This document shows, piece by piece, positions 1 through 64,000 of a stretch of 64,000 nucleotides of DNA (positions within the stretch are counted from its first letter, which is position 1; the number at the start of each line of letters is the position of its first letter). Source of the stretch: Microbacteriaceae bacterium VKM Ac-2855. GTDB lineage: Bacteria; Actinomycetota; Actinomycetes; Actinomycetales; Microbacteriaceae. The position numbers and the translations under genes are program-made. The DNA lies in contig JABMLG010000011.1 of assembly GCA_013204985.1 (NCBI GenBank), positions 1 to 64,000 on the forward strand. The letters are read 5' to 3'. A model generated the notes under the pieces. That model was not told the DNA's origin. It did no database searches and saw only the letters and a program-made list of their open reading frames with translations.

Positions 1-305
1 ACGCGATCGAATGGCGCAACGGCGGCCACACCGCCACCGAGAATCTCCTGCCCTTATGCGTCGCCCACCATCATGTGAGGCACGGCGACCGGTGGACCTA
101 CCTACCGCATCCGGACGGCACCGCCGACTGGACGACCCCCACCGGCCGCCACGTCACCACCCGCCCCGCGCCGGTACCGGGCGCGAAACCGGCTCCGCGC
201 TTCACCGAACCGCCCTCGTCCGGGCCGGTGCCGGACCGAGAGCCGGAATCTCCGGTATCGATCTTCGATCCGCCTCCCGCGGACCCCGGACCGACCCCGT
301 TCTGA
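1..305 (+). CDS. HNH endonuclease signature motif protein (DUF222/13E12 family), C-terminal fragment
   Basis: The reading frame is open from the window edge (first full codon at base 3) to a TGA at 303-305, so only the last ~100 residues are visible. The fragment begins with AIEWRNGGHTATENLLPLC followed by VAHHHVRHG. This is the end of an HNH nuclease fold, with the Asn-Leu-Leu-x-Leu-Cys turn and the His cluster. It matches in layout the C-terminus of the complete DUF222 HNH gene at 57,160-58,596 (SLENTALLCREHHTLIH). A Pro-rich tail follows the HNH core. These proteins are abundant paralogues in actinobacteria; their cellular role is not established. The N-terminal DUF222 region lies outside the window. 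Confidence 0.85.
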   Translation, partial: AIEWRNGGHTATENLLPLCVAHHHVRHGDRWTYLPHPDGTADWTTPTGRHVTTRPAPVPGAKPAPRFTEPPSSGPVPDREPESPVSIFDPPPADPGPTPF

Positions 306-600
306 TATGGCACACCCGAGACAAGGCAGGCGCGGCGATGCCCTGCCGCAGGAGGACCGGCTGGCTGAGGAAGAACGGGCTCAGCCTTCCCGCTCCGGCA
401 GACAGTCTTACCGGCAGAAGGACCGGTCCGGAGTGGTGTGGATTGTCTCCGACGTCCTGAGACAGGGGATCACTCGTGCGCCCTCGCCGGAGGATGAACG
501 CGACCATCGAGCAGGAACCAGTCCAGCTCTTCCGCGTCCGGTCAATTCGTCCTTCCCGCAGAAGACCGGCGCCGCGCGACGTCGAACGTCACCACGGTCC
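306..600. other. Intergenic, no gene seen; degenerate copies of the downstream repeat
   Basis: No reading frame here has a convincing start or codon bias. From about 484 onward, fragments resemble the tandem repeat at 601-1265 (for example a CGCCGGAGGATGAACGCGAC word, also found near 1400), so the repeat array has decayed edges. Confidence 0.5.
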
Positions 601-1265
601 TGAGACCGGGGGGCCGCTCGGGCGCGTCCTCGCCGAAGGAGGACCGGCCCAGTCGAGGACGAACGGGCCCGGCTCTCCTCCTCCAGCCGATCCGACCTTG
701 GAGGAGGAAACCGGCGGCAACGCGACGTCGAACGTCACCACGCTCCTGAGACCGGGTGGCCACTCGGGCGCGTCCTCGCCGAAGGAGGACCGGCCCAGTC
801 GAGGACGAACGGGCCCGGCTCTCCTCCTCCAGCCGATCCGACCTTGGAGGAGGAAACCGGCGGCAACGCGACGTCGAACGTCACCACGCTCCTGAGACCG
901 GGTGGCCACTCGTGCGCGTCCTCGCCGAAGGACGACCGGCCCAATCGAGGACGAACAGGCCCGGCATGTCCTCCCCCGGCCGATCCGACCTTAGAGGAGG
1001 AAACCGGCGGCAACGCGACGTCGAACGTCACCACGCTCCTGAGACCGGGTGGCCACTCGGGCGCGTCCTCGCCGAAGGACGACCGGCCCAATCGAGGACG
1101 AACAGGCCCGGCATGTCCTCCCCCGGCCGATCCGACCTTAGAGGAGGAAAACCGGCGGCAACGCGAGGTCGAACGTCACCACGCTCCTGAGACCGGGTGG
1201 CCACTCGGGCGCGTCCTCGCCGAAGGACGACCGGCCCAATCGGGGACGAACGGGCCCGGTTTCAC
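601..1265. repeat. GC-rich tandem repeat, 146-148 bp unit, four full copies plus a partial one
   Basis: Units begin at the word TGAGACCGGG at 601, 747, 893, 1040 and 1188, giving periods of 146, 146, 147 and 148. The fifth unit stops near 1265. Each unit contains CCTCGCCGAAGGA. The first two also carry a perfect 10-bp inverted repeat (TCCTCCTCCA and TGGAGGAGGA, 13-nt loop), which is weakened in the later units. A second small stem is GACGT-CGA-ACGTC. The period is not a multiple of three and changes between units, so the long reverse-strand reading frames across it are artefacts. Degenerate copies continue to about 1,470. No coding function is seen; a structured non-coding or dispersed repeat element is the best description. 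Confidence 0.85.
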
Positions 1266-1546
1266 CTGATCCGGCCGAAATGTCCTCGCCGAAGGAGGGA
1301 CACGAGTGCACCGGAAGAGTCCGCGGTGACATCAGTTGGACGTCGTCATGACCCGCAACCTGCAACGCCACCTCCCGAGTGGTCTGGCCGGTTGTCATCG
1401 CCGAAGGATGAACGCGACGGTCCAGGAGAATCGGGCCCGCTTCCACCTGATCCGGCCGGAACGTCCTCACCCAGAAGCTGGTTCCTCGTTTCCGCATCGA
1501 CCCCGACGAGGCGGAAGTCGACACAGAATTCGCGGCTCGGAGAGCG

Positions 1547-1675
1547 TCAGCGACGCGATCGCGTCGACGACGCTCGACGGGACGACTGCGCGGCGGTGCG
1601 CTTCTTCTTCGCCTGCTGGTGTCGGATGGTTCGGGCGGCGAGGGTGAGGATGTAGGGCAGAAAGCGCAGGATCAC
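1547..1675 (-). CDS. Possible small protein, one hydrophobic segment with basic tail (42 aa)
   Basis: A short frame on the minus strand starts at GTG (1675) and ends at TGA (1547). It reads VILRFLPYILTLAARTIRHQ, then QQAKKKR and a Ser/Arg-rich tail. It has a short hydrophobic or amphipathic helix followed by a strongly basic end. Its third codon positions are strongly G/C-rich, as in real genes nearby, although the ribosome site is weak (GGAA a few bases upstream). I do not recognise a family. It is the only frame in the 1.3-2.0 kb gap that looks coding. It may be a small membrane peptide or chance. Confidence 0.3.
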   Translation of the reverse strand: MILRFLPYILTLAARTIRHQQAKKKRTAAQSSRRASSTRSRR

Positions 1676-2091
1676 GGGGTTCCGATCGTTCGGTGTTGAT
1701 GATGAGGGTTGATGCGGGGAGGGTGGATGCGGGGGTTGAGTCTTCTGGTGGTGCTGGTCGCGGGTGGTACTGGGTTGCGTTATGACGCGGCCGGGATCTG
1801 AGGCCGCAGCGCCCGGATCCTCCTAGCTACACCGGTAAGACGAAGCCAGACGCATGAAGGTCACGCCACTCCAGCGATCTCGCAGGTATGCCTCGCCGGC
1901 CGCACCCACTCCGGAACGGCGGTGACCATCCCTCGCCAGTCAGAACATCCGCCCCGAAGTGTCACAACCTGTCACCGGGGTGCGTCCAGTCGTGGAATCC
2001 TTCCCTCAGGGCGGCGGCCACGGGCGCCACGGTAGGAGACCGCGGAATAGTCACCACGCCCCCACGAGCACCGGATGCAGGAGGCGCACCG
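1676..2091. other. Intergenic region upstream of the response regulator; no gene seen
   Basis: I see no supported gene. The frame of the downstream regulator stays open upstream to 1888, but the extension lacks family similarity. The real start is the ATG at 2092, preceded by AGGAGG at about 2079-2084. Confidence 0.5.
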
Positions 2092-2910
2092 ATGAAGATC
2101 CTCATCGCCGATGACGACCCCCAGATCCTCCGCGCGCTCCGGATCACACTCTCCGCTCGCGGCTACGACATCGTCACGGCCGAGAACGGCATCGACGCGA
2201 TCAACCTCGCCGTCGAACAGCACCCCGACCTCTACATGCTCGATCTCGGCATGCCCCATCTCGACGGCATCGAGGTCATCCAGGGGCTGCGCGGCTGGAC
2301 CGACGCACCCATCCTCGTCGTCTCGGGTCGCACCGGCTCGGCCGACAAGGTGCACGCCCTCGACGCCGGAGCGGACGACTACGTCACTAAGCCGTTCTCC
2401 ATCGACGAGATCCTCGCCCGCATCCGCGCCCTCACTCGGCGCTTCAGCACATCCGAGACGGAGGCGCTCGTCACCTTCGCTGATATCGCCATCGATCTGT
2501 CCGCGAAAACCATCACCCGCACGACGTCGGCCGGCCCCGCGACGGTTCGACTGACGCCGACGGAGTGGCAGGTCCTCGAGCTGCTCCTCCGCAACCCCGA
2601 CAAGCTCGTTACGCGGCAAACCCTCCTGCGCGACATCTGGGGCCCCGCCCACACCGCCGACACGGGGTACCTGCGCCTCTACATTGCGCAGCTACGCAAG
2701 AAGCTCGAACCCGACCCGGCTCGGCCGCGGCACATCATCACGGAATCCGGCATGGGCTACCGCTTCGTGCCCGCCGGAGTCGCTGGCCCCGCCGGAGTCA
2801 CTGGCCCCGCCGGAGTCGCTGTGCCCGCCGGAGTCGCTGGCCCCGCCGGAGTCGCTGGCCCCGCCGGAGTCGCTGGCCCCGCCGGAGTCGCTGGACCCGC
2901 CGCCTCCTGA
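2092..2910 (+). CDS. kdpE: KdpE-like OmpR/PhoB-family response regulator with added Ala-Gly-Val-Pro repeat tail
   Basis: A DNA-binding two-component response regulator of 272 aa. The receiver domain (about 1-115) has the acidic pocket D7-D9, phospho-acceptor D51 in YMLDLGMP, and K100 in VTKPF. The OmpR/PhoB winged-helix effector domain follows (about 130-225), with LTPTEWQVLELL and GYRF at its end. The segments QILRALRI, GLRGWTDAPILVVSGR and DKVHALDAGADDYVTKPF are those of KdpE, the regulator of the Kdp K+ ATPase, so KdpE is the best call. No kdpFABC or kdpD sensor gene is in this window, so the regulator is an orphan here. After the effector domain comes an unusual tail of seven AGVAGP-type hexapeptides ending in AAS. 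Start chosen at ATG 2092 because of the RBS AGGAGG. Confidence 0.85.
   Translation: MKILIADDDPQILRALRITLSARGYDIVTAENGIDAINLAVEQHPDLYMLDLGMPHLDGIEVIQGLRGWTDAPILVVSGRTGSADKVHALDAGADDYVTKPFSIDEILARIRALTRRFSTSETEALVTFADIAIDLSAKTITRTTSAGPATVRLTPTEWQVLELLLRNPDKLVTRQTLLRDIWGPAHTADTGYLRLYIAQLRKKLEPDPARPRHIITESGMGYRFVPAGVAGPAGVTGPAGVAVPAGVAGPAGVAGPAGVAGPAGVAGPAAS
2773..2898 (+). repeat. Seven 18-bp tandem repeats encoding the AGVAGP tail
   Basis: The unit GCCGGAGTCGCTGGCCCC is repeated seven times in frame with few changes (one GTCACT, one GCTGTGCCC, one GCTGGACCC). Near identity of the copies points to recent expansion by slippage, so the tail length may vary between strains. Confidence 0.95.
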
Positions 2911-2926
2911 CCACCCCACCACCCCT

Positions 2927-2997
2927 GCGAGGGACCCGCGCTCGGTTCGAGACCGCCTCCCTCGGAGGCCGCCTCGAACTGAGGAGGGGTCCCTCGC
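2927..2997. repeat. Three-stem inverted repeat after kdpE (GCGAGGGACCC family)
   Basis: The outer arms GCGAGGGACCC (2927-2937) and GGGTCCCTCGC (2987-2997) are perfect. Inside lie CTCGGTTCGAG/CTCGAACTGAG (2941-2951, 2973-2983; one mismatch) and GCCTCC/GGAGGC (2955-2960, 2964-2969). It sits 17 bp past the kdpE stop and may act as a terminator, though no T-run follows. The same outer arm recurs at 34,081 and in the hairpin at 38,269-38,345. Confidence 0.8.
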
Positions 2998-3202
2998 GAG
3001 GGAGGCGAGCGCGATTCACGGAATCAGCTCCCCTGACTGGGGACAGACATCGGTGTGGCGATGCCGAATAGGCCTGCGAACGTAATGCAGGGGAAACCTT
3101 CACCGGTTAGGTTGAGGCCAATACCCTCCATCCGCCCTGGGAGAACTCTCCCTCGACGGTCCCGAGACGGAGCTGTTCCGCAGTTCCTGCCAAGAGAATC
3201 CC

Positions 3203-4978
3203 GTGGTACCAGTGCGTCGCTCCACCCCTTCCCGCCCCTCCCGGCTCCGCCGTGCCCTCACCGGCATCGCGACGTCGGCCGTGCTCGCGACGGGTCTCGT
3301 AGCCCTTGGTGCCGCGCCCGCCCAAGCGGCGACGGCCGGCGAATACATCGTCACGGTCGACTCGTCATCGGTGTCGACCTCGATGGTCCGAGCTCTGGGT
3401 CTCTCCGACTACACGTCGTACGAGGGCGGTGTGGCCGGCTTCACCGCGAAGCTGACCGCACGCCAGTACGCTCTTCTCTCCTCCGACGCCCGCGTGCTCG
3501 GCCTCACCTCGGCCACCCAGGAGTTCAGCGGTCAGGCGCAGACGATGCCGTCACACGTGCTGACCGCCGAAGCGAACAAGGCTCCGGTCAACGCCGGCGA
3601 CGACGTGAACAACTGGACCGGCCCCGGTGTCGCGATCATCGACTCGGGCGTGTCGAACCACGCCGACTACAACCTCAAGCAGCAGGTCAACTGCTTCGGC
3701 TCCGGTACGGCGGATGACGCGAACGGCCACGGCACCGGTGTCGCCGGATACATGGCTGCCTACGACAACGGCGTCGGCAGCGTCGGCATCGCCCCGGGCG
3801 CTCCAATCTACTCGGTGCGCGCCCTCGACGCCAACAACAAGGGCACAGCGGCGACCGTGATGTGCGCGCTCGACTGGGTGGCGCAGAACGCTGCGACCTA
3901 CGACATCAAAGTCGTCAACATGTCGCTCGCGACCTACGGCACGGATGACGGCAACTGCGGTTACACCAACGGTGACCCGATCCACCAGTCGATCTGCAAC
4001 CTGACCGCCAAGGGCATCAGCGTGGTCTCCTCGGCCGGCAACACGCAGGAGGACCTCGCCAAGTGGATCCCCGCCTCCTACGACGAGGTGCTCGCGGTGA
4101 CGAACATGGCCGACTACGACGGCAAGCCCGGCGGACTCGCCGCGGTGCCGTGCTCCGGCATCACCACTCCGGATGACCGCTGGACCGCCACGAGCAACTT
4201 CGCGGTGAGCGCGGCCGACCAGGTGCACACGATCGCCGCCCCCGGCACGTGCCCCTACACCGCCAAGAAGGGCGGCGGCTTCGCCTACATCCAGTCCGGA
4301 ACCTCCATGTCGGCCGCAGCCGCCTCGGGTGTCGTGCTCGACTGCCTCGTCACCGGTGGGTCCTGCGTCGGCAAGTCGCCCGCTCAGGTGATCGCCCAGG
4401 TCCGCGCTCAGGCGCAGACCGCGGCCACCACTCGCGGCCACGTCTTCACCGGTGACCCGACGCTCCCGGTCGCGGGCAAGTACTTCGGCTACGTCGTGTC
4501 GACCATCCCGGTCGCCACCGTGCCCACCCCGACCGCAACGCCCACGACCACGCCGACGGCGACGCCGACCCCCACGGCTACGCCCACTCCGACCGCGACT
4601 CCCACCCCGACGCCCACCCCCACCCCGACCGCGACCCCCACCCCGACGGCTACGCCGACGCCGACCACCACCCCGACGCCCGGCGTCGACACGGTGAAGC
4701 CGACGACCGCGATCACCTCGCCGGCATCCGGTACGACCATCACCGGCACCGCGACCATCACCGCGAGCGCCTCCGACAACGTCGGTGTCGTCTCGGTCTC
4801 GATCTGGTCGGGATCGACGAAACTCGGCAACGCCGTCAAGCAGAGTGACGGCAGCTGGTTGCTCTCCGCCAACTCGACCGCCTGGAAGAACGCCACCTAC
4901 ACCGTGGTGTCCAAGGCGTACGACGCTGCCGGCAACATCGGCACGAGCGCGTCGATCAAGCTGATCGTGAAGAACTGA
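3203..4978 (+). CDS. Secreted subtilisin-like serine protease (S8) with Pro-Thr linker and C-terminal Big_7 domain
   Basis: A 591-aa exported subtilase. The N-terminus has basic residues, a hydrophobic stretch and a cleavage site near APAQA-ATAG (about residue 43). An inhibitor-I9-like propeptide follows (EYIVTVDSSS onward, to about 115). The S8 catalytic triad is visible: D147 in VAIIDSGV, H176 in NGHGTGVAGY, and S368 in SGTSMSAA. Residues ~438-498 are a Thr-Pro-Ala linker encoded by 6-bp repeats. Residues ~500-591 form a bacterial Ig-like (Big_7) domain with ITSPASG and DAAGNIG signatures. The same linker and domain occur in the three other secreted proteins downstream. The start is GTG 3203; there is no clear alternative. 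It likely processes surface or environmental proteins; the substrate is unknown. Confidence 0.9.
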   Translation: MVPVRRSTPSRPSRLRRALTGIATSAVLATGLVALGAAPAQAATAGEYIVTVDSSSVSTSMVRALGLSDYTSYEGGVAGFTAKLTARQYALLSSDARVLGLTSATQEFSGQAQTMPSHVLTAEANKAPVNAGDDVNNWTGPGVAIIDSGVSNHADYNLKQQVNCFGSGTADDANGHGTGVAGYMAAYDNGVGSVGIAPGAPIYSVRALDANNKGTAATVMCALDWVAQNAATYDIKVVNMSLATYGTDDGNCGYTNGDPIHQSICNLTAKGISVVSSAGNTQEDLAKWIPASYDEVLAVTNMADYDGKPGGLAAVPCSGITTPDDRWTATSNFAVSAADQVHTIAAPGTCPYTAKKGGGFAYIQSGTSMSAAAASGVVLDCLVTGGSCVGKSPAQVIAQVRAQAQTAATTRGHVFTGDPTLPVAGKYFGYVVSTIPVATVPTPTATPTTTPTATPTPTATPTPTATPTPTPTPTPTATPTPTATPTPTTTPTPGVDTVKPTTAITSPASGTTITGTATITASASDNVGVVSVSIWSGSTKLGNAVKQSDGSWLLSANSTAWKNATYTVVSKAYDAAGNIGTSASIKLIVKN

Positions 4979-4991
4979 CCCGATAGAACGT

Positions 4992-5033
4992 GAGGATCGG
5001 GCGTGCGGCCCTCCGACCGCTCGCCCGATCCTC
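4992..5033 (+). terminator. Hairpin terminator after the subtilase gene
   Basis: Perfect 12-bp arms GAGGATCGGGCG (4992-5003) and CGCCCGATCCTC (5022-5033), 13 bp past the stop codon, followed by TCTCGC. The gap to the next gene (5034-5244) also holds several GCACCACA words in loose tandem and no gene. Confidence 0.8.
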
Positions 5034-5244
5034 TCTCGCACCACAACTCTCCGCACCACAGCATCCGCACCACAGCACCACAGAACACGCACCATCGCTC
5101 CAGACGACCAACCCCCGCCCGGCCCGCAATGATGCGACGCTCCGGTCCGCGATCCCCCTCGCGAGCCAGTAGTCGAACCTTCCGTGAAACCACGGGCCGG
5201 TCGGCGGGCAACCCGAAGCCCGCAAACCCCGAACGGAAGCCCTC

Positions 5245-6777
5245 ATGCTCAGATCGCTCCGCGCTCTCCTCATCGCCCTATTGGTGGTGGTTGCGACGCT
5301 CTTCGTCGCCCCCGCCGCCTTCGCCGCCACCGACCGCTACGCCGCGCCGACCGGCGCCGGAACCGCGTGCACGACCGCCCTCCCCTGCGGACTCGCGACC
5401 GCGGTGCAGAACGCTCCGGCGGGATCGACCGTGTACCTGCTCTCCGGCACGTACCCCGACGTCACCCTCAAGGGCGGTAAGGCGACCGTCGCCTCCCGCG
5501 CCACCATCACCCCGGCGCCCGGCGCGACCCCGGTGCTGGCTCGCGTGAAGAGCTACGTCGCGAACCTCAACTGGGTGGGCCTGACCGGCTCGCTGCCGTT
5601 CTACACCTACGGCGCGAACCAGACGATCGACGGCATGCATCTGGACGGCAGCGGACTCTTCGTGCGCAGCAGCAACGCCGTGGTGAAGAACTCCCTGTTC
5701 GAGAACGGCTCGTCGATCGACGGGATCCAGGTCGGCAACGCCACCAATGTGCTGGTCGAGAACAACGTGGTTCGCAATTACGACCAGGACATCGACAACG
5801 GCCTGCACGCCGACTGCATCCAGGTCTTCGAGAGCCACGACGTCACCATCCGCTACAACAAGGTGAAGGACTGCTACAACGCGGGCCTGATCTTCTCGCC
5901 GGGCGCGAAGACCGGCATGGGCGACATCCTCGTGGAGTCCAACTTCATCCAGGGCTGCACCGTCGTGTCGGCGCAGTGCCGCGGCGGCTCCTCCGCCGAC
6001 GTCCGCGAGCCCTCCGGCGGCGGCACGGACTTCGTGATCCGCAACAACACCTTCGCCAACGGCTCCCTGCGCGTCGGTGGCGTGGCGAACACCGTCTTCG
6101 ACCGCAACATCGTCGGCTACCTCTCCTTCTGCGACAGCCCGCTGAGCAACTCCGTCATCGGGTCGTGGAACACCAAGCTCTGCGCCCAGCCCGCCGAGTT
6201 CGCCGCGCAGGGCAACGTGCAGGGCAGCCCGACCTTCGTCAACGCCGCCGCCGGCGACCTGCACCTCGCCGACCCGTCGCAGGCAGTGACCGGCAACTGG
6301 GGCAGCAGCACCCCGGCCGCGACCGACATCGATGGGCAGGACTTCGTAGCGACCCTCGCCGGCGCGGACAGCGCCACGGTCGTGACTCCTCCGGTGGTCA
6401 CCCCTCCGGTGGTCACGCCCCCGACCACCACGCCCACCCCGGGCGACGGTGAAGACCCGGGTACCGAGGAGCCCGAGGAGCCCGAGGTGGGCGACACGAT
6501 GGCCCCGACCGTCGAGATCACCTCGCCTGTCTCCGGTGCCACCATCAGCGGCAAGGCCACCATCACCTCGATCGCCTCCGACGACACGGCGGTGACCGGC
6601 GTCAGCTACTGGATCGGCGCGCTCAAGGTCGGCGACGCCAAGGAGACCACGCCCGGTGTCTGGAGCCTCGCAGCGACTTCCTCTGGAATACGCGGCACCT
6701 ACGCGCTGACGGCGCGAGCGGTCGATGCCGCTGGCAACACCGCCACCAGTGCACCCGTCACCGTGACGCTCAAGTAG
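5245..6777 (+). CDS. Secreted right-handed parallel beta-helix protein with C-terminal Big_7 domain
   Basis: 510 aa. The signal peptide ends at about residue 28 (PAAFA-ATDRYAAP). Residues ~30-370 are a right-handed parallel beta-helix of the pectate-lyase-like fold, with many Asn-ladder turns (LVENNVVRN, IRNNTF) and conserved DNGLHADCIQVF. This fold is found in polysaccharide lyases and glycoside-active or adhesive surface proteins. A VVTPPVVTPP and Glu/Pro linker (~380-420) leads to a Big_7/Ig-like domain (~425-510; EITSPVSGATISG, DAAGNTATS). It is a close paralogue of the protein at 8,815-10,455. The substrate is not predictable. Conserved Asp/His in the HADC(I/V)Q turn is the best candidate for an active site. 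Confidence 0.85.
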   Translation: MLRSLRALLIALLVVVATLFVAPAAFAATDRYAAPTGAGTACTTALPCGLATAVQNAPAGSTVYLLSGTYPDVTLKGGKATVASRATITPAPGATPVLARVKSYVANLNWVGLTGSLPFYTYGANQTIDGMHLDGSGLFVRSSNAVVKNSLFENGSSIDGIQVGNATNVLVENNVVRNYDQDIDNGLHADCIQVFESHDVTIRYNKVKDCYNAGLIFSPGAKTGMGDILVESNFIQGCTVVSAQCRGGSSADVREPSGGGTDFVIRNNTFANGSLRVGGVANTVFDRNIVGYLSFCDSPLSNSVIGSWNTKLCAQPAEFAAQGNVQGSPTFVNAAAGDLHLADPSQAVTGNWGSSTPAATDIDGQDFVATLAGADSATVVTPPVVTPPVVTPPTTTPTPGDGEDPGTEEPEEPEVGDTMAPTVEITSPVSGATISGKATITSIASDDTAVTGVSYWIGALKVGDAKETTPGVWSLAATSSGIRGTYALTARAVDAAGNTATSAPVTVTLK

Positions 6778-6793
6778 CGGACGGAACGATCAT

Positions 6794-6841
6794 GGGCCCG
6801 GCCGATCGAGACTGCAGCAGCAGGATCGCACGGCCGGGCCC
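6794..6841 (+). terminator. Hairpin terminator after the first beta-helix gene
   Basis: Perfect 11-bp arms GGGCCCGGCCG (6794-6804) and CGGCCGGGCCC (6831-6841), followed by TTTC, 16 bp after the stop. Confidence 0.8.
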
Positions 6842-7339
6842 TTTCGTGAGTTCGGGCGACGGATGCGAACCGAGCGAACGGAGACACCCGTAAGCGGGCC
6901 GCGCGTTCGGAGGAATCCTCCACCACCCCACGGAGTGAAAGGGCTCGAATAGTCTCGCTGCAAGCCGAGGGAAACGGCCCCTAACCGGGCCGGATCCCTG
7001 ATCGCCTGGTTCTTGATCGGTCTCCGGCCACTAACACGGCGCATCCTTCCCGCCACCAGGGCGAGGCGTCGTCACTGATCACCGTCCGCCGGACGTCACC
7101 CCCGCGCACCAGCAACCACCCTTTCGACCGCATCCCCGACGACCGTGGATCCGGGCCATCCGGCGCGCCCGCGTGCCGACCCAGAACCATCCGATGAGCC
7201 GCACGCCAGCACCGAGAGGAGACCCGCCGTGATCGATACCGCCGCCGCACCGGCAGCCGCATCCGCAGCCGCAACCGCAACCGCGACCGCACGAGCAGCC
7301 ACATCCGCAGCTGCTCAGCGACGTGGTCTCCTCGTGAGG
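6842..7339. other. Intergenic stretch with a CCGCAN-rich simple repeat; no supported gene
   Basis: About 500 bp lie between the terminator and the 3' end of the pyruvyl transferase gene. Around 7,235-7,310 is a degenerate CCGCAA/CCGCAT hexamer repeat. A GTG at 7230 with a good GAGAGGAG in front opens a frame on the plus strand, but it runs as the mirror of the pyruvyl transferase gene and begins in the simple repeat, so I do not call it. Confidence 0.5.
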
Positions 7340-8572
7340 TCAGACGCGGGGCAGGCCGACCAGGTTCTGCTCGGCGAGCGCCGTCACCGCGGGCAGCTTC
7401 TCGCGGATCGCGGCGGCGACCGCCTCGCGATCGCTCAGGATGCGCTCCAGCGCCACCTCCACGCGCTCGGCGAGACCGTCACCGGGCTCGACGCACAGGT
7501 AGGGCAGCTCGAACATCGTCATCAGGCCCTCGACCTTGCCCTGCGTGGCGAGGGTCACCGCCGGCACGCCCTTCATCAGCGACATGATCGCGAGGTGCAT
7601 CCGACCGGTGACCGTGATGGTCGCGCGCTCGGTGAATCCGCGGACCTCGGCCGGCGTCAGCACCTCCTGCACGAAGGCGATGCCGCTCGTGCCGCCGTCG
7701 GCCTCGAGCGCTTCGAAGACGCGGTGGCAGGCGGCCAGGTCGTCGGGCCCGTGCTTGATCACGTGCGGCAGCAGCACCACGGCGAAGCCGCGCGCCTGCA
7801 GCGACCGGATGATGCGGACGTAGGCGCCGGTCTGGTCGGACGTGATGAGTCCCGAGACGTTCACGATCGCGACACCGCCGCTGGTGTCGAGCGCTCCGAG
7901 CTCGCGCTCCGCCCGGGCGGTGTCGACGCTGCGCGCCGCGAAGACGATGTCCGCGCACTCGACGGCGTCCAGGCCATCGCGGCGGGCGCGTTCGGCCGAG
8001 AGCGGGTCGCGCAGCAGCAGGCGCACACCGGCGCGGTCGGCGGCCCGCAGGGTCGAGACGGCCTGCGGATGCGCGCTGCCGTTCCAGCTGAAGCCGAGCA
8101 CGCGGGTGTCGATACCGGCCGCCGCGGCGCTGCGCGCGACGATCGCGCGGCTCGTGGAGGCGCGGAAGTTGTAGGCGCCGTCCATGATGTCCGCGCCGAC
8201 GATCGACACCGAAGCGGCATCCGTCAGCAGTGCCTTGAAGCGGCGCAGATCCCGGACGAAGCTCGGGAGTCCGCCGTAGAGCAGGCTGCCCAAGGGCACC
8301 AGCGTCACACGATCGGCGAGCGCCTCCGGGATGCGGAAATCGCTCGAGTACCGGCTGATCACCGTGATCGGTCCGGCCACATTCTCGAGGAACGAGCCCA
8401 CCAGGGCGGCGTCGCCGATGTTGCCGGCTCCGGGCGGAGCGACCAGGATCGCTCGCTTGCCACCGGCGGACTTCGCGCCGACGAAAACGGCCGACGCTCC
8501 CGCCGACAGCAGCGCCGGGTTCTTCAGCAGCTGGCGGGCCGTCTTCACGATCGATCGCCCGCGCGCACTCAT
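7340..8572 (-). CDS. Polysaccharide pyruvyl transferase family protein
   Basis: 410 aa from ATG 8572 (MSARGRSIVK). Family members (CsaB/WcaK type) transfer pyruvate from phosphoenolpyruvate to sugars of exopolysaccharides or secondary wall polymers, forming acidic ketals. The N-terminal APPGAGNIGDAALVGSF is the typical Gly-Asn-x-Gly-Asp motif of the family. Other marks are SIVGADIMDGAYN, LLRDPLSAERA and, near the C-terminus, TVTGRMHLAIMSLMKGVPAV, where R and H are the conserved catalytic-type residues. It lies between the two secreted beta-helix genes and is transcribed the other way, which suggests that the locus modifies or reads a surface glycan. The frame is open upstream to 8707, but that extension is not family-like. 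A GTG three codons upstream is the only realistic alternative start. Confidence 0.85.
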   Translation of the reverse strand: MSARGRSIVKTARQLLKNPALLSAGASAVFVGAKSAGGKRAILVAPPGAGNIGDAALVGSFLENVAGPITVISRYSSDFRIPEALADRVTLVPLGSLLYGGLPSFVRDLRRFKALLTDAASVSIVGADIMDGAYNFRASTSRAIVARSAAAAGIDTRVLGFSWNGSAHPQAVSTLRAADRAGVRLLLRDPLSAERARRDGLDAVECADIVFAARSVDTARAERELGALDTSGGVAIVNVSGLITSDQTGAYVRIIRSLQARGFAVVLLPHVIKHGPDDLAACHRVFEALEADGGTSGIAFVQEVLTPAEVRGFTERATITVTGRMHLAIMSLMKGVPAVTLATQGKVEGLMTMFELPYLCVEPGDGLAERVEVALERILSDREAVAAAIREKLPAVTALAEQNLVGLPRV

Positions 8573-8814
8573 TCGACTCACTGCACCACCGTTCCGGGCC
8601 CGTCTCGCGGTACCCGTCGTCCGTCCCGTGCATCCAGCGGATGCATCGGCCTCGACACGGGACGGCGGGTGCCGGTGGAGCGATGGTGCGTGGCGGCCGC
8701 GACTCATCCCGTGCCCTCAGCTTAGTTTCTCCACCCCATGTCTCTTCCCCGACCCTTTCCCACCCCATCCCTGGCCCGCCCCGGCCGACCCACACCGGAT
8801 TGGAACCCCCTCCC

Positions 8815-10455
8815 ATGACACGACGACCCGTTGCACGGGCCATCACAGCAGGCCTCGCCGCTCTCGCGGCGGTCGTGATGACCGCAACCCTGTTCGCCGC
8901 GCCCAGCTCGGCCGCGACGAACCGCTACGCCGCACCCTCCGGCACCGGCACCTCCTGCACCAGCAGCGCGCCCTGCACGCTCGCCACCGCCGTGCAGAAC
9001 GCCACCGCCGGTGACACGGTTCTGCTCACCTCCGGCACCTACGCCACGGTGACACTGAACGGCACTCGAGGCACCACCGCCGCGCCGGTGACCGTGCGCC
9101 CCGCTCCGGGCGCCTCCCCGGTACTCGGCTCGACCAAGGTCTACTCCGGCAACACCGTCTGGAACGACATCTACTCGAAGTCGACCTTCTACACCTACGG
9201 CTCCGGGATCACCGTGAACCGGATGCACATCGACGGCGCGGGCATCTTCGTGCGCAGCGCGAACGTGGTCGTGCGCGACTCCGAGTTCGAGAACGGCTCG
9301 TCCATCGACGGGATCCAGATCGGCAACGCCTCGAACGCCCTGATCGAGAACAACGTCGTGCACGACTTCAACCAGAACATCGACAACGGGCTGCACGCCG
9401 ACTGCGTGCAGATCTTCGACAGCAAGTCGGTCACGCTGCGGGGCAACTCGATCGCCAACTGCTACAACGCTGGGATCCAGCTCTCCCCCGGCGGCGGCAA
9501 AGGCCTGAGCAACATCGTGATCGAGTCGAACTTCGTTCAGGGCTGCGTCGTCGTCAGCTCCGCCTGCCAGGGCGGCTCCGTCGCGGACTTCCGTGAGAAG
9601 TCGGCGAAGACCATGACGATCCGCAACAACACCTTCTCCAACGGCTCGCTGCGCTACGGGGGCGAGGCCACCTCGACCTTCGACCGCAACATCGTCAGCT
9701 ACCTCTCCGACTGCAACACCCCGATGACGAACAGCATCGTCGAGGGCTGGGCGACCAAGAGCTGCGCGCAGCCGAAGGACGTCGCCGCCGGCAAGGGCAA
9801 CCGCACGGGCACGGTCTCGTTCGTCAGCCGTGCGGGCACCGACCTGCACGTCACCAGCGCCGCCACCGCGTCCATCACCCCGTACGGCAGCCTGAACGCG
9901 GCCGCGACCGACATCGACGGTCAGACGTTGAGCGCCTCCATCGCCGGTGCCGACCAGTACGGCAACGGCCCGGTCTCCACGCCGACGCCGACCCCGACCG
10001 CGACCCCGACGCCGACGGCCACGCCGACGCCGACCGCGACCCCGACGCCGACCGCAACCCCGGAGCCCACCGCGACGCCGACCCCGACCACGACGCCCAC
10101 CGCGACGCCGACGCCCACCCAGACGCCGACGCCCACGCCGACGCAGACGACTGGGCCGGTGGTCGTGGACCGTACCGCGCCGACCGCGCAGATCACCTCC
10201 CCCGCGTCGGGCAGCACGGTGTCCGGCACGGTCACCCTGGTGTCCACCGCCAGCGACAACGTCGCCGTCACGGGCCTCAGCTACTGGCTGGGCGGCACCC
10301 GGATCGGCAACGCGACCCTCGCCGCCGACGGCACCTGGCGCCTCAACGTGAACACCGCGACGCTCGCCAAGGGCAGCTACGCCGTCACGGCCAAGGCCGT
10401 CGATGCCGCCGGTAACAGCGGCACCAGCACCCCGGTGACTCTGGTGGTCGGCTGA
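8815..10455 (+). CDS. Secreted right-handed parallel beta-helix protein with Thr-Pro linker and Big_7 domain
   Basis: 546 aa from ATG 8815 (MTRRPVARAITAG). The signal peptide ends near SSA-ATNRYAAP (~34). The beta-helix (~35-375) closely follows the 5,245-6,777 protein: shared NRYAAPSG/DRYAAPTG, FENGSSIDGIQ, ENNVV, DNGLHADC and RNNTFSNGSLR. A long Pro-Thr-Ala linker (~390-450) precedes the Big_7 domain (~455-546; QITSPASGSTVSG, DAAGNSGTS). The two genes are tandem paralogues that kept the catalytic-type DNGLHADC turn but differ in linker length and charge (Glu-rich in the first, Thr/Pro here). A -10-like CTTAGTTT lies ~95 bp upstream. Likely an extracellular polysaccharide-binding or -cleaving protein. 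Confidence 0.85.
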   Translation: MTRRPVARAITAGLAALAAVVMTATLFAAPSSAATNRYAAPSGTGTSCTSSAPCTLATAVQNATAGDTVLLTSGTYATVTLNGTRGTTAAPVTVRPAPGASPVLGSTKVYSGNTVWNDIYSKSTFYTYGSGITVNRMHIDGAGIFVRSANVVVRDSEFENGSSIDGIQIGNASNALIENNVVHDFNQNIDNGLHADCVQIFDSKSVTLRGNSIANCYNAGIQLSPGGGKGLSNIVIESNFVQGCVVVSSACQGGSVADFREKSAKTMTIRNNTFSNGSLRYGGEATSTFDRNIVSYLSDCNTPMTNSIVEGWATKSCAQPKDVAAGKGNRTGTVSFVSRAGTDLHVTSAATASITPYGSLNAAATDIDGQTLSASIAGADQYGNGPVSTPTPTPTATPTPTATPTPTATPTPTATPEPTATPTPTTTPTATPTPTQTPTPTPTQTTGPVVVDRTAPTAQITSPASGSTVSGTVTLVSTASDNVAVTGLSYWLGGTRIGNATLAADGTWRLNVNTATLAKGSYAVTAKAVDAAGNSGTSTPVTLVVG

Positions 10456-10461
10456 CGCCTC

Positions 10462-10496
10462 GGTGGGCCCGCGCTCCTCGTGAGCGCGGGCCCACC
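10462..10496 (+). terminator. Strong hairpin after the second beta-helix gene
   Basis: Perfect 15-bp arms GGTGGGCCCGCGCTC (10462-10476) and GAGCGCGGGCCCACC (10482-10496) with a 5-nt loop, 6 bp after the stop codon. Confidence 0.85.
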
Positions 10497-10617
10497 AGCG
10501 TCTCCATCTCGAATCCTTAACGAGACGGCAACGCGACGGGGCTCCCGCGTGACTCACACGCTGCCTATCCTTGGCAGGGTCCATCCGCTCATCCGCCTTG
10601 AGAGCACGAGGAATTCC

Positions 10618-11685
10618 ATGACGACTCCGACGCCCCACGCCGCCGATGCGGCGCGATCGAGCGCGAAGCCGACCGAGCGCCTGCTCTGGGTCGACGTCGC
10701 GAAGGGCATCGCCATCGTGCTCGTCGTGCTGCACCACGCGTGGCAGCTGCTCGGCGCGACCGGGTGGGATGTGGACTGGTACGCGCCGGTCGACTATGCG
10801 CTGACCACACTGCGGATGCCGCTGTTCTTCACCGTGTCGGGGCTTCTCGCCGCGCGGATCGGCGTGCTCGGATTCCGCGCGCTCTTCCGCAAGAAACTGG
10901 CGCTGCTGCTCTACCTGTACCTGCTCTGGTCGGCCATCCGCTCCGTCATCTTCGTCGTGGTGCCCTGGCCGCTGAACGACTTCGATCCGATCGCGAACTT
11001 CGCTCTCGCACTGCTCTGGCCGTCGAACGGACTCTGGTACCTGTACGCCCTCGTGCTCTTCACCACCCTCGGCTGGCTGACCCGACGCTGGCCGCGGCTG
11101 GTTGTCGTCGGTGCCGCCGCCCTCGTGTCGCTGGCCATCGCGGCCACCTCGCTCAGCACCACCAACTGGACCTGGGACGCGATGCTCGTGTACCTGCCCT
11201 TCTTCCTCGCGGGGATGTCGTGGCGGTCGCAGATCATCGCCTTCGTGTCCCGCTCGAGCTGGTGGCTGCCGTCGCTTCTCGTGCTGGCGTACCTCGTGAT
11301 CGAAGCCGCGCTGCTCATCACCGGACGCGGCCAGACCTACGCCCGCGTTCCCGTCTCGGCCCTGGCCGTGGTGGCCGGGCTGACCCTCTCGGCACAGATC
11401 GCGCGCAGCTGGACCGGACGCGGCCTCTCCACCCTCGGCCGGCAGACGCTGCCGATCTACGTGCAGCATCCGATCATCATCGCGATCGTCGTCGCCGTGG
11501 TGCCGCCGGTGCTGCCCGGTTGGATCGGCCTCGTGCTCGTCTCGGCGTTCGCGGTCGCCGTCTCGCTCGGCCTGCACCGGGTACTGAACCGCTTCCCGGG
11601 CATCTACACCCTGCCGGGTCGGCGCACCGCACCGGCTCCGGCGGTCACCGCCGGACCGCGCGAAGACGTCGACGCCCGCGGCTGA
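10618..11685 (+). CDS. Acyltransferase-3 family membrane protein
   Basis: 355 aa from ATG 10618. Integral membrane O-acyltransferase of the Acyl_transf_3 (NodX/OafA-like) family, which acetylates or otherwise acylates surface sugars. The N-terminal RLLWVDVAKGIAIVLVVLHH has the family signature Asp-x-x-(K/R)-Gly and the conserved active-site-type His-His. RMPLFFTVSGLL is the second conserved block. About ten hydrophobic helices follow, and the C-terminal tail is Pro/Arg rich. The alternative upstream start (10480) would precede the likely promoter (TATCCT at ~10564) and is not used. Its place beside secreted beta-helix proteins and the pyruvyl transferase supports a role in decorating the same surface polymer. 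Confidence 0.85.
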   Translation: MTTPTPHAADAARSSAKPTERLLWVDVAKGIAIVLVVLHHAWQLLGATGWDVDWYAPVDYALTTLRMPLFFTVSGLLAARIGVLGFRALFRKKLALLLYLYLLWSAIRSVIFVVVPWPLNDFDPIANFALALLWPSNGLWYLYALVLFTTLGWLTRRWPRLVVVGAAALVSLAIAATSLSTTNWTWDAMLVYLPFFLAGMSWRSQIIAFVSRSSWWLPSLLVLAYLVIEAALLITGRGQTYARVPVSALAVVAGLTLSAQIARSWTGRGLSTLGRQTLPIYVQHPIIIAIVVAVVPPVLPGWIGLVLVSAFAVAVSLGLHRVLNRFPGIYTLPGRRTAPAPAVTAGPREDVDARG

Positions 11686-11739
11686 CCCGCCTTCCTTCCC
11701 GTCGCCTGGGCCGCCCCGCGGTTGCACCCCGGCCGTAAC

Positions 11740-12220
11740 CCGAGTCGTCACGCACCGCCCCGCCGAAGCCCGGGTTGTCACGAACCGCCGCGGAACGGCC
11801 GGTCTTCGACAACCCGGGCGACACCAAGCGCCCGGAACGGACGGCGACGACCGGCGACGGCCGTCACGAACCGCCCCGCCGAAGCCCGGGTTGTCACGAA
11901 CCGCCGTCGAACCGCCGCGGAACGGCCGGTCTTCGACAACCCGGGCTTACCAAGCCCTGGAGCGGACGGCGACGACCGGCCACGGTCGTCACGCACCGCC
12001 CCGCCGTAAGCCCGGGTTGTCACGAACCGCCGGCGAACCGCCGCGGAACGGCCGGTCTTCGACAACCCGGGCTTCACCAGGCGCCCGGACCGGACGGCGA
12101 CGACCGTCACGCACCGCCCCGCCGAAGCCCGCGTTGTCACGAACCGCCGGCGAACCGCCGCGGAACGGCCGGTCTTCGACAACCCGGGCGACACCAAGCG
12201 CCCGGAGCGGACGGCCGGAC
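11740..12220. repeat. Four long inverted-repeat units (CCCGGGTTGTC family) before the LamG gene
   Basis: AAGCCCGGGTTGTCACGAAC occurs at 11766, 11882, 12008 and (one change) 12125, giving spacings of 116, 126 and 117. Each copy is followed ~30-40 bp later by GTCTTCGACAACCCGGG, so GCCCGGGTTGTC and GACAACCCGGGC form 12-bp perfect stems around a conserved ACGAACCGCCG core. Between units lies a GACGGCGACGACCGGC segment. The reading frames that cross it do not hold a common phase. No gene is seen in 11,686-12,357 apart from these repeats. The same CACGAACCGCC core recurs at 14,165-14,310, on the other side of the gene. Confidence 0.85.
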
Positions 12221-12357
12221 CGGACGGCGGGGTCGTACGATGCACCGTCGGCCGCGGCGGCGTGTTTTGGACGCGGTGTCTCATCCCGCGTGTGGAAGGC
12301 TGCCGACGGCGTAGGCTCGCGCAAGCCCGTCCGAGTCGCCCCCCACCGAAAGTCCGC

Positions 12358-14136
12358 ATGCGCATCCGCTTCACGCCGACCGCCACCCTCGTCGCTGCGT
12401 TCATGCTCGCCGTCGGGTTGACAGCCTCCGGGGCGGTACCCCTCGCATCCGCGGCCACCGACGTGACGAAACCGACCGTGTCACTTTTGTCGCCGACCGC
12501 CGGCTCCGCGGTGAGCGGAGTGCTCAGGCTCGTCGCCACGGCGACCGACGCGTCGGGCATCGCGACGCAGTCCTTCTGGCGCGCGACGACCCGGCTCGGC
12601 AACGGCACGAAGCAGGCGGACGGTACGTACGCGCTGAATGTCTCGACGGCGGCCTGGCCCAGCGGCACGCAACTGCTGATCGCCAAGGCCACGGATGCGG
12701 CCGGCAACATCGGAGCGGGCGCCGCCGCCGCGGTCACGGTCGGGCCGATCACGACACCGACACCCACGGCCACGGCCACGGCGACACCCACGCCGACGCC
12801 GACCGACCCAGCGACGGCCACACCCACGCCCACGCCGACGCCGACGCCGACGCCGACCGACCCAGCGACGCCCACGCCCACTCCAACACCCACCGAGACA
12901 CCGACGCCGACGCCGACGCCCACACCAACGCCCACCGCCACGCCCACCATCGGGCCGGACAGGGTGAAACCGCAGGTGGCGATCACGGCGCCCGCATCCG
13001 GTGCCGCCGTCTCGGGCACGATCACTCTCTCCGCGGTGGCGACGGATGCGATCGGGGTGACGTCGCAGTCGTTCTGGCGCGGATCCGTGCGCCTCGGTAA
13101 CGGCACCCTCGCGTCGGAGGGCAGTTGGCGGCTGAACGTCAGCACCAGCGCCTGGCCCGCCGGGGTCAACACGATCCTCGCGAAGGCTTCGGATGCGGCG
13201 GGCAACATCGGCTCCAGCGCCACGGTGACGCTCATCGCGGGCGGACCGACGCCGACGGCAACTGCCACACCCTCACCGACACCGACCGCCACCCCGACGG
13301 CCACCGCAACACCGACCGCCACCCCCACAGCAACGGCCACCCCAACACCCACGGCCACCCCCACACCCACGAGCTCCCCGACCGCCGCCCCGGTTCCGAC
13401 GCCCCTCGCGGAGTGGGACTTCGCCGAACAGGCGGGCCCCTACTTCTCGACCGCCGGCGACCTCGCGCTCACGCAGGCCGGGCGCCTGCCCGCCACGACG
13501 GTCGCGACTCCGTGGGGCAGCGGCATCGCCCTCTCCGGCAACAGCTATCTGCGCATCCCGAAGGAGTCGGTCGGGAGACTCAATGTCGGCGCGAGCGGCA
13601 ATGCCGTCACGGTGGCCGCCTGGGTGCGGATGACCGACCTCGACGCGGGATTCATCGGCGGCGTGTGGCAGGAGGACAACTCTGATCCGCGCCGATCCTA
13701 CGGACTGTTCTACGACCTCAAGACCTACGGCGGCGACGAGCGCGCCAACTTCCACGTCTCGAAGACCGGAGGGCCGACGCCGGGCTACCCGTTCTCCCGC
13801 GACTACTCGGCTTCCGGCCAGACGTTCGTCCGGGGGGCGTGGCAGCTGCACGTCGGCACCTACGACGGTTCGAGCGCGATCTCGTACCTCGACGGAACCG
13901 CCGTCGCCATCCCGACGTTCCGCGACAGTCTCGGCTTCACCTACGCGAAGAACCCCTACTCCTTCTCGGACGGCCTCAACGGCACCCCCGGAGATTTCAC
14001 GGTCGGGGCCGTGAAGCTCACCTCGAGCGCCGGCAACTACGCGCAGGGCGAGTTCGCGAAGCTCCGCGTGTGGGATCGGGCACTCACGGCCGCCGAGGTG
14101 GAAGCCCTGTTCGACGCCGAAGCGGCCAACCGCTGA
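12358..14136 (+). CDS. Secreted protein with two Big_7 domains, Pro-Thr linkers and a C-terminal LamG-like domain
   Basis: 592 aa from ATG 12358 (MRIRFTPTATLV); the upstream extension to 12262 has no signal-like features. The signal peptide ends near ASA-ATDVTK (~36). Big_7/Ig-like domains lie at ~40-130 and ~205-290, each with SPTAGS/APASGA, SFWR and DAAGNIG. They are separated by Thr-Pro-Asp/Ala linkers. The C-terminal ~245 residues (LAEWDFAEQAGPYFS to the end) are a concanavalin/laminin-G-like domain, with SYLRIPKESV, VTVAAWVRMTD, and LRVWDRALTAAEVEALFDAE, the typical last strand. LamG_3 domains bind sugars or calcium on surfaces. No catalytic module is evident, so an adhesin or carbohydrate-binding role is likely. 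It has the same domain set as the neighbouring secreted proteins. Confidence 0.85.
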   Translation: MRIRFTPTATLVAAFMLAVGLTASGAVPLASAATDVTKPTVSLLSPTAGSAVSGVLRLVATATDASGIATQSFWRATTRLGNGTKQADGTYALNVSTAAWPSGTQLLIAKATDAAGNIGAGAAAAVTVGPITTPTPTATATATPTPTPTDPATATPTPTPTPTPTPTDPATPTPTPTPTETPTPTPTPTPTPTATPTIGPDRVKPQVAITAPASGAAVSGTITLSAVATDAIGVTSQSFWRGSVRLGNGTLASEGSWRLNVSTSAWPAGVNTILAKASDAAGNIGSSATVTLIAGGPTPTATATPSPTPTATPTATATPTATPTATATPTPTATPTPTSSPTAAPVPTPLAEWDFAEQAGPYFSTAGDLALTQAGRLPATTVATPWGSGIALSGNSYLRIPKESVGRLNVGASGNAVTVAAWVRMTDLDAGFIGGVWQEDNSDPRRSYGLFYDLKTYGGDERANFHVSKTGGPTPGYPFSRDYSASGQTFVRGAWQLHVGTYDGSSAISYLDGTAVAIPTFRDSLGFTYAKNPYSFSDGLNGTPGDFTVGAVKLTSSAGNYAQGEFAKLRVWDRALTAAEVEALFDAEAANR

Positions 14137-14164
14137 GGGTCACGCCCCGGTCGCGCCCTGCGCT

Positions 14165-14310
14165 GTCACGAACCGCCCCGGATGCCGACCCGGGTCATCG
14201 CGAACCGCCCGGCTCCCCCGCCCGGGTCGTCACGAACCGCCCGACTCCCCCGCCAGGGTCGTCACGAACCGCCGCAGAACCGCGGCGAAACGGACGCTCT
14301 CCGACAACCC
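14165..14310. repeat. Further TCACGAACCGCC repeat copies after the LamG gene
   Basis: Four short copies of (G)TC(A/G)(T/C)C(A/G)CGAACCGCC are spaced 29-40 bp apart (near 14165, 14198, 14228, 14260), ending in TCTCCGACAACCCGGG at ~14297-14312. They belong to the family at 11,740-12,220, so this gene is bracketed by the same element. Confidence 0.75.
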
Positions 14311-14316
14311 GGGCTG

Positions 14317-14862
14317 CTACTCGACCTGCCACGGCGCCGGGCGGTTGTGAACGCGGTCCGGCAGCGGCACCACCAATACGGGCCGGTGCTGACGGTGGGC
14401 GAGATGCACCGCGACGCTGCCGCTGAGGAACTCGGCGATGCTCGCCAGCACACCGTTCTCGCGAGTGCCGACGACGATCATCCGCGCATCGACCGACTCG
14501 GCCACATCGCTGAGCGCCAGCGCTGTCTCACCGCTCACCGACCGCACCGCCCAGTCGAGGGCGCTCCCCGCCAACGCGGATTCGACGGTCGCCAGGAGTT
14601 CCGTGGGGAACTCGGGCACTCCGCCGCGAGCGATCTCCTCCGTCAGGAGCATCCCCGAGCTGATGGGGATGCTGCCGGTGCCGGGATCGACGTACTCGCC
14701 GAGCAGGTACGGATCCGGCGCCACGTGCACCACGAGCAGCGGGCGACCCAACTCGCCCGCCGTCGCAGCTGCCGTGCTCAGCACGGTGGGCGATTGGCCG
14801 TCCACAACGCCGACGACCACGGCTCCACGCAATCGGGGATCGGGGGTCTGCGCCTGCGCCAT
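14317..14862 (-). CDS. Universal stress protein (UspA family)
   Basis: 181 aa from ATG 14862 (MAQAQTPDPRLRGAVVVGVV), preceded by AGAGGA six bases upstream. An upstream in-frame ATG (MSAGAVRGIR) is possible but lacks a ribosome site. UspA fold: first strand AVVVGVVDG with Ser/Thr after it, then RPLLVVHVAPDP. Near the C-terminus, RMIVVGTRENG, SGSVAVHLAHRQHRPVLVVP is close to the ATP-binding Gly-x2-Gly-x9-Gly-(S/T) pattern but with ENG for the first glycines. It probably binds nucleotide in the cytoplasm and acts in stress survival; partner unknown. Confidence 0.85.
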   Translation of the reverse strand: MAQAQTPDPRLRGAVVVGVVDGQSPTVLSTAAATAGELGRPLLVVHVAPDPYLLGEYVDPGTGSIPISSGMLLTEEIARGGVPEFPTELLATVESALAGSALDWAVRSVSGETALALSDVAESVDARMIVVGTRENGVLASIAEFLSGSVAVHLAHRQHRPVLVVPLPDRVHNRPAPWQVE

Positions 14863-14980
14863 GCGGATTCCTCTCACTGCACCTGCGCTCATCCTGCCAC
14901 CGGGTGAGCAGCGGATGCGATGGGCTGGCGGCAGCTCACACGACCCTTCGAGGCTGCTCAGAAACCCGTTCAGGTTTGAG

Positions 14981-14998
14981 TGTGACCGTTTCGTTACC
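14981..14998. promoter_or_regulatory. Direct-repeat operator candidate upstream of the CHAP hydrolase (MtrA-like)
   Basis: On the minus strand this reads GGTAACGAAACGGTCACA. It contains two GT(A/C)AC half-sites starting 11 bp apart, one DNA turn. The same layout (GTAACG and GTAACG, 11 bp apart) is at 18,039-18,055. Tandem GTAAC-type half-sites are known for MtrA, the actinobacterial regulator of cell-wall hydrolase genes; assignment here is inference from pattern and target gene. Confidence 0.45.
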
Positions 14999-15071
14999 AA
15001 AACGGCCCGGGTTAGACTGCCTCGGTCCCCGAAGAACGAACCCCGATCCCCCCTCCGAGGAGCTCTGGCCC

Positions 15072-16079
15072 GTGTCGAATCCCGACATTCCCCCAGCGGT
15101 GGAGTGTCGAGACACCCCCAGCACCCCTGCCCGACCAACCGTGCGCCACCTGACGCGTCGCGAGGCGCGCGCAGCTGAAGCCGCGCAGGCGAACCCGGCA
15201 GCGGCAGGCCCTGCAATCGCGCAGCCCGCAGCCACGCAGCCCGTCGCCGCGCAGCCCGCAGCCACGCAGCCCGTGCGTCCACACGCCGTGACAACGCCGG
15301 CCGTGCACCGCAGCCCGGCCCGCCCCGCCGCAGCCGCCGCAGCCGCCGCCAACGCTCCGAGCCGAGACCGCCGGCCGATCAGCCGCCGCGCCCTCGGCCT
15401 GGCCACCTTCTCCGTCGTCGGCGGACTCTTCGCCACTGCGGCGATCCCCGCCTACGGTGCGCGATCGACCACGGCGGCCTCAGGCGGCTCCGCCACCGTC
15501 GGCCGCACGCAGAACCTCACCGTCTCGCCCGAGGCGCAGGGCGCGACCGCCGTGCGCGATGCGTTCGCGGCTCCGACCCAGGACCAACTCGACGCAGCCA
15601 GCCGCCAGGCCTCCGTGCTCTCCACGGCGAGCGACGGCAGCTACACCACCGTGAAGACGCAGGCCATCGGCGACGACTATCCGTGGCCCGGCCAACTCAC
15701 GGACAACGAGGGCGGCGGACTCTCGCCGCTGATGTACTACTACCGCGAGTGCGTCGACTTCGTGGCCTGGCGCTTCAACCGCGATGCCGGCGCGACCGCC
15801 GCCCCGTGGATCTACACCTGGAGCATCATCACCCCGATGGGCGGCAGCGCCTACGAGTGGCCCGACAACTGGGCCGCCAAGGGGTGGGCCACCAGCGCGA
15901 CGCCCATCGTGGGTTGCGCCGCCTGGTTCACCTACAACCACGTCGCCTACGTGCAGGCGGTCAACGCCGACGGCTCCGTCCTCATCGAGGAGTACAACTA
16001 CGGTGGTAAGCACTCCTACGGCACGCGCACGCTGGCTGCCGGCGCGGTCCCGCTGTTCCTCTACCCACCCGGCACGTAA
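15072..16079 (+). CDS. CHAP-domain cell-wall amidase/endopeptidase, membrane-anchored or exported
   Basis: 335 aa from GTG 15072 with GAGGAG nine bases upstream; the frame is open upstream to 14904, but that part would precede the promoter region. The cytoplasmic head starts with SNPDIPPAVE and contains HLTRREARAAEA, a motif common in exported actinobacterial proteins. An Ala/Pro/Gln-rich segment follows (PAATQPVAAQ repeats). A twin-Arg-like hydrophobic segment RRALGLATFSVVGG is at ~105-126. The CHAP domain (~210-335) has the nucleophile C227 in YRECVDFVAWRFN and H290 in TYNHVAYVQ, plus the final IEEYNYGGKHSYGTR block. CHAP enzymes cut peptidoglycan peptides, in growth or division. A direct-repeat operator at 14,981 suggests envelope-linked control. 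Confidence 0.88.
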   Translation: MSNPDIPPAVECRDTPSTPARPTVRHLTRREARAAEAAQANPAAAGPAIAQPAATQPVAAQPAATQPVRPHAVTTPAVHRSPARPAAAAAAAANAPSRDRRPISRRALGLATFSVVGGLFATAAIPAYGARSTTAASGGSATVGRTQNLTVSPEAQGATAVRDAFAAPTQDQLDAASRQASVLSTASDGSYTTVKTQAIGDDYPWPGQLTDNEGGGLSPLMYYYRECVDFVAWRFNRDAGATAAPWIYTWSIITPMGGSAYEWPDNWAAKGWATSATPIVGCAAWFTYNHVAYVQAVNADGSVLIEEYNYGGKHSYGTRTLAAGAVPLFLYPPGT

Positions 16080-16273
16080 GGGCGTCGATCGAGCGACGAG
16101 AGCGTCGACATCGCGCCGGGTAGACCATATTCGTGTGATCCGAGTCTAAGCTCGGTACCAGGGCCCGAGAGGGTCTCGAGCCTGAGATGGACACCGCTGC
16201 TGCGCATGGTGGCAAGACCATCGGCTCGTCAGCGTACGAGACTTGCCCCGAGTCCCGAACGCTCGGCACCCTG

Positions 16274-16312
16274 CGTCCGGCCGGCCTTCGTGGCTCGAGG
16301 TCCGGCCGGACG
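16274..16312. terminator. Hairpin between the convergent CHAP and molybdoenzyme genes
   Basis: Perfect 11-bp arms CGTCCGGCCGG (16274-16284) and CCGGCCGGACG (16302-16312). It lies in the 312-bp gap (16,080-16,391) between two convergent genes and could end either transcript. I see nothing else in that gap. Confidence 0.6.
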
Positions 16313-16391
16313 ACAGGATGCCCGGAGCGCGGCCGAATCAGCACCGCCGACGCAACCCAGCACCGCCGAGGCGCGAGCCGGGCGAGCGCGC

Positions 16392-17975
16392 TCAGCTCAC
16401 GCGCACCAGCGTCCGCTGCCATCCGCTGGATCCGTTGGGCGCGATCGGGGCACGATCCTCGATCTGCACCGTGCCGGCCTTGTCGGTCGCGCGCACCGAG
16501 ACGTAGTGCGTGCCCGCATCCGCCTGCCAGTCGAGGTACCACTGCACCCACGTGTCATCGTTGATCGCGCCGGCGAGGGTCGCGGGCTGCCAGGCGCCGT
16601 CGTCGATGCTCACCTCGACGCCGGCGATGCCGACGCTCTGGGCCCAGGCAACACCGGCGACCTTGGTGGGGCCGGCCTCGATCGCCTTGTCGACCCGGGG
16701 GGTGTCGATGCGCGACGACAGCTTGATCGGAGCCTCCGCGTCGTAGCCGCGCGGGGTCCAATAGGCCTCGTCCTGATCGAAGCGGGTCACCTTGAGCTCG
16801 GTCAGCCACTTCGTCGCCGAGACGTAGCCGTAGAGGCCCGGAACCACCATCCGCACCGGGAAGCCGTGCTCGAACGGCAGCGGCTCGCCGTTCATCCCGA
16901 CGGCGAGGATCGCGTCGAGACCGTCATCGGTGAGCGAGGAGAGCGGTGTGCTCGCCGTGTAGCCGTCGACGCTGCGCGAGAGGACCATGTCGGCGTCGCC
17001 CTGAACCCCCGCACGCGCGAGAACATCGCGGATGGGAACGCCGAGCCACACCGCGTTGCCGACGAGCCCGCCACCGACCTCGTTCGAGACGCAGGTGAGG
17101 GTCACGGCGTACTCGTCCAGGCCCATGTCGAGCAGGTCTTGGAAGCTCATCGAGATCTCGGTGTCGACCATTCCCGTCACGGTGAGGCGCCAGGTCGAGG
17201 GGTCGATCGAGGGAACGGTCAGCGCCGTGTCGACGCGGTAGAAGTCGGCGTTGTCGGTGACCAGCGAGCTCAGCCCGGGGATGTCCAACTCGGCGTCGGC
17301 GGGGATGGTGACCGTTGTCGCCGGCTTCGGCAGGGTCAGTGCATCACGAAGACTCGCGAGCGAGGAGGTCGCCGCGTTCACGAGCCGTGCTCCGGTGCCG
17401 ACGACCGCTGCACCGGCCGCGGCGATCAGCGCGATGCGGAAGAAGGAGCGCCGGCTGGTCGCCGCGATCGGGGCGGTGGGCGCATCCGCCGAGCGCCAGG
17501 CGCGAAGCCGGCGGAACAGCAGCCGCATCACCAGCAGACCGACCACCGTGCCGACGATCGTGGGCACGGATGCGAACGGCGCGGCACCCGCGCGGGTCAC
17601 GATCGCGAGCACCGAGAGCGCGCCGGCGAGGCCGATCACGATCATGCCCAGCGGCGGGCGCAGCAGCTCGAGCACGCCGGCGATCGCCGCTGCCACGAGC
17701 ACGCCGACTCCGAGCGAGGCGAGCAGGAAGAGCTTGTCGTTGTCGCCGAACGTCGCGATGGCGAACTCTTTCGCCCAGCGCGGCACGATGTCGACGACGA
17801 ACGAACCGACCGCCAGGACGGGGCTGGCCTGCCGAGCGATCACGAGGGCGACGAGCTCGGCGACCGCCAGCAGAACCGCGGCGGTCACCACGCCGGCGAA
17901 GGCGGCCGCGAGCGCGAGAGGACCGCGGCGAACGGCGGTGCCCGGCAGGGTGGTGGTGTCTGTCATACGGGCCAT
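16392..17975 (-). CDS. Membrane-anchored sulfite-oxidase-like molybdopterin oxidoreductase
   Basis: 527 aa from ATG 17975 (AGGGG upstream); a second Met is three codons later. The N-terminal ~165 residues contain four to five membrane helices. TSRRSFFRIALIAAAG (~172-190) resembles a twin-arginine signal, so the catalytic part would sit outside the membrane. Residues ~225-420 are the molybdopterin-binding domain (Oxidored_molyb). TLTCVSNEVGG places the Mo-ligand cysteine at C295, and GVPIRDVLARAGV, FEHGFPVRMVVPGLYGY and KWLTELKV are conserved blocks. The last ~100 residues are the Mo-co dimerisation (Ig-like) domain (GVAWAQSVGIAGVEVSIDDG). It probably oxidises sulfite or another small substrate at the cell surface; the electron acceptor is unknown. 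Its upstream region carries the same 11-bp-spaced GTAACG repeat as the CHAP gene. Confidence 0.85.
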   Translation of the reverse strand: MARMTDTTTLPGTAVRRGPLALAAAFAGVVTAAVLLAVAELVALVIARQASPVLAVGSFVVDIVPRWAKEFAIATFGDNDKLFLLASLGVGVLVAAAIAGVLELLRPPLGMIVIGLAGALSVLAIVTRAGAAPFASVPTIVGTVVGLLVMRLLFRRLRAWRSADAPTAPIAATSRRSFFRIALIAAAGAAVVGTGARLVNAATSSLASLRDALTLPKPATTVTIPADAELDIPGLSSLVTDNADFYRVDTALTVPSIDPSTWRLTVTGMVDTEISMSFQDLLDMGLDEYAVTLTCVSNEVGGGLVGNAVWLGVPIRDVLARAGVQGDADMVLSRSVDGYTASTPLSSLTDDGLDAILAVGMNGEPLPFEHGFPVRMVVPGLYGYVSATKWLTELKVTRFDQDEAYWTPRGYDAEAPIKLSSRIDTPRVDKAIEAGPTKVAGVAWAQSVGIAGVEVSIDDGAWQPATLAGAINDDTWVQWYLDWQADAGTHYVSVRATDKAGTVQIEDRAPIAPNGSSGWQRTLVRVS

Positions 17976-18038
17976 TTTTGGCCCCTGACCTGCCCGTTCA
18001 CCGGGTACTGCTGGTTTGGTCGAAACCGGGCGGATTCA

Positions 18039-18055
18039 GTAACGAATCGGTAACG
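18039..18055. promoter_or_regulatory. Tandem GTAACG operator candidate upstream of the molybdoenzyme gene
   Basis: GTAACGAATCGGTAACG: two identical GTAACG words whose starts are 11 bp apart, ~65 bp upstream of the 17,975 start. A small stem GGTTT-GGTCG-AAACC is at ~18,013-18,027. It pairs with the related site at 14,981-14,998. Confidence 0.45.
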
Positions 18056-18090
18056 GATTCACTCGGCCTTGGTCGGGCTCGGTCGAACGA

Positions 18091-18123
18091 GAAGTCCCTC
18101 CCGAGAACCCCGGGAGGGACTTC
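18091..18123 (-). terminator. Hairpin terminator of the TetR-MFS operon
   Basis: Perfect 13-bp arms GAAGTCCCTCCCG (18091-18103) and CGGGAGGGACTTC (18111-18123), 7-nt loop, 20 bp past the stop of the minus-strand transporter gene. Confidence 0.8.
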
Positions 18124-18143
18124 ACTGCGCGCGGGATCGCTCC

Positions 18144-19799
<1,656 letters not shown>

Positions 19800-20429
19800 T
19801 CAGGAGGTGAACAGTCGGCGCGCGACGGCGAGCCGGTCGCGCGCGAGCTGCTCGAGCGGGGTGTCGTCGGTGCCGGAGAGGAAGGTGGTCATCGCGGTGC
19901 GCATCACGGCGCCCGTGACGTGGATCGCCAGAGCGATACTGGGATCGTCGGGATGCAGGCCCTCGCGTTCCGCGATGAGCTCGGTGAGCATCCGGTCGCG
20001 TTCGGAGCCGAGTTCCATCAGTGCGGTGAGCAGCTTGGGCTCGCGGGCGGCGAGCGCCTGGAACTCGTTCGCGCTCTCAGGGGTGAGGCCGATGGCTGTG
20101 AAGTGGGCGACGCCGATGGTGATCAGGTCGTCGATGAGCGTCTTGCCGGAGGTGCGGGCGATGAAGTCGAGTGCGGCCTGGCCGTCGAGGCCCTCCTCGG
20201 GCCGGCCGATCAGGGCGTGCTCCTTACTGGCGAAGTAGTTGAAGAAGGTGCGGCGAGAGATGCCGACCTGCTCGCAGAGCTCCTCCACGGTGAAGCCGTT
20301 CAGCCCGCGCTCGGCGGCCAGCGTGCGCGTGGCCTGCGCGATCGCCGCCCGACGCTCGGTGGCCTGCCGCTCGCGCAGCCCCGGCTCCAGTGTTGCACTC
20401 TTATTCACATCGTGCAGTTTTGCACTCAT
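19800..20429 (-). CDS. TetR-family repressor of the adjacent efflux pump
   Basis: 209 aa from ATG 20429 (MSAKLHDVNK). The frame is open five codons further to a TTG, but the ATG fits the operator geometry. The N-terminal HTH spans ~25-70 (RTLAAERGLNGFTVEELCEQVGISRRTFFNYFASKE), the classic TetR signature ending in Tyr/Phe-Phe-x3-Lys. The variable ligand domain fills the rest. The gene is first in an operon with the MFS pump. Two inverted repeats overlap its start and first codons (20,393-20,444), so self-repression is likely. Confidence 0.88.
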   Translation of the reverse strand: MSAKLHDVNKSATLEPGLRERQATERRAAIAQATRTLAAERGLNGFTVEELCEQVGISRRTFFNYFASKEHALIGRPEEGLDGQAALDFIARTSGKTLIDDLITIGVAHFTAIGLTPESANEFQALAAREPKLLTALMELGSERDRMLTELIAEREGLHPDDPSIALAIHVTGAVMRTAMTTFLSGTDDTPLEQLARDRLAVARRLFTS

Positions 20430-20444
20430 ATGCCGATAGTGCAA
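20393..20444. promoter_or_regulatory. Two TTGCACT operator sites over the TetR start
   Basis: Site 1: TTGCACT (20420-20426), 11-bp spacer, AGTGCAA (20438-20444), a perfect inverted repeat that includes the ATG. Site 2: TTGCACT (20393-20399), 11-bp spacer, CGTGCAG (20411-20417), two mismatches, inside the coding sequence. The identical arm spacing and 27-bp centre distance suggest cooperative binding of the TetR protein. Confidence 0.7.
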
Positions 20445-20484
20445 GATGTGGGGCGCCAGAGTGTCGTCCCGGGCAGGGGACGGC

Positions 20485-20556
20485 GACGCAACCTCGGTTG
20501 AGAGCAGTGCTCAGCCTCGATGAGGGCCGACGCAGGCTCTCAGCCGAGGTTGCGTC
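20485..20556. repeat. Long hairpin upstream of the TetR gene
   Basis: GACGCAACCTCGG at 20485 pairs with CCGAGGTTGCGTC ending at 20556. The match continues inward to 21 bp with a single mismatch, around a ~30-nt loop. It lies between the TetR promoter and the end of the gene at 20,694, so it could terminate the latter operon. Degenerate GCAGACGC words fill 20,600-20,690. Confidence 0.7.
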
Positions 20557-20693
20557 GACCTCGGGCCTCGTCGCCCTCGGGCCTCGTCACCGTCGTGCGT
20601 GAGCAGTGCAGACGAAGAGGTAGAGCAGCAGCGGAGGCAGCGCAGACGCGGAAGCAGCGCCAGCGCAGACGCAGAGGCTGCGCAGGCCGGGGA

Positions 20694-21077
20694 TCAGGCG
20701 AAGATCATCAGCGCGGTCGAGGCGACGAGGCAGACGATGCCGACACCACCGAGCACGAAGGTGAGCAGGCGCAGCACGCGCTCCGGTTCGCTCTGCGGAT
20801 GCAGGCGCATCCGCTCGGGATCGGCCTCGCGGTAGCGGATACTCGCGCTCTCGACGTCGCCCAGCTCTCGCCGTTCGTGGCCGTCGAGCATCCGACCGAA
20901 GACGCGGCCGTCTTCGGTCATCCAGCGGATACCGGGTCGCCCGCCGTTGTCGATCAGCACCCCGGTGGTCTCGATCCAGCGCCCGTCGACGGCGCGCACC
21001 ACCAGCCAGAGGAACAGGCAGACCGCCGCGAGACCCACACCGATGATCCAGACGACTTCGAGGACGAGTTCGATCAT
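20694..21077 (-). CDS. Small membrane protein with two membrane helices (DUF3592-like)
   Basis: 127 aa. An N-terminal helix (VLEVVWIIGVGLAAVCLFLWLV) and a C-terminal helix (LLTFVLGGVGIVCLVASTALMIF) flank a ~60-residue soluble middle with RWIETTGVLIDNGG and TEDGRVFGR, reminiscent of DUF3592 proteins. Function unknown. It starts 9 bp after the stop of the hydrolase gene, so it is the last gene of an lpd-hydrolase-membrane protein operon. Confidence 0.65.
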   Translation of the reverse strand: MIELVLEVVWIIGVGLAAVCLFLWLVVRAVDGRWIETTGVLIDNGGRPGIRWMTEDGRVFGRMLDGHERRELGDVESASIRYREADPERMRLHPQSEPERVLRLLTFVLGGVGIVCLVASTALMIFA

Positions 21078-21086
21078 CGGCGGATA

Positions 21087-21986
21087 TCAGGCCAGCGCCG
21101 CAGCGAACCAGTCGAGCGAGGCATCGACACCGGGGGCTCCCGGGTGCCGGTTGAGGTGGCCGTGGAGCACACCGTGCTCGAGCCGCTCGAACACGGGCGC
21201 CCCCGCATCCGTCAACTGACGCACCAGCAGCTCACCGGAGGGGCGCAGCTCGTCGTACTCGGCGGTCAGGACGTACGTCGGCGGATGCGCGGCCGGCACG
21301 GGTGCCGCACCGGGCAGCGCCAGGTCGGGCAGCGAGTGCAGGCGGCCGACGTAGTTCGAGACCATGCCCCCGATGTCGGCAGGGGTGAAACGAAGCCGCG
21401 CCGGCAGGGCGTGCATCTCGGCGGCCGTCGCATCATCGAGCGCCGGCACCGGGAAGTGCGCGAAGGGGTACGCCAACAGCAGAGCCGCGACCCGCTCCGG
21501 CTCACGTCGGGCCGCGGCGAGAGCGAGTGCCGCTCCCGCGCTCGCCCCACCGAGAGCGAGCCGCGCATCCGGCCCCGCCTCGTGCACCAGCCACGTCCAT
21601 GCGGCGACGACGTCGTCCAACGGAACGGGGTAGCGCACGCCACCCGCCGCCAGCCGGTAATCGACCGCGACGACGCTCGCGCCCGAGCGCGCCGCCAGTT
21701 CGGCGGAGACGACGTGCGACTCGGGCCAGTCGAGACCTCCGGCGGCGAACCCGCCCCCGTGCACCCACAGCAGCCAGGTGCCCGTGGGCTCCGGCGGCAG
21801 GTAGCGCCGCACGGGGATCAGCCCGTGCGGCCCCGGGATCGCGAGGTCGGCGATACTCACCCCGTGCGGCTCGCCCCACGGCTCGTCCGCCGAGAACGCG
21901 AGATCGCGCTCGGCGGCCTCCGGATCACCACGGCCGATGCCGGCCAGCAGGGGCAGACGCTCGACGATGCGGGGATCCAGAGGCAC
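21087..21986 (-). CDS. Alpha/beta hydrolase (HSL-type esterase)
   Basis: 299 aa from GTG 21986 with AAGGAG seven bases upstream. The hormone-sensitive-lipase family oxyanion motif HGGGF (LLWVHGGGFAAG) and the nucleophile elbow GGASAGAAL are clear. The acid is likely in the LTAEYDELRPSGE block (Asp) and the base in EHGVLHGHL (His), as in HSL esterases. It probably hydrolyses small acyl esters in the cytoplasm. It starts 10 bp after the lpd stop, so it is co-transcribed, although no link to lipoamide metabolism is obvious. Confidence 0.85.
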   Translation of the reverse strand: MPLDPRIVERLPLLAGIGRGDPEAAERDLAFSADEPWGEPHGVSIADLAIPGPHGLIPVRRYLPPEPTGTWLLWVHGGGFAAGGLDWPESHVVSAELAARSGASVVAVDYRLAAGGVRYPVPLDDVVAAWTWLVHEAGPDARLALGGASAGAALALAAARREPERVAALLLAYPFAHFPVPALDDATAAEMHALPARLRFTPADIGGMVSNYVGRLHSLPDLALPGAAPVPAAHPPTYVLTAEYDELRPSGELLVRQLTDAGAPVFERLEHGVLHGHLNRHPGAPGVDASLDWFAAALA

Positions 21987-21996
21987 GGCCGGCTCC

Positions 21997-23397
<1,401 letters not shown>

Positions 23398-23542
23398 GGA
23401 TGATCCTCCATCAGAAGTGTGTGTACGAGCGCCGCTGGGTTGGCCACGCCGTCTACCAAACTACCGTGTCGGGGCTGCGGATCCGCGGGGTGCGGCGCCC
23501 GCATCCGTCGCCCTGGGCGAACACCCCCGGCACTGCGGTGCT

Positions 23543-23604
23543 GCGCTGTTCTTTTCGCCGCGCGCGGGTGGCATGCCTGCAGCGCGCGGCGAAAAGAACA
23601 GCGC
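23543..23604. repeat. Perfect 23-bp inverted repeat in the lpdA-nitroreductase gap
   Basis: The left arm 23543-23565 starts GCGCTGTTCTTTTCGCC. The right arm is 23582-23604. The arms are exact reverse complements over 23 bp, with a 16-nt loop that itself holds the palindrome GGCATGCC. It lies in the 373-bp gap (23,398-23,770) between divergently transcribed genes, so it is not an ordinary terminator of either. Degenerate GACAGCGC words follow it (23,605-23,665). No gene is seen in the gap. Confidence 0.9.
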
Positions 23605-23675
23605 GGCACGACAGCGCAGTCCGACAGCAGCGCACGACAGCGCCGCACGAGCGCAGGACAGCGCAACCTGAAGTA

Positions 23676-23691
23676 ATTCATACGTAGGAAT
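23676..23691. promoter_or_regulatory. Palindromic operator candidate upstream of the nitroreductase
   Basis: ATTCATACGTAGGAAT is a near-palindrome centred on TACGTA (one mismatched pair), ~80 bp upstream of the 23,771 start. This is an AT-rich island in GC-rich DNA, as expected for a promoter with a MarR/HxlR-type operator. The regulator is unknown. Confidence 0.4.
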
Positions 23692-23770
23692 AGATCGGGC
23701 GGCGTAGCGTTATCGGCTGTGGGCAACGGAGCCCGGAAACCCTCGGACCCGTTTCGGAAGAAGAACCGCC

Positions 23771-24361
23771 ATGACCATCGTCATCCCCACCCGCACCGCT
23801 GAGACCAGCGCCCCCATCCTCGAGGTGCTCGCCGAGCGTTGGAGCCCCCGCTCGTACGACGCCGAGGCCACGATCTCGGATGCGGAGCTCGCCACGCTCC
23901 TCGAGGCCGCGCGCTGGTCCCCCTCCGCCAGCAACACGCAGCCGTGGCGCTTCATCGTCGGCCGTCGCGGAACCGACACGTTCGACGCGATCGTGAAGAA
24001 CCTGATGGGCTTCAACGCGGCCTGGGCCGGATCCGCCGCAGCGCTGATCGTCGCCGTCGTTGAGACCGCAGACGAGGAGGGCAAGGCCCGCCCGTGGGCG
24101 GTCTACGACGTCGGTCAGGCGATCGCGCACCTCTCGGTTCAGGCTCACCACGACGGCCTGCACGTGCACCAGATGGCCGGCATCGAGAAGGACGGCCTGC
24201 GCGCCGCCTTCGGCCTCGACGAGCGCTTCGAGCCGTTCACCGTCTCGGCGATCGGCGTGCTCGACGCCCCCGAGGCGCTCAGCAACGATGTGCTCCGCGA
24301 GCGCGAGGTCGCCCCTCGCAGCCGCAAGCCGCTCGACGAGATCGTCCTCGTCTCGGAGTAA
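23771..24361 (+). CDS. Nitroreductase family FMN oxidoreductase
   Basis: 196 aa. The fold uses FMN and NAD(P)H to reduce nitroaromatics, quinones or similar electrophiles. The N-terminal RWSPRSYD (FMN phosphate-binding Arg/Ser) and ARWSPSASNTQPWRFIVG (FMN-binding loop) are diagnostic. GQAIAHLSVQAHHDGLHVHQMAG is the dimer-interface helix, and the final R-E-V-A-P-R-S-R-K-P is close to the family's C-terminal RKPL. It has its own promoter region with an AT-rich palindrome and a strong terminator directly downstream, so it is monocistronic and probably induced by reactive electrophiles. Confidence 0.88.
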   Translation: MTIVIPTRTAETSAPILEVLAERWSPRSYDAEATISDAELATLLEAARWSPSASNTQPWRFIVGRRGTDTFDAIVKNLMGFNAAWAGSAAALIVAVVETADEEGKARPWAVYDVGQAIAHLSVQAHHDGLHVHQMAGIEKDGLRAAFGLDERFEPFTVSAIGVLDAPEALSNDVLREREVAPRSRKPLDEIVLVSE

Positions 24362-24383
24362 CCCCTCCCCACCCCTTCCGAGG

Positions 24384-24419
24384 AGTTGCAGGAGTCGGCC
24401 GCCGACTCCTGCAACTTTT
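24384..24419 (+). terminator. Rho-independent-type terminator of the nitroreductase gene
   Basis: Perfect 15-bp arms AGTTGCAGGAGTCGG (24384-24398) and CCGACTCCTGCAACT (24402-24416) with a 3-nt loop, followed by TTT. This is the clearest intrinsic terminator in the window. Confidence 0.92.
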
Positions 24420-24493
24420 CGCGTTCAAGGGGAGCGCGACGGGGCGCGCGTCGCGCAGGCCGGGCGCGCGTTACGTCGTGTTTCATCAGGATT

Positions 24494-24520
24494 CTTGATC
24501 GATCAGGGGGGTGCCTAGGC
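24494..24520 (+). promoter_or_regulatory. Promoter/operator candidate for the sulfonate-type ABC operon
   Basis: The perfect palindrome TGATCGATCA (24496-24505) is followed by a -10-like TAGGCT near 24516-24521, ~38 bp before the ATPase gene. A -35-like TCTTGA lies at the left edge. Control by a sulfur regulator would be expected, but this is inference. Confidence 0.35.
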
Positions 24521-24558
24521 TCAGGTGACCCACCGACCGAATCCGGAGTTGTCCCGCC

Positions 24559-25362
24559 ATGGCCACGACCACCCGCACGAGTCTCGCGTTCGACGCGACC
24601 CTCGGGCAGTCGGCCTTCGCGGTCGGGTTCGACGGAGTCGGCCGCACCTTCGGCGCTGCGCCGGTGCTGCGTGACGTAAGCATCGACGTCGTACCGGGCG
24701 AGGTCATCGCGATCCTCGGCCCGAGCGGCTGCGGCAAGTCCACCCTGCTGCGGATCACCGCCGGCCTGGACGCGGCGAGCACCGGATCCGTCACGATCGA
24801 CGGCTCGCCCGTCTCGGGGATCGACCCCCGCTGCGCCTTCGCCTTCCAGGAGCCGCGCCTGCTGCCCTGGCGCTCGATCGCGGCGAACGTCGCCCTCGGC
24901 CTCCCTGCCGGAACGGCCAAGGCCGCAGCGCGCGACGCCGTCGACGAACTCCTCGCGCTCGTGGGCCTCTCGGACCACGCCGGCCACCGCCCGCGCGAGG
25001 TGTCGGGCGGTATGGCGCAGCGCGCATCCCTCGCTCGAGCCCTCGCCCGCAACCCCGGTGTGCTGCTGCTCGATGAGCCCTTCGGCGCGCTCGACGCCCT
25101 CACGCGCCTCCGGATGCAGGATCTGCTCCTCGAGGTGCACGCGGCCGCGCCCACGACTGTTCTGCTCGTGACCCACGACGTCGACGAAGCTCTGCAGCTG
25201 GCCGATCGCATCGTTCTGCTCGGCCGCGAAGACGGCGCCGCCGGCTCGACGGTCCAGCAGATCATGACGGTGCCCGGCGACCGTCCCCGCGACCGCGGCT
25301 CGGCCGATCTGGCCGAGCGTCGGGTCGAGCTGCTCGCCGGCCTCGGCATCGAACGACACTGA
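24559..25362 (+). CDS. ssuB: ABC transporter ATPase, sulfonate/nitrate/taurine type
   Basis: 267 aa. Walker A GPSGCGKST, Q-loop FAFQEPRLLPWRS (the Q-E-P-x-LLPW signature of the nitrate/taurine/sulfonate ABC subfamily), signature VSGGMAQRASLARAL, Walker B VLLLDEPFGALDA and H-loop LVTHDVDEAL are all present. It energises uptake of aliphatic sulfonates or a similar sulfur or nitrogen source. It is first in a three-gene operon with its binding protein and permease, although ssuD-type monooxygenase genes are not adjacent. The extra ~20 N-terminal residues are unremarkable. Confidence 0.88.
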   Translation: MATTTRTSLAFDATLGQSAFAVGFDGVGRTFGAAPVLRDVSIDVVPGEVIAILGPSGCGKSTLLRITAGLDAASTGSVTIDGSPVSGIDPRCAFAFQEPRLLPWRSIAANVALGLPAGTAKAAARDAVDELLALVGLSDHAGHRPREVSGGMAQRASLARALARNPGVLLLDEPFGALDALTRLRMQDLLLEVHAAAPTTVLLVTHDVDEALQLADRIVLLGREDGAAGSTVQQIMTVPGDRPRDRGSADLAERRVELLAGLGIERH

Positions 25363-25396
25363 CCGCGCACTCCCCTCCCCACTCGAAGGCTCCGCA

Positions 25397-26452
25397 ATGA
25401 CTCTCTCCCCCCTCACCCGCCGCACCGCCCTCGCCGGCCTGCTGGCCGCCGCCGCCACTCCGCTGCTCGCGAGCTGCGTCGCCGGCGAGAACTCGGGCGG
25501 GTCCGCCGCGGCGGACACCGAGCAGACCCCCGGCACCCTCACGCAGGGCGGCACGCTGAACATCGACTTCGCGACCTACAACCCGCTCAGCCTGGTCATC
25601 AAGGAGAAGGGCTGGCTCGAGGCCGCGCTCGCCGACCAGGAGATCACGGTGAACTGGGTGCAGTCTGCTGGGTCGAACAAGGCGAACGAGGCGCTGCGCG
25701 CCGGCGCCATCGACGTGGGCTCGACGGCCGGATCCGCCGCCCTGCTGGCCCGCTCGAACGGCTCGCCGATCAAGACGATCGACATCTTCTCGCAGCCCGA
25801 GTGGGCGGCGCTCGTCGTGCCCGCGGGCTCGGCCATCACCTCCGTCGAAGACCTCAAAGGCAAGCAGATCGCCGCGACCACCGGCACCGACCCCTACTTC
25901 TTCCTCGTGCAGGCGCTGGAGGAGGCCGGCCTCACGCTGCAGGACGTCACCGTGCAGAACCTGCAGCACGCCGACGGCTGGGCCGCGCTGCAGAACGGAT
26001 CCGTGGATGCGTGGGCGGGTCTCGACCCGATCATGGCGGGCGCCGAGGCCGCAGGCGCGGAGCTGCTCTACCGCAACGTCGCCTTCAACTCCTACGGTCT
26101 GCTGAACGCCACCGAGTCGTTCATCGACAGCAAGCCCGATGTGGCCCAGACCGTGGTGAACGCGTACGAGCACGCACGCGCCTGGGCCCTCGACAACCTC
26201 GACGAGACCGCGAGCATCCTCGCCTCCGTCGCGGGTCTCGATGTCGCCGTCGCCACGACCGTGATCACCGAGCGTTCGAACCTCGACGTCGACAACGTTC
26301 CCGGTGCGGCGCAGGAGAAGGTACTGAAGATCATCGGCCCGATCTTCGTCGAGAACGGCGACGTCACCGACCAGACCGTCGTCGACGACGCGCTCGACTC
26401 GCTGCTCGACGACCAGTTCGCCGCGAACGCCGACCCGTCGGCGATCGGCTGA
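25397..26452 (+). CDS. ssuA: Substrate-binding lipoprotein of the sulfonate-type ABC transporter
   Basis: 351 aa. The signal peptide LTRRTALAGLLAAAATPLLASC ends in a lipobox with Cys at ~26, and the twin Arg suggests possible Tat export. The mature part is a periplasmic-binding-protein type 2 domain of the SsuA/TauA family (TLNIDFATYNPLSLVIKEKG, SAGSNKANEALRAGAIDVGS, GKQIAATTGTDPYFFLVQAL, DGWAALQNGSVDAW). It captures an organosulfonate-like ligand outside the membrane and hands it to the permease. Gap to the ATPase gene is 34 bp, and to the permease gene 10 bp. Confidence 0.88.
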   Translation: MTLSPLTRRTALAGLLAAAATPLLASCVAGENSGGSAAADTEQTPGTLTQGGTLNIDFATYNPLSLVIKEKGWLEAALADQEITVNWVQSAGSNKANEALRAGAIDVGSTAGSAALLARSNGSPIKTIDIFSQPEWAALVVPAGSAITSVEDLKGKQIAATTGTDPYFFLVQALEEAGLTLQDVTVQNLQHADGWAALQNGSVDAWAGLDPIMAGAEAAGAELLYRNVAFNSYGLLNATESFIDSKPDVAQTVVNAYEHARAWALDNLDETASILASVAGLDVAVATTVITERSNLDVDNVPGAAQEKVLKIIGPIFVENGDVTDQTVVDDALDSLLDDQFAANADPSAIG

Positions 26453-26462
26453 CACACGCCAG

Positions 26463-27356
26463 ATGGACGACACGATGAGAGACGTGACGGATGCCGACAT
26501 CCAGCGCCGCAGCGCGATGGGTGGCGGCCAGGGCGTGACGGTCGTGTCCGCCGCACCCGTCGCGCTCCCGAGGCCGACGCACGGGGGCCGCGCACCGCTG
26601 ACCTCGCGCCGGTGGTTCGTGGTGGTCGGTGGTGCCGTCCTCCCGCTCGCCATCCTGATCACCTGGCAGCTGACCACGTCGCTCGGCCTCGTGCCGCTCT
26701 CGCAAGTGCCGTCGCCCGAGATGGTCTGGAAGGCGGCGATCGACCTCGCCCAGCGCGGCGAGCTCGGCCGCGACATCGCGATCTCGACGCAACGGGTGCT
26801 GATCGGCTTCTCCCTCGGAGCGGCGCTCGGTCTTGTGGTCGGAGCTCTGGTCGGGCTCTCCCGGATCTGGGAGGTGCTGCTCGGTCCGCTGCTCGGGGCG
26901 ATCCGCGCAGTGCCATCGCTCGCGTGGGTGCCGCTGCTCATCCTGTGGCTGAAGATCGGCGAGGAGTCGAAGATCACGCTCATCGTGATCGGCGCGTTCT
27001 TCCCGGTGTTCACCACCGTCGCGACCGCACTCGCGCACGTGGATCGACAGCTGGTGGAGGCGGGCCGGGCGTTCGGGCTCACGGGCGTCAAGCTCTTCGT
27101 GAGCGTGCAACTGCCCGCGGTCGTGCCGTCGGTGATCGCGGGTCTGCGGCTCGCACTGGCCCAATCGTGGCTGTTCCTCGTGGCCGCCGAGCTGATCGCC
27201 GCGTCGATGGGACTCGGCTGGCGGCTCACCGATAGTCAATCCAACGGCCGCATCGACCGGTTGTTCCTGGCCATCATCCTGCTCGCCGTTCTCGGCAAGC
27301 TCACCGATGCCATCGTGGGTGTCTTCCAGCGCTACGCCATCAAGCGCTGGGCGTAG
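26463..27356 (+). CDS. ssuC: ABC transporter permease, sulfonate/taurine type
   Basis: 297 aa. Binding-protein-dependent transport inner-membrane component with about six helices. The hydrophilic N-terminal ~45 residues end in LTSRRWF. The EAA loop is recognisable in DRQLVEAGRAFGLTGVKLFVSVQLPAVVPSVIAGLRLAL, which contacts the ATPase. The final AIKRWA ends the last helix. The start at 26463 is close to the preceding stop (10 bp); a Met at codon 5 is an alternative. It is the last gene of the uptake operon. Confidence 0.88.
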   Translation: MDDTMRDVTDADIQRRSAMGGGQGVTVVSAAPVALPRPTHGGRAPLTSRRWFVVVGGAVLPLAILITWQLTTSLGLVPLSQVPSPEMVWKAAIDLAQRGELGRDIAISTQRVLIGFSLGAALGLVVGALVGLSRIWEVLLGPLLGAIRAVPSLAWVPLLILWLKIGEESKITLIVIGAFFPVFTTVATALAHVDRQLVEAGRAFGLTGVKLFVSVQLPAVVPSVIAGLRLALAQSWLFLVAAELIAASMGLGWRLTDSQSNGRIDRLFLAIILLAVLGKLTDAIVGVFQRYAIKRWA

Positions 27357-27422
27357 TCCCGTCGCCGGCCATCGCCGGGCGCCGCGGCACGGAGTGACGA
27401 CCCCCCTTCGCTAAGGAGTGTT

Positions 27423-29453
27423 ATGAACGACACCATCTCGAACCTGCTCACCGAGCACCGCCGATTCCCCGTGCCGGCGGCGTTCGCCGAGCAGGCGAAC
27501 GTCACCGCCGAGGCCTACGGGCGAGCGGATGCGGATCCGGTCGCCTTCTGGGAAGAGGCAGCGCGCCGCCTCGATTGGCACACTCCGTGGCACACGGCGC
27601 ACACCTGGAAGCCCGCGACCACTCGACCCGACGGCACCCTGAGCATCCCCGAGGCGACCTGGTTCGAGGGCGGGACGCTCAACGTCGCCGTGAACTGCGT
27701 CGACCGGCACGTCGACGCGGGCCGTGGCGACAAGGTGGCGTTGTACTTCGAGGGCGAGCCCGGCGATCGGCGCGCGATCAGCTACGCGCAACTGCAGAAG
27801 GATGTCGCCAAAGCCGCCCACGCGCTGACCGCGTTGGGTATCGGCAAGGGCGACCGCGTCGTGGTGTACCTGCCGGTGATCCCGGAGACCGTGGTGATCA
27901 CCCTCGCGATCGCGCGCATCGGAGCGATCCACTCGCTCGTCTTCGGCGGCTTCTCCGCCGAGGCGGTCCGCTTCCGCGTCGAAGACACCGGAGCCAAGCT
28001 GCTGGTGACGACCGACGGCCAGTTCCGCCGCGGATCCGCGGTGCCGGTCAAGGCGAACGCCGACCAGGCCGTCGCGGGCGAGAACAACATCGAGCACGTG
28101 CTGGTGGTGCGTCGCACCGGCCGCGTCGATCAGCCCGAGACGGATATCCCGTGGACCGAGGGTCGAGACGTCTGGTGGCACGACATCGTCGACACGCAGC
28201 CCGACGTGCACGAGCCCGAGTACTTCGACGCCGAGACCCCGCTCTTCATCATCTACACCTCCGGCACCACCGGTAAGCCCAAGGGTCTGGTGCACACCAG
28301 CGGCGGCTACCTCACCCAGGCGAACTACACGCACTGGGCCGTCTTCGACGCGAAGCCGGACGACGTTCACTGGTGCACCGCCGACCTCGCCTGGGTCACC
28401 GCGCACACCTACGAGATCTACGGCCCGCTCTCGAACGGCGTCACCCAGGTCATCTACGAGGGCACCCCGAACACCCCGCATCAGGCGCGGCACTTCGAGA
28501 TCATCCAGCGCTACGGCGTAACGACCTACTACACGGCCCCCACGTTGATCCGCACCCTGATGACCTGGTTCCCGGATGGCGTGCCCGCCGAGTACGACCT
28601 GTCGAGTCTGCGCCTGCTCGGCACGGTCGGCGAGTCGATCAACCCGGAGGCCTGGGTCTGGTTCCACGAGCAGATCGGCGCTGGCCGCTGCCCGATCGTC
28701 GACACCTGGTGGCAGTCCGAGACCGGCGCTGCCGTGATGTGCCCGTTGCCCGGCGTCTCGACCCTCAAGCCCGGCTCCTCACTCGGCGCGCTGCCCGGGC
28801 TGCGGGCGCTCGTCGTGGACGACCGGGGCGAGCGGGTGCCGAACGGATCCGGCGGCTACCTGGTCGTGGAACGCACCGGCCCCTCGCTCGCACGCACCAT
28901 CTGGGGCAACCCCGAGCGCTACCGCGACTCGTACTGGGAGCGCTTCGCCGCGCAGGGCTACTTCTTCTCAGGCGACGGCGCGAAGTACGACGCCGACGGC
29001 GACATCTGGGTGCTCGGCCGCGTCGACGACGTGATCAACGTCTCCGGTCACCGTCTCTCGACGATCGAGATCGAGTCGGCGCTGGTGTCGCATCCGTCAG
29101 TCGGCGAGGCCGGCGTCGTGGGCGTGCACGACGCGACGACGGGCCAGGCGATCGCCGCGTTCGTGATCCCCTCCGATGACGCGGTCGACCGCGCCTCCGA
29201 GGACCCGGCCTACTGGAACTCGCTCGCCCACGATCTCTCGGCCGCGTTGCGGTCCCACGTCGCCCACGAGATCGGCCCCATCGCGAAGCCGCGCGACGTG
29301 GTGATCGTGCCCGACCTGCCCAAGACCCGCTCGGGCAAGATCATGCGACGCCTGCTCGGCGACATCACGGATTCGCGTCCGCTCGGCGACGTCACGAGCC
29401 TGCAGGACGACACCGTTCCGGCGCGGATCGCGGCCATCGTCGCCGCCCGCTGA
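27423..29453 (+). CDS. acs: Acetyl-CoA synthetase
   Basis: 676 aa with AAGGAG upstream. AMP-forming acetate:CoA ligase of the ANL superfamily. Core motifs: YTSGTTGKPKG (P-loop, A3), TWWQSETGA (A5), YFFSGDGAKYDADGDIWVLGRVDDVINVSGHRLST (A7-A8 with the hinge Asp/Arg), and PKTRSGKIMRRLL (A10), whose Lys is the catalytic residue controlled by acetylation. W-x-W residues in the substrate pocket fit acetate. It makes acetyl-CoA from acetate in the cytoplasm. It follows the ABC operon by 66 bp but has its own ribosome site and is probably independent. Confidence 0.93.
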   Translation: MNDTISNLLTEHRRFPVPAAFAEQANVTAEAYGRADADPVAFWEEAARRLDWHTPWHTAHTWKPATTRPDGTLSIPEATWFEGGTLNVAVNCVDRHVDAGRGDKVALYFEGEPGDRRAISYAQLQKDVAKAAHALTALGIGKGDRVVVYLPVIPETVVITLAIARIGAIHSLVFGGFSAEAVRFRVEDTGAKLLVTTDGQFRRGSAVPVKANADQAVAGENNIEHVLVVRRTGRVDQPETDIPWTEGRDVWWHDIVDTQPDVHEPEYFDAETPLFIIYTSGTTGKPKGLVHTSGGYLTQANYTHWAVFDAKPDDVHWCTADLAWVTAHTYEIYGPLSNGVTQVIYEGTPNTPHQARHFEIIQRYGVTTYYTAPTLIRTLMTWFPDGVPAEYDLSSLRLLGTVGESINPEAWVWFHEQIGAGRCPIVDTWWQSETGAAVMCPLPGVSTLKPGSSLGALPGLRALVVDDRGERVPNGSGGYLVVERTGPSLARTIWGNPERYRDSYWERFAAQGYFFSGDGAKYDADGDIWVLGRVDDVINVSGHRLSTIEIESALVSHPSVGEAGVVGVHDATTGQAIAAFVIPSDDAVDRASEDPAYWNSLAHDLSAALRSHVAHEIGPIAKPRDVVIVPDLPKTRSGKIMRRLLGDITDSRPLGDVTSLQDDTVPARIAAIVAAR

Positions 29454-29567
29454 TCACGGGCCGCCCCCGCCTGTCGGGCACCGGTCGGTCCGCCCATCCG
29501 CAGGTATCCGCCGAATCGGTTCCGGGGCACCGATCACGCCTAAGGTGAGCGCAACAGAGGAGTGCGC

Positions 29568-29906
29568 ATGGGCACACTGACGTACGGCAACCACGGGTTC
29601 GAGGTCGCTTTCGACGACCGCGCCCTGTTGCACTTGCAGATCGTGATCACCGGCAAGCTCCGCCGACGCGAGAGCTTCGTGTTCTCGTGGAGCAACTCAC
29701 ACGAAGTGGGAAGCGGGCGCACCGCGATCTGGCTGGACCCGAGCAGCACCATCATCTACCACTACTTCGGCAGTCGCTCACCGTCGGTGAATCGCGCGTG
29801 GCTCGACGTCCTGACCCAGTCCGCCGATGCCGGGAGCGGCCTCATCTTCACCCCCGAACCGCCGCTCGGCGCAACCGACGTCGTCACGACGAGGGGTCGC
29901 GCGTGA
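29568..29906 (+). CDS. DUF7882 family small protein, translationally coupled to rhodopsin
   Basis: 112 aa from ATG 29568 with AGAGGAG upstream; a GTG at 29562 is possible but too close to the ribosome site. MGTLTYGNHGFEVAFDDRAL, LHLQIVITGKLRRRESFVFS, and FGSRSPSVNRAWLDVLTQSA match the small Microbacteriaceae family DUF7882, whose members are often mislabelled as ATP-dependent DNA ligase although they lack ligase motifs. The function is unknown. A -10-like TAAGGT is at 29541-29546. Its stop TGA overlaps the GTG start of the rhodopsin gene (GTGA), so the two proteins are made from one message. I infer a shared physiological setting, not a direct interaction. Confidence 0.82.
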   Translation: MGTLTYGNHGFEVAFDDRALLHLQIVITGKLRRRESFVFSWSNSHEVGSGRTAIWLDPSSTIIYHYFGSRSPSVNRAWLDVLTQSADAGSGLIFTPEPPLGATDVVTTRGRA

Positions 29907-30847
29907 TCGCCGTTCCGTGGGAGGCCACGCTGACACCCGCCGAACACCTGGTCATCGTGTACTTCCTGGCCGTCGCGGCCCTCGCTCTCACCGCCGGCTT
30001 CATCCGCGCGGTCGTCACGCGCGACGAGGTCGGCTCGCGCTATCGCACCGCGGTGGTGGCGCGGATCTGCGTGCTGGGCATCGCCGCCCTGAGCTACGGA
30101 GCGCTGCTGTGGGCCGCAGCGACCGGCTATGACGTCGGGCCCGACGGCTATGTGCCCAACGCCGAGAGCGTGATGACGATGGCGCCGCGCTACATGGACT
30201 GGTCGGTGACCGTCCCGCTGCTGACCGTCGAGTTGCTCGCCGTGACGACGCTCTCCGGCGCGCTTCTGCAACGCACACGATTCATCGCCGTCATCGGCTC
30301 CTTCCTGATGATCTTCGCCGGCTTCCTCGGCGCCTTCGTCTTCGGCGCCGACCCGATCGGGCTGCTGATCGCCGGTGCCGTGAGTTCCGTGTTCTGGATC
30401 ATCGTGTCCGTCGTGCTGCTGCGCGCGGCTCAGGCGTCGCTGCCCGACCTGACCACCGAGTCCGCGCTCCTTCTTCGCAACGCGAGCCGGCTGCTCGTGG
30501 GCGGCTGGGTCGTGTATCCGCTCGTCTACGTCGTCCCGCTGTTCGGCGCCGGCGGAGCCTGGACGACCGGTATCCAGATCGCGCTCTGCCTGACGGACGT
30601 GACCGTGAAGCTCGGCTTCAGCACGCTCGCGCACCGGATCGCGAAGCTGCGCACCGCGGAAGACGTGCGCGCCGGGAAGGATGTTCATCCCGAGTCGATC
30701 TGGATCTCGTCGATCAAGCGGTCGGATGCTGGTCGGCCACGCGAGGTCTTCCTGCCGGCGGATGCGTACGCGCACCCCCTGCGCCCCCGGCCGCCGATGA
30801 CCGCGGCTGTGCCCGCCGAGAGCGACATCGCACCCGACCTGACATAG
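29903..30847 (+). CDS. Microbial (type 1) rhodopsin with DTE proton-pump motif
   Basis: 314 aa from GTG 29903, overlapping the DUF7882 stop by GTGA. Seven helices are visible. Helix 3 reads RYMDWSVTVPLLTVE: R96, D99 (Schiff-base counter-ion/proton acceptor), T103 and E110 (proton donor) give the DTE motif of proteorhodopsin- and xanthorhodopsin-type outward proton pumps. Helix 6 has W202-VVY-P206. Helix 7 has D232-VTV-K236, K236 being the retinal-binding lysine. Helix 2 has S64-Y65 where many DTE pumps have His-Tyr. The ~60-residue cytoplasmic C-terminal tail is long and ends in ESDIAPDLT. No carotenoid or retinal synthesis gene is in the window. A 206-bp repeat array starts right after the stop. 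It likely makes a light-driven proton gradient. Confidence 0.9.
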   Translation: MIAVPWEATLTPAEHLVIVYFLAVAALALTAGFIRAVVTRDEVGSRYRTAVVARICVLGIAALSYGALLWAAATGYDVGPDGYVPNAESVMTMAPRYMDWSVTVPLLTVELLAVTTLSGALLQRTRFIAVIGSFLMIFAGFLGAFVFGADPIGLLIAGAVSSVFWIIVSVVLLRAAQASLPDLTTESALLLRNASRLLVGGWVVYPLVYVVPLFGAGGAWTTGIQIALCLTDVTVKLGFSTLAHRIAKLRTAEDVRAGKDVHPESIWISSIKRSDAGRPREVFLPADAYAHPLRPRPPMTAAVPAESDIAPDLT

Positions 30848-30863
30848 GCGCGCTCCGAGATCG

Positions 30864-32120
30864 CCCTGTCGACGGGCGCGAATGGCTCGCGCCCGCACAG
30901 CGGAAGGCGCCTCGCGCCGCACGAGACCGCGGCCGAGGCGTCCCTTCGATCGGCAGGGCACGCACCCCACGCCGCAGACCCACCGCGGGATCCGCGTGAT
31001 CCCGGGGGTCCGACACCGGCCGGGGCAGCTTCACCCGGGGTCACTGCCGACCAACGGGACACCCGGACCACGCCCCTCGCTGCGGTGCGTCCTCTCACGC
31101 GCACACCGGAAGGCGCCGCGCGCCGTAGGAGACCCCGGCCGAGGCGTCCCTTCGATCGGCAGGGCAGGCACCCCACGCCGCAGACCCACGGCAGGATCCG
31201 CATGATCCCGGGGGTCCGACACCGGCCCGAGCGGCTTCACCCGGGGTCACTGCCGACCGACGGGACACCCGGACCACGCCCCCCGCAGACGTACGTCCTC
31301 TCACCCGCACAGCGGAAGGTGCCGCGCGCCGCACGAGACACCAGCCGAGGCGTCCCTTCGATCGGCAGGGCACGCACGCCCCGCTACATCTCCCCGGCAA
31401 CATCGGCATGATCCCGGGGGTCCGACACCGGCCCGAGCGGCTTCACCCGGGGTCACTGCCGACCGACGGGACACCCTGACCACGCCCCCCGCAGACGTAC
31501 GTCCTCTCACCCGCACAGCGGAAGGCGCCGCGCGCCATAGGACACCCCGGCCGAAACGTCCCTTCAATCGGCAGGGCACGCGCCCCACGCCGCAGACCCA
31601 CGGCAGGATCCGCATGATCCCGGGGGTCCGACACCGGCCCGAGCGGCTTCACCCGGGGTCACTGCCGACCAACGGGACACCCTGACCACGCCCCCCGCAG
31701 ACGTACGTCCTCTCACCCGCACAGCGGAAGGTGCCGCGCGCCGTAGGAGACCCCGGCCGAGGCGGCCCTTCGATCGGCACGCCAGGCGCCCCAGGCCGCA
31801 GACCCACCGCGGGATCCGCGTGATCCCGGGGGTCCGACACCGGCCCGAGCGGCTTCACCCGGGGTCACTGCCGACCAACGGGACACCCTGACCACGCGCC
31901 CGATTCGGAGCGTCGTCTCACCCGCACAGCGGAAGGCGCCGCGCGCCGTAGGAGACCCCGGCCGAGGCGTCCCTTCGATCGGCAGGGCACACGCCCCACG
32001 CCGCAGACCCACCACGGGATCCGCGTGATCCCGGGGGTCCGACACCGGCCCGAGCGGCTTCACCCGGGGTCACTGCCGACCGACGGGACACCCTGACCAC
32101 GCGCCCGCTTCGGCATGGCG
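30864..32120. repeat. Tandem array of 206-bp repeats downstream of the rhodopsin gene
   Basis: The word CCCGGGGGTCCGACACCGG begins at 31001, 31207, 31413, 31619, 31825 and 32030, giving periods of 206, 206, 206, 206 and 205. A partial unit opens the array (GCCCGCACAGCGGAAGGCGC at ~30,890). Each unit holds a near-perfect stem TGATCCCGG / CCGGGGTCA, a GTCCCTTCGATCGGCAGGGC word and CGCCGCAGACCCAC. 206 is not a multiple of three, and the frames repeated on the minus strand have no start or homology, so the array is non-coding. No gene is seen in 30,848-32,221. A diverged copy lies at 42,085-42,370. Confidence 0.93.
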
Positions 32121-32221
32121 TCTCGGGTGTGCGTACAAGCAGCGCGATTCTGGCTCGATCGCGCGCACACGTGACCGTCACGACACGCTGCGGATGCGCG
32201 GCTCGGGTTCAGACTGGGTCC

Positions 32222-33124
32222 GTGACTCGCCGCGGACTGATCCTGTTCCTCTCCCTCGGCATCGCGTGGGGCATCCCGTACCTCTTCATCAAGATCGCGG
32301 TGGGCGAGCTCGAGCCGGCGATGGTCGTGCTCGCGCGGTCGGGTCTGGCGGCCGTTCTGCTGCTCCCCCTCGCACTGTTCCGCCGCGAAGTGATGCCGGT
32401 GCTGCGGCGGTGGCGGCCCATGCTGGCCTATACGGCTGTCGAGATCGTGCTGCCGTGGTACTTCCTGAGCTCGGCGGAACGGAATCTGCCGAGCTCGACC
32501 GCCGGCCTGCTACTCGCCGCGGTGCCGCTCGTCGGGGTCGGCATCGCCTTCCTCATCGGCCGACCCCCGCGGCTGTCGGCCGTCAACGTCTCGGGAATCG
32601 TGGTCGGCATGCTCGGGGTCGCCGCGATCGTCGGGCTCGACGTCGGCGGATCCGATCTGCTGAGCGTCGCCGAGATGGGCGTCGTCGTGGTGGGCTACGC
32701 CCTCGGGCCGGCGATCCTCTCGCGGTGGGTGCCGGAGCTTCCCGGGGTGGGCGTGGTCGCGGTCTCGCTGGCGGGCGCGGCGATCGTCTACATCCCCTTC
32801 GTCGCGGTCACCGGGGCCTGGCCTGCCGTGTGGCCGTCCGCATCCGTGATCGTCGCCCTCGTTGTGCTGGCCGTGATCTGCAGCGCGCTGGCGTTCCTGC
32901 TGATGGTGGGTCTGATCGCCGAGATCGGTCCGGTCAAGGCGACGACCATCACCTACGTGAACCCTGCCGTCGCGATCCTCGCGGGGGTGCTCGTGCTCGG
33001 CGAGCCGTTCACGGTCTGGACGGTGCTGGGCTTCGTGCTCGTGCTGGTCGGGTCGTGGCTCGTCACCCGTCGCGGACGCCCGGAGCCTGCACGCGTGGAG
33101 GTCGCCGCGGCGGGAGGCGCCTGA
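32222..33124 (+). CDS. EamA/DMT-family membrane exporter
   Basis: 300 aa from GTG 32222. The frame is open upstream to 32129, but CAGACT six bases before the GTG is a -10-like box, so the transcript is probably leaderless and begins at the GTG. Ten membrane helices in two EamA repeats: first IAWGIPYLFIKIAVGELEPA with LARSGLAAVLLLPLA, second ending KATTITYVNPAVAILAGVLVLGE, which carries the typical EamA C-terminal motif. It likely exports amino acids or other small metabolites; substrate unknown. The repeat array immediately upstream supplies no visible promoter other than the box noted. Confidence 0.85.
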   Translation: MTRRGLILFLSLGIAWGIPYLFIKIAVGELEPAMVVLARSGLAAVLLLPLALFRREVMPVLRRWRPMLAYTAVEIVLPWYFLSSAERNLPSSTAGLLLAAVPLVGVGIAFLIGRPPRLSAVNVSGIVVGMLGVAAIVGLDVGGSDLLSVAEMGVVVVGYALGPAILSRWVPELPGVGVVAVSLAGAAIVYIPFVAVTGAWPAVWPSASVIVALVVLAVICSALAFLLMVGLIAEIGPVKATTITYVNPAVAILAGVLVLGEPFTVWTVLGFVLVLVGSWLVTRRGRPEPARVEVAAAGGA

Positions 33125-33181
33125 GCCGCGACGGCTGCGACGCGGCTGCCCCGCGGCCGCCCCGGATGCCAGACTCGATGC

Positions 33182-34057
33182 ATGCGTCACGGAATCGTCA
33201 TCCTCCCCCAGGACCCCTGGCCCATCGCTCGGCGCAAATGGCAGTCGGCGGAGGGTCTCGGCTTCGACCACGCGTGGACCTACGACCACCTCTCGTGGCG
33301 CTCGCTCGCCGACCAGCCCTGGCACGCCACGATCCCGACGCTGACCGCAGCGGCTGCCGCGACCGAGAGCATCCGCCTGGGCACCTTCGTCTCGTCGCCG
33401 AACTTCCGGCATCCGGTGCCGTTCGCGAAGGATGTCGCGACGCTCGACGAGATCGCCGGCGGTCGGGTGCTGCTCGGCATCGGCTCTGGCGGCACCGGCT
33501 TCGACGCCTCCGTGCTCGGCCAGCCCGCGTACTCGCCTCGCGAGCGGCACGAGCGCTTCGCCGAATTCGTGGCACTGCTGGATGAGCTGACTCGCTTCGA
33601 GAAGCCGGGTTCGGGCGGCATCGATTTCGCCGGCGAGTGGTTCACCGCTGTCGGCGCACGGATGGTCGGCGCGCCGACGCAGAGCCCGCGGATGCCGTTC
33701 GTGCTCGCCGCGAACGGGCCCAAGGGGCTCGCCCTGGTGGCCGAACGCGCAGAGGGCTGGGCGACCACCGGCCGCGAGGGCGACACCGGCGAAGCGTGGT
33801 GGCGTGGAGTCGCCGAGCTGTCGTCCCGGCTCGACGACGCCGCATCCGCCGCGGGCCGGACCCCTGCCTCCATCGACCGCTATCTCTGCCTCGACTTCAG
33901 CGGCGTCTACTCGCTCGAGAGCGTCGGCGCCTTCGAGGATCTCGCGGGCCGCGCGGCGGAACTGGGCTTCACCGACGTCATCTCGCACTGGCCGCGCACC
34001 GACGGGCTCTACGCCGGCGACGAGGAGGTCCTCTACGAGGTGGCGTCGCGGCTCTAA
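33182..34057 (+). CDS. LLM-class flavin/F420-dependent oxidoreductase
   Basis: 291 aa. Luciferase-like TIM-barrel protein. IVILPQDPWPIARRKWQSAEGLGFDHAWTYDHLSW is the N-terminal region that binds the cofactor. LGTFVSSPNFRHPVPFAKDVATLDEIAGGRVLLGIGSG is the conserved core of F420-type members. VLAANGPKGLALVAERAEGW forms the phosphate-binding loop. It uses F420H2 or FMNH2 on an unknown substrate. A -10-like CAGACT stands six bases before the ATG, so translation is probably leaderless. Downstream, after 55 bp with a lone GCGAGGGACCCCTCCT repeat word (34,081-34,098), is nadE. Confidence 0.85.
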   Translation: MRHGIVILPQDPWPIARRKWQSAEGLGFDHAWTYDHLSWRSLADQPWHATIPTLTAAAAATESIRLGTFVSSPNFRHPVPFAKDVATLDEIAGGRVLLGIGSGGTGFDASVLGQPAYSPRERHERFAEFVALLDELTRFEKPGSGGIDFAGEWFTAVGARMVGAPTQSPRMPFVLAANGPKGLALVAERAEGWATTGREGDTGEAWWRGVAELSSRLDDAASAAGRTPASIDRYLCLDFSGVYSLESVGAFEDLAGRAAELGFTDVISHWPRTDGLYAGDEEVLYEVASRL

Positions 34058-34112
34058 CCGGCCCCCGCCGACCGCCTCCCGCGAGGGACCCCTCCTCGGG
34101 TAGCGTTGCAGC

Positions 34113-34943
34113 GTGCGCGATGCCCAGAAGCAGATCATCTCCGACCTCCACGTCTCCGCAACGATCGACCCGAGCGTCGAGATCGAGCGCCGCAGCGGCT
34201 TCCTCGCCGACTATCTGCGGCACACCGGCGCTGCCGGCCTGGTGCTGGGTATCAGCGGCGGGCAGGACTCCAGCCTCGCTGGTCGGCTCTGCCAGCTCGC
34301 GGTCGAGGCCGTGCGCGCCTCGGGCGGCGAGGCCTCGTTCATCGCCGTGCGCCTGCCCTACAAGGTGCAGGCCGACGAAGCGGATGCGCAGCTCGCGCTG
34401 GACTTCATCCGCCCCGATCGCTCGGTCACGTTCGACATCGGCCGCGCGGTCGACGGCTTCACGGCCGAGTTCGGCGATGCCACCGGCGAGCCGCTGCGCG
34501 ACTTCGTGAAGGGCAATGTCAAAGCGCGCGCCCGGATGGTGGCGCAGTACGCGATCGCCGGCCAGACGAACATGCTCGTCGTCGGTACCGACCACGCCGC
34601 CGAGGCCGTGACCGGCTTCTTCACCAAGTTCGGTGACGGCGGTGCGGATGTGCTGCCGCTCTCCGGCCTGTCGAAGCGGCAGGGTAAGGCGCTGCTGCAG
34701 CACCTCGACGCTCCGGCCCGGCTGTACGAGAAGGCGCCGACCGCCGACCTCCTCGACGAGAATCCCGGCCAGACCGACGAGGCGAACCTCGGTCTGAGCT
34801 ACGCGCAACTCGACGACTTCCTCGAGGGTAAGGATGTGGACCCCGCCGTCGCCGAGGCGATCGAGGCCCGCTATCTCGCTACCGAGCACAAGCGGCAGGT
34901 GCCGCTCTCGATGTTCGACGACTGGTGGCGCGCCGAGGCGTGA
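34113..34943 (+). CDS. nadE: Ammonia-dependent NAD+ synthetase
   Basis: 276 aa, the length of single-domain NadE. It converts nicotinate adenine dinucleotide to NAD+ with ammonia and ATP in the cytoplasm. [18 protein letters not shown] is the PP-loop (SGGxDS). [53 protein letters not shown] and [15 protein letters not shown] are the substrate-binding blocks. The start is GTG 34113, six bases after the -10-like TAGCGT, another leaderless case. No glutaminase domain is present. Confidence 0.95.
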
Positions 34944-34982
34944 CCTGTATCGCGCCCCGGTGACGCGGCGGAGAGTGAACGG

Positions 34983-35702
34983 ATGGCGCATTTCCTCCTG
35001 ATTCCCGGGGCCGGCGGCGACGCCTGGTACTGGCACCGCGTTGCGCCCGCCCTCGAAGCGGCCGGGCACACGGCGATCGCCGTGCCGCTCCCGGCCGGCG
35101 ATGAGAACGCGGGGATCGAGGAGTACGCCGAGGTCGCCGTCACCGCTGTGGACGAGTGTGGCGCGGATCCGTCGGTGCGCTGGATCGTGGTGGGGCAATC
35201 GCTCGGCGCCTTCACGGCGGTCGCGCTCGTCGAGCGCATCCCCGTCGAGATGCTCGTGTTCGTCTGCGCGATGGTGCCGCTGCCCGGCGAGACGCCGGGA
35301 CAGTGGTGGCAGGCGACGGGGCAGGAGGCGGCGCGAGTGGCCGCCGATCTCGCCGCCGGGCGCGACCCCGAACGTGCCTTCGACCCACTGGAGGTCTTCC
35401 TGCACGATGTGCCGGTCCAAGTGGTCGGCGAGGCCTTGGCGGGGGGCGAGTTCCCGCAATCGGCGGGGCCGTTCGCATCCGTCTGGGCTCCGCGACCCTG
35501 GTCGGGGATCCCCGTGCGGGCGGTCATCGGGCTCGAGGATCGCTTCTTCCCGCCGGCATTCGCCCGGCACCTGGTGCGCGAGCGCCTGCATCTCGAGCCG
35601 GATGCGATCGCCTGCGGCCACCTGCCCGCGCTGGCGGCGCCGAGGGAACTCACGGCCCTCCTCGAGCGCTACGCGGATGACGTCGGCGCCGCCGCGCGCT
35701 GA
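34983..35702 (+). CDS. Alpha/beta hydrolase
   Basis: 239 aa with GGAGAG upstream. Compact alpha/beta hydrolase of the salicylate-esterase/RutD-like group: HFLLIPGAGGDAWYWHRVAPALEAAGH at the N-terminus, nucleophile elbow VVGQSLGAF (Gly-x-Ser-x-Gly, with Gln before Ser), acid in AVIGLEDRFFP, base in IACGHLPALAAPRELTALL. It probably hydrolyses an ester or related bond; substrate unknown. It is 40 bp after nadE in the same direction. Its last 34 bp overlap the 3' end of the convergent CoA-transferase gene. Confidence 0.85.
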   Translation: MAHFLLIPGAGGDAWYWHRVAPALEAAGHTAIAVPLPAGDENAGIEEYAEVAVTAVDECGADPSVRWIVVGQSLGAFTAVALVERIPVEMLVFVCAMVPLPGETPGQWWQATGQEAARVAADLAAGRDPERAFDPLEVFLHDVPVQVVGEALAGGEFPQSAGPFASVWAPRPWSGIPVRAVIGLEDRFFPPAFARHLVRERLHLEPDAIACGHLPALAAPRELTALLERYADDVGAAAR

Positions 35703-37039
35703 GACCGCCACTGCGCGGCGTCTGCACCCCACGGCCGTGCGGGCGCCGGCCAATCCGTCGCGCCGCCGCTGTAGCTCAGCGCGGGGAGCGGGATGCTGAG
35801 CGCACCGACCGACGTCGGCTGGCTCACGAGTGTCGCCGCACCGGAGTCGATCCCCGCTCTGCCCGGTCGCGCCCGATCGAGCAGTTCCTGGGCGAGCCGT
35901 GCGAGCGCGACCTCGATCGTTGCGCCCGCGTCCGTCCCGCGCCGGCGGCGGAGAGCGGATGCGACACCCGCCGCGAGCAGGTACCCCCCGCTGTGGTCGA
36001 GGGCCTGCGCCGGCAGCGCGCCCGGACGTTCATCGCCCTGGATCACGGCGATTCCGCTCACCGCCTGAACGATGCTGTCAAACCCGCGCCGCTGCGACCA
36101 CGGGCCCGACGAGCCCCACGCGCTGACGGAGCCGAGCACGAGATCCGGTCGCCGCTGCTGCAGCTCATCCGCGTTGAGACCGAAGCGCGAGAGACCGCCG
36201 GGACGGTACCCCGTGACCAGCACGTCCGCCGTGTCGAGCAACTCGTCGAACCGGGCGCGATCGCGCGCGTCGTCGAGATCGAGCAGCGTCGAGCGCTTGC
36301 CCGCACCGGTGTCCAGGTGCTGCCACGGGAGCTCGGGCAGTGTCGGGTCGTCCACCCGCAGCACATCCGCCCCGAGCCACGCCAGCGTGCGCGTCGCCAC
36401 CGGCCCCGAGATCACGCGGGTCAGATCGAGCACGCGGATGCCCGCCAGCGGCGCCCGCGGATCGGTTCCGGGCTGCGCGTGCACGGGTCCCGCATCCACG
36501 CCCGAGCGCACGGTGATCAGCGGCTGCTCGCGCACCGCCCGAGCCTGCGGATGCTCGGCCCACTCGTCCTCGCCGCGCACCGCGACCGCGATCGCACCGG
36601 CGCGAGCCGCCGACTCCTCGATCTCTCGCGCCGAGCGTTCGAGCGCCCGGGCGGCGAACTGCTCCTTCGTCGCCTCCTCCGGCAGACCGACGACGGCCAG
36701 CAGACGGGAACGGTGGTGCGGGTAGTTGGCGTGGCTGCGCAACCAACCCTCCGCCGTGGGCCAGAAGCCGGAGAGCTCGGCCCAGACATCGGGGCGGCGA
36801 CCGTCGATCGTGGTGTGCCGTTCGCTGGTGACGGCCGTTCGCACCCGGTCGGCGTCGAGTTCGACCGCCTCCGCGTCGCTGAGGAGGGCGGCGGCGAGCG
36901 ACGCCGTCGCGACGCTGTCGCGCACGAGTTCGGCGACGGGCAGGCGCGCGGGCAGATCGGGGTAGCCACCGGGATGCACGCGGTCGAGCACGCGCGGATC
37001 CTCGCCGAGCGCCGCCCACGCCGACTCGAGCACGGTCAT
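35669..37039 (-). CDS. CaiB/BaiF (family III) CoA transferase
   Basis: 456 aa. Family III CoA transferases move CoA between carboxylic acids. The second half has the core IRVLDLTRVISGPVATRTLAWLGADVLRVDDPTLPELP, with the Asp-Leu-(T/S)-R-V-x-x-G-P block, and ADVLVTGYRPGGLSRFGL and LVLGSVSAWGSSGPWSQRRGFDSIVQAVSGI. The N-terminal ~200 residues are less conserved and hold WPTAEGWLRSHANYPHHRSRLL, as in actinobacterial members with swapped N- and C-terminal halves. The catalytic Asp of the family is not obvious from sequence reading alone. The start has GGAG upstream. It is convergent with, and overlaps by 34 bp, the hydrolase gene. Confidence 0.85.
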   Translation of the reverse strand: MTVLESAWAALGEDPRVLDRVHPGGYPDLPARLPVAELVRDSVATASLAAALLSDAEAVELDADRVRTAVTSERHTTIDGRRPDVWAELSGFWPTAEGWLRSHANYPHHRSRLLAVVGLPEEATKEQFAARALERSAREIEESAARAGAIAVAVRGEDEWAEHPQARAVREQPLITVRSGVDAGPVHAQPGTDPRAPLAGIRVLDLTRVISGPVATRTLAWLGADVLRVDDPTLPELPWQHLDTGAGKRSTLLDLDDARDRARFDELLDTADVLVTGYRPGGLSRFGLNADELQQRRPDLVLGSVSAWGSSGPWSQRRGFDSIVQAVSGIAVIQGDERPGALPAQALDHSGGYLLAAGVASALRRRRGTDAGATIEVALARLAQELLDRARPGRAGIDSGAATLVSQPTSVGALSIPLPALSYSGGATDWPAPARPWGADAAQWRSQRAAAPTSSA

Positions 37040-37166
37040 GACGGCTCCGAAACAGCTGCGGTGCTAGCGAGATCCATGGGGTCATCCTGCCGCTGGCGCG
37101 CGCACCGCGCTACGGTCCGCCAGCGGGCCGGCGGCCTGACTCACCTCCGGATGTGGCGGGCCCGGT

Positions 37167-38216
37167 TCAGGGCCGAACCAGGCTCTTGATCGCGCGACGC
37201 TCATCCATCGCGGCATACGCTTCGGCGATGTCGTCGAGCGGAAGCTGCAGGTCGAACACCCGGCCGGGGTCGATCGCTCCGCTGAGTACGTCGGGAAGCA
37301 GCTCCGCCATGTAGCCGCGCACCGGCGCCACTCCGCCGTTCACGCCGACGTTGCGGTTGAACATCGGCCGCACCGGCAGCTCCGGGCCGCCGTTCGGCAC
37401 ACCGACGTAGCCGACCATGCCGCCCGGCCGCGTGGATCGCAGTGCCTGATCCATCGACTCCTTCGTGCCCACGCACTCCAGCACGAAGTCGGCGCCGAGG
37501 CCGCCGGTGAGCGCCGCGACGGCGGCGACGCCGTCTTCGCCACGTTCCTCGACGATGTCGGTGGCGCCGAACTCGAGCGCCACCCGCTGGCGGTCGGCGT
37601 GCCGAGACATGGCGATGATGCGCGTCGCGCCGAGCCGCTTCGACGCGAGGATCGCGCACAAGCCGACGGCGCCGTCGCCGACCACCGCGACGGTCGAGCC
37701 CGCGGTCACTCCGGCCGAGACCGCGGCGTGATGGCCGGTGCCCATCACATCCGCCAGCGACAGCAGGCTCGGGATCAGTTCGGGTGCCGGATCGATGCCG
37801 ATCGGGAAGAGGGTGCCGTCGGCCAGCGGTACGCGTACGAACTCGCCCTGGCCGCCGTCGGCCAGCACACCCTTGCGATCCTCGGCGCCCCACCACCCGC
37901 CGTTGAGGCACGAGGTCGAGACGCCGTTGCGGCAGTTCGCGCAGGTGCCGTCGCAGTTGTAGAAGGGAGCGATCACGAAGTCGCCGGGCTTCACCTGCGT
38001 AACGGCGCCGCCGACCTGCTCGACGACTCCGATGAACTCGTGGCCGATGCGCCGCGGAGCCGTCGTGGGCACCACGCCGCGATACGGCCACAGGTCGGAT
38101 CCGCACACGCACGCCGCGACGACGCGCACCAGGGCGTCGTCGCCGGTCGAGAGCACCGGATCCGGCACGTCCTCGAGTCGGATGTCCCGTTCGCCGTACA
38201 AGATCGTCGCGCGCAT
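37167..38216 (-). CDS. Zinc-dependent alcohol dehydrogenase (medium-chain family)
   Basis: 349 aa from ATG 38216 with GAGGGAG upstream; the frame continues upstream through a hairpin repeat, which is not part of the protein. Zinc ligands: catalytic C in ACVCGSDLWPY and H-E in GHEFIGVVEQVG; structural Cys in CDGTCANCRNGVSTSC (three to four Cys). The Rossmann segment GDGAVGLCAILASKRLGATRI binds NAD(P). It oxidises an alcohol or reduces an aldehyde; the substrate is unknown. The closest recognisable group is zinc-binding oxidoreductases with the APFYNCDGTC lobe. Confidence 0.88.
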   Translation of the reverse strand: MRATILYGERDIRLEDVPDPVLSTGDDALVRVVAACVCGSDLWPYRGVVPTTAPRRIGHEFIGVVEQVGGAVTQVKPGDFVIAPFYNCDGTCANCRNGVSTSCLNGGWWGAEDRKGVLADGGQGEFVRVPLADGTLFPIGIDPAPELIPSLLSLADVMGTGHHAAVSAGVTAGSTVAVVGDGAVGLCAILASKRLGATRIIAMSRHADRQRVALEFGATDIVEERGEDGVAAVAALTGGLGADFVLECVGTKESMDQALRSTRPGGMVGYVGVPNGGPELPVRPMFNRNVGVNGGVAPVRGYMAELLPDVLSGAIDPGRVFDLQLPLDDIAEAYAAMDERRAIKSLVRP

Positions 38217-38268
38217 ATCGCTCTCCCTCTTCGCTGCTCTCAGCCTAGGCTTCTCGGCCCGCCGCCAT

Positions 38269-38345
38269 CCTGCGAGGGACCCCTCCTGTGCACGCGGGAC
38301 CCACCCTGGGTGGGTCCCGCGCGCACAGGGCGGGTCCCTCGCAGG
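38269..38345. repeat. 77-nt near-perfect hairpin (GCGAGGGACCC family)
   Basis: CCTGCGAGGGACCC (38269-38282) pairs with GGGTCCCTCGCAGG (38332-38345). The stem continues inward through CCTGTGC/GCACAGG and CGCGGGACCCACCC/GGGTGGGTCCCGCG with only short mismatches, leaving almost no loop. It sits directly after the radC stop (3 bp, minus strand) and before the alcohol dehydrogenase gene, so it probably ends radC transcription. No T-run follows. The outer arm is shared with 2,927-2,997 and 34,081. Confidence 0.9.
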
Positions 38346-38347
38346 AG

Positions 38348-39004
38348 CTAGGCCTCGGTCCAGTCGGTTCCCGCGATCACGAGGTGGGCGATCAAGCGGA
38401 CCCCGCACGCCTCGGCCGCGGCCTCGAGGGCGGCCGTCGCGTCCGCGTCCGAGAGTGTGGGCTCGGCGGTTCCGCGCGGGTGGTTGTGCGCGACGCCGAA
38501 CGCGGCACCACCACGGCCGAGCACGGCGGCGAGCACCTCAGCCGCAGGCGCTTCCGGATGCGCACCCGAGGACTCGGCGATCGTCACGGTGTCGCGCAGC
38601 CGGCCCTCCGCATCCGTCACCACGATCAGGATGCTCGCCACGGCCCGGTCGCCCAGCAGCGGTACTGCGATCGTGGCGAGCGCCGCCGCATCCGGAACCG
38701 TTCGGGCCCGCATCGACCGCCCCATCCGTCGACGCAATTCGAAGGCGGCGACGATGCGGCACGCTGCGACGGGCCCGATGCCGGGATGTCGAACCAGGTC
38801 GGTGACGGCAGCGCGAGACAAAGCATCGACGCCGCCGATCCGCGTCAGCATGGTCTGAGCGACCGCGGTCGCGTTCGCGCCGCGCACGCCGTTGCCGATC
38901 AGGATCGCGATCATCTCGGCATCGGTGAGCGCCGCTGGTCCGCTGGCCTGCAGCCGCTCCCGCGGTCGCTCCTCGGTCGGGAGCTCGGTCATCCGCACGT
39001 TCAT
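38348..39004 (-). CDS. radC: RadC-family JAB-domain protein
   Basis: 218 aa. N-terminal helix-hairpin-helix region (PAALTDAEMIAILIGNGVRG, LVRHPGIGPVAACRIVAAFELRRR) and C-terminal MPN+/JAMM metalloprotease-like domain with the metal motif AHNHPRGTAEPTLSDAD (His-x-His, Asp). The conserved upstream stretch is SILIVVTDAEGRL. Once linked to DNA repair, RadC proteins have no settled role. ATG 39004 is six bases after TAGCGT, a leaderless arrangement. Confidence 0.9.
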   Translation of the reverse strand: MNVRMTELPTEERPRERLQASGPAALTDAEMIAILIGNGVRGANATAVAQTMLTRIGGVDALSRAAVTDLVRHPGIGPVAACRIVAAFELRRRMGRSMRARTVPDAAALATIAVPLLGDRAVASILIVVTDAEGRLRDTVTIAESSGAHPEAPAAEVLAAVLGRGGAAFGVAHNHPRGTAEPTLSDADATAALEAAAEACGVRLIAHLVIAGTDWTEA

Positions 39005-39113
39005 GGGGCGACGCTAGCCCGACACGTCTCCCGTGCGGAGGCGCGATCCGTCGTTTGTGAACGGATCGTGCATCCGCGCACCCTGTGGAGGAGCCGACGT
39101 GCCGGGCGCCCCC

Positions 39114-39164
39114 CGGGTTGCCGTTTCTTTGACGAGCGTCAGCCGTCAAAGAAACGGCAACCCG
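39114..39164. repeat. Perfect 21-bp hairpin after clpB, member of a dispersed family
   Basis: Left arm 39114-39134 (starts CGGGTTGCCGTTTCTTT) and right arm 39144-39164 are exact reverse complements over 21 bp with a 9-nt loop. It begins 14 bp past the clpB stop (minus strand), so it likely serves as its terminator. Twenty bases of the right arm recur exactly at 63,858-63,877. A smaller stem CGATCCGT/ACGGATCG is at 39,044-39,068, in the radC leader region. Confidence 0.9.
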
Positions 39165-39178
39165 AGGCGCAGCGAGGG

Positions 39179-41332
39179 TCAGACCAGCGCGCCGGCGGCG
39201 ACGGTCAGCGAATCGCCGTCCTCCGCGAGCTCCACCAGAACGGTGTCGCCGTCGCGGATCGAACCGTCCAACAACGCACGGGCGAGCTTGTCATCGATCT
39301 CGTGCTGCATCAGCCGGCGCAGCGGTCGAGCCCCGTAGATCGGGTCGTAGCCGCGCTCGGCGAGCCACGCCCGCGCCGATGGCGTGACGGCGAGGTCGAG
39401 ACGACGCTCGGTGAGGCGGCGTCCGAGGCGGTCGACGTAGAGCGAGACGATTTCGCCCAACTCGGTTTGCGAGAGCGTCGAGAACACCACGATGTCATCG
39501 AGCCGGTTGACGAACTCGGGCTTGAAGGCCTGTCGCACCAGCTGCTGCACCGCCTCCTCCTTCTGCTCGGGCGAGAGCGTGGGGTCGACCAGGAACTGCG
39601 AGCCGAGGTTCGAGGTCAGAACCAGGATCGTGTTGCGGAAGTCGACCGTGCGACCTTGCCCATCCGTGAGCCTGCCGTCGTCGAGCACCTGCAGCAACAC
39701 GTCGAAGACCTCCGGATGCGCCTTCTCGATCTCATCGAGGAGGATCACCGAATACGGGCGTCGCCGCACCGCCTCGGTCAACTGACCACCCTGCTCGTAG
39801 CCGATGTACCCGGGAGGAGCGCCGAGCAGACGCGAGACGGCGAACTTCTCGCCGTACTCCGACATGTCGATGCGCACCATCGCCTTCTCGTCGTCGAACA
39901 GGTAGTCGGCGAGCGCCTTCGCGAGTTCGGTCTTGCCGACGCCGGTGGGGCCGAGGAAGAGGAAGGATCCGGTGGGACGATCGGGATCGGAGATGCCCGC
40001 CCGCGTGCGGCGCACGGCCTCCGCGACCGCGGTGACGGCGCGATCCTGGCCGATCAGGCGACGGTGCAGCTCGGTCTCGAGGTGCAGCAGCTTCTCGGTC
40101 TCGCCCTGCATCAGCTTGCCGACCGGGATGCCCGTCCAGGCCGCGATCACGGCGGCGATGTCGTCCGCCGTCACGGAGTCGTTGACCATGCGCGGCGCAT
40201 CCGGGTCGACATCGAGCTCGGCCTGCGCCAGCTCGCGCTCGATCACCGGGATCTCGCCGTACAACAGGCGCGAGGCGCGCTCGAGCTTGCCTTCGCGCTG
40301 GGCGCGCTCGGCTTCGATCCGCAGACCGTCGAGCTTGTTCTTCAGGTCGCCGACGCGGTTGAGGGACGCGCGTTCCGCCTCCCAACGCTGCTGCAGTGCA
40401 GTCAGCTCGGTCGAACGGCGCGCCAGGTCTTCGCGCAGCTTGATCAGGCGCGCCTTCGAGGCGTCGTCCTTCTCCTTCTTCAGCGCGAGCTCCTCGAGCT
40501 TGAGCCGGTCGACGGATCGGCGCAGCTCGTCGATCGCGACGGGCGCCGAGTCGATCTCCATCCGCAGGCGCGAGGCGGCCTCGTCGATCAGATCGATCGC
40601 CTTGTCGGGCAGCTGGCGCGCGGTGATGTAGCGGTTCGACAGCGCCGCCGCCGCGACGAGCGCGGAGTCGTTGATCGCGACCTTGTGATGCGCCTCATAG
40701 CGCTCCTTGAGGCCGCGGAGGATCGCGATCGTGTCCTCCACGGTGGGCTCTCCCACGAAGACCTGCTGGAACCGGCGCTCCAGCGCGGCGTCCTTCTCGA
40801 TGTACTCGCGGTACTCGTTCAGCGTCGTCGCGCCGATCATCCGCAGCTCCCCGCGGGCCAGCATCGGCTTGAGCATGTTCGCCGCTGCGACCGAACCCTC
40901 GCCGCCGCCCGCACCCATCAGAGTGTGCAGCTCGTCGATGAACGTGATGATGCGCCCGTCGGAGTCGTTGATCTCCTGCAGCACCGCCTTCAGCCGCTCC
41001 TCGAATTCGCCGCGGTACTTGGCACCCGCGACGAGGGCTGCGAGGTCGAGACTGACCAGCTGCTTGCCTTTCAACGAATCGGCGACGTCTCCCGCGACGA
41101 TCCGCTGCGCCAACCCCTCGACGACGGCGGTCTTGCCGACGCCGGGCTCACCGATGAGCACCGGGTTGTTCTTGGTGCGCCGCGTCAGCACCTGGCTGAC
41201 GCGACGGATCTCGGCGTCGCGCCCGATCACCGGGTCGAGCTTGCCGCTCGCGGCGATCGCGGTGAGGTTGACGCCGTACTGCTCGAGGGCCGACTTCGCC
41301 TCATTCGGCGACGGCCTCTGACCTGCCTGCAT
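39179..41332 (-). CDS. clpB: ClpB-type disaggregase lacking the N-terminal domain
   Basis: 717 aa; typical ClpB is ~860 aa. NBD1 starts almost at once ([23 protein letters not shown]), with Walker A GEPGVGKT at 61-68. The coiled-coil middle domain follows (~310-430; [40 protein letters not shown]), so this is ClpB rather than ClpC/A. NBD2 has Walker A GPTGVGKT, pore loop GYIGYEQGG and the C-terminal D2 small domain ([18 protein letters not shown]). About 145 residues of the usual N-domain are missing. With DnaK it would rescue aggregated proteins. ATG 41332 has GAAGGAAG upstream, and a perfect HAIR element lies 25-49 bp upstream, so this short form is the intended product. Confidence 0.93.
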
Positions 41333-41356
41333 TCGTTGCTTCCTTCATGGTCGAGA

Positions 41357-41381
41357 AAGTTGAGTTCAACTGACTCAACTT
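41357..41381 (-). promoter_or_regulatory. HAIR element (HspR operator) of clpB
   Basis: AAGTTGAGT, 7-bp spacer, ACTCAACTT: a perfect 9-bp inverted repeat matching the known HspR operator (CTTGAGT-N7-ACTCAAG) in core and spacing. HspR represses heat-shock genes in actinobacteria. Confidence 0.9.
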
Positions 41382-41480
41382 TACGCCCAGGGGCGGCATT
41401 CCCACGATGGGTTGTGGATTCCCGCGATGGGTGACTGCGAACGCCCAGCCGTCGATGAGCGGATGCGGCAGAATCCAGCC

Positions 41481-41990
41481 ATGCAGATCCGCGACGCGAG
41501 CCCCGCCCACCTGCCCGGCATCACGGGCATCTACAACGACGCGGTGCTCAACACCGCCGCGATCTGGAACGACGCGACGGTCGACCTGACGAATCGCGAG
41601 GCGTGGTTCGCCGACAGGCAGCGGCTCGGCTACCCGATCCTGGTGGCCGTCGACGATGCGGATGCGGTGCTCGGTTACGCGTCCTTCGGCGACTGGCGGC
41701 CATTCGACGGGTTCCGTCACACCGTCGAGCACTCGGTCTACGTCCATCCTGAGCGTCGCGGCGAGGGGATAGGACGGATCCTGATGGCGGAGTTGATCGA
41801 GCGGGCGCGCGGAATCGGCAAGCACGTGATGGTGGCCGCGGTCGAGGCCGGCAACGTCGGGTCCGTCCGCCTGCACGAATCACTGGGCTTCGAGCGCGTG
41901 GGTCTGCTGCCGCAGGTCGGTACGAAGTTCGGCGTCTGGCTCGACTTGGCGTTCCTGCAACTGGTGCTGGACGAGCGACCGACGCCCTGA
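41481..41990 (+). CDS. GNAT N-acetyltransferase, phosphinothricin acetyltransferase-like
   Basis: 169 aa from ATG 41481, six bases after the -10-like CAGAAT (leaderless); the upstream extension to 41412 overlaps the promoter. MQIRDASPAHLPGITGIYNDAVLNTAAIWND and GYASFGDWRPFDGFRHTVEHSVYVHPERRGEGIGRILMAELI are typical of the Pat/Bar-type group. RRGEGIGR is the acetyl-CoA pyrophosphate loop. GNVGSVRLHESLGFERVG is the fourth GNAT motif. It acetylates an amino group of a toxic amino acid or metabolite; natural substrate not known. Confidence 0.88.
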   Translation: MQIRDASPAHLPGITGIYNDAVLNTAAIWNDATVDLTNREAWFADRQRLGYPILVAVDDADAVLGYASFGDWRPFDGFRHTVEHSVYVHPERRGEGIGRILMAELIERARGIGKHVMVAAVEAGNVGSVRLHESLGFERVGLLPQVGTKFGVWLDLAFLQLVLDERPTP

Positions 41991-42084
41991 GCCGAAGCCC
42001 CTTGCTCCGGAGCGCGACCGAGCCCGACTGCGAGAACACGTCGCCGAATCGTCGCGGGGACGTTCTGCCTGCGGATGCTCCCGA

Positions 42085-42370
42085 CTTATGGCCGCGCCCG
42101 ACCGTTACCGCGGCCGACGCCGACCGAGGGCGACATCGCTCCCGATCTGGCGTGCGGCCCCGGCCGGGCACACGCTCCTGCATCGCGCGGAGCGGATCAC
42201 CCCCGCAGCGGGTCGCGCTGAGCGGCGCGACGTGCGGCGTGCCAGGCGTCCCGTCGGTCGGCAGGCCAGACGCCCCACGCCGCACGTCCTCTGCGAGACC
42301 CGCGCAATCTAGCGGTTCGACAGCGACCCGGGAAACTACACCCACGGAGGCTGCCGATCGACGGAACGCC
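42085..42370 (+). pseudogene. Decayed copy of the rhodopsin 3' end plus 206-bp repeat
   Basis: 42,085-42,145 resembles the last codons of the rhodopsin gene: ACCGCGGCCGACGCCGACCG, then GGGCGACATCGCTCCCGAT against the rhodopsin's GAGCGACATCGCACCCGAC, decoding to E/S-G/S-DIAPDL. The region after it follows the 206-bp repeat in order: GGCGTCCCGTCGGTCGGCAG, CGCCCCACGCCGCA, GTTCGACAGCGACCCGGG, GCTGCCGATCGACGGAACG. Identity looks like roughly three quarters by eye. No seven-helix frame remains. The rest of the 42,001-42,613 gap holds no gene. Confidence 0.6.
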
Positions 42371-42613
42371 CGGGCCCAGCTGTCCGCAGTCGCCGATCGG
42401 AGACGGATCGCCTCCGGAATCGATGCGAAAAACCCGTTCTGATCTGCACTGACGCCCGATCTACCAACCGATCCACGCCCGAGCGCCCGGATACCGGTGG
42501 ATGCTCGGGGAGATCAGTGACCGAACGGAGACAGACTGACGGTCGCTCTATCGGAACCACGCCGACGCCTTCATCCGCAGGGTCTTGCGCCCGCGCATCC
42601 GCAGGGTCTAACG
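42371..42613. other. Intergenic leader of the ArsR operon
   Basis: No gene is seen. A direct repeat GCATCCGCAGGGTCT-like word occurs twice (near 42,574 and 42,595), just before the promoter. The -10-like TAACGT is at 42609-42614. Confidence 0.4.
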
Positions 42614-42631
42614 TACAACCAAATGGTTGTA
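42614..42631. promoter_or_regulatory. ArsR operator overlapping its own start codon
   Basis: TACAACCA (42614-42621), AA, TGGTTGTA (42624-42631): a perfect 8-bp inverted repeat covering the ATG at 42623 and abutting the -10-like TAACGT. Binding would block both transcription and start-codon access, so autorepression of the two-gene operon is likely. Confidence 0.75.
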
Positions 42632-43006
42632 TCTGAACTCTCCGACGCTGACGTGAACCGCATGTTCCGTGCCCTCGCCGACGCGACCCGGCGCGACATC
42701 GTGCGGCGCACGCTCGTCGCGGAGGCATCCGTCTCGGAACTGGCGGATGCGTACGACATGTCGTTCGCGGCGGTGCAGAAGCACGTCGCCGTTCTGGAGG
42801 AGGCGCAGCTCGTGAGCAAACACCAGCGCGGGCGCGAGCGGATGGTGCGCGGCAACCCCGAGACCATTCGCCGAGCGCAGCGCCTGCTCGACGGCTTCGA
42901 ACAGATCTGGCGAGGGCGCGTCGACCGCCTCGATGCCCTCCTCGCCGAGGACGACCAACCCACGACCGAACCACCCACGACCGAACCACCCACACCGAAG
43001 GACTGA
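42623..43006 (+). CDS. ArsR-family transcriptional repressor
   Basis: 127 aa. Winged-helix ArsR/SmtB fold: MFRALADATRRDIVRRTL, SVSELADAYDMSFAAVQKHVAVLEEAQLVSKHQRGRERMV with the recognition helix in SFAAVQKHVAVLE. No metal-binding Cys motif (ELCVCDL) is present, so it is of the non-metal group often paired with AHSA1/SRPBCC genes. The C-terminal tail repeats PTTEPPTTEPPT. The gene is leaderless and overlaps its operator. The AHSA1-like gene follows after 11 bp, so they form an operon and its ligand is probably related to that protein. Confidence 0.88.
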   Translation: MVVSELSDADVNRMFRALADATRRDIVRRTLVAEASVSELADAYDMSFAAVQKHVAVLEEAQLVSKHQRGRERMVRGNPETIRRAQRLLDGFEQIWRGRVDRLDALLAEDDQPTTEPPTTEPPTPKD

Positions 43007-43017
43007 AGGGGAAGCTC

Positions 43018-43998
43018 ATGCCTGTCACCTCCGTCGAGAAGGATCTCGACAACCTCACCATCACGATCGTCGCCGACTTCGCCGCCTCGCAGCGCCGGCT
43101 GTGGGATGCCTACACCGACCCGCGTCAGATCGAGCGGTTCTGGGGGCCGCCCACCTACCCGGCCACGTTCATCCGCCACGACGCCGTGGTCGGCGGTCGC
43201 AGCATCTACAAGATGACCGGCCCGGAGGGGGACGAGCACTGGGGAGTCTGGGATTGGACCGCCGCATCGGCGCCCGACTCCTTCGAAGTGCTCGATGCGT
43301 TCGCGGACGAGACCGGCACGAAGAATGACGAGCTGCCCACGACGCGGATGGTGTTCGACTTCAGCGAGACGGCAGACGGATCGCGCATGGTCACCACGTC
43401 GCATTTCGCCTCGCTCGACGAATTGGAGCAGCAGATCGCGATGGGCATGCTCGAGGGGATGAACCAGGCGATGTCGCAGATCGACACCGTTCTCGCCGAC
43501 CTCTCCGCGTTCGCGAACGACCGCACTGCCGAGGCGCAGATCCTCAGCGACACGCAGGTACGCGTCGCGCGAGTCATCCGCGGCTCGGTCGAGCAGGTCT
43601 GGCGCGCCCACAACGACGCCGAGCTGATGAAGCGGTGGCTGCTCGGACCCGACGGTTGGTCGATGCCGGTGTGCGAGATCGCTGCGGCCGTCGGTGACGG
43701 CTACCGCTACGAGTGGCAGCGCGATGGCGGTGAGGAGCGGTTCGGCTTCACCGGCGAGCTGCTCGAATCCGAGGAGCCGTACCGCGCCGTGACCACGGAG
43801 GCGATGATCGGCACCGACTATCCGGCCACGCTGAATGAGCTCACTCTGACTCCGGTCGAGGGCGGCACGCTGCTCTCGCTCGTCATCACGTACGCGAACG
43901 CCGAGATGCGCGACGCTGTGCTCGCGACCGGCATGACCGGTGGCATGGAGACGAGCTACGCCCGACTCGAGACCCTTCTGCAGCTGGCGACGGTCTGA
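43018..43998 (+). CDS. Tandem AHSA1/SRPBCC-domain protein
   Basis: 326 aa containing two START-like hot-dog ligand-binding domains of the AHSA1 group. Domain 1 spans ~10-160 (FAASQRRLWDAYTDPRQIERFWGPPTYPATF, and SFEVLDAFADETG). Domain 2 spans ~175-326 (VRVARVIRGSVEQVWRAHNDAELMKRWLLGPDGW). Each has the typical W-x-A-(F/Y)-T-D start and final amphipathic helix. Most ArsR-linked partners have one domain; here two non-identical copies are fused. The function is unknown; binding of a hydrophobic small molecule is likely. GAAGG is at the ribosome site. A long hairpin follows the stop. Confidence 0.85.
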   Translation: MPVTSVEKDLDNLTITIVADFAASQRRLWDAYTDPRQIERFWGPPTYPATFIRHDAVVGGRSIYKMTGPEGDEHWGVWDWTAASAPDSFEVLDAFADETGTKNDELPTTRMVFDFSETADGSRMVTTSHFASLDELEQQIAMGMLEGMNQAMSQIDTVLADLSAFANDRTAEAQILSDTQVRVARVIRGSVEQVWRAHNDAELMKRWLLGPDGWSMPVCEIAAAVGDGYRYEWQRDGGEERFGFTGELLESEEPYRAVTTEAMIGTDYPATLNELTLTPVEGGTLLSLVITYANAEMRDAVLATGMTGGMETSYARLETLLQLATV

Positions 43999-44007
43999 CA
44001 CCTCCGC

Positions 44008-44069
44008 CCCGCGAGCCGCCTCTGCACGATCGACGTCGCGTGACGCGGTCGGAAGAGGCGTCTCGCGGG
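44008..44069 (+). terminator. Long hairpin after the AHSA1 gene
   Basis: CCCGCGAG-C-CGCCTCT (44008-44023) pairs with AGAGGCG-T-CTCGCGGG (44054-44069), 16 bp with one mismatch. It ends the ArsR operon just before the promoter (TAACGT at ~44,104) of the next small gene. Confidence 0.75.
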
Positions 44070-44135
44070 ACGCAAGCCCCTGTCGCCCCGCGCCCCGCGG
44101 ATCTAACGTCGGATCAGGATGCGAAGGAGCACACC

Positions 44136-44315
44136 ATGACGATGCCGAGTTTTCCGATCGATCCGGCCGCGGACCGCGAGCCGTTCGACAAGGACGAGCC
44201 GCCGACCCTCGCTCAGACGGAGGGTGACGATCCCATCGAAGACGAGTTCACGGCAGAGAACGAGAACGAGAACGACGAACTGGAACCGCAGGCACAGGTG
44301 CCGCCGCTGAACTGA
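44136..44315 (+). CDS. Small acidic protein of unknown function (59 aa)
   Basis: ATG 44136 has GAAGGAG eight bases upstream. The protein is hydrophilic and very acidic, with FPIDPAADREPFDKDEPP and a Glu/Asn run (AENENENDELEPQ). It is probably unstructured. I do not recognise a family. The ribosome site, own promoter-like box (TAACGT) and G/C third positions support a real gene. Confidence 0.6.
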   Translation: MTMPSFPIDPAADREPFDKDEPPTLAQTEGDDPIEDEFTAENENENDELEPQAQVPPLN

Positions 44316-44325
44316 CCGCGGGCGC

Positions 44326-44727
44326 TCACCAGAGGGTGCCGGCCCCGATGAAGATCGAGAAGAAGCCGAGGCCGCCGAGGATCAGGCCGGTCAGACCCGG
44401 TCCGATCCCGCGCCCGCCGAACAGCGACGCCCGGCTGAGGCCGACGATCCCGAACACGATCGCGAGAACGTCGGGGATGCCGCCGAGCACCAGGCCGATG
44501 CCGAACGGGATCGGCGTGAGCAGGAACCCGATGATGCCGAACACGAGGGATGCCGTCGCGAAGCCGTTGCTCGGAGCCGCGACCATCACATAGGGCGCGT
44601 ACGGCGCCGCCTGATAGACGGGCCCGACCCCGGGCGCCGTCTGCTCGGTCCACGCCGCGCCGTTCCAGTACCGCTGCGTATTGGGCTGATGGGGGTCGGG
44701 GTACCAGCCCGGCGCCGGATTCGTCAT
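44326..44727 (-). CDS. DUF2510 domain membrane protein
   Basis: 133 aa from ATG 44727 (MTNPAPGWYPDPHQPNTQRY). The N-terminal PGWYPDP...RYWNGAAWTEQ is the DUF2510 signature of actinobacterial membrane proteins. Two to three membrane helices follow (FATASLVFGIIGFLLTPIPFGIG, GIPDVLAIVFGIVGL, GLTGLILGGLGFFSIFIGAGTLW), as in DUF4190 proteins. Role unknown; likely an envelope protein. The frame is open upstream, but only this start begins with the family motif. Its stop is 10 bp from the convergent small gene. Confidence 0.85.
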   Translation of the reverse strand: MTNPAPGWYPDPHQPNTQRYWNGAAWTEQTAPGVGPVYQAAPYAPYVMVAAPSNGFATASLVFGIIGFLLTPIPFGIGLVLGGIPDVLAIVFGIVGLSRASLFGGRGIGPGLTGLILGGLGFFSIFIGAGTLW

Positions 44728-44814
44728 GCTGCGATTCTCGCGGATGCGGGCGCTCGTGTCGCGGGATCGGCCGGGCAGCCTCACACGAACCACGTCGAGC
44801 ACGAGACGTGCCGT

Positions 44815-44836
44815 GGCTCAGGACCGGTCCTGAGCC
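44815..44836. promoter_or_regulatory. Perfect 22-bp palindrome in a divergent gap
   Basis: GGCTCAGGACC joined directly to GGTCCTGAGCC, with no spacer, between the divergent DUF2510 and amidohydrolase genes. CACGTC/GACGTG arms lie just before it (44,791-44,810). It could be an operator for a dimeric regulator or a dispersed palindrome. Confidence 0.5.
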
Positions 44837-44881
44837 CCGCCGAGGCGGCGCACCCCGCCGTCGGTGTGGGAATCTGGCTGT

Positions 44882-46027
44882 ATGGATCCCCTCTTCGACG
44901 CTCTCGCCACCCGCATCCGCGCCGATGAGGAGGCGGTGATCGCGCTGAGCCGCGCACTTCTGGCCGACCCCGAGACGGCGTTCGCCGAGCACCGCTCCGC
45001 CGCTCGGGTCGCAGGGGTGCTGGCCGACGCGGGCTTCGCCGTCGAACACGGCGTCGCCGGGGTCGAGACCGCTTTTCTCGCGAGTTACGGATCGGGGCCG
45101 TTCACCGTCGCGCTCTGCATCGAGTACGACGCCCTACCGAGTATCGGCCACGCGTGCGGGCACAATCTCATCGCGGGCGCGAGCGTCGCCGCCGCCCTCG
45201 CCCTCGCCCCGTACGCCGACGAGCTGGGCATCAGCATCCGCGCGATCGGCACGCCCGCGGAGGAGCACGGCGGCGGCAAGACCCTCCTCCTCGAACCCGG
45301 CCTGCTCGGCGACGCGGACATCGCGCTGATGATGCATCCCCTGAGCGAGGGCCTCTCGGTCAACCCGGTCGGCACCTCGAGCCAGGCCGTCGGGCGGCAT
45401 CGCGCGATCTTCCACGGCCGCGCCTCGCACGCGGCGGCGGCACCGCAGGACGGCCGCAATGCAGCCGACGCGGCCGTGATCGCGCAGGTCGCCCTCGGCC
45501 TGCTCCGGCAGCAGCTGCCGAGCGACCACCGGCTCGCGGCGTACGTCGAGCACGGTGGCGAGGCGACCAACATCATCCCCGACCGGGTGGTCGTCGAGTT
45601 CGAGTTCCGCACCTTCTCGCTGCCCGAGTTCCGCTCGCTGCAGCGCCGGGTCTACGACTGCTTCCGGGCCGGCGCCCTGGCCACCGGCACGACCGTCGAG
45701 CTCGAACCGACCGAGCCGCTGTACGAGCCGCTGGAGCAGGACCCGACCCTCGCAGCCTCGTGGAACACCGCGATGGCGCACCTGGGCTACGACACCACCC
45801 CGGGGCCGGGATTGAGCGGCGGCTCCACCGATATGGGCAACGTCTCGCGGCGGGTCCCCTCTCTGCATCCGTGGGTCGGGATTCCGGGCGTCACCGAACC
45901 GATCCACACCGTCGGATTCGCCGCGGCCGCGGGCACGGACGCCGCCTTCCGCGTGATGCTCGACTCCGCGCTCGGCCTCGCGTGGACGGCGGCCGAGGCG
46001 GCTGCAGAGGCGGCTCGGGCGCACTGA
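44882..46027 (+). CDS. M20 family amidohydrolase (AbgB/p-aminobenzoyl-glutamate hydrolase-like)
   Basis: 381 aa from ATG 44882; GAATCT six bases upstream fits a leaderless start. Zinc peptidase of family M20D. EYDALPSIGHACGHNLIAGASVAAAL (with the Asp and His of the metal site), GTPAEEHGGGK (Glu-Glu base), ALMMHP (His) and the C-terminal GSTDMGNVSRRVPSLHPWVGI are all conserved. The lid/dimerisation domain is at ~180-290 (HGRASHAAAAPQDGRNAADA). It cleaves an N-acyl or peptide amide in the cytoplasm. Its neighbour is the GntR regulator, but it has its own promoter and may be unrelated to the acid-sugar operon. Confidence 0.9.
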   Translation: MDPLFDALATRIRADEEAVIALSRALLADPETAFAEHRSAARVAGVLADAGFAVEHGVAGVETAFLASYGSGPFTVALCIEYDALPSIGHACGHNLIAGASVAAALALAPYADELGISIRAIGTPAEEHGGGKTLLLEPGLLGDADIALMMHPLSEGLSVNPVGTSSQAVGRHRAIFHGRASHAAAAPQDGRNAADAAVIAQVALGLLRQQLPSDHRLAAYVEHGGEATNIIPDRVVVEFEFRTFSLPEFRSLQRRVYDCFRAGALATGTTVELEPTEPLYEPLEQDPTLAASWNTAMAHLGYDTTPGPGLSGGSTDMGNVSRRVPSLHPWVGIPGVTEPIHTVGFAAAAGTDAAFRVMLDSALGLAWTAAEAAAEAARAH

Positions 46028-46071
46028 AGACCCTCATACACTGGAGGTCCGGTCGAGCGAGAGGGTGAACC

Positions 46072-46779
46072 ATGGTGCGCGCCTCCCTCGTCACCACCGT
46101 GGCGGATGCATTGCTCGACGCGATCGTCGCGGGCACGATGCCGATCGGTTCCGAACTGCCGAGCGAAGCCGAGCTGGCCGAGCAGCACGATGTGAGCCGC
46201 GTCACGATGCGCGAGGCGCTGAAGCGGCTGCAGGGCCTCGGCGTTCTCGACGTGCGCCGCGGCAAGCGCGGGGTGGTGAATCCGACCGCGCTGTGGACCG
46301 ATCTCGGCCCCATCCTCCGGGTCACCGCCCGCGGCACCGACCCGGGTCTCACCGAACTCCAGCTGATCGAGGTCCGCGAGATGATCGAGAGTGGCGCGGC
46401 CTCGCTGGCCGCCGGGCGACGCACCGAGGCTGATCTCGAGGAGCTCGAGACCCTGCTCGGGCGGATGCGCGCGGCGCACGAGGTGGATGACGTGACCGAA
46501 TTCGTCGTCGCCGACATCGCATTCCACGACGTGATCCTGCGAGCCACCGGCAACGTGTTCGTCGGTGTCGTCTTCGCCCCCCTGTCGCGCGTGATGCGCG
46601 AGAAGCGGGAGCAGACCTCGGCGGTCGAGCGGATCCAGCGCAACGCGATCGAGAAGCACGCCGCCGTGCTGGCGGCGCTTCGCACGGGTGAAGCGGATGC
46701 GGCCCGGATCGCGATGGCGGACCACATGAAGCAGACGGCGGACGACTTCCGCTCCTTCGTGCTGCCGACGCTGCGCTGA
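46072..46779 (+). CDS. FadR-subfamily GntR regulator of the acid-sugar operon
   Basis: 235 aa with GAGAGGG upstream. N-terminal winged HTH (~5-70; PIGSELPSEAELAEQHDVSRVTMREALKRLQGLGVL), then the all-helical FCD ligand domain (~90-220) with metal-site type Asp/His residues (DIAFHDVILRATGN, EKHAAVLAALRTGEADAARIAMADHM). These regulators bind sugar acids or related metabolites. It lies 87 bp before the DUF1537 kinase gene, whose promoter contains a TGATA-N5-TATCA site, so it is the likely operon regulator. Confidence 0.88.
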   Translation: MVRASLVTTVADALLDAIVAGTMPIGSELPSEAELAEQHDVSRVTMREALKRLQGLGVLDVRRGKRGVVNPTALWTDLGPILRVTARGTDPGLTELQLIEVREMIESGAASLAAGRRTEADLEELETLLGRMRAAHEVDDVTEFVVADIAFHDVILRATGNVFVGVVFAPLSRVMREKREQTSAVERIQRNAIEKHAAVLAALRTGEADAARIAMADHMKQTADDFRSFVLPTLR

Positions 46780-46810
46780 TCCCCGCCGACGCCGGTCGGC
46801 ACGAGAACTC

Positions 46811-46849
46811 TTGACACCGCGGACGCGACTTGTATGATATCTGCTATCA
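46811..46849 (+). promoter_or_regulatory. Sigma-70-type promoter with overlapping operator for the acid-sugar operon
   Basis: -35 TTGACA (46811-46816), 16-bp spacer, -10 TATGAT (46833-46838). TGATATCTGCTATCA (46835-46849), with perfect arms TGATA/TATCA, overlaps the -10 and the start site. This is the best consensus promoter in the window. It also shows that the in-frame ATG at 46834 is inside the promoter, so the kinase start lies downstream. Confidence 0.85.
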
Positions 46850-46866
46850 GCTACAAAGGAGTGATG

Positions 46867-48297
46867 GTGGAAGAGACGAGCGCCCTCGCGGGCTATCCCG
46901 ACCGAGTCGAGATCCCCGCGACCGAGGTCGCGGCGGCGATCGAACGCAGCGGACGAGTCTTGATCGTCCTCGACGACGACCCGACCGGTACCCAGTCGGT
47001 CGCAGACCTCCCCGTCCTCACGGCGTGGGAGCAGGACGACTTCCGCTGGGCCCTCGCCCAGCGCGCGTCCGCCGTCTACGTCCTGACGAACACGCGCAGC
47101 CTCGACCCGGAATCCGCCGCGGCGCGCAACCGCGAGATCGTGGCGAGCGCCTCCGCCGTAGCCGCCGAGCTCGGCACGAAGATCGCCTTCGTCAGCCGCG
47201 GCGACTCCACCCTCCGCGGCCACTATCCGCTCGAGACCGACGCCATCGAGCAGACCCTGCTGGCCAGCACCGGCCACGGCTTCGACGGCGTCGTGATCGT
47301 GCCGGCGTTCCCGGATGCCGGCCGGGTCACCATCGGCGGCGTGCACTACATGCGCACCCCGGACGGCCTCACCCCGATCGCCGAGACCGAGTTCGCCCGC
47401 GACGCCACCTTCGGCTACGCCTCCTCCGATCTCGCGGAGTACGTCGCCGAGAAGACGGAGGGTCGCTGGCGCGCCGACCAGGTCCTCCGGCTCGACCTGA
47501 CCATCCTGCGCGGCGGTATCCACGGCATCGTCGCGGCGCTGCTCCCCCTCACCGACGCGACCCCCGTGGTCGCCGACGCGGTGCACGAGGACGACCTTCG
47601 CCTGCTGGCGCTCGGCCTCGCCGCCGCGGAAGAGGCCGGCAAGCGTTTCATCTACCGCGTCGGCCCGCCGTTCGTGCGGGCCCGCATCGGCCAGGAGACG
47701 CATCCGCCGCTCACCGCCGCCGAGGTCTTCGGGCCGGAGGGCAGCGACTCGGTCGGCGGACTGATCGTGGTCGGCTCGCACGTTGGCCTCACCTCGCGCC
47801 AACTCGCAGTGCTCACCGCCCGAGGCGGGCTCGAACGCACCCTCGAGATCGACGTGGAAGCGGTGCTCGCGAACGACGAGGAGCACCTCGCCTCGATCGT
47901 CGACCGAGCCGTCGACGCGCTCGGCCGCGGCGACGTGGCCGTGCACACCAGCCGACTGCTGCGCAAGACCGACGACGCGGATGAGAGCCTCGACATCTCC
48001 CGCCGTGTCTCAGCCGCGGTCGTGAGCGTGGTGCAGCAGGTACTGGCCCGCATCCGCCCCCGCTTCGTGATCGCGAAGGGCGGGATCACCTCGAGCGACG
48101 TGGCCGCCCACGGACTCGGCATCCGCCACGCGATCGTGCGCGGCCCGATGCTGCCCGGCATCGTCTCGCTCTGGGAACCGGTCGACGGCCCGGCCGCCGG
48201 CATCCCCTACATCGTGTTCGCGGGCAACGTCGGTGACGACGATTCGCTCGCCGCCGTGGTCGCCACGCTGACCCATCCCACCCTCGCAGTCGCGTGA
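46867..48297 (+). CDS. Four-carbon acid sugar kinase (DUF1537 family)
   Basis: 476 aa from GTG 46867, five bases after AAAGGAG; ATG 46864 is too close (2 bases) and ATG 46834 is in the promoter. Proteins of this family (OtnK/DtnK) phosphorylate C4 sugar acids such as 3-oxo-tetronate or D-threonate on O-4. The N-terminal VLIVLDDDPTGTQSVADLPVL and SRGDSTLRGHYPLETDAI bind substrate. The C-terminal VIAKGGITSSDVAAHGLG and YIVFAGNVGDDDSLAAVV bind nucleotide. It is first in an operon with an LtnD-like dehydrogenase, GntP permease and class II aldolase, which fixes its role in sugar-acid catabolism. The precise substrate is not certain. Confidence 0.88.
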   Translation: MEETSALAGYPDRVEIPATEVAAAIERSGRVLIVLDDDPTGTQSVADLPVLTAWEQDDFRWALAQRASAVYVLTNTRSLDPESAAARNREIVASASAVAAELGTKIAFVSRGDSTLRGHYPLETDAIEQTLLASTGHGFDGVVIVPAFPDAGRVTIGGVHYMRTPDGLTPIAETEFARDATFGYASSDLAEYVAEKTEGRWRADQVLRLDLTILRGGIHGIVAALLPLTDATPVVADAVHEDDLRLLALGLAAAEEAGKRFIYRVGPPFVRARIGQETHPPLTAAEVFGPEGSDSVGGLIVVGSHVGLTSRQLAVLTARGGLERTLEIDVEAVLANDEEHLASIVDRAVDALGRGDVAVHTSRLLRKTDDADESLDISRRVSAAVVSVVQQVLARIRPRFVIAKGGITSSDVAAHGLGIRHAIVRGPMLPGIVSLWEPVDGPAAGIPYIVFAGNVGDDDSLAAVVATLTHPTLAVA

Positions 48298-48344
48298 CCC
48301 GCGAACACCCCCTCCCACCCTCGAAATCCAGTGATAGGACAGCC

Positions 48345-49304
48345 ATGACCACCCCCTCCTACCGCGTCGCCGTGCTCGGGCTCGGCGCCATGGGCCTGCC
48401 GATGGCGACCCGCCTCGCCTCCGAACTGACCGTGCACGGCTTCGACATCGCCGAGCCGCGTCTCGACCTCGCAGCGGATGCGGGCATCACCCCATTCGAT
48501 TCCGCTCGCGGAGCCGTCGCCGGCGTCGACGCCGTACTGCTCGCGGTGCGCAACGGCGCTCAGCTGCGCGACGTCCTGTTCGGCGCGAACGGCGTCGCCT
48601 CCGCTCTCGAGCCCGGCGCCGCGGTCATCATGACCAGCACCGTCGGCATCGACGACGTCGTCGCCATCGCCGAACAGCTGGAACCCTTCGGCGTGCACCT
48701 GGTGGATGCGCCGCTCTCCGGCGGCCCCGTCCGGGCCGGCCTGGGCGACCTGCTGATCGTCGTGGGCGCCACCCCCGAGGCCCGCGCGAAGGCCCAGCCC
48801 GTGCTCGACCTGCTCGCCTCGACACTGAGCATCATCGGCGACAAGGCCGGCGACGGCCAGGCCTTCAAGACCGTGAACCAGCTCCTCTGCGGCGTCCACA
48901 TCGCCGCCGGCGCCGAGGCCCTCGCCCTGGCCGAGGCGCTCGGCCTCGACGTCGCCGCGACCCTGGACACGCTCGCCGCCGGAGCCGCCGGATCGTTCAT
49001 GCTCGGTAACCGCGGCCCGCGGATGCTGCAGGCGTACGACGAAGACGGAGCCGAGGTGCTCAGCCGCCTCGACATCTTCGTGAAGGACATGGGCATCGTC
49101 ACCTCCGCCGCCCGCGCCTCCGGCCTGGCGACCCCCATCGCCGCCGCCGCCGAGCAGCTCTACCTCCTGGGCGCCGCCCAGGGCCTCGCCGCCGCGGACG
49201 ACTCCGCGGTGATCAAGGTCATCGCCCCACAGCACCTCACCCCCAAGCACCTCACCCCGCAGCCCCTCACCCCGCAGCAGCCCTCCCAGAAAGTCGCCCG
49301 ATGA
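48345..49304 (+). CDS. LtnD-like NAD-binding 3-hydroxyacid dehydrogenase
   Basis: 319 aa from ATG 48345. Beta-hydroxyacid dehydrogenase family (3-hydroxyisobutyrate/tartronate semialdehyde/L-threonate). N-terminal GLGAMGLPMATRLA (NAD-binding), DAPLSGGPVRAGLGDLLIVVG (substrate loop), and the catalytic Lys in GQAFKTVNQLL, then the D-x-K-D-like LDIFVKDMGIV. In DUF1537 operons the homologue oxidises L-threonate to 2-oxo-tetronate, which is the expected role. The C-terminus carries an odd His-Leu-Thr-Pro repeat (QHLTPKHLTPQPLTPQQP). The stop overlaps the GntP start by 4 bp (ATGA). Confidence 0.87.
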   Translation: MTTPSYRVAVLGLGAMGLPMATRLASELTVHGFDIAEPRLDLAADAGITPFDSARGAVAGVDAVLLAVRNGAQLRDVLFGANGVASALEPGAAVIMTSTVGIDDVVAIAEQLEPFGVHLVDAPLSGGPVRAGLGDLLIVVGATPEARAKAQPVLDLLASTLSIIGDKAGDGQAFKTVNQLLCGVHIAAGAEALALAEALGLDVAATLDTLAAGAAGSFMLGNRGPRMLQAYDEDGAEVLSRLDIFVKDMGIVTSAARASGLATPIAAAAEQLYLLGAAQGLAAADDSAVIKVIAPQHLTPKHLTPQPLTPQQPSQKVAR

Positions 49305-50752
49305 ACATTGCCACCCTCGTCCGCAGCGCCGCGGACGCCCCGATCGCCCCGGCGGTCGAACTGAGCACCCCGCTCCTGCTCGGCATCGCCGCCGCCGGCA
49401 TCGCGCTGCTGCTGGTCCTGATCATCCGGTTCAAGATCCACGCCTTCGTGGCGCTCCTCCTGGTCAGCGTGCTCGTCGCCATCTCGGCCCAGATCCCGCT
49501 GGCCGACATCTTCACCCTCGTCGCGAACGGCGTCGGCAGCACGATGGGCAAGGTCGCCCTGATCATCGCGCTCGGCGCCATCCTCGGTCGACTGATCGAG
49601 GTGTCAGGCGGTGTGCAGAGTCTCGCGGATCACTTCACCCGCGTCCTCGGCCCCAAGCGTGTCGCCATCGCTCTCACGATCGTCGCCTTCCTCGTCGCCA
49701 TCCCCGTCTTCTTCGAGGTCGGAGTGATCGTGCTCGTGCCGATCATCTACGCCTTCAGCAAAGTGGCCGGCCTCAACCCCATCAAGTTCGGCCTGCCGAT
49801 GGTCGGCCTCATGCTCGCGGTGCACGTCGCCGTGCCGCCGCATCCGGGCATCGTCGCCGGCGCGGGTGTCTTCGGCGCCGACATCGGTCTGATCGCCCTG
49901 ATCGCGCTGCCGATCTGCGCCGTGCTCGGCTTCCTGTCGTACTTCGTCTCGAGCCTGATGAACCGTCGAGACTACGAGCTCGCCCCCTCCGTGGCCGCGC
50001 AGCTCGCCGAGATCGGCGGCGTCACCTCCGCGATCCGCACCGTCGACCGCACCGGCACGGTGCTCGCCCCACCGCGCGCCGGGCTGATCATCCTGCTCGT
50101 CGCCATACCGATCGTGCAGATCCTCGTCGGCACCGTCGGCTCGCTCATCCTGCCCGCCGACAGCTTCGCGCACGGCCTCAGCGTCTTCATCGGCACCCCC
50201 GTGCTGGCGCTGCTCGTCGCCGTCGGCATCGCCTTCTTCGCCCTGCCGGTCAAGCGCGGCTGGTCGCTGACGCAGACCAACGAGATCTTCGAGGGCGCCT
50301 TGCCGCCCATCGCCTCGATCCTGCTCGTGGTCGCCGGCGGCGGAGTCTTCGGCGCCGTACTGCAGGCCAGCGGCATCGGCGGGGCTCTCGCCACCACGCT
50401 GGACACCCTGGGTGTGCCGCTGATCGTGCTCGGCTTCGTCGTCTCGCTGGTGCTGCGCGCCGCACAAGGGTCGGCGACGGTCGCCATCGTGACCACCGGC
50501 GGCCTGCTCGCCACCGGCGTCGCCGACGGCGGCTACAGCCCCCTGCAGATCGCCATCATCACGGTCGCCGTCGGCTTCGGCGCGCTCGGCCTCTCGCACG
50601 TCACGGATGCCGGCTTCTGGGTCGTCACCCGCTACCTCGGCCTGACCGTCGCCGACGGACTGCGCACCTGGACCGTGCTCACCACGATCCTCGGCGTCGC
50701 CGGCTTCGCTCTGACCTACGTGGTGTGGCTCGTCGCCGGCGGGCTCGCATGA
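49301..50752 (+). CDS. GntP-family sugar-acid:H+ symporter
   Basis: 483 aa with ~12-13 membrane helices. Gluconate permease family: LLLVLIIRFKIHAFVALLLVSVLVAI, GVGSTMGKVALIIALGAILGRLIEVSGG, MLAVHVAVPPHPGIVAGAGVFGADIG and GSATVAIVTTGGLL are conserved. It imports the C4 (or gluconate-like) acid used by this operon across the cytoplasmic membrane. Both its ends overlap neighbours by four bases (ATGA), showing tight translational coupling. Confidence 0.92.
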   Translation: MNIATLVRSAADAPIAPAVELSTPLLLGIAAAGIALLLVLIIRFKIHAFVALLLVSVLVAISAQIPLADIFTLVANGVGSTMGKVALIIALGAILGRLIEVSGGVQSLADHFTRVLGPKRVAIALTIVAFLVAIPVFFEVGVIVLVPIIYAFSKVAGLNPIKFGLPMVGLMLAVHVAVPPHPGIVAGAGVFGADIGLIALIALPICAVLGFLSYFVSSLMNRRDYELAPSVAAQLAEIGGVTSAIRTVDRTGTVLAPPRAGLIILLVAIPIVQILVGTVGSLILPADSFAHGLSVFIGTPVLALLVAVGIAFFALPVKRGWSLTQTNEIFEGALPPIASILLVVAGGGVFGAVLQASGIGGALATTLDTLGVPLIVLGFVVSLVLRAAQGSATVAIVTTGGLLATGVADGGYSPLQIAIITVAVGFGALGLSHVTDAGFWVVTRYLGLTVADGLRTWTVLTTILGVAGFALTYVVWLVAGGLA

Positions 50753-51597
50753 GGGTCCGGATGGATGAGTTGATCGAGGAACGTCAGCTGACGGGCGGCG
50801 CGGTCGCGGCGCTCACCTGCTACGACTTCACGACGGCCCTGGCGGTGGTCGACGCGGCGGAGCAGCTCGAGCGCGGCGTGATCCTGCTCGTGACTCCGAA
50901 GACCGCGGCCGACCGCCACGGGCCCGCGTTCATCGCGGCCCTGCGCGGGTTGGCGGATGCGGCGGGCGCGCCGGTCTCGGTGCAGTTGGATCACGCGACC
51001 GATCTCGGCCTCATCCTGCGCTCGATCGCGGCGGGGGCGGATGCGGTGCTCGCGGACGGCTCGGCCCTGCCGCTCGACGCCAACGCGGCCTTCGTGGCGG
51101 AGGTCGTCCGCCGCACGGGCGTCGTCGTGGAGGCGGAGCTCGGCGAGCTCGCCGGCGACGAGGACCAGGCGTTCGCGGTGCACGCGACGGGCAAGACGGA
51201 TGCGCGTCAGGTCGCACCGTTCCTCGCCTCCTCCGGGGCGCACGTGCTGGCCACGTCGGTCGGCAACGTGCACGGAACCTACGCCGCGGATCCGCAGTTG
51301 GACTGGCCCCTCATCGACGCCATCCGCGCCGAGGCGCTGGTACCGCTGAGCCTGCACGGCGCCTCCGGAATCCCCGAGGTCGACCTGCGCCGCGCGGCGG
51401 GCGCTGGCATCGGCAAGGTGAACATCAACACCGAGCTGCGCGCGGCCGTGCTGACGGCTGCCGCCGAGCAGCTGCCGGTGTCGCGGGCCCAGGGCGACGA
51501 CGTGCTCGCTTACGAACGAGCCTGGCGTTCGAGCGCTGCGGAGTTCGCCCGCGACGCGATGCTCCGCCTCGACGCGCGCGCCCCGCAGACCGCCTGA
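50749..51597 (+). CDS. Class II fructose-bisphosphate aldolase family enzyme
   Basis: 282 aa from ATG 50749 (overlapping the GntP stop, ATGA). Class II, zinc-dependent aldolase of the FbaA/GatY/KbaY group: LDHATDL (Asp81-His82), TSVGNVHGTYA and LHGASGI supply the three metal-binding His, and GKVNINTELR the phosphate-binding loop. It is shorter than housekeeping FbaA (~340). DUF1537 operons normally carry OtnC, a class II L-fuculose-type aldolase, plus the OtnI isomerase; neither is here. This enzyme probably cleaves the phosphorylated acid or a ketose derived from it, so the pathway differs from the described ones. Confidence 0.87.
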   Translation: MRVRMDELIEERQLTGGAVAALTCYDFTTALAVVDAAEQLERGVILLVTPKTAADRHGPAFIAALRGLADAAGAPVSVQLDHATDLGLILRSIAAGADAVLADGSALPLDANAAFVAEVVRRTGVVVEAELGELAGDEDQAFAVHATGKTDARQVAPFLASSGAHVLATSVGNVHGTYAADPQLDWPLIDAIRAEALVPLSLHGASGIPEVDLRRAAGAGIGKVNINTELRAAVLTAAAEQLPVSRAQGDDVLAYERAWRSSAAEFARDAMLRLDARAPQTA

Positions 51598-51615
51598 GCC
51601 CGGCCTCGCCCGTCT

Positions 51616-51648
51616 CAGGCCCAGGCCCAGGCCCAGGCCCAGGCCCAG
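51616..51648. repeat. CAGGCC hexamer repeat (5.5 copies)
   Basis: Five perfect CAGGCC units from 51616 plus CAG, immediately before the terminator stem. Simple slippage repeat between two convergent genes. Confidence 0.9.
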
Positions 51649-51695
51649 AAGGGTCGTCACTTCGCCGGTGCGCTGCGACCGCGTGACGACCCTTC
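51648..51695. terminator. Bidirectional terminator between convergent genes
   Basis: Perfect 13-bp arms GAAGGGTCGTCAC (51648-51660) and GTGACGACCCTTC (51683-51695), 22-nt loop, 50 bp after the aldolase stop and 2 bp after the minus-strand gene's stop. Confidence 0.8.
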
Positions 51696-51697
51696 GG

Positions 51698-53824
51698 TCA
51701 GCGGGCCGACCTCACCGCATCCGCGCCCGCCCGCACCAGATCGGCGAGCGACGCATCGGGCAGGAACGCGCGGGTGATGCCGAGCCCGATCGCCGGGAGG
51801 TCGGCCTCTTCAGCGAAGAGCAGGTAGATCGGCTCAGCACGCGGATTGAACTTCTGCTTGAACTTGTGCAGGGAGCGGAAGCCGTACACCGGCTCGAGCG
51901 CCGCACCGATCCGTTCGAGCGCTTTCTCGACCACGCCGTCGCCCGCCGGCCCGGAATGCGCGAGCGGAGCGCCCGAGAGCGACATGATCTCGGCCCCCTC
52001 GTCGCGGAACGCCGCCGCCGACGAGGCGATCAAGAACTCCATCACGGGCGGGAAGCCGCCATCGCGCCGCCGCATCAGGTCGAGGGTGTACCCGCGCACC
52101 ACCCCACCCGGACCGTAGATCGGCAACCAGCTGAGGAAGCCGTCGACGGTGCCGTCCGCCGTCTCGGCCAGCGCCACCCGCACCGCGGGATCCAGCGCCT
52201 CGTCGACCGCGCCGAGGGTGAAACGCATCTCGGGCAGATCCTTCTCGCCCACCCACTGCTCCGAGATCGCGTCGATCTGTCGACGCACGGCATGCGGTTC
52301 ATCGGCGAGCGCCGTCAGCCGGAAGGTCATCGTCTCGCGCCCGGCCCGGTTCAGCGCAGTGCGCACGGTGTTCCAGCGCTTGCCCGTGAACTCCAGCCCC
52401 GGCAGATCGACGATGGTGTCCTCCGCGATCTGCAGCGCCTTCCACCCCTCCGGCCGGATCTCGCGCGCGTGCTCGCTGGCCCCGAAGACGCAGGGAATGA
52501 ATCCCGCCTTCTCGGTCGCCGCGACCCATTCCGCGAGCGTGAACCGCTTCTCGCGCCACGGCGCGATCGGGTCGGAGAGTGCGATCGCGACGCCTGAGTG
52601 CGTCTGGAAAGCCACGACCGTGTCCGGATCACTGCCGTAGAAGTGCGCGTTGTCGCGCCACGTCGCCATCCACGAGAGCGCGCCGCCGCCCGTCTGCATC
52701 ACGATCTGACGGACATCACCGCCTCGTTGCGCCGACGCATCGGGCACCCGCCGGCGCAGACGCGCTCGGAACGCTGTCCTGGTGTACAGCAGGTACAGCA
52801 GAGCGAGCAGCCACAGGAATGCGGTCGCCGCGGCCAGGGAGAGGTCGTCGCGCGCATCCGCCACCTCGGTCGGCGCCAGCGTCAGCAGCGCCACCGCCGC
52901 GATACCGACGAGCACGTTCAGCACCGCGAGCACGATCGCCACGATCCAGGCGACCCGATAACCCAGCCGCAAGCCGTTGGCGATCAGCAGCACGACCACC
53001 GCGTCGATGACGACATCGGCCACCGATCCCCCGCCGGGCACGGTCACGCCGAAGGGGCCGTCCGTGGGGATGAACGAAATGATGAACTGCGCTGCCCCCA
53101 CCGCGACCACGAGCACCCACGCGGTGAAGCGACGCTCACGGATGGTCGGCCGACCGAACTCGCGCAGGTGCACGGCGAGCACCAGAGCGACAGCCGCGGC
53201 GCGCTGCACATCGCCGAGAGTGCCGAGGAAGAGGACGCTGATGATACTGAACGAGGCCAGTGCCAGTTGGGCGCGCGGCCTCCACGGCAACGGGAGAGTG
53301 CACACCGCGGCGGCGAAGCAGGCGAAGAGCCCGCCACTCGCTCCGGCGTCGTAGAGCGCCGCGAGGCCGGCGGCCCAGGCCGATCCCGCCGGAGCCGCGA
53401 TGGCGAGCAGCACGAGCGTCGCCACGATCGCGAACAGCTGCCCCACCACGAACCAGAACACCGCGACTCGTGTGCCGCGACGCCACTCCAACCAGCCCAT
53501 CCCGAGAGGGACGAACACCAGCGGATACAGGTAGGCGGGCGGATCCGTCACCAGGAAAGTGCCGGTGATCGGTGTCCACCAGACCCCGTTCTGAATGGCC
53601 GGGATGCCGTACCCGATGTCGCCGAACCAGCTCTGCTGCGCCGACGGAGTCACGAGTCCGCCGGAGAGCACGGCCGCCACGATCAGGAGTGCGGCGAGCA
53701 CGACGGTGCCCGGCACCCGGCGCACGATTCGCTTCAGCGTGAGGGCGGGGGACCGTGCAGGCGTCTTGGTGGGCGTGCTGGCTGGGGTGCTTGCGGGGCT
53801 CTCGGTGGGCGGCACCTCGGACAC
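51698..53824 (-). CDS. Fusion of a rhomboid-like membrane domain to an MprF-type DUF2156 domain
   Basis: 708 aa from GTG 53824 with AGGAG upstream; the open frame to 53905 adds no family feature. After a Thr/Pro head, residues ~37-360 hold eight to ten membrane helices. The first part reads like a rhomboid: NGVWWTPITGTFL, GMGWLEWRRGTR (Gly-x-x-x-x-Glu), GASGG with S163, then H219 in VLAVHLREFG, matching the Ser/His dyad spacing of rhomboid proteases. The final ~310 residues are DUF2156/phosphatidylglycerol lysyltransferase C-terminal domain (HFYGSDPDTVVAFQTHSGVAIALSDPI, EFTGKRWNTVRTALNRAGRE, MEFLIASSAAAFRDEGAEIMSLSGAPLA). Such enzymes add amino acids to membrane lipids. Here the usual flippase half is replaced by a rhomboid-like fold. 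Whether protease activity remains is unknown. Confidence 0.8.
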   Translation of the reverse strand: MSEVPPTESPASTPASTPTKTPARSPALTLKRIVRRVPGTVVLAALLIVAAVLSGGLVTPSAQQSWFGDIGYGIPAIQNGVWWTPITGTFLVTDPPAYLYPLVFVPLGMGWLEWRRGTRVAVFWFVVGQLFAIVATLVLLAIAAPAGSAWAAGLAALYDAGASGGLFACFAAAVCTLPLPWRPRAQLALASFSIISVLFLGTLGDVQRAAAVALVLAVHLREFGRPTIRERRFTAWVLVVAVGAAQFIISFIPTDGPFGVTVPGGGSVADVVIDAVVVLLIANGLRLGYRVAWIVAIVLAVLNVLVGIAAVALLTLAPTEVADARDDLSLAAATAFLWLLALLYLLYTRTAFRARLRRRVPDASAQRGGDVRQIVMQTGGGALSWMATWRDNAHFYGSDPDTVVAFQTHSGVAIALSDPIAPWREKRFTLAEWVAATEKAGFIPCVFGASEHAREIRPEGWKALQIAEDTIVDLPGLEFTGKRWNTVRTALNRAGRETMTFRLTALADEPHAVRRQIDAISEQWVGEKDLPEMRFTLGAVDEALDPAVRVALAETADGTVDGFLSWLPIYGPGGVVRGYTLDLMRRRDGGFPPVMEFLIASSAAAFRDEGAEIMSLSGAPLAHSGPAGDGVVEKALERIGAALEPVYGFRSLHKFKQKFNPRAEPIYLLFAEEADLPAIGLGITRAFLPDASLADLVRAGADAVRSAR

Positions 53825-53941
53825 GGCTGCTCCTACGTTCGTTGATGGAGATGGCGAGCGGTCGATGCCGACGCTATCGCGCCGACGGCATCCGCAGAAG
53901 TCCACATCCGTCCGGCTGCGCCGCCGCGAGCCGTTCGTTCA

Positions 53942-54017
53942 GTGCACGAGCGTCAGTTCTGTGCACGAGCGTCAGTGCTGTGCACGAACGTCAGTGCAGT
54001 GCACGAGCGTCAGTGCA
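53942..54017. repeat. Four 19-bp tandem repeats at the 3' end of the double TetR gene
   Basis: GTGCACGAGCGTCAGTTCT-type units at 53942, 53961, 53980 and 53999. The last overlaps the stop codon (54010-54012) of the minus-strand regulator. The 53,825-54,009 gap otherwise holds nothing recognisable. Confidence 0.9.
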
Positions 54018-55209
54018 GCACGCTCCGCACGTACCCGCGCAGCAGGGCGGCCACGTCGACGGCGTCGTGGTCGTACAGCCACTGCAGTTGCAATCCGTCC
54101 CAGAGCCCGAGCAACCAGGTCGCCTCGTGCACGGGGTCGCGTCCGGGGGCGAGCGCCCCCTCAGCGGCGAGACGGTCGAAGAGGTCGACGAATGAGGCGC
54201 GCGAACGTCGCATCCGCTGTTCGAAGTAGCCGTGCGCCGGATGCTCGGGTGCCGCGCCCTCGCTGGAGAGCACGGTGTAGACCTCGATCAGGCCGGGCGA
54301 TGCCGCATTCGCCTCAGCCCCGACGGCCAACGCGAGCAGCTCGGCACGCGCCGACGGATGCGCCACGGCCCGAGGGATCGTGGTCGCGTCCCGGTGGATC
54401 AGCACGGACGCCAGCAGGTCCTCCTTGGTGGAGAAGTGGTGCAGCAGGGTCGATTTCGGGATCCCCGTGCGCTCGGCGATCTCCCGCAAGCTCGTGTTGT
54501 GGAAGCCCTCCCGGCTGAACAGCCGCATCGCCGCCTCCACGATGGCCGCACGGCGTTCGCGGCCCGGCGCGTAGCCCGTGTCGTCCTGCGTAACCGCGGC
54601 GACGAGCCCTCGCGCGTCCAGCCGTTCCGGCGGGCGGTCGAACGACGGATGCGCGCGGCCGGCGAGAGTGTCGAGGTGCGCCGAGAGATGGGCGACCACG
54701 TCCACCTCGGCGGGGGCGTACAGCGATTGCAGCTGCAGTCCGTCCCACGCGGCCAAGAATCGCGTCGCGTCGTCAGGGCCGTCGAACCACGGCGACTGCA
54801 CCGTGAGTGCGCGCAATCGGGCGTACCGATGGCGGAAGTGGTCGTGCGCCGGATGCGCCACGGCCGTCGCCTCGCCGGCCAGCCGCGCGAAGAGTTCGGT
54901 GTAGCCGGTCGTCTGTGCGTTGGAGCGGGCCAGAGCGAGCAGGCCCGACTCCGTGGGGTCCACCGTCAGCGTCCGCTCGGCGTTGGTGGTTTCGAAGCGT
55001 TCGAGGAGCGCGAAGAGAATGGCGTCCTTGTCGGCGAAATGCCGCAGCAGGCCCGGCGTCGACAGGCCCGCCGCGGCGGCGATGCCGGTCATCGTCGCGC
55101 TGCCGAATCCCGCCTCCATCACCAGCCCGAGGGCGGCGTCGAGAATGCTCTCGCGGCGGGCGATGCCGTTGGCGTAGCGGCGCGGGGTGGGTGCATCCGT
55201 CGCCGTCAT
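54010..55209 (-). CDS. Tandem (double) TetR-family regulator
   Basis: 399 aa from ATG 55209, eight bases after TAGGCT. Two complete TetR units are joined in one chain. HTH 1 at ~18-65 (ESILDAALGLVMEAGFGSATMTGIAAAAGLSTPGLLRHFADKDAIL), HTH 2 at ~215-265 (AAIVEAAMRLFSREGFHNTSLREIAERTGIPKSTLLHHFSTKEDLL). Both ligand domains end with a shared WDGLQLQ(S/W)LY segment, so the second half arose by internal duplication. TetR proteins act as homodimers; one chain here could bind DNA as a built-in dimer. It is divergent from the GH3 gene and probably controls it. Confidence 0.87.
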   Translation of the reverse strand: MTATDAPTPRRYANGIARRESILDAALGLVMEAGFGSATMTGIAAAAGLSTPGLLRHFADKDAILFALLERFETTNAERTLTVDPTESGLLALARSNAQTTGYTELFARLAGEATAVAHPAHDHFRHRYARLRALTVQSPWFDGPDDATRFLAAWDGLQLQSLYAPAEVDVVAHLSAHLDTLAGRAHPSFDRPPERLDARGLVAAVTQDDTGYAPGRERRAAIVEAAMRLFSREGFHNTSLREIAERTGIPKSTLLHHFSTKEDLLASVLIHRDATTIPRAVAHPSARAELLALAVGAEANAASPGLIEVYTVLSSEGAAPEHPAHGYFEQRMRRSRASFVDLFDRLAAEGALAPGRDPVHEATWLLGLWDGLQLQWLYDHDAVDVAALLRGYVRSVLH

Positions 55210-55230
55210 GGTGATCGAGCCTAGGCCGTG

Positions 55231-55270
55231 CAGACCGAACCTCGGCAAAATTGTTAACGATTGGTCTGTA
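55231..55270. promoter_or_regulatory. Operator candidate between the double TetR and GH3 genes
   Basis: AATTGTTAACGATT (55249-55262) is a near-palindrome around GTTAAC, an AT island in the 115-bp divergent gap. Outside it, CAGACC (55231-55236) and GGTCTG (55263-55268) form a wider inverted pair. The protein-site match is inference. Confidence 0.4.
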
Positions 55271-55324
55271 TTCGTGTACCGTGAGCCTGCGAGCCGAGGT
55301 CGGCTCGAGTCGAAAGGACCACAC

Positions 55325-57124
55325 ATGACGCTGCCGTCATCCCCGTCATCCGCACCGGACGCCACCCCTGCGACGGACCACCCCCTCGATGCGCGTTACC
55401 GCGACGCAGAGCTTCCCCTCGAGGAGCGGATCGAGATCCTGCTGGAGCAGATGACGGTCGAGGAGAAGGCCGGCCTGTTCTTCCAGAGCATGATCGGGAT
55501 GGGCGACGGCGGCGAACTCGCGGGCGAGAATCCCGCATTCGGCCTGCCGTCCACGGAGCGCATGGTCAGCGGCCAGCACCTCACGCACTTCAACCTGCTC
55601 GGGTCCGCCCCGACAGCGGGCGAGATCGCGCGCTGGCAGAACCGGCTGCAGGAACTCGCCGCTTCGACGCGGCTCGGGATCCCGGTCACCCTCTCCTCCG
55701 ATCCGCGCCACTCCTTCACCGACAACCCGGGCACCGGCTTCGAAGCGGGCCCGTTCTCGGAGTGGCCCGAACCGCTCGGCCTCGGCGCCATCGGCGACGC
55801 GGCACTCGTCGAGCGCTTCGGCGACATCGCGCGCCAGGAGTACACCGCCGTCGGTCTGCGCGTCGCCCTGCATCCGCAGATCGACCTCGCGACGGAATCC
55901 CGCTGGGCACGCCAGGTCGGCACCTTCGGCGAGGATGCGGAGCTCACGAGCCGCCTCGGCGCGGCCTACATCCGCGGTTTCCAGGGCGAGACCCTCGGCA
56001 GCAGCTCCGTCGCGACGATGAGCAAGCACTTCCCGGGCGGTGGCCCGCAGAAGGACGGCGAGGACCCGCACTTCCCCTATGGACGCGAGCAGGTCTACCC
56101 CGGACACAACCAGGCGTACCACTTGAAGCCCTTCGAGAAGGCCTTCGAGGTGGGTGCCAGCCAGATGATGCCCTACTACGGCATGCCGATCGGCACCGAT
56201 TGGGACGAGGTCGGCTTCGGCTTCAACAAGTCGGTGATCACCGGCCTGCTGCGGGAGCACTACGGCTTCGACGGCATCGTCTGCACCGACTGGGGTCTGC
56301 TGACCGATTCGAACATCATGGGCGACCTGCACCCGGCGCGCGCGTGGGGCGTCGAGCACCTCTCGGTCGCCGAACGGATCGTCGCGGTACTCGACGCCGG
56401 CTGCGACCAGTTCGGCGGCGAGTCGCAGACCGAGTTGCTGGTCCAGCTGGTTCGAGACGGGTCGGTCTCCGAAGAACGCCTCGACGTGTCGGCCCGTCGC
56501 CTGCTCCGCGAGAAGTTCGTGCTCGGCCTGTTCGACGCGCCGTTCGTCGACGCCGAGGCAGCGGATGCGATCGTCGGTTCCGCGGCGTTCCGCGCCGAGG
56601 GCGCGGCCGCGCAGCGTGCATCCGTGGTTCTGCTGGCGAACGACGGCACGCTGCCGCTGCGTCGCGGTATGAAGATCTACGTCGAGGGCATCGCGGATGC
56701 GTCCGCGTATGGCACCGTCGTCGGCACTCCGGAGGAGGCGGACGTCGCCATCGTGCGACTCCAGGCCCCCTTCGAGCAGCGGGCCACCGTGTTCGAGAAC
56801 TTCTTCCACGCCGGTTCGCTCGACTTCCCTGACGACGTGGTGTCGCACGTGCGAACGCTCGCGGCCGCGGTGCCGACGGTCGTCGACGTCTTCCTCGACC
56901 GACCGGCCATCCTCGCGCCGTTGTCCTCCGCGGCTGCCCTCACCGGCAGCTTCGGCGCGAGCGCGGATGCGCTGCTCGATGTGCTCTTCGGAGTCTTCGC
57001 GCCGCAGGGGAAGTTGCCGATGGACCTGCCGTCCTCGATGGAGGCCGCTGCGGCGCGCCGCCCGGATGTTCCCTTCGACACCGTCGACCCGTTGTTCCGC
57101 TTCGGGCACGGCCTCACGTACTGA
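55325..57124 (+). CDS. GH3 family beta-glucosidase-type glycoside hydrolase
   Basis: 599 aa from ATG 55325; the upstream extension overlaps the promoter. N-terminal TIM-barrel domain: EERIEILLEQMTVEEKAGLFFQSM, KHFPGGGPQKDGEDPHFPYG (substrate-binding Lys-His), and FDGIVCTDWGLL, where the Asp of TDW is the catalytic nucleophile. The C-terminal alpha/beta sandwich (LPLRRGMKIYVEGI, DLPSSMEAAAARRPDVPFDT, LFRFGHGLTY) closes the protein; no fibronectin III domain. No signal peptide, so it acts inside the cell on imported glucosides. The divergent double TetR is its likely repressor. Confidence 0.9.
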   Translation: MTLPSSPSSAPDATPATDHPLDARYRDAELPLEERIEILLEQMTVEEKAGLFFQSMIGMGDGGELAGENPAFGLPSTERMVSGQHLTHFNLLGSAPTAGEIARWQNRLQELAASTRLGIPVTLSSDPRHSFTDNPGTGFEAGPFSEWPEPLGLGAIGDAALVERFGDIARQEYTAVGLRVALHPQIDLATESRWARQVGTFGEDAELTSRLGAAYIRGFQGETLGSSSVATMSKHFPGGGPQKDGEDPHFPYGREQVYPGHNQAYHLKPFEKAFEVGASQMMPYYGMPIGTDWDEVGFGFNKSVITGLLREHYGFDGIVCTDWGLLTDSNIMGDLHPARAWGVEHLSVAERIVAVLDAGCDQFGGESQTELLVQLVRDGSVSEERLDVSARRLLREKFVLGLFDAPFVDAEAADAIVGSAAFRAEGAAAQRASVVLLANDGTLPLRRGMKIYVEGIADASAYGTVVGTPEEADVAIVRLQAPFEQRATVFENFFHAGSLDFPDDVVSHVRTLAAAVPTVVDVFLDRPAILAPLSSAAALTGSFGASADALLDVLFGVFAPQGKLPMDLPSSMEAAAARRPDVPFDTVDPLFRFGHGLTY

Positions 57125-57159
57125 CGACGCTGATCCTCCGCTCCCCGACCTGGGCGCCT

Positions 57160-58596
57160 TCATCGTCGCTCGGGTCGGCGGACGCGGGAGCGGTCTGTTG
57201 CTTTCGGGGGTCTGTGTCTGCGGTTGCGTCTGGGGTGTTGGTGGGGGTCGATCTGCCAGGGCGGGATGAAGTGCGGAATGTTCTCGGTCATGACGATCCT
57301 CCAGTCGGTGGTGTGGATGAGGGTGTGGTGTTCTCGGCAGAGCAGGGCGGTGTTCTCGAGGCTGGTGGGGCCGCCGTCGGCCCAGTGTCGGATGTGGTGG
57401 CCCTCGCTCCACGGGGCGGGCGCGTCGCAGCGGGGGAAGCTGCAACCGCCATCCCGAGCGATCAACGCATCACGCAGATCGCCCTGCACGAGGCGGACGC
57501 TGCGGCCCTGGTCCAGGACGGCACCGTTCGAGGCGAGCACGATCGGGATGATGCGGGCATCGCACGCGAGCTGCCGGATCTGCGCCGCCGGCACCGGACC
57601 GATGAAGGTCGTCGACGCGGCGCCGAGCTGGTCGCGGAGGTCATCCAACGCGACGGTGACGATCACCGCCGGTCTCACGCCACCGTTGCGGGGCAGCCTC
57701 CCGGTGCGGGACGCGAGAGCACACGCCGCGACCAACCCCTCCAACAGCAGTTGCGCGCGGGTACGACCGTGAAGTGCGACCCGGATCGGATCACCGCCAT
57801 CACCGGGATCGACGACCACGTCATCCACCGGTACAGCACCGGCGTCTGCTGGTGTGTCCGCGGTCGTGTCGCAGTCGCGGTCGGGTGTGCGTAGTCGCGG
57901 GTTGGTGAACGTGCCGATCGTGGCGAGTACCGTCTCGTACTGCATCGCGGTCATCGTGCCCGCGAACGGGATGAGGCCGTCGCGTTCGCGGCCGAAGGTG
58001 ATGCCCTGCTTCATCCGCAGGACCGCCTCTGTGGGCTGCGTCCCCTGGGGGTGGGCGTCGTCGATGATCCGCTTCGCGCAGGAACGTACGAAAGCGTCAT
58101 CCTCGGTGCGCGCCTCCTCGAGCAACGCGGCAGTCAGGTCGTGGCGGGATGCTTCGGTGACGACATCACCGATGGTCTCGACCGTGCGCACCACGACCGC
58201 CGCCGACGCGCCGGACACCTCACCCGCCCGCAACGCCGCCGACAAGCCGGGCTGCAACGGCTGTAACACGTCACCGGTGAGCATCGGCCGATCCGCGACC
58301 ACCGCAGCGACCGCGATCCGGCGTCGCGCCTGCGCCCGCTCCACCAGACACAACACGGTGAGCACCGCCGCCGGCGACGTCAACGAATACTCGCTGCACG
58401 CGCCCGAGCGGACGATGCCCGCCGCCGCGAGAATCCGCAACGCATCGGCGAGCCGTCCGATCTCTTCCGCGACGTGCGCGAACGCCACCGCCTCCTCGGC
58501 CCGCGTCGGCACGAGAGCGTGCGCGACATCGACCGCGTCGTGCAGCGCGTCTCGCGCGGTGCCCACGCTGTCCGCGAGCCCTGACCTGTTTCCCAT
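57160..58596 (-). CDS. DUF222 HNH endonuclease signature motif protein (13E12 family)
   Basis: 478 aa from ATG 58596 (MGNRSGLADS); TACTGT six bases upstream is a -10-like box, so the in-frame ATG at 58614 is before the transcript start. The DUF222 domain fills ~10-330 (AFAHVAEEIGRLADALRILAAAGIV, MQYETVLATIGTF). The HNH domain is at ~385-445: RDGGCSFPRCDAPAPWSEGHHIRHWADGGPTSLENTALLCREHHTLIH, with two Cys and the His-Asn-His residues. Actinobacterial genomes carry many copies; their role may be mobile-element-like, but no nicking site or intron is seen. The window's first gene is another copy. Confidence 0.9.
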   Translation of the reverse strand: MGNRSGLADSVGTARDALHDAVDVAHALVPTRAEEAVAFAHVAEEIGRLADALRILAAAGIVRSGACSEYSLTSPAAVLTVLCLVERAQARRRIAVAAVVADRPMLTGDVLQPLQPGLSAALRAGEVSGASAAVVVRTVETIGDVVTEASRHDLTAALLEEARTEDDAFVRSCAKRIIDDAHPQGTQPTEAVLRMKQGITFGRERDGLIPFAGTMTAMQYETVLATIGTFTNPRLRTPDRDCDTTADTPADAGAVPVDDVVVDPGDGGDPIRVALHGRTRAQLLLEGLVAACALASRTGRLPRNGGVRPAVIVTVALDDLRDQLGAASTTFIGPVPAAQIRQLACDARIIPIVLASNGAVLDQGRSVRLVQGDLRDALIARDGGCSFPRCDAPAPWSEGHHIRHWADGGPTSLENTALLCREHHTLIHTTDWRIVMTENIPHFIPPWQIDPHQHPRRNRRHRPPKATDRSRVRRPERR

Positions 58597-58748
58597 ACCG
58601 GTACAGTAGAACACATGTTCGAGGAAAGACGCGACGCAGCCCCTCGCCCAGACAACCCCCGCCCAGATGAACCCTGTGGAGGAGTCGACGGCTCACGCAA
58701 ACCACCACTCCGAGTCCATACACCGTGGAGGGAGCCTAGGCTCTCCCT

Positions 58749-59123
58749 ATGAGCTTCCTCATCTCCGCGGTCACCGTTGTGCTGATGGTGCTCGCCCTCA
58801 TCGACGTCGTCCGTCAGCCCGACAACGTGATCAAGAACCTGCCGAAGATCGTCTGGATCCTGCTCATCGTCTTCATCCCGCTGATCGGCGTCGGGCTGTG
58901 GTTCCTGCTCGGTCACGATTGGAAGCGCGGTGATGACAGCGGCTCCTTCGTGCCCCGCGGTCGCAGAACCGTCGCACCGCAGCGCATCGCTCCGGTACGC
59001 CCGCCGCAGCGCACGACGGAGGAGCAGCTCGCCGACCTCGAACGCGAGGAGGAGCACTACCGGCGGATGGCGGAGCAGCAGCGCCGCGACCGCGAGCGCC
59101 CGCAAGATACTCCCGAGGCCTGA
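58749..59123 (+). CDS. PLDc N-terminal-domain small membrane protein
   Basis: 124 aa. Two membrane helices (FLISAVTVVLMVLALIDVVR, KIVWILLIVFIPLIGVGLWFLLG) linked by QPDNVIKNLPK form the PLDc_N domain (no phospholipase domain follows). A charged C-terminal tail with Arg/Glu-rich helix (TTEEQLADLEREEEHYRRMAEQ) lies in the cytoplasm. Role unknown. ATG 58749 is six bases after TAGGCT, a leaderless case. Confidence 0.85.
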   Translation: MSFLISAVTVVLMVLALIDVVRQPDNVIKNLPKIVWILLIVFIPLIGVGLWFLLGHDWKRGDDSGSFVPRGRRTVAPQRIAPVRPPQRTTEEQLADLEREEEHYRRMAEQQRRDRERPQDTPEA

Positions 59124-59129
59124 ATCCGA

Positions 59130-59700
59130 TCAATGAGCGCGACCGTCGCCGCGCTGGTGTCGGCCGGCCTCATCGATCGGCAACCGCGTCCGCCCGACGG
59201 AAACAGCTCGGTTCCCTCGACGAACCGCGCCGCACGCGGAGGCCTCACCGCCGACGGATCCGCCCGTGAGCATCGCCTCGATCGCCTCATCACCCCGACC
59301 CCCGACCTCGACCCCCGACCCCGCTGAGCGCGATCGACTCGCGGCAGCACTCAGCCCGCTGCACCGCGTCATCGACGCACCGAACGTCCGTACCGTGAGC
59401 ACGCACAGCGCACCTACCCGCGTCAACTCGCCATCGGCCTCGGGATGTACGCGATGCTCTACGGTTCCAGCCAGTGGATGGAGCAGAGCCGCGGGCTCGA
59501 TCCCGAGACGGTCGGGCTTCTGCTGGTGCCGCTCTCGGTGCTGAGCATCGTCGTCGCGCGCATCGTGTCGAATCGAGGCCGAATCCGCCGACCGCTGGTG
59601 TGCTCGCCGCCGTCATGGCCGTCGTCGGCGCCGCACTCAATCTGCTGGCCGCACACGACAGCGCGATTCTTACCCGGACGGGGGGCTGACACGACCTGAG
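59130..59700 (+). pseudogene. Decayed MarR regulator fragment followed by an MFS transporter fragment
   Basis: 59,133 onward reads SATVAALVSAGLIDRQPRPPDG, the wing region of a MarR protein. In another frame, AERDRLAAALSPLHRVIDA (~59,317-59,375) is its typical last helix. At least one frame shift separates them, and the N-terminal half is gone. Then RTYPRQLAIGLGMYAMLYGS, SQWMEQSRGLDPETVGLLLV and PLSVLSIVVARIVS (59,410-59,590) resemble an MFS helix pair, and after another frame shift AGVLAAVMAVVGAALNLLAA (59,600-59,655). The two look like remnants of an old regulator-efflux pair. No intact gene is in this stretch. Confidence 0.7.
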
Positions 59701-59730
59701 CAAGTCTCATGACGCGTCTAGTATCGACGA

Positions 59731-60285
59731 GTGAGCCGAGCAGAATTCATGTCCGCCCCTTCCCGTCTTCTGCGCATCGCCTGCGTCGCCGTACTGAGCG
59801 TCGCCGCACTGACCGCTTGCTCCGCACCGGGCACCGTCACGACGGCACCGTCGAACGCGACACCGACACCGACGCCGTCCCCGACGACCACGGCGACCGT
59901 GTCGACAGCGGTGACCGTGTCGACCGATGACTGCGCCGTCGTCACACAGGCCATCACGGCGGTCGCCGGGATGGACGACGAGATCTCATCGGCGACGGCC
60001 GCTCTCGAGGATCCGAGCACTGCACTCGAGACCGTCTCATCCGTGTCCACGGCGCTCAGCGGCGCGGCCGATCGTGTCGATCAGATCGGAGCGCTCGCCC
60101 CGCTGACGCGTGCCGCGGCCGGTGCCTACGCCGCCTACCGCACTGCTCTCGACGGCCTGATCGCCGACGAGGCCGATGATGAGGGTGAGGTCGATAGCGG
60201 CGCCGTGCTGAAAGCAGCCCATGACGCGAACGACGCGGTGCAGAAACTCGAGACGCTCTGCGCGGCTGGGCACCACGAAGACTGA
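59731..60285 (+). CDS. Lipoprotein of unknown function
   Basis: 184 aa from GTG 59731, six bases after TAGTAT (leaderless); an ATG six codons on is the alternative start. Signal peptide with lipobox LTAC-S (Cys ~30), then a Thr/Pro-rich linker (TPTPTPSPTTTATV) and a helical domain of ~130 residues with two Cys (DDCAVVTQAITAV, KLETLCAAGHHED) that could form a disulfide. It would be anchored to the outer face of the membrane. I do not recognise a family. Confidence 0.8.
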   Translation: MSRAEFMSAPSRLLRIACVAVLSVAALTACSAPGTVTTAPSNATPTPTPSPTTTATVSTAVTVSTDDCAVVTQAITAVAGMDDEISSATAALEDPSTALETVSSVSTALSGAADRVDQIGALAPLTRAAAGAYAAYRTALDGLIADEADDEGEVDSGAVLKAAHDANDAVQKLETLCAAGHHED

Positions 60286-60300
60286 CCCCGAGGAGGACGC

Positions 60301-60352
60301 TGTCCCCACAAGTCCACACCTGTATCCACAGACTTATCCACACCCTGTGGGA
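60301..60352. promoter_or_regulatory. Cluster of DnaA-box-like sites
   Basis: GTCCCCACA (60302), AAGTCCACA (60310), GTATCCACA (60322) and the perfect TTATCCACA (60334) lie in one direction, spaced 8, 12 and 12 bp. CCTGTGGG (60344-60351) is an opposing partial box. dnaA and dnaN are not near, so this is not oriC, but the density in a 100-bp gap is unusual. A regulator or DnaA-titration role is possible. Confidence 0.5.
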
Positions 60353-60373
60353 AACGTCGGGAAAACCGACGTT
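60353..60373. terminator. Small hairpin after the DnaA-box cluster
   Basis: AACGTCGG, loop GAAAA, CCGACGTT: a perfect 8-bp stem between the convergent lipoprotein and DUF2017 genes. Confidence 0.6.
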
Positions 60374-60385
60374 CGCGGTCGATCA

Positions 60386-60922
60386 TCACCGATCGAGCGC
60401 GTTCACCAGACCGTCCTGCACGGCAGCGAGCCAGTCGAAGACGTTGCGAACACCCTCCATCTTCGCGTCGCGGCCCGCCCAATCGGCCTCCGCCCCGTCA
60501 TCATCGATTCCGAGCCGCACTCCGAGTGCGAGGCGCATGTCGGCCAGCGCCCGTAGCCAGGCGAGGGCGCCGGCCGCATCCAAGCGAACCGTCACCTCGC
60601 CGAGCGAGGAGAACGCACGCCGCTTGATGGGCTCGGGCTCGGCAGAGTCCAGCGCCGCGACGACCGCCCGAGCGTTGTCCATCTTGCGTCGCACAAGATC
60701 CTCGGCGGTGAAGCGACGGAACTCCGCCGCCGCTTCCGCGTCGTCACGGTATGCGTCCGGCAGCAGTCGGAGCAGGGCCGGATCCGTGGCCGGCGCCTCC
60801 GCGCGATCCACGCCGTCGAACAACTGCAGCAGCTCGAAGGCGAGTTGGCGCAAGACCTCAGCCTCTTCGCTCTCGAATCGGGCCACCAAGGATCCGCTCG
60901 CGTCGCGTCGGAACATCCGCAT
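60386..60922 (-). CDS. DUF2017 family protein
   Basis: 178 aa. Actinobacterial DUF2017 family: FRRDASGSLVARFESEEAEVLRQLAFELLQL, LLRLLPDAYRDDAEAAAEFRRFTAEDLVRRK and the last block LGIDDDGAEADW. The genes nearly always follow clpS, as here, where the clpS stop and this ATG share one base (TGATG). The function is unknown; the pairing suggests a part in ClpS/ClpP-linked proteolysis. Confidence 0.9.
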   Translation of the reverse strand: MRMFRRDASGSLVARFESEEAEVLRQLAFELLQLFDGVDRAEAPATDPALLRLLPDAYRDDAEAAAEFRRFTAEDLVRRKMDNARAVVAALDSAEPEPIKRRAFSSLGEVTVRLDAAGALAWLRALADMRLALGVRLGIDDDGAEADWAGRDAKMEGVRNVFDWLAAVQDGLVNALDR

Positions 60923-61245
60923 CAGCTCTGGTCCGCCTTCTGAAGCGTCGCCCAGAGACCGTACTCGTGCATCGCTTCGACGTGACGTTCCATCTGCTCA
61001 CGGTTGCCCGTAGCGACGACCGCGCGGCCGTCGTTATGCACCTGCAGCATCAACCGCTCCGCCTGCGCCCTCGAGAAGCCGAAGTAGCTTCGGAAGACGT
61101 AGGAGACGTAACTCATGAGGTTGATCGGGTCGTTCCACACGATCGTGACCCAGGGCACGTCGGCCAGCGACACCGTGCCGGTGTGCTCCTCCACATCCGG
61201 GCGCTCCTGCACATCGGCGGAGGCGGAGGAGAGGGTCGGCGGCAC
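60922..61245 (-). CDS. clpS: ATP-dependent Clp protease adaptor ClpS
   Basis: About 107 aa. N-recognin that brings proteins with destabilising N-terminal residues to the Clp ATPase. WVTIVWNDPINLMSYVSYVFRSYFGFSRAQAERLMLQVHNDGRAVV carries the conserved VWNDP core and the H/D residues of the N-degron pocket. There are two adjacent GTG codons; the second (61245) is six bases after TAGGGT and fits the leaderless rule used here, the first is 61248. Translationally coupled to DUF2017. Confidence 0.92.
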   Translation of the reverse strand: MPPTLSSASADVQERPDVEEHTGTVSLADVPWVTIVWNDPINLMSYVSYVFRSYFGFSRAQAERLMLQVHNDGRAVVATGNREQMERHVEAMHEYGLWATLQKADQS

Positions 61246-61374
61246 CACACCACCCTAAGCGGCCTCGCTCCGACGGAATGCGACGAATTCTCCGATTTGG
61301 TCCGGTCGCGGCTCGTCCTGCTGCGAGGATTGTAGAAGATGAGGAATCGTCTCACGGCTACAGAAGGATCGACC

Positions 61375-62154
61375 ATGACCAGTGCGAGCGCCCCGCTCGA
61401 GACCCAGCCCGAACTCGAACCGACCTCGACGACGTCGGCGACATCATCGCGGCTCGCCGCCGAGATCTTCGGCACCTTCCTGCTCGTCTTCGGAACCATC
61501 GGAACCGCGCTGTTCGCCGCTGCGTTCGGGTTCGACGACGGCACTCCCCTCGGCGTCGGATTCCTCGGCGTCTCCATCGCGATCGGACTGACCGTCTTCA
61601 TCGGCGCGTCGACCGTCGGCCACATCTCGGGAGGCCACTTCAACCCCGCCGTCACCCTCGGACTCGCGGCTGCCGGACGGTTCTCGTGGCGCGGCGTCCT
61701 GCCGTACATCGTCGCGCAGCTGATCGGAGGGGGGCTCGCCTCGAGCCTGCTTGCGGTGATCCTCTCCGGCGGTCCTGACGGTGCCCTCGCGAAAGCACAG
61801 GCCGGCGGATTCGCCTCGAACGGCTTCGGCGAGCACTCCCCCGGCGGGTTCTCGCTCGCAGCGGTGGGCCTCACCGAGATCGTTGCGACCGCGGTGTTCC
61901 TCTTCGTGATCCTCGGGGTCACCGGCTCGCGGGCGATCCCCGGCATCGCGCCGGCGGCGATCGGCGGCACCCTGACTCTGCTGCACCTGGCGACCATCCC
62001 GATCTCGAACACGTCACTCAACCCGGCACGCTCGATCGCGACCGCGATCTACGGCGGCGGCGACGCGATCGGTCAGCTCTGGCTGTTCATCCTGGCGCCC
62101 ATCATCGGCGCCATGATCGCCGGAGCCACGCAGAAGGCGCTGTTCGACCGCTGA
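61375..62154 (+). CDS. Aquaporin (MIP family)
   Basis: 259 aa from ATG 61375 with AGAAGGA upstream. Six membrane helices and two NPA loops: GHFNPAVTLGLAAAG and SLNPARSIATAIYG. The position after the second NPA is Arg, as in the selectivity filter. An ~25-residue Thr/Ser/Glu-rich head precedes helix 1. It likely conducts water (AqpZ type) across the cytoplasmic membrane; glycerol cannot be ruled out. The gene ends 7 bp before a convergent oxidoreductase gene. Confidence 0.92.
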   Translation: MTSASAPLETQPELEPTSTTSATSSRLAAEIFGTFLLVFGTIGTALFAAAFGFDDGTPLGVGFLGVSIAIGLTVFIGASTVGHISGGHFNPAVTLGLAAAGRFSWRGVLPYIVAQLIGGGLASSLLAVILSGGPDGALAKAQAGGFASNGFGEHSPGGFSLAAVGLTEIVATAVFLFVILGVTGSRAIPGIAPAAIGGTLTLLHLATIPISNTSLNPARSIATAIYGGGDAIGQLWLFILAPIIGAMIAGATQKALFDR

Positions 62155-62161
62155 CGCGGCG

Positions 62162-63088
62162 TCACGCCCGAAGCCGGGGCAGCACCTCGCGGGCGATGAG
62201 GTCGAGATGGTCGAGGTCGTGCAGGTCCATGATCTGCAGATAGACCCTCTCGACCCCGTCCGCCGCGATGCCTCCGAGCTTGTCCACGACCTCGGAGACG
62301 GTGCCGGCGAGTCCATCGCGGCGCAGCTCCTCCGGTTCGCGCCCGATTGCGGATGCACGTCGCACGAACTCCGCCTCGTCGCGACCGACGACGGCGATGA
62401 GGGCCGCCGAGTAGACGAGGGAGTCCGCGTCGCGCCCGATCGCGGTGCACGCCGCGCGCACGCGGGCGAACGTCTCCGGGATCGTGCCCGGATCGGGGAA
62501 CGGCAGGTTGAACTCGGTCGCGAAACGCGCGGCCAGTGCCGGCGTCCGCGACACACCCTTGCCGCCGACGATCACGGGCACCGGCAATCGCGCCGGCTTC
62601 GGCAGGGCCGGTGAGTCGACGAGGCTGTAGTTGTCGCCCGCGAACGAGTACGTCGACCCGACCGGTGTCGACCACAGGCCCGTAACGATCTCGAGCTGTT
62701 CCTCGAGCAGGTCGAAGCGTTTGGCCGGGAACGGGATGCCGTACGCCTCGTGCTCCTCGCGGAACCAGCCGGTACCCAGCCCGAGTTCGGCCCGGCCACC
62801 CGACATCTGGTCGACCTGCGCCACCTGGATCGCGAGCAGCCCGGGCCAGCGGTACGTGACGGAGGAGACCAGTGTGCCCAGCGCGATCCGCTCGGTTTCG
62901 CGAGCGAGTCCGGCGAGAGTCGTCCACGCATCCGTCGGGCCCGGGCCCGGGTCGCCGTCGCCCATTCGCAGGAAATGGTCGGAACGGAAGAATCCATCGA
63001 ATCCGAGTCTCTCGGCGGCTTGTGCGACCGCGAGGATCTCGTCGTAGCTGGCGCCCTGCTGGGGTTCGGTGAATATCCGGAAGTCCAT
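62162..63088 (-). CDS. LLM-class F420-dependent oxidoreductase
   Basis: 308 aa from ATG 63088, six bases after CAGGCT (leaderless); a GTG one codon upstream also exists. Luciferase-like monooxygenase fold: MDFRIFTEPQQGASYDEILAVAQAAERLGFDGFFRSDHFL, LGTLVSSVTYRWPGLLAIQVAQVDQMSGGRAELGLGTGW and VIVGGKGVSRTPALAARFATEFN are hallmarks of the F420-using TIGR03560-type branch. Substrate unknown. It is a second LLM protein besides 33,182-34,057, but of a different branch. Confidence 0.87.
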   Translation of the reverse strand: MDFRIFTEPQQGASYDEILAVAQAAERLGFDGFFRSDHFLRMGDGDPGPGPTDAWTTLAGLARETERIALGTLVSSVTYRWPGLLAIQVAQVDQMSGGRAELGLGTGWFREEHEAYGIPFPAKRFDLLEEQLEIVTGLWSTPVGSTYSFAGDNYSLVDSPALPKPARLPVPVIVGGKGVSRTPALAARFATEFNLPFPDPGTIPETFARVRAACTAIGRDADSLVYSAALIAVVGRDEAEFVRRASAIGREPEELRRDGLAGTVSEVVDKLGGIAADGVERVYLQIMDLHDLDHLDLIAREVLPRLRA

Positions 63089-63141
63089 CACTCCAGCCTG
63101 CCAGCTTTCCGCTGGTGACCACGGAGGTGCACACTGTCGGG

Positions 63142-63471
63142 ATGGACGCGAAACTACCGGATGCGCACGCGCTGCATGCTCGACTCGCGGCCGATTTCGC
63201 TGCCGAAGGAGTCGTGCCGAGTCGGATGTTCGGTTCGGATGCGTGGCTGGTCGACGGCAGAGTGGTCGGCCTGATGCAGGATCATCAGGCCGTCTTCAAG
63301 CTCGGCGCAGGATCTCCTCAACTCGCGGACACTCTGCTGCTGCCCGGTGCGGCGCTCTTCGAGCCGGGCGGTTCGGGCCGGCGCTGGAAGGATTGGGTCG
63401 CTGTTCCGATCGGCTCGCACGAGCACTTCGGGCGGCTGCTGGCGGAGGCGGTCGGGGTTACCCGCGCCTGA
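63142..63471 (+). CDS. TfoX N-terminal-domain-like small protein
   Basis: 109 aa from ATG 63142, six bases after CACACT; the frame is open to GTG 63115. SRMFGSDAWLVDGRVVGLMQDHQAVFKLG and GAALFEPGGSGRRWKDWVAVPIG match the TfoX_N fold (Met-Phe-Gly, the DxxFKL strand and W-x-x-V-P). In actinobacteria these are of unknown function and not tied to competence. Confidence 0.8.
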   Translation: MDAKLPDAHALHARLAADFAAEGVVPSRMFGSDAWLVDGRVVGLMQDHQAVFKLGAGSPQLADTLLLPGAALFEPGGSGRRWKDWVAVPIGSHEHFGRLLAEAVGVTRA

Positions 63472-63483
63472 GTCGCGGTCGGT

Positions 63484-63732
63484 TCAGCCGACGCCGGGGT
63501 CGGATCCGTCCGGTTCGGCGCGATGGCGTCCGTGCAGCCGTCGCGACGGCGTGTCGTCGGTTTCGAGCCGCAGTCGCGCATCGGCACCCTCATCGGGCGC
63601 GTCGTCCTCCGGGTCGTCGACCTCTGCCGGATTCTCCGGCGGCACGGGCAGCGACGGTTCGTCGGGATGGTTGCTCGGATAGTTGAAGCTGCTCACGGTG
63701 GGAACCCCGTCCTGCGCGGGACGTGCTCCCAT
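63484..63732 (-). CDS. Small Pro/Asp-rich protein of unknown function
   Basis: 82 aa from ATG 63732 (GAAGAG upstream); a GTG at 63696 giving a 70-aa form (SSFNYPSNHPDEPSLP) is a good alternative. The protein is hydrophilic, Pro- and Asp-rich (PPENPAEVDDPEDDAPDEG), with a basic C-terminus (TPSRRLHGRHRAEP). It is probably disordered. I know no family. Its stop lies 12 bp from that of the convergent TfoX-like gene. Confidence 0.5.
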   Translation of the reverse strand: MGARPAQDGVPTVSSFNYPSNHPDEPSLPVPPENPAEVDDPEDDAPDEGADARLRLETDDTPSRRLHGRHRAEPDGSDPGVG

Positions 63733-63776
63733 CGCACTCTTCGAGCGTAAGCACCCCATCGGCGCCCCGCAACGCC

Positions 63777-63851
63777 GTGCACGCTGTCGCCGTGCACGCT
63801 GTCGCCGTGCACTCTGTCGCCGTGCACGCTGTCGCCTCACCCGCTGTCGCC
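63777..63851. repeat. 15-bp tandem repeat (five units)
   Basis: GTGCACGCTGTCGCC at 63777, 63792, 63807 (one change), 63822, and a degenerate fifth unit at 63837. It is reminiscent of the 19-bp array at 53,942, which also starts GTGCACG. Confidence 0.85.
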
Positions 63852-63857
63852 GTGCCT

Positions 63858-63877
63858 CGTCAAAGAAACGGCAACCC
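63858..63877. repeat. Lone arm of the dispersed CGTCAAAGAAACGG hairpin element
   Basis: The 20 bases from CGTCAAAGAAAC to GGCAACCC are identical to the right arm of the perfect hairpin at 39,144-39,164. The opposing arm is absent here, so this is a broken or half copy. Confidence 0.8.
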
Positions 63878-64000
63878 ATGCTGCCGAGCCGACCCGACCG
63901 CGTCGATCGACGAGGCACGAAGACAACAAACCCCTCACCACCTCACCCACCCCGGCGCGCGCGCAGCGCCGCGCAACCCCCAAGCGCTATCCGGGAAAAC

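Follow-up and report, generated by a model that had tools for sequence, protein, structure and literature searches.

A CryoRhodopsin-type gene overlapping a DUF7882 gene in Microbacteriaceae bacterium VKM Ac-2855, and conservation of the pair among related genomes

Published CryoRhodopsin pairs and the locus in VKM Ac-2855

The closest described systems are the CryoRhodopsins (CryoRs) of Lamm et al. 2025 (PMC12227055). In the passages of that paper that bear on this locus, CryoRs are defined by an Arg in helix B (R57 in CryoR1, at the position of T46 in bacteriorhodopsin), which is stated there to occur in no other reported rhodopsin, and a Glu is recorded at the proton-donor position in 39 of 40 members. 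The same passages describe these proteins as minutes-slow, photochromic and UV-photoswitching, probably UV-sensing or sensory, and capable of inward proton transport; for CryoR1 and CryoR2, the structure, the photocycle and a very long-lived blue-shifted state under light are known. A coding sequence next to or overlapping the CryoR gene was reported for all CryoR genomes analysed there, and its product, described as water-soluble, was named a putative cytoplasmic transducer and likened to bacterial PH rings. AlphaFold3 models were published for the transducer as a pentamer and for this pentamer bound to the C-terminus of the CryoR, the latter with a C-terminal CryoR strand docked into the DUF7882 ring, and a new Pfam family, DUF7882 (PF25355), was deposited to include the transducer proteins. 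This paper was the sole result on DUF7882 in a full-text search of the open literature. A further likeness is to sensory rhodopsin II and HtrII, in that a rhodopsin goes together with its own partner protein, the known or possible carrier of its signal. HtrII regulates flagella and resides in the membrane, whereas DUF7882 is small and, as the CryoR paper describes it, water-soluble (PMC12227055).

The window examined here is a stretch of 64,000 nucleotides (contig JABMLG010000011.1, positions 1 to 64,000), and it carries two genes of this kind on the forward strand. The DUF7882 gene (29568..29906, 112 aa) runs from an ATG at 29568 to a TGA at 29904-29906, and the rhodopsin gene (29903..30847, 314 aa) runs from a GTG at 29903 to a stop at 30847. 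The overlap claimed in the initial annotation was borne out: the four bases GTGA are common to both genes, and the rhodopsin start codon lies 1 base ahead of the DUF7882 stop codon. Reading of the sequence also gave a candidate ribosome-binding site for the rhodopsin, GAGGGG, inside the 3' end of the DUF7882 gene (29891..29896, forward strand). An acetyl-CoA synthetase-like frame, recognised by eye, lies upstream of the pair at 27423-29453, and a tandem repeat array at 30892-32106 (206-base unit, 5.9 copies, 90% matches) directly follows the rhodopsin gene. It was noted that 42107-42376 of the window resembles 30800-31069 at 69%. A scan of 29300-31100 found no promoter-like sites and one terminator-like site, inside the rhodopsin gene, where 0.4 were expected; scans of this type fit high-GC actinobacteria poorly.

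The window rhodopsin scored 84.9-85.6 bits against PF01036, and all of the pump residues previously listed for it (R96, D99, T103, E110, D232 and K236) were found. When all PDB chains were searched with phmmer, the best match was CryoR1 (8r0k and four more entries; 1.8e-102, 346 bits), followed by CryoR2 (8r0p and three more entries; 2.1e-101, 342.5 bits), and the next solved rhodopsin, psXR, reached 83.4 bits, a gap of at least 259 bits. R54 in helix B (codon 30062..30064, forward strand) aligned with R57 of CryoR1 (8r0k), which is the bacteriorhodopsin T46 position. The seven-letter motif, RRDTEDK, fits the CryoR pattern RRXXXDK, including the Glu that most members have as proton donor. The elongated C-terminus is also present, since the alignments to CryoR1 and CryoR2 continue as far as residue 304 and residue 313, respectively, of the 314, and its tail includes REVFLP (residues 280-285; 30740..30757, forward strand), a segment conserved among CryoRs. 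R54 had been overlooked in the initial annotation and changes the classification; together, the two best matches, R54 and the motif leave the earlier reading of a DTE-type light-driven proton pump without support. Judged by its sequence, the window rhodopsin is a CryoRhodopsin.

Given this identity and the published pairing with DUF7882, the window holds a new member of the described pair, sharing with it the helix-B Arg, the long C-terminus, the adjoining or overlapping DUF7882 gene and the Microbacteriaceae host (PMC12227055). The central suggestion of the initial annotation, that a small soluble partner would be new, was therefore already known, as that 2025 paper presents the gene pair together with a complex modelled in AlphaFold3 and the new Pfam family. 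CryoR5 of Subtercola boreus, compared by motif, has the same RRDTEDK (PMC12227055), and four S. boreus loci (L043, L044, L046 and L048) are 54-56% identical to the window rhodopsin. The window protein is distinct from other Arg-type CryoRs, with 52-60% identity to 14 fuller Arg-type loci. The nearest relatives lacking the Arg are DSE and other Microbacteriaceae rhodopsins (Amnibacterium L052 and L055; the Frondihabitans plasmid NZ_CP014514). Several of these share the tail start HPESxWIS, but their helix-B residue is Ser, Gly or Ala, no tail segment resembling REVYLA was recognised by eye, and the fetched loci contained no DUF7882.

Conservation of the pair across genomes

A PF01036 match was present in 84 of the 299 Microbacteriaceae genomes surveyed, and a sample of 26, the window's genome among them, was formed from every genome whose rhodopsin scored 62 to 109 bits there. 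These 26 genomes gave 42 rhodopsins, found with the window rhodopsin as query, and 133 DUF7882 matches, which include a few pieces of one gene and two matches below the cut-off. Seventeen Arg-type rhodopsins (16 intact and one broken, G203:C45) had a DUF7882 match at most 185 bases away, counted from one matched stretch to the other. The other 25 rhodopsins were unlinked, the nearest DUF7882 on the same contig being 18.5 kb off; the helix-B site was read in 16 of these 25 and was Ser, Gly or Ala. The broken case (L116, G203:C45:1-6000) is a CryoR with an internal stop and a shortened DUF7882 match adjoining it.

In a non-redundant view, the helix-B Arg, the tail segment and the DUF7882 neighbour were found together in 23 of 23 intact rhodopsins, with L054 (cut by a contig end) and the broken L116 pair left out. 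The tail segment was REVYLA-like in all 23, taking the form REINLA in L056, and the adjacency spans Subtercola, Frigoribacterium and Herbiconiux records. Rhodopsins without the helix-B Arg had no DUF7882 in the fetched locus (32 of 32, the same two loci left out); this count excludes 14 loci among the 30 from L009 to L038, which phmmer missed at 1e-10, and contig ends shorten some of the loci it includes. The published pairing was in this way tested on more genomes, and the helix-B Arg, the tail segment and the partner gene were found to come and go together. The enrichment beside rhodopsins that the initial annotation proposed to count was complete next to CryoRs and did not extend to the family at large, as, across the 26 genomes, 17 of the 133 DUF7882 matches have a rhodopsin next to them and 116 do not. 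Most DUF7882 genes, on these counts, probably serve something other than a rhodopsin.

DUF7882 was upstream and on the same strand in 21 of the 23 pairs. The genes are convergent in L063 and L068, which keep both the tail segment and the neighbour, and these two cases refine the wording "next, or even overlapping" in Lamm et al. (PMC12227055). L204 (G077:C4) and L205 (G238:C1) were seen to hold a convergent CryoR and DUF7882, that DUF7882 lacking the signature residues of other linked copies. In eight CryoR loci compared by eye, namely the window, L056 and L204-L209, the flanking genes varied; genes there were called with a home-made script that overlooked some DUF7882 genes.

With rhodopsin starts chosen by rule, the nearest plausible start overlapped the DUF7882 stop in 6 of the 21 same-strand pairs and lay 2 to 133 bases past it in the remaining 15; the overlaps rise to 8 of 21 if further upstream ATG or GTG starts are used in L061 and L040. 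It is the two-gene adjacency, and not the stop-start overlap, that is kept across genomes. The initial annotation had argued from coupled translation to a shared role. The shared role of CryoR and DUF7882 is supported, by their strict co-occurrence and by a CryoR-linked DUF7882 clade, whereas coupling as its key is not supported, with an overlap in 6 of 21 and two convergent pairs. In this genome, synthesis of the two proteins is probably connected through the four-base overlap.

Among 15 genomes of the genus, the CryoR was found in the window's genome alone, and two others carried a different rhodopsin at 32% identity. The end of the acs frame was matched in all 14 other genomes at 83-90%. 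We considered a recent gain within the genus on the basis of an empty site and set it aside: in G305, the closest genome and the one that was read, 267 bases separate the match from the end of its contig, too little for a clean empty site.

DUF7882 lineages and predicted fold

The window DUF7882 scored 118.7 bits against PF25355 (cut-off 27) and is one of 11 copies in this 4.7 Mb genome. DUF7882 was found in 13 of 296 sampled genomes of the class, all 13 in Microbacteriaceae; among the rows listed of that sample, G164 is a Microbacteriaceae member without a DUF7882 match. The 299-genome survey included ten of the 13 and gave no rhodopsin match in any of them. In a first tree of 133 rows, 21 of the 23 linked DUF7882 copies fell in one group of 26 (SH-aLRT 80). 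A more careful tree of 52 rows chosen from the 133, excluding L116, recovered these 21, the window copy among them, within a 25-member clade (support 98/91), together with the unlinked members L101, L104, L137 and L137_2. DUF7882 is a multi-copy Microbacteriaceae family in which one lineage probably became the CryoR partner. The copies of L063 and L068, from genus g77, fell outside the main clade in the 52-row tree. An independent capture in g77 was examined and is not claimed, because a single origin was not rejected (AU p 0.419).

The linked clade is marked by T28 (21/21 vs 2/105 in other copies), Y64 (21/21 vs 8/105) and F94 (21/21 vs 5/105), with S60 in 20 and T61 in 18 of the 21; neither side of these counts includes L116, L063, L068 or the clade's four unlinked members. 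All five residues are carried by the window DUF7882. Its AlphaFold2 model (pLDDT 83.6, pTM 0.73, the last nine residues of low confidence) predicts the order strand-strand-helix-strand-strand-strand-helix. Among the PDB chains ranked by Foldseek, which were the ones re-aligned, none gave a convincing PH-like match to the monomer, and a PH-like fold may still apply.

Several other arrangements of DUF7882 were observed. Two tandem copies lie near a contig start in L201 (G283:C99:613-1587), grouping with the CryoR-linked clade and with no rhodopsin in view. Two nearby genes are convergent in L217 and L218, which are IMG/VR viral contigs that may include host flanks, and in this genome (G000:C20:49293-49945), and two are divergent in L215 and L220.

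Readings of the pair and the supply of retinal

We favour, with moderate confidence, a joint explanation in which the CryoR is a photosensor with a dedicated cytoplasmic DUF7882 partner and the tail relays the light signal to the ring. Light would bring the CryoR into a very long-lived blue-shifted state, as known for CryoR1 and CryoR2. Following the published type of model, the C-terminal tail of the window CryoR may lend a short strand to a DUF7882 ring beneath the membrane, and REVFLP is our guess for the segment that docks there. A light-driven change on the cytoplasmic side could then travel through the tail into the ring, whose disordered C-termini may contact an effector.

An assembly or capping role fits the pair nearly as well. 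DUF7882 would here help the CryoR pentamer to assemble, to stay stable or to reach its place in the membrane and would not carry a signal. This would explain the strict pairing and the tail contact as well as a transducer does, and DUF7882 could cap the unusual central channel that CryoRs are described as having (PMC12227055). We consider this rather unlikely, as CryoRs are said in the same paper to be easily expressed in E. coli, and CryoR1 and CryoR2 have been solved while the PDB holds no DUF7882-like chain at E up to 1; from these points we infer that CryoRs fold without DUF7882. The disordered C-terminus of DUF7882 also suggests further contacts.

A second neighbour family bears on what the transducer might address. 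Gene calls and an alignment (A1) identified a recurring protein of about 110 aa near unlinked DUF7882 copies, as in L126:2644-3012, where a member stands beside DUF7882. This family is undescribed: no Pfam match was found in 13 of 13 members and no NCBIfam match over the cut-off in the four members tested, and in the PDB it gave weak matches to repeat proteins only (E 0.012 or worse). Among its 87 matches in the 26 genomes, 37 had a DUF7882 match no more than 1.5 kb away, spread over 20 genomes, where about 0.46 would be expected under an assumed total of 91 Mb and with orthologs in related genomes not independent. It could be proposed that DUF7882 and this family form a general two-protein Microbacteriaceae device with the CryoR as one of several inputs. 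The proximity counts favour such a device, as do the gene found directly after the CryoR in Subtercola sp. RYN_59 (L040:7063-7398) and S. vilae (L050:7015-7356) and the predicted order of strands and helices, which is the same in both families and at nearly the same positions. We regard it as unlikely, because the gene occurs in only 2 of the 23 CryoR loci (flanks of 1.5 to 6 kb) and is absent from the window, 50 of the 87 matches are not near DUF7882, and 12 of the 37 are alignment seeds picked as neighbours, leaving 25 of 75 without them and drawn from related genomes. The model of the family is itself weak (pLDDT 65.0, built from two sequences). Homology between the two families was tried and rejected, with an hhalign probability of 0.1% for 16 against 13 rows and 0.6% (P 0.096) for 133 rows, 102 of them used, against 16; the best profile alignment was collinear, yet not significant. 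It is conceivable, if doubtful, that DUF7882 proteins are not rhodopsin transducers as a family but Microbacteriaceae-specific ring-forming adaptors whose commoner partner is the ~110-aa family, and that CryoRs captured one lineage through the tail strand; all three genes stand together in the two Subtercola loci. The family offers a concrete lead to the output of CryoR signalling.

An ordinary DTE outward proton pump with DUF7882 as an unrelated passenger is very improbable. In its favour, D99, T103, E110, D232 and K236 are as in many bacterial pumps, and DUF7882 is common away from rhodopsins. A DTE outward pump would have no Arg at the helix-B site, where the window protein has one; the site is Ala or Ser in 16 higher-scoring PF01036 rows (between L010 and L038), which we take to be pumps. 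The margin of at least 259 bits for CryoR1 and CryoR2 and a linkage that is complete for Arg-type rhodopsins and not seen for others also argue against a passenger. Chance adjacency in this genome, for which the 11 DUF7882 copies in 4.7 Mb and the single CryoR in the genus might speak, has practically no likelihood and is refuted by the same adjacency in all 23 intact cases, across several genera.

The earlier observation that no retinal or carotenoid genes lie nearby held for the searches run, with no crtI-family match on the window's contig (C3) and no BCD/Blh match in the genome. PF15461 (BCD/Blh) had no match in this genome, and PF03055 (RPE65-type) had none here or in any of the 13 Arg-type CryoR genomes; a BCD/Blh match was present in 6 of these 13 and absent in two other genomes searched alongside. 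Because neither PF15461 nor PF03055 matched in this genome, retinal would have to be made by an enzyme of another, unrecognised kind or be supplied externally. The search for blh/brp and crtE-B-I-Y recommended in the initial annotation yielded no blh-type match but did yield a carotenoid cluster on contig C20, presumably for C50 carotenoids. This comprises a crtE-like polyprenyl-synthase frame that reached no NCBIfam cut-off, an 836-codon frame joining a phytoene-synthase-like part to a crtI part (L200:5592-8102, G000:C20; TIGR02734 over cut-off for crtI), two lycopene-cyclase-domain proteins and a UbiA-type prenyltransferase.
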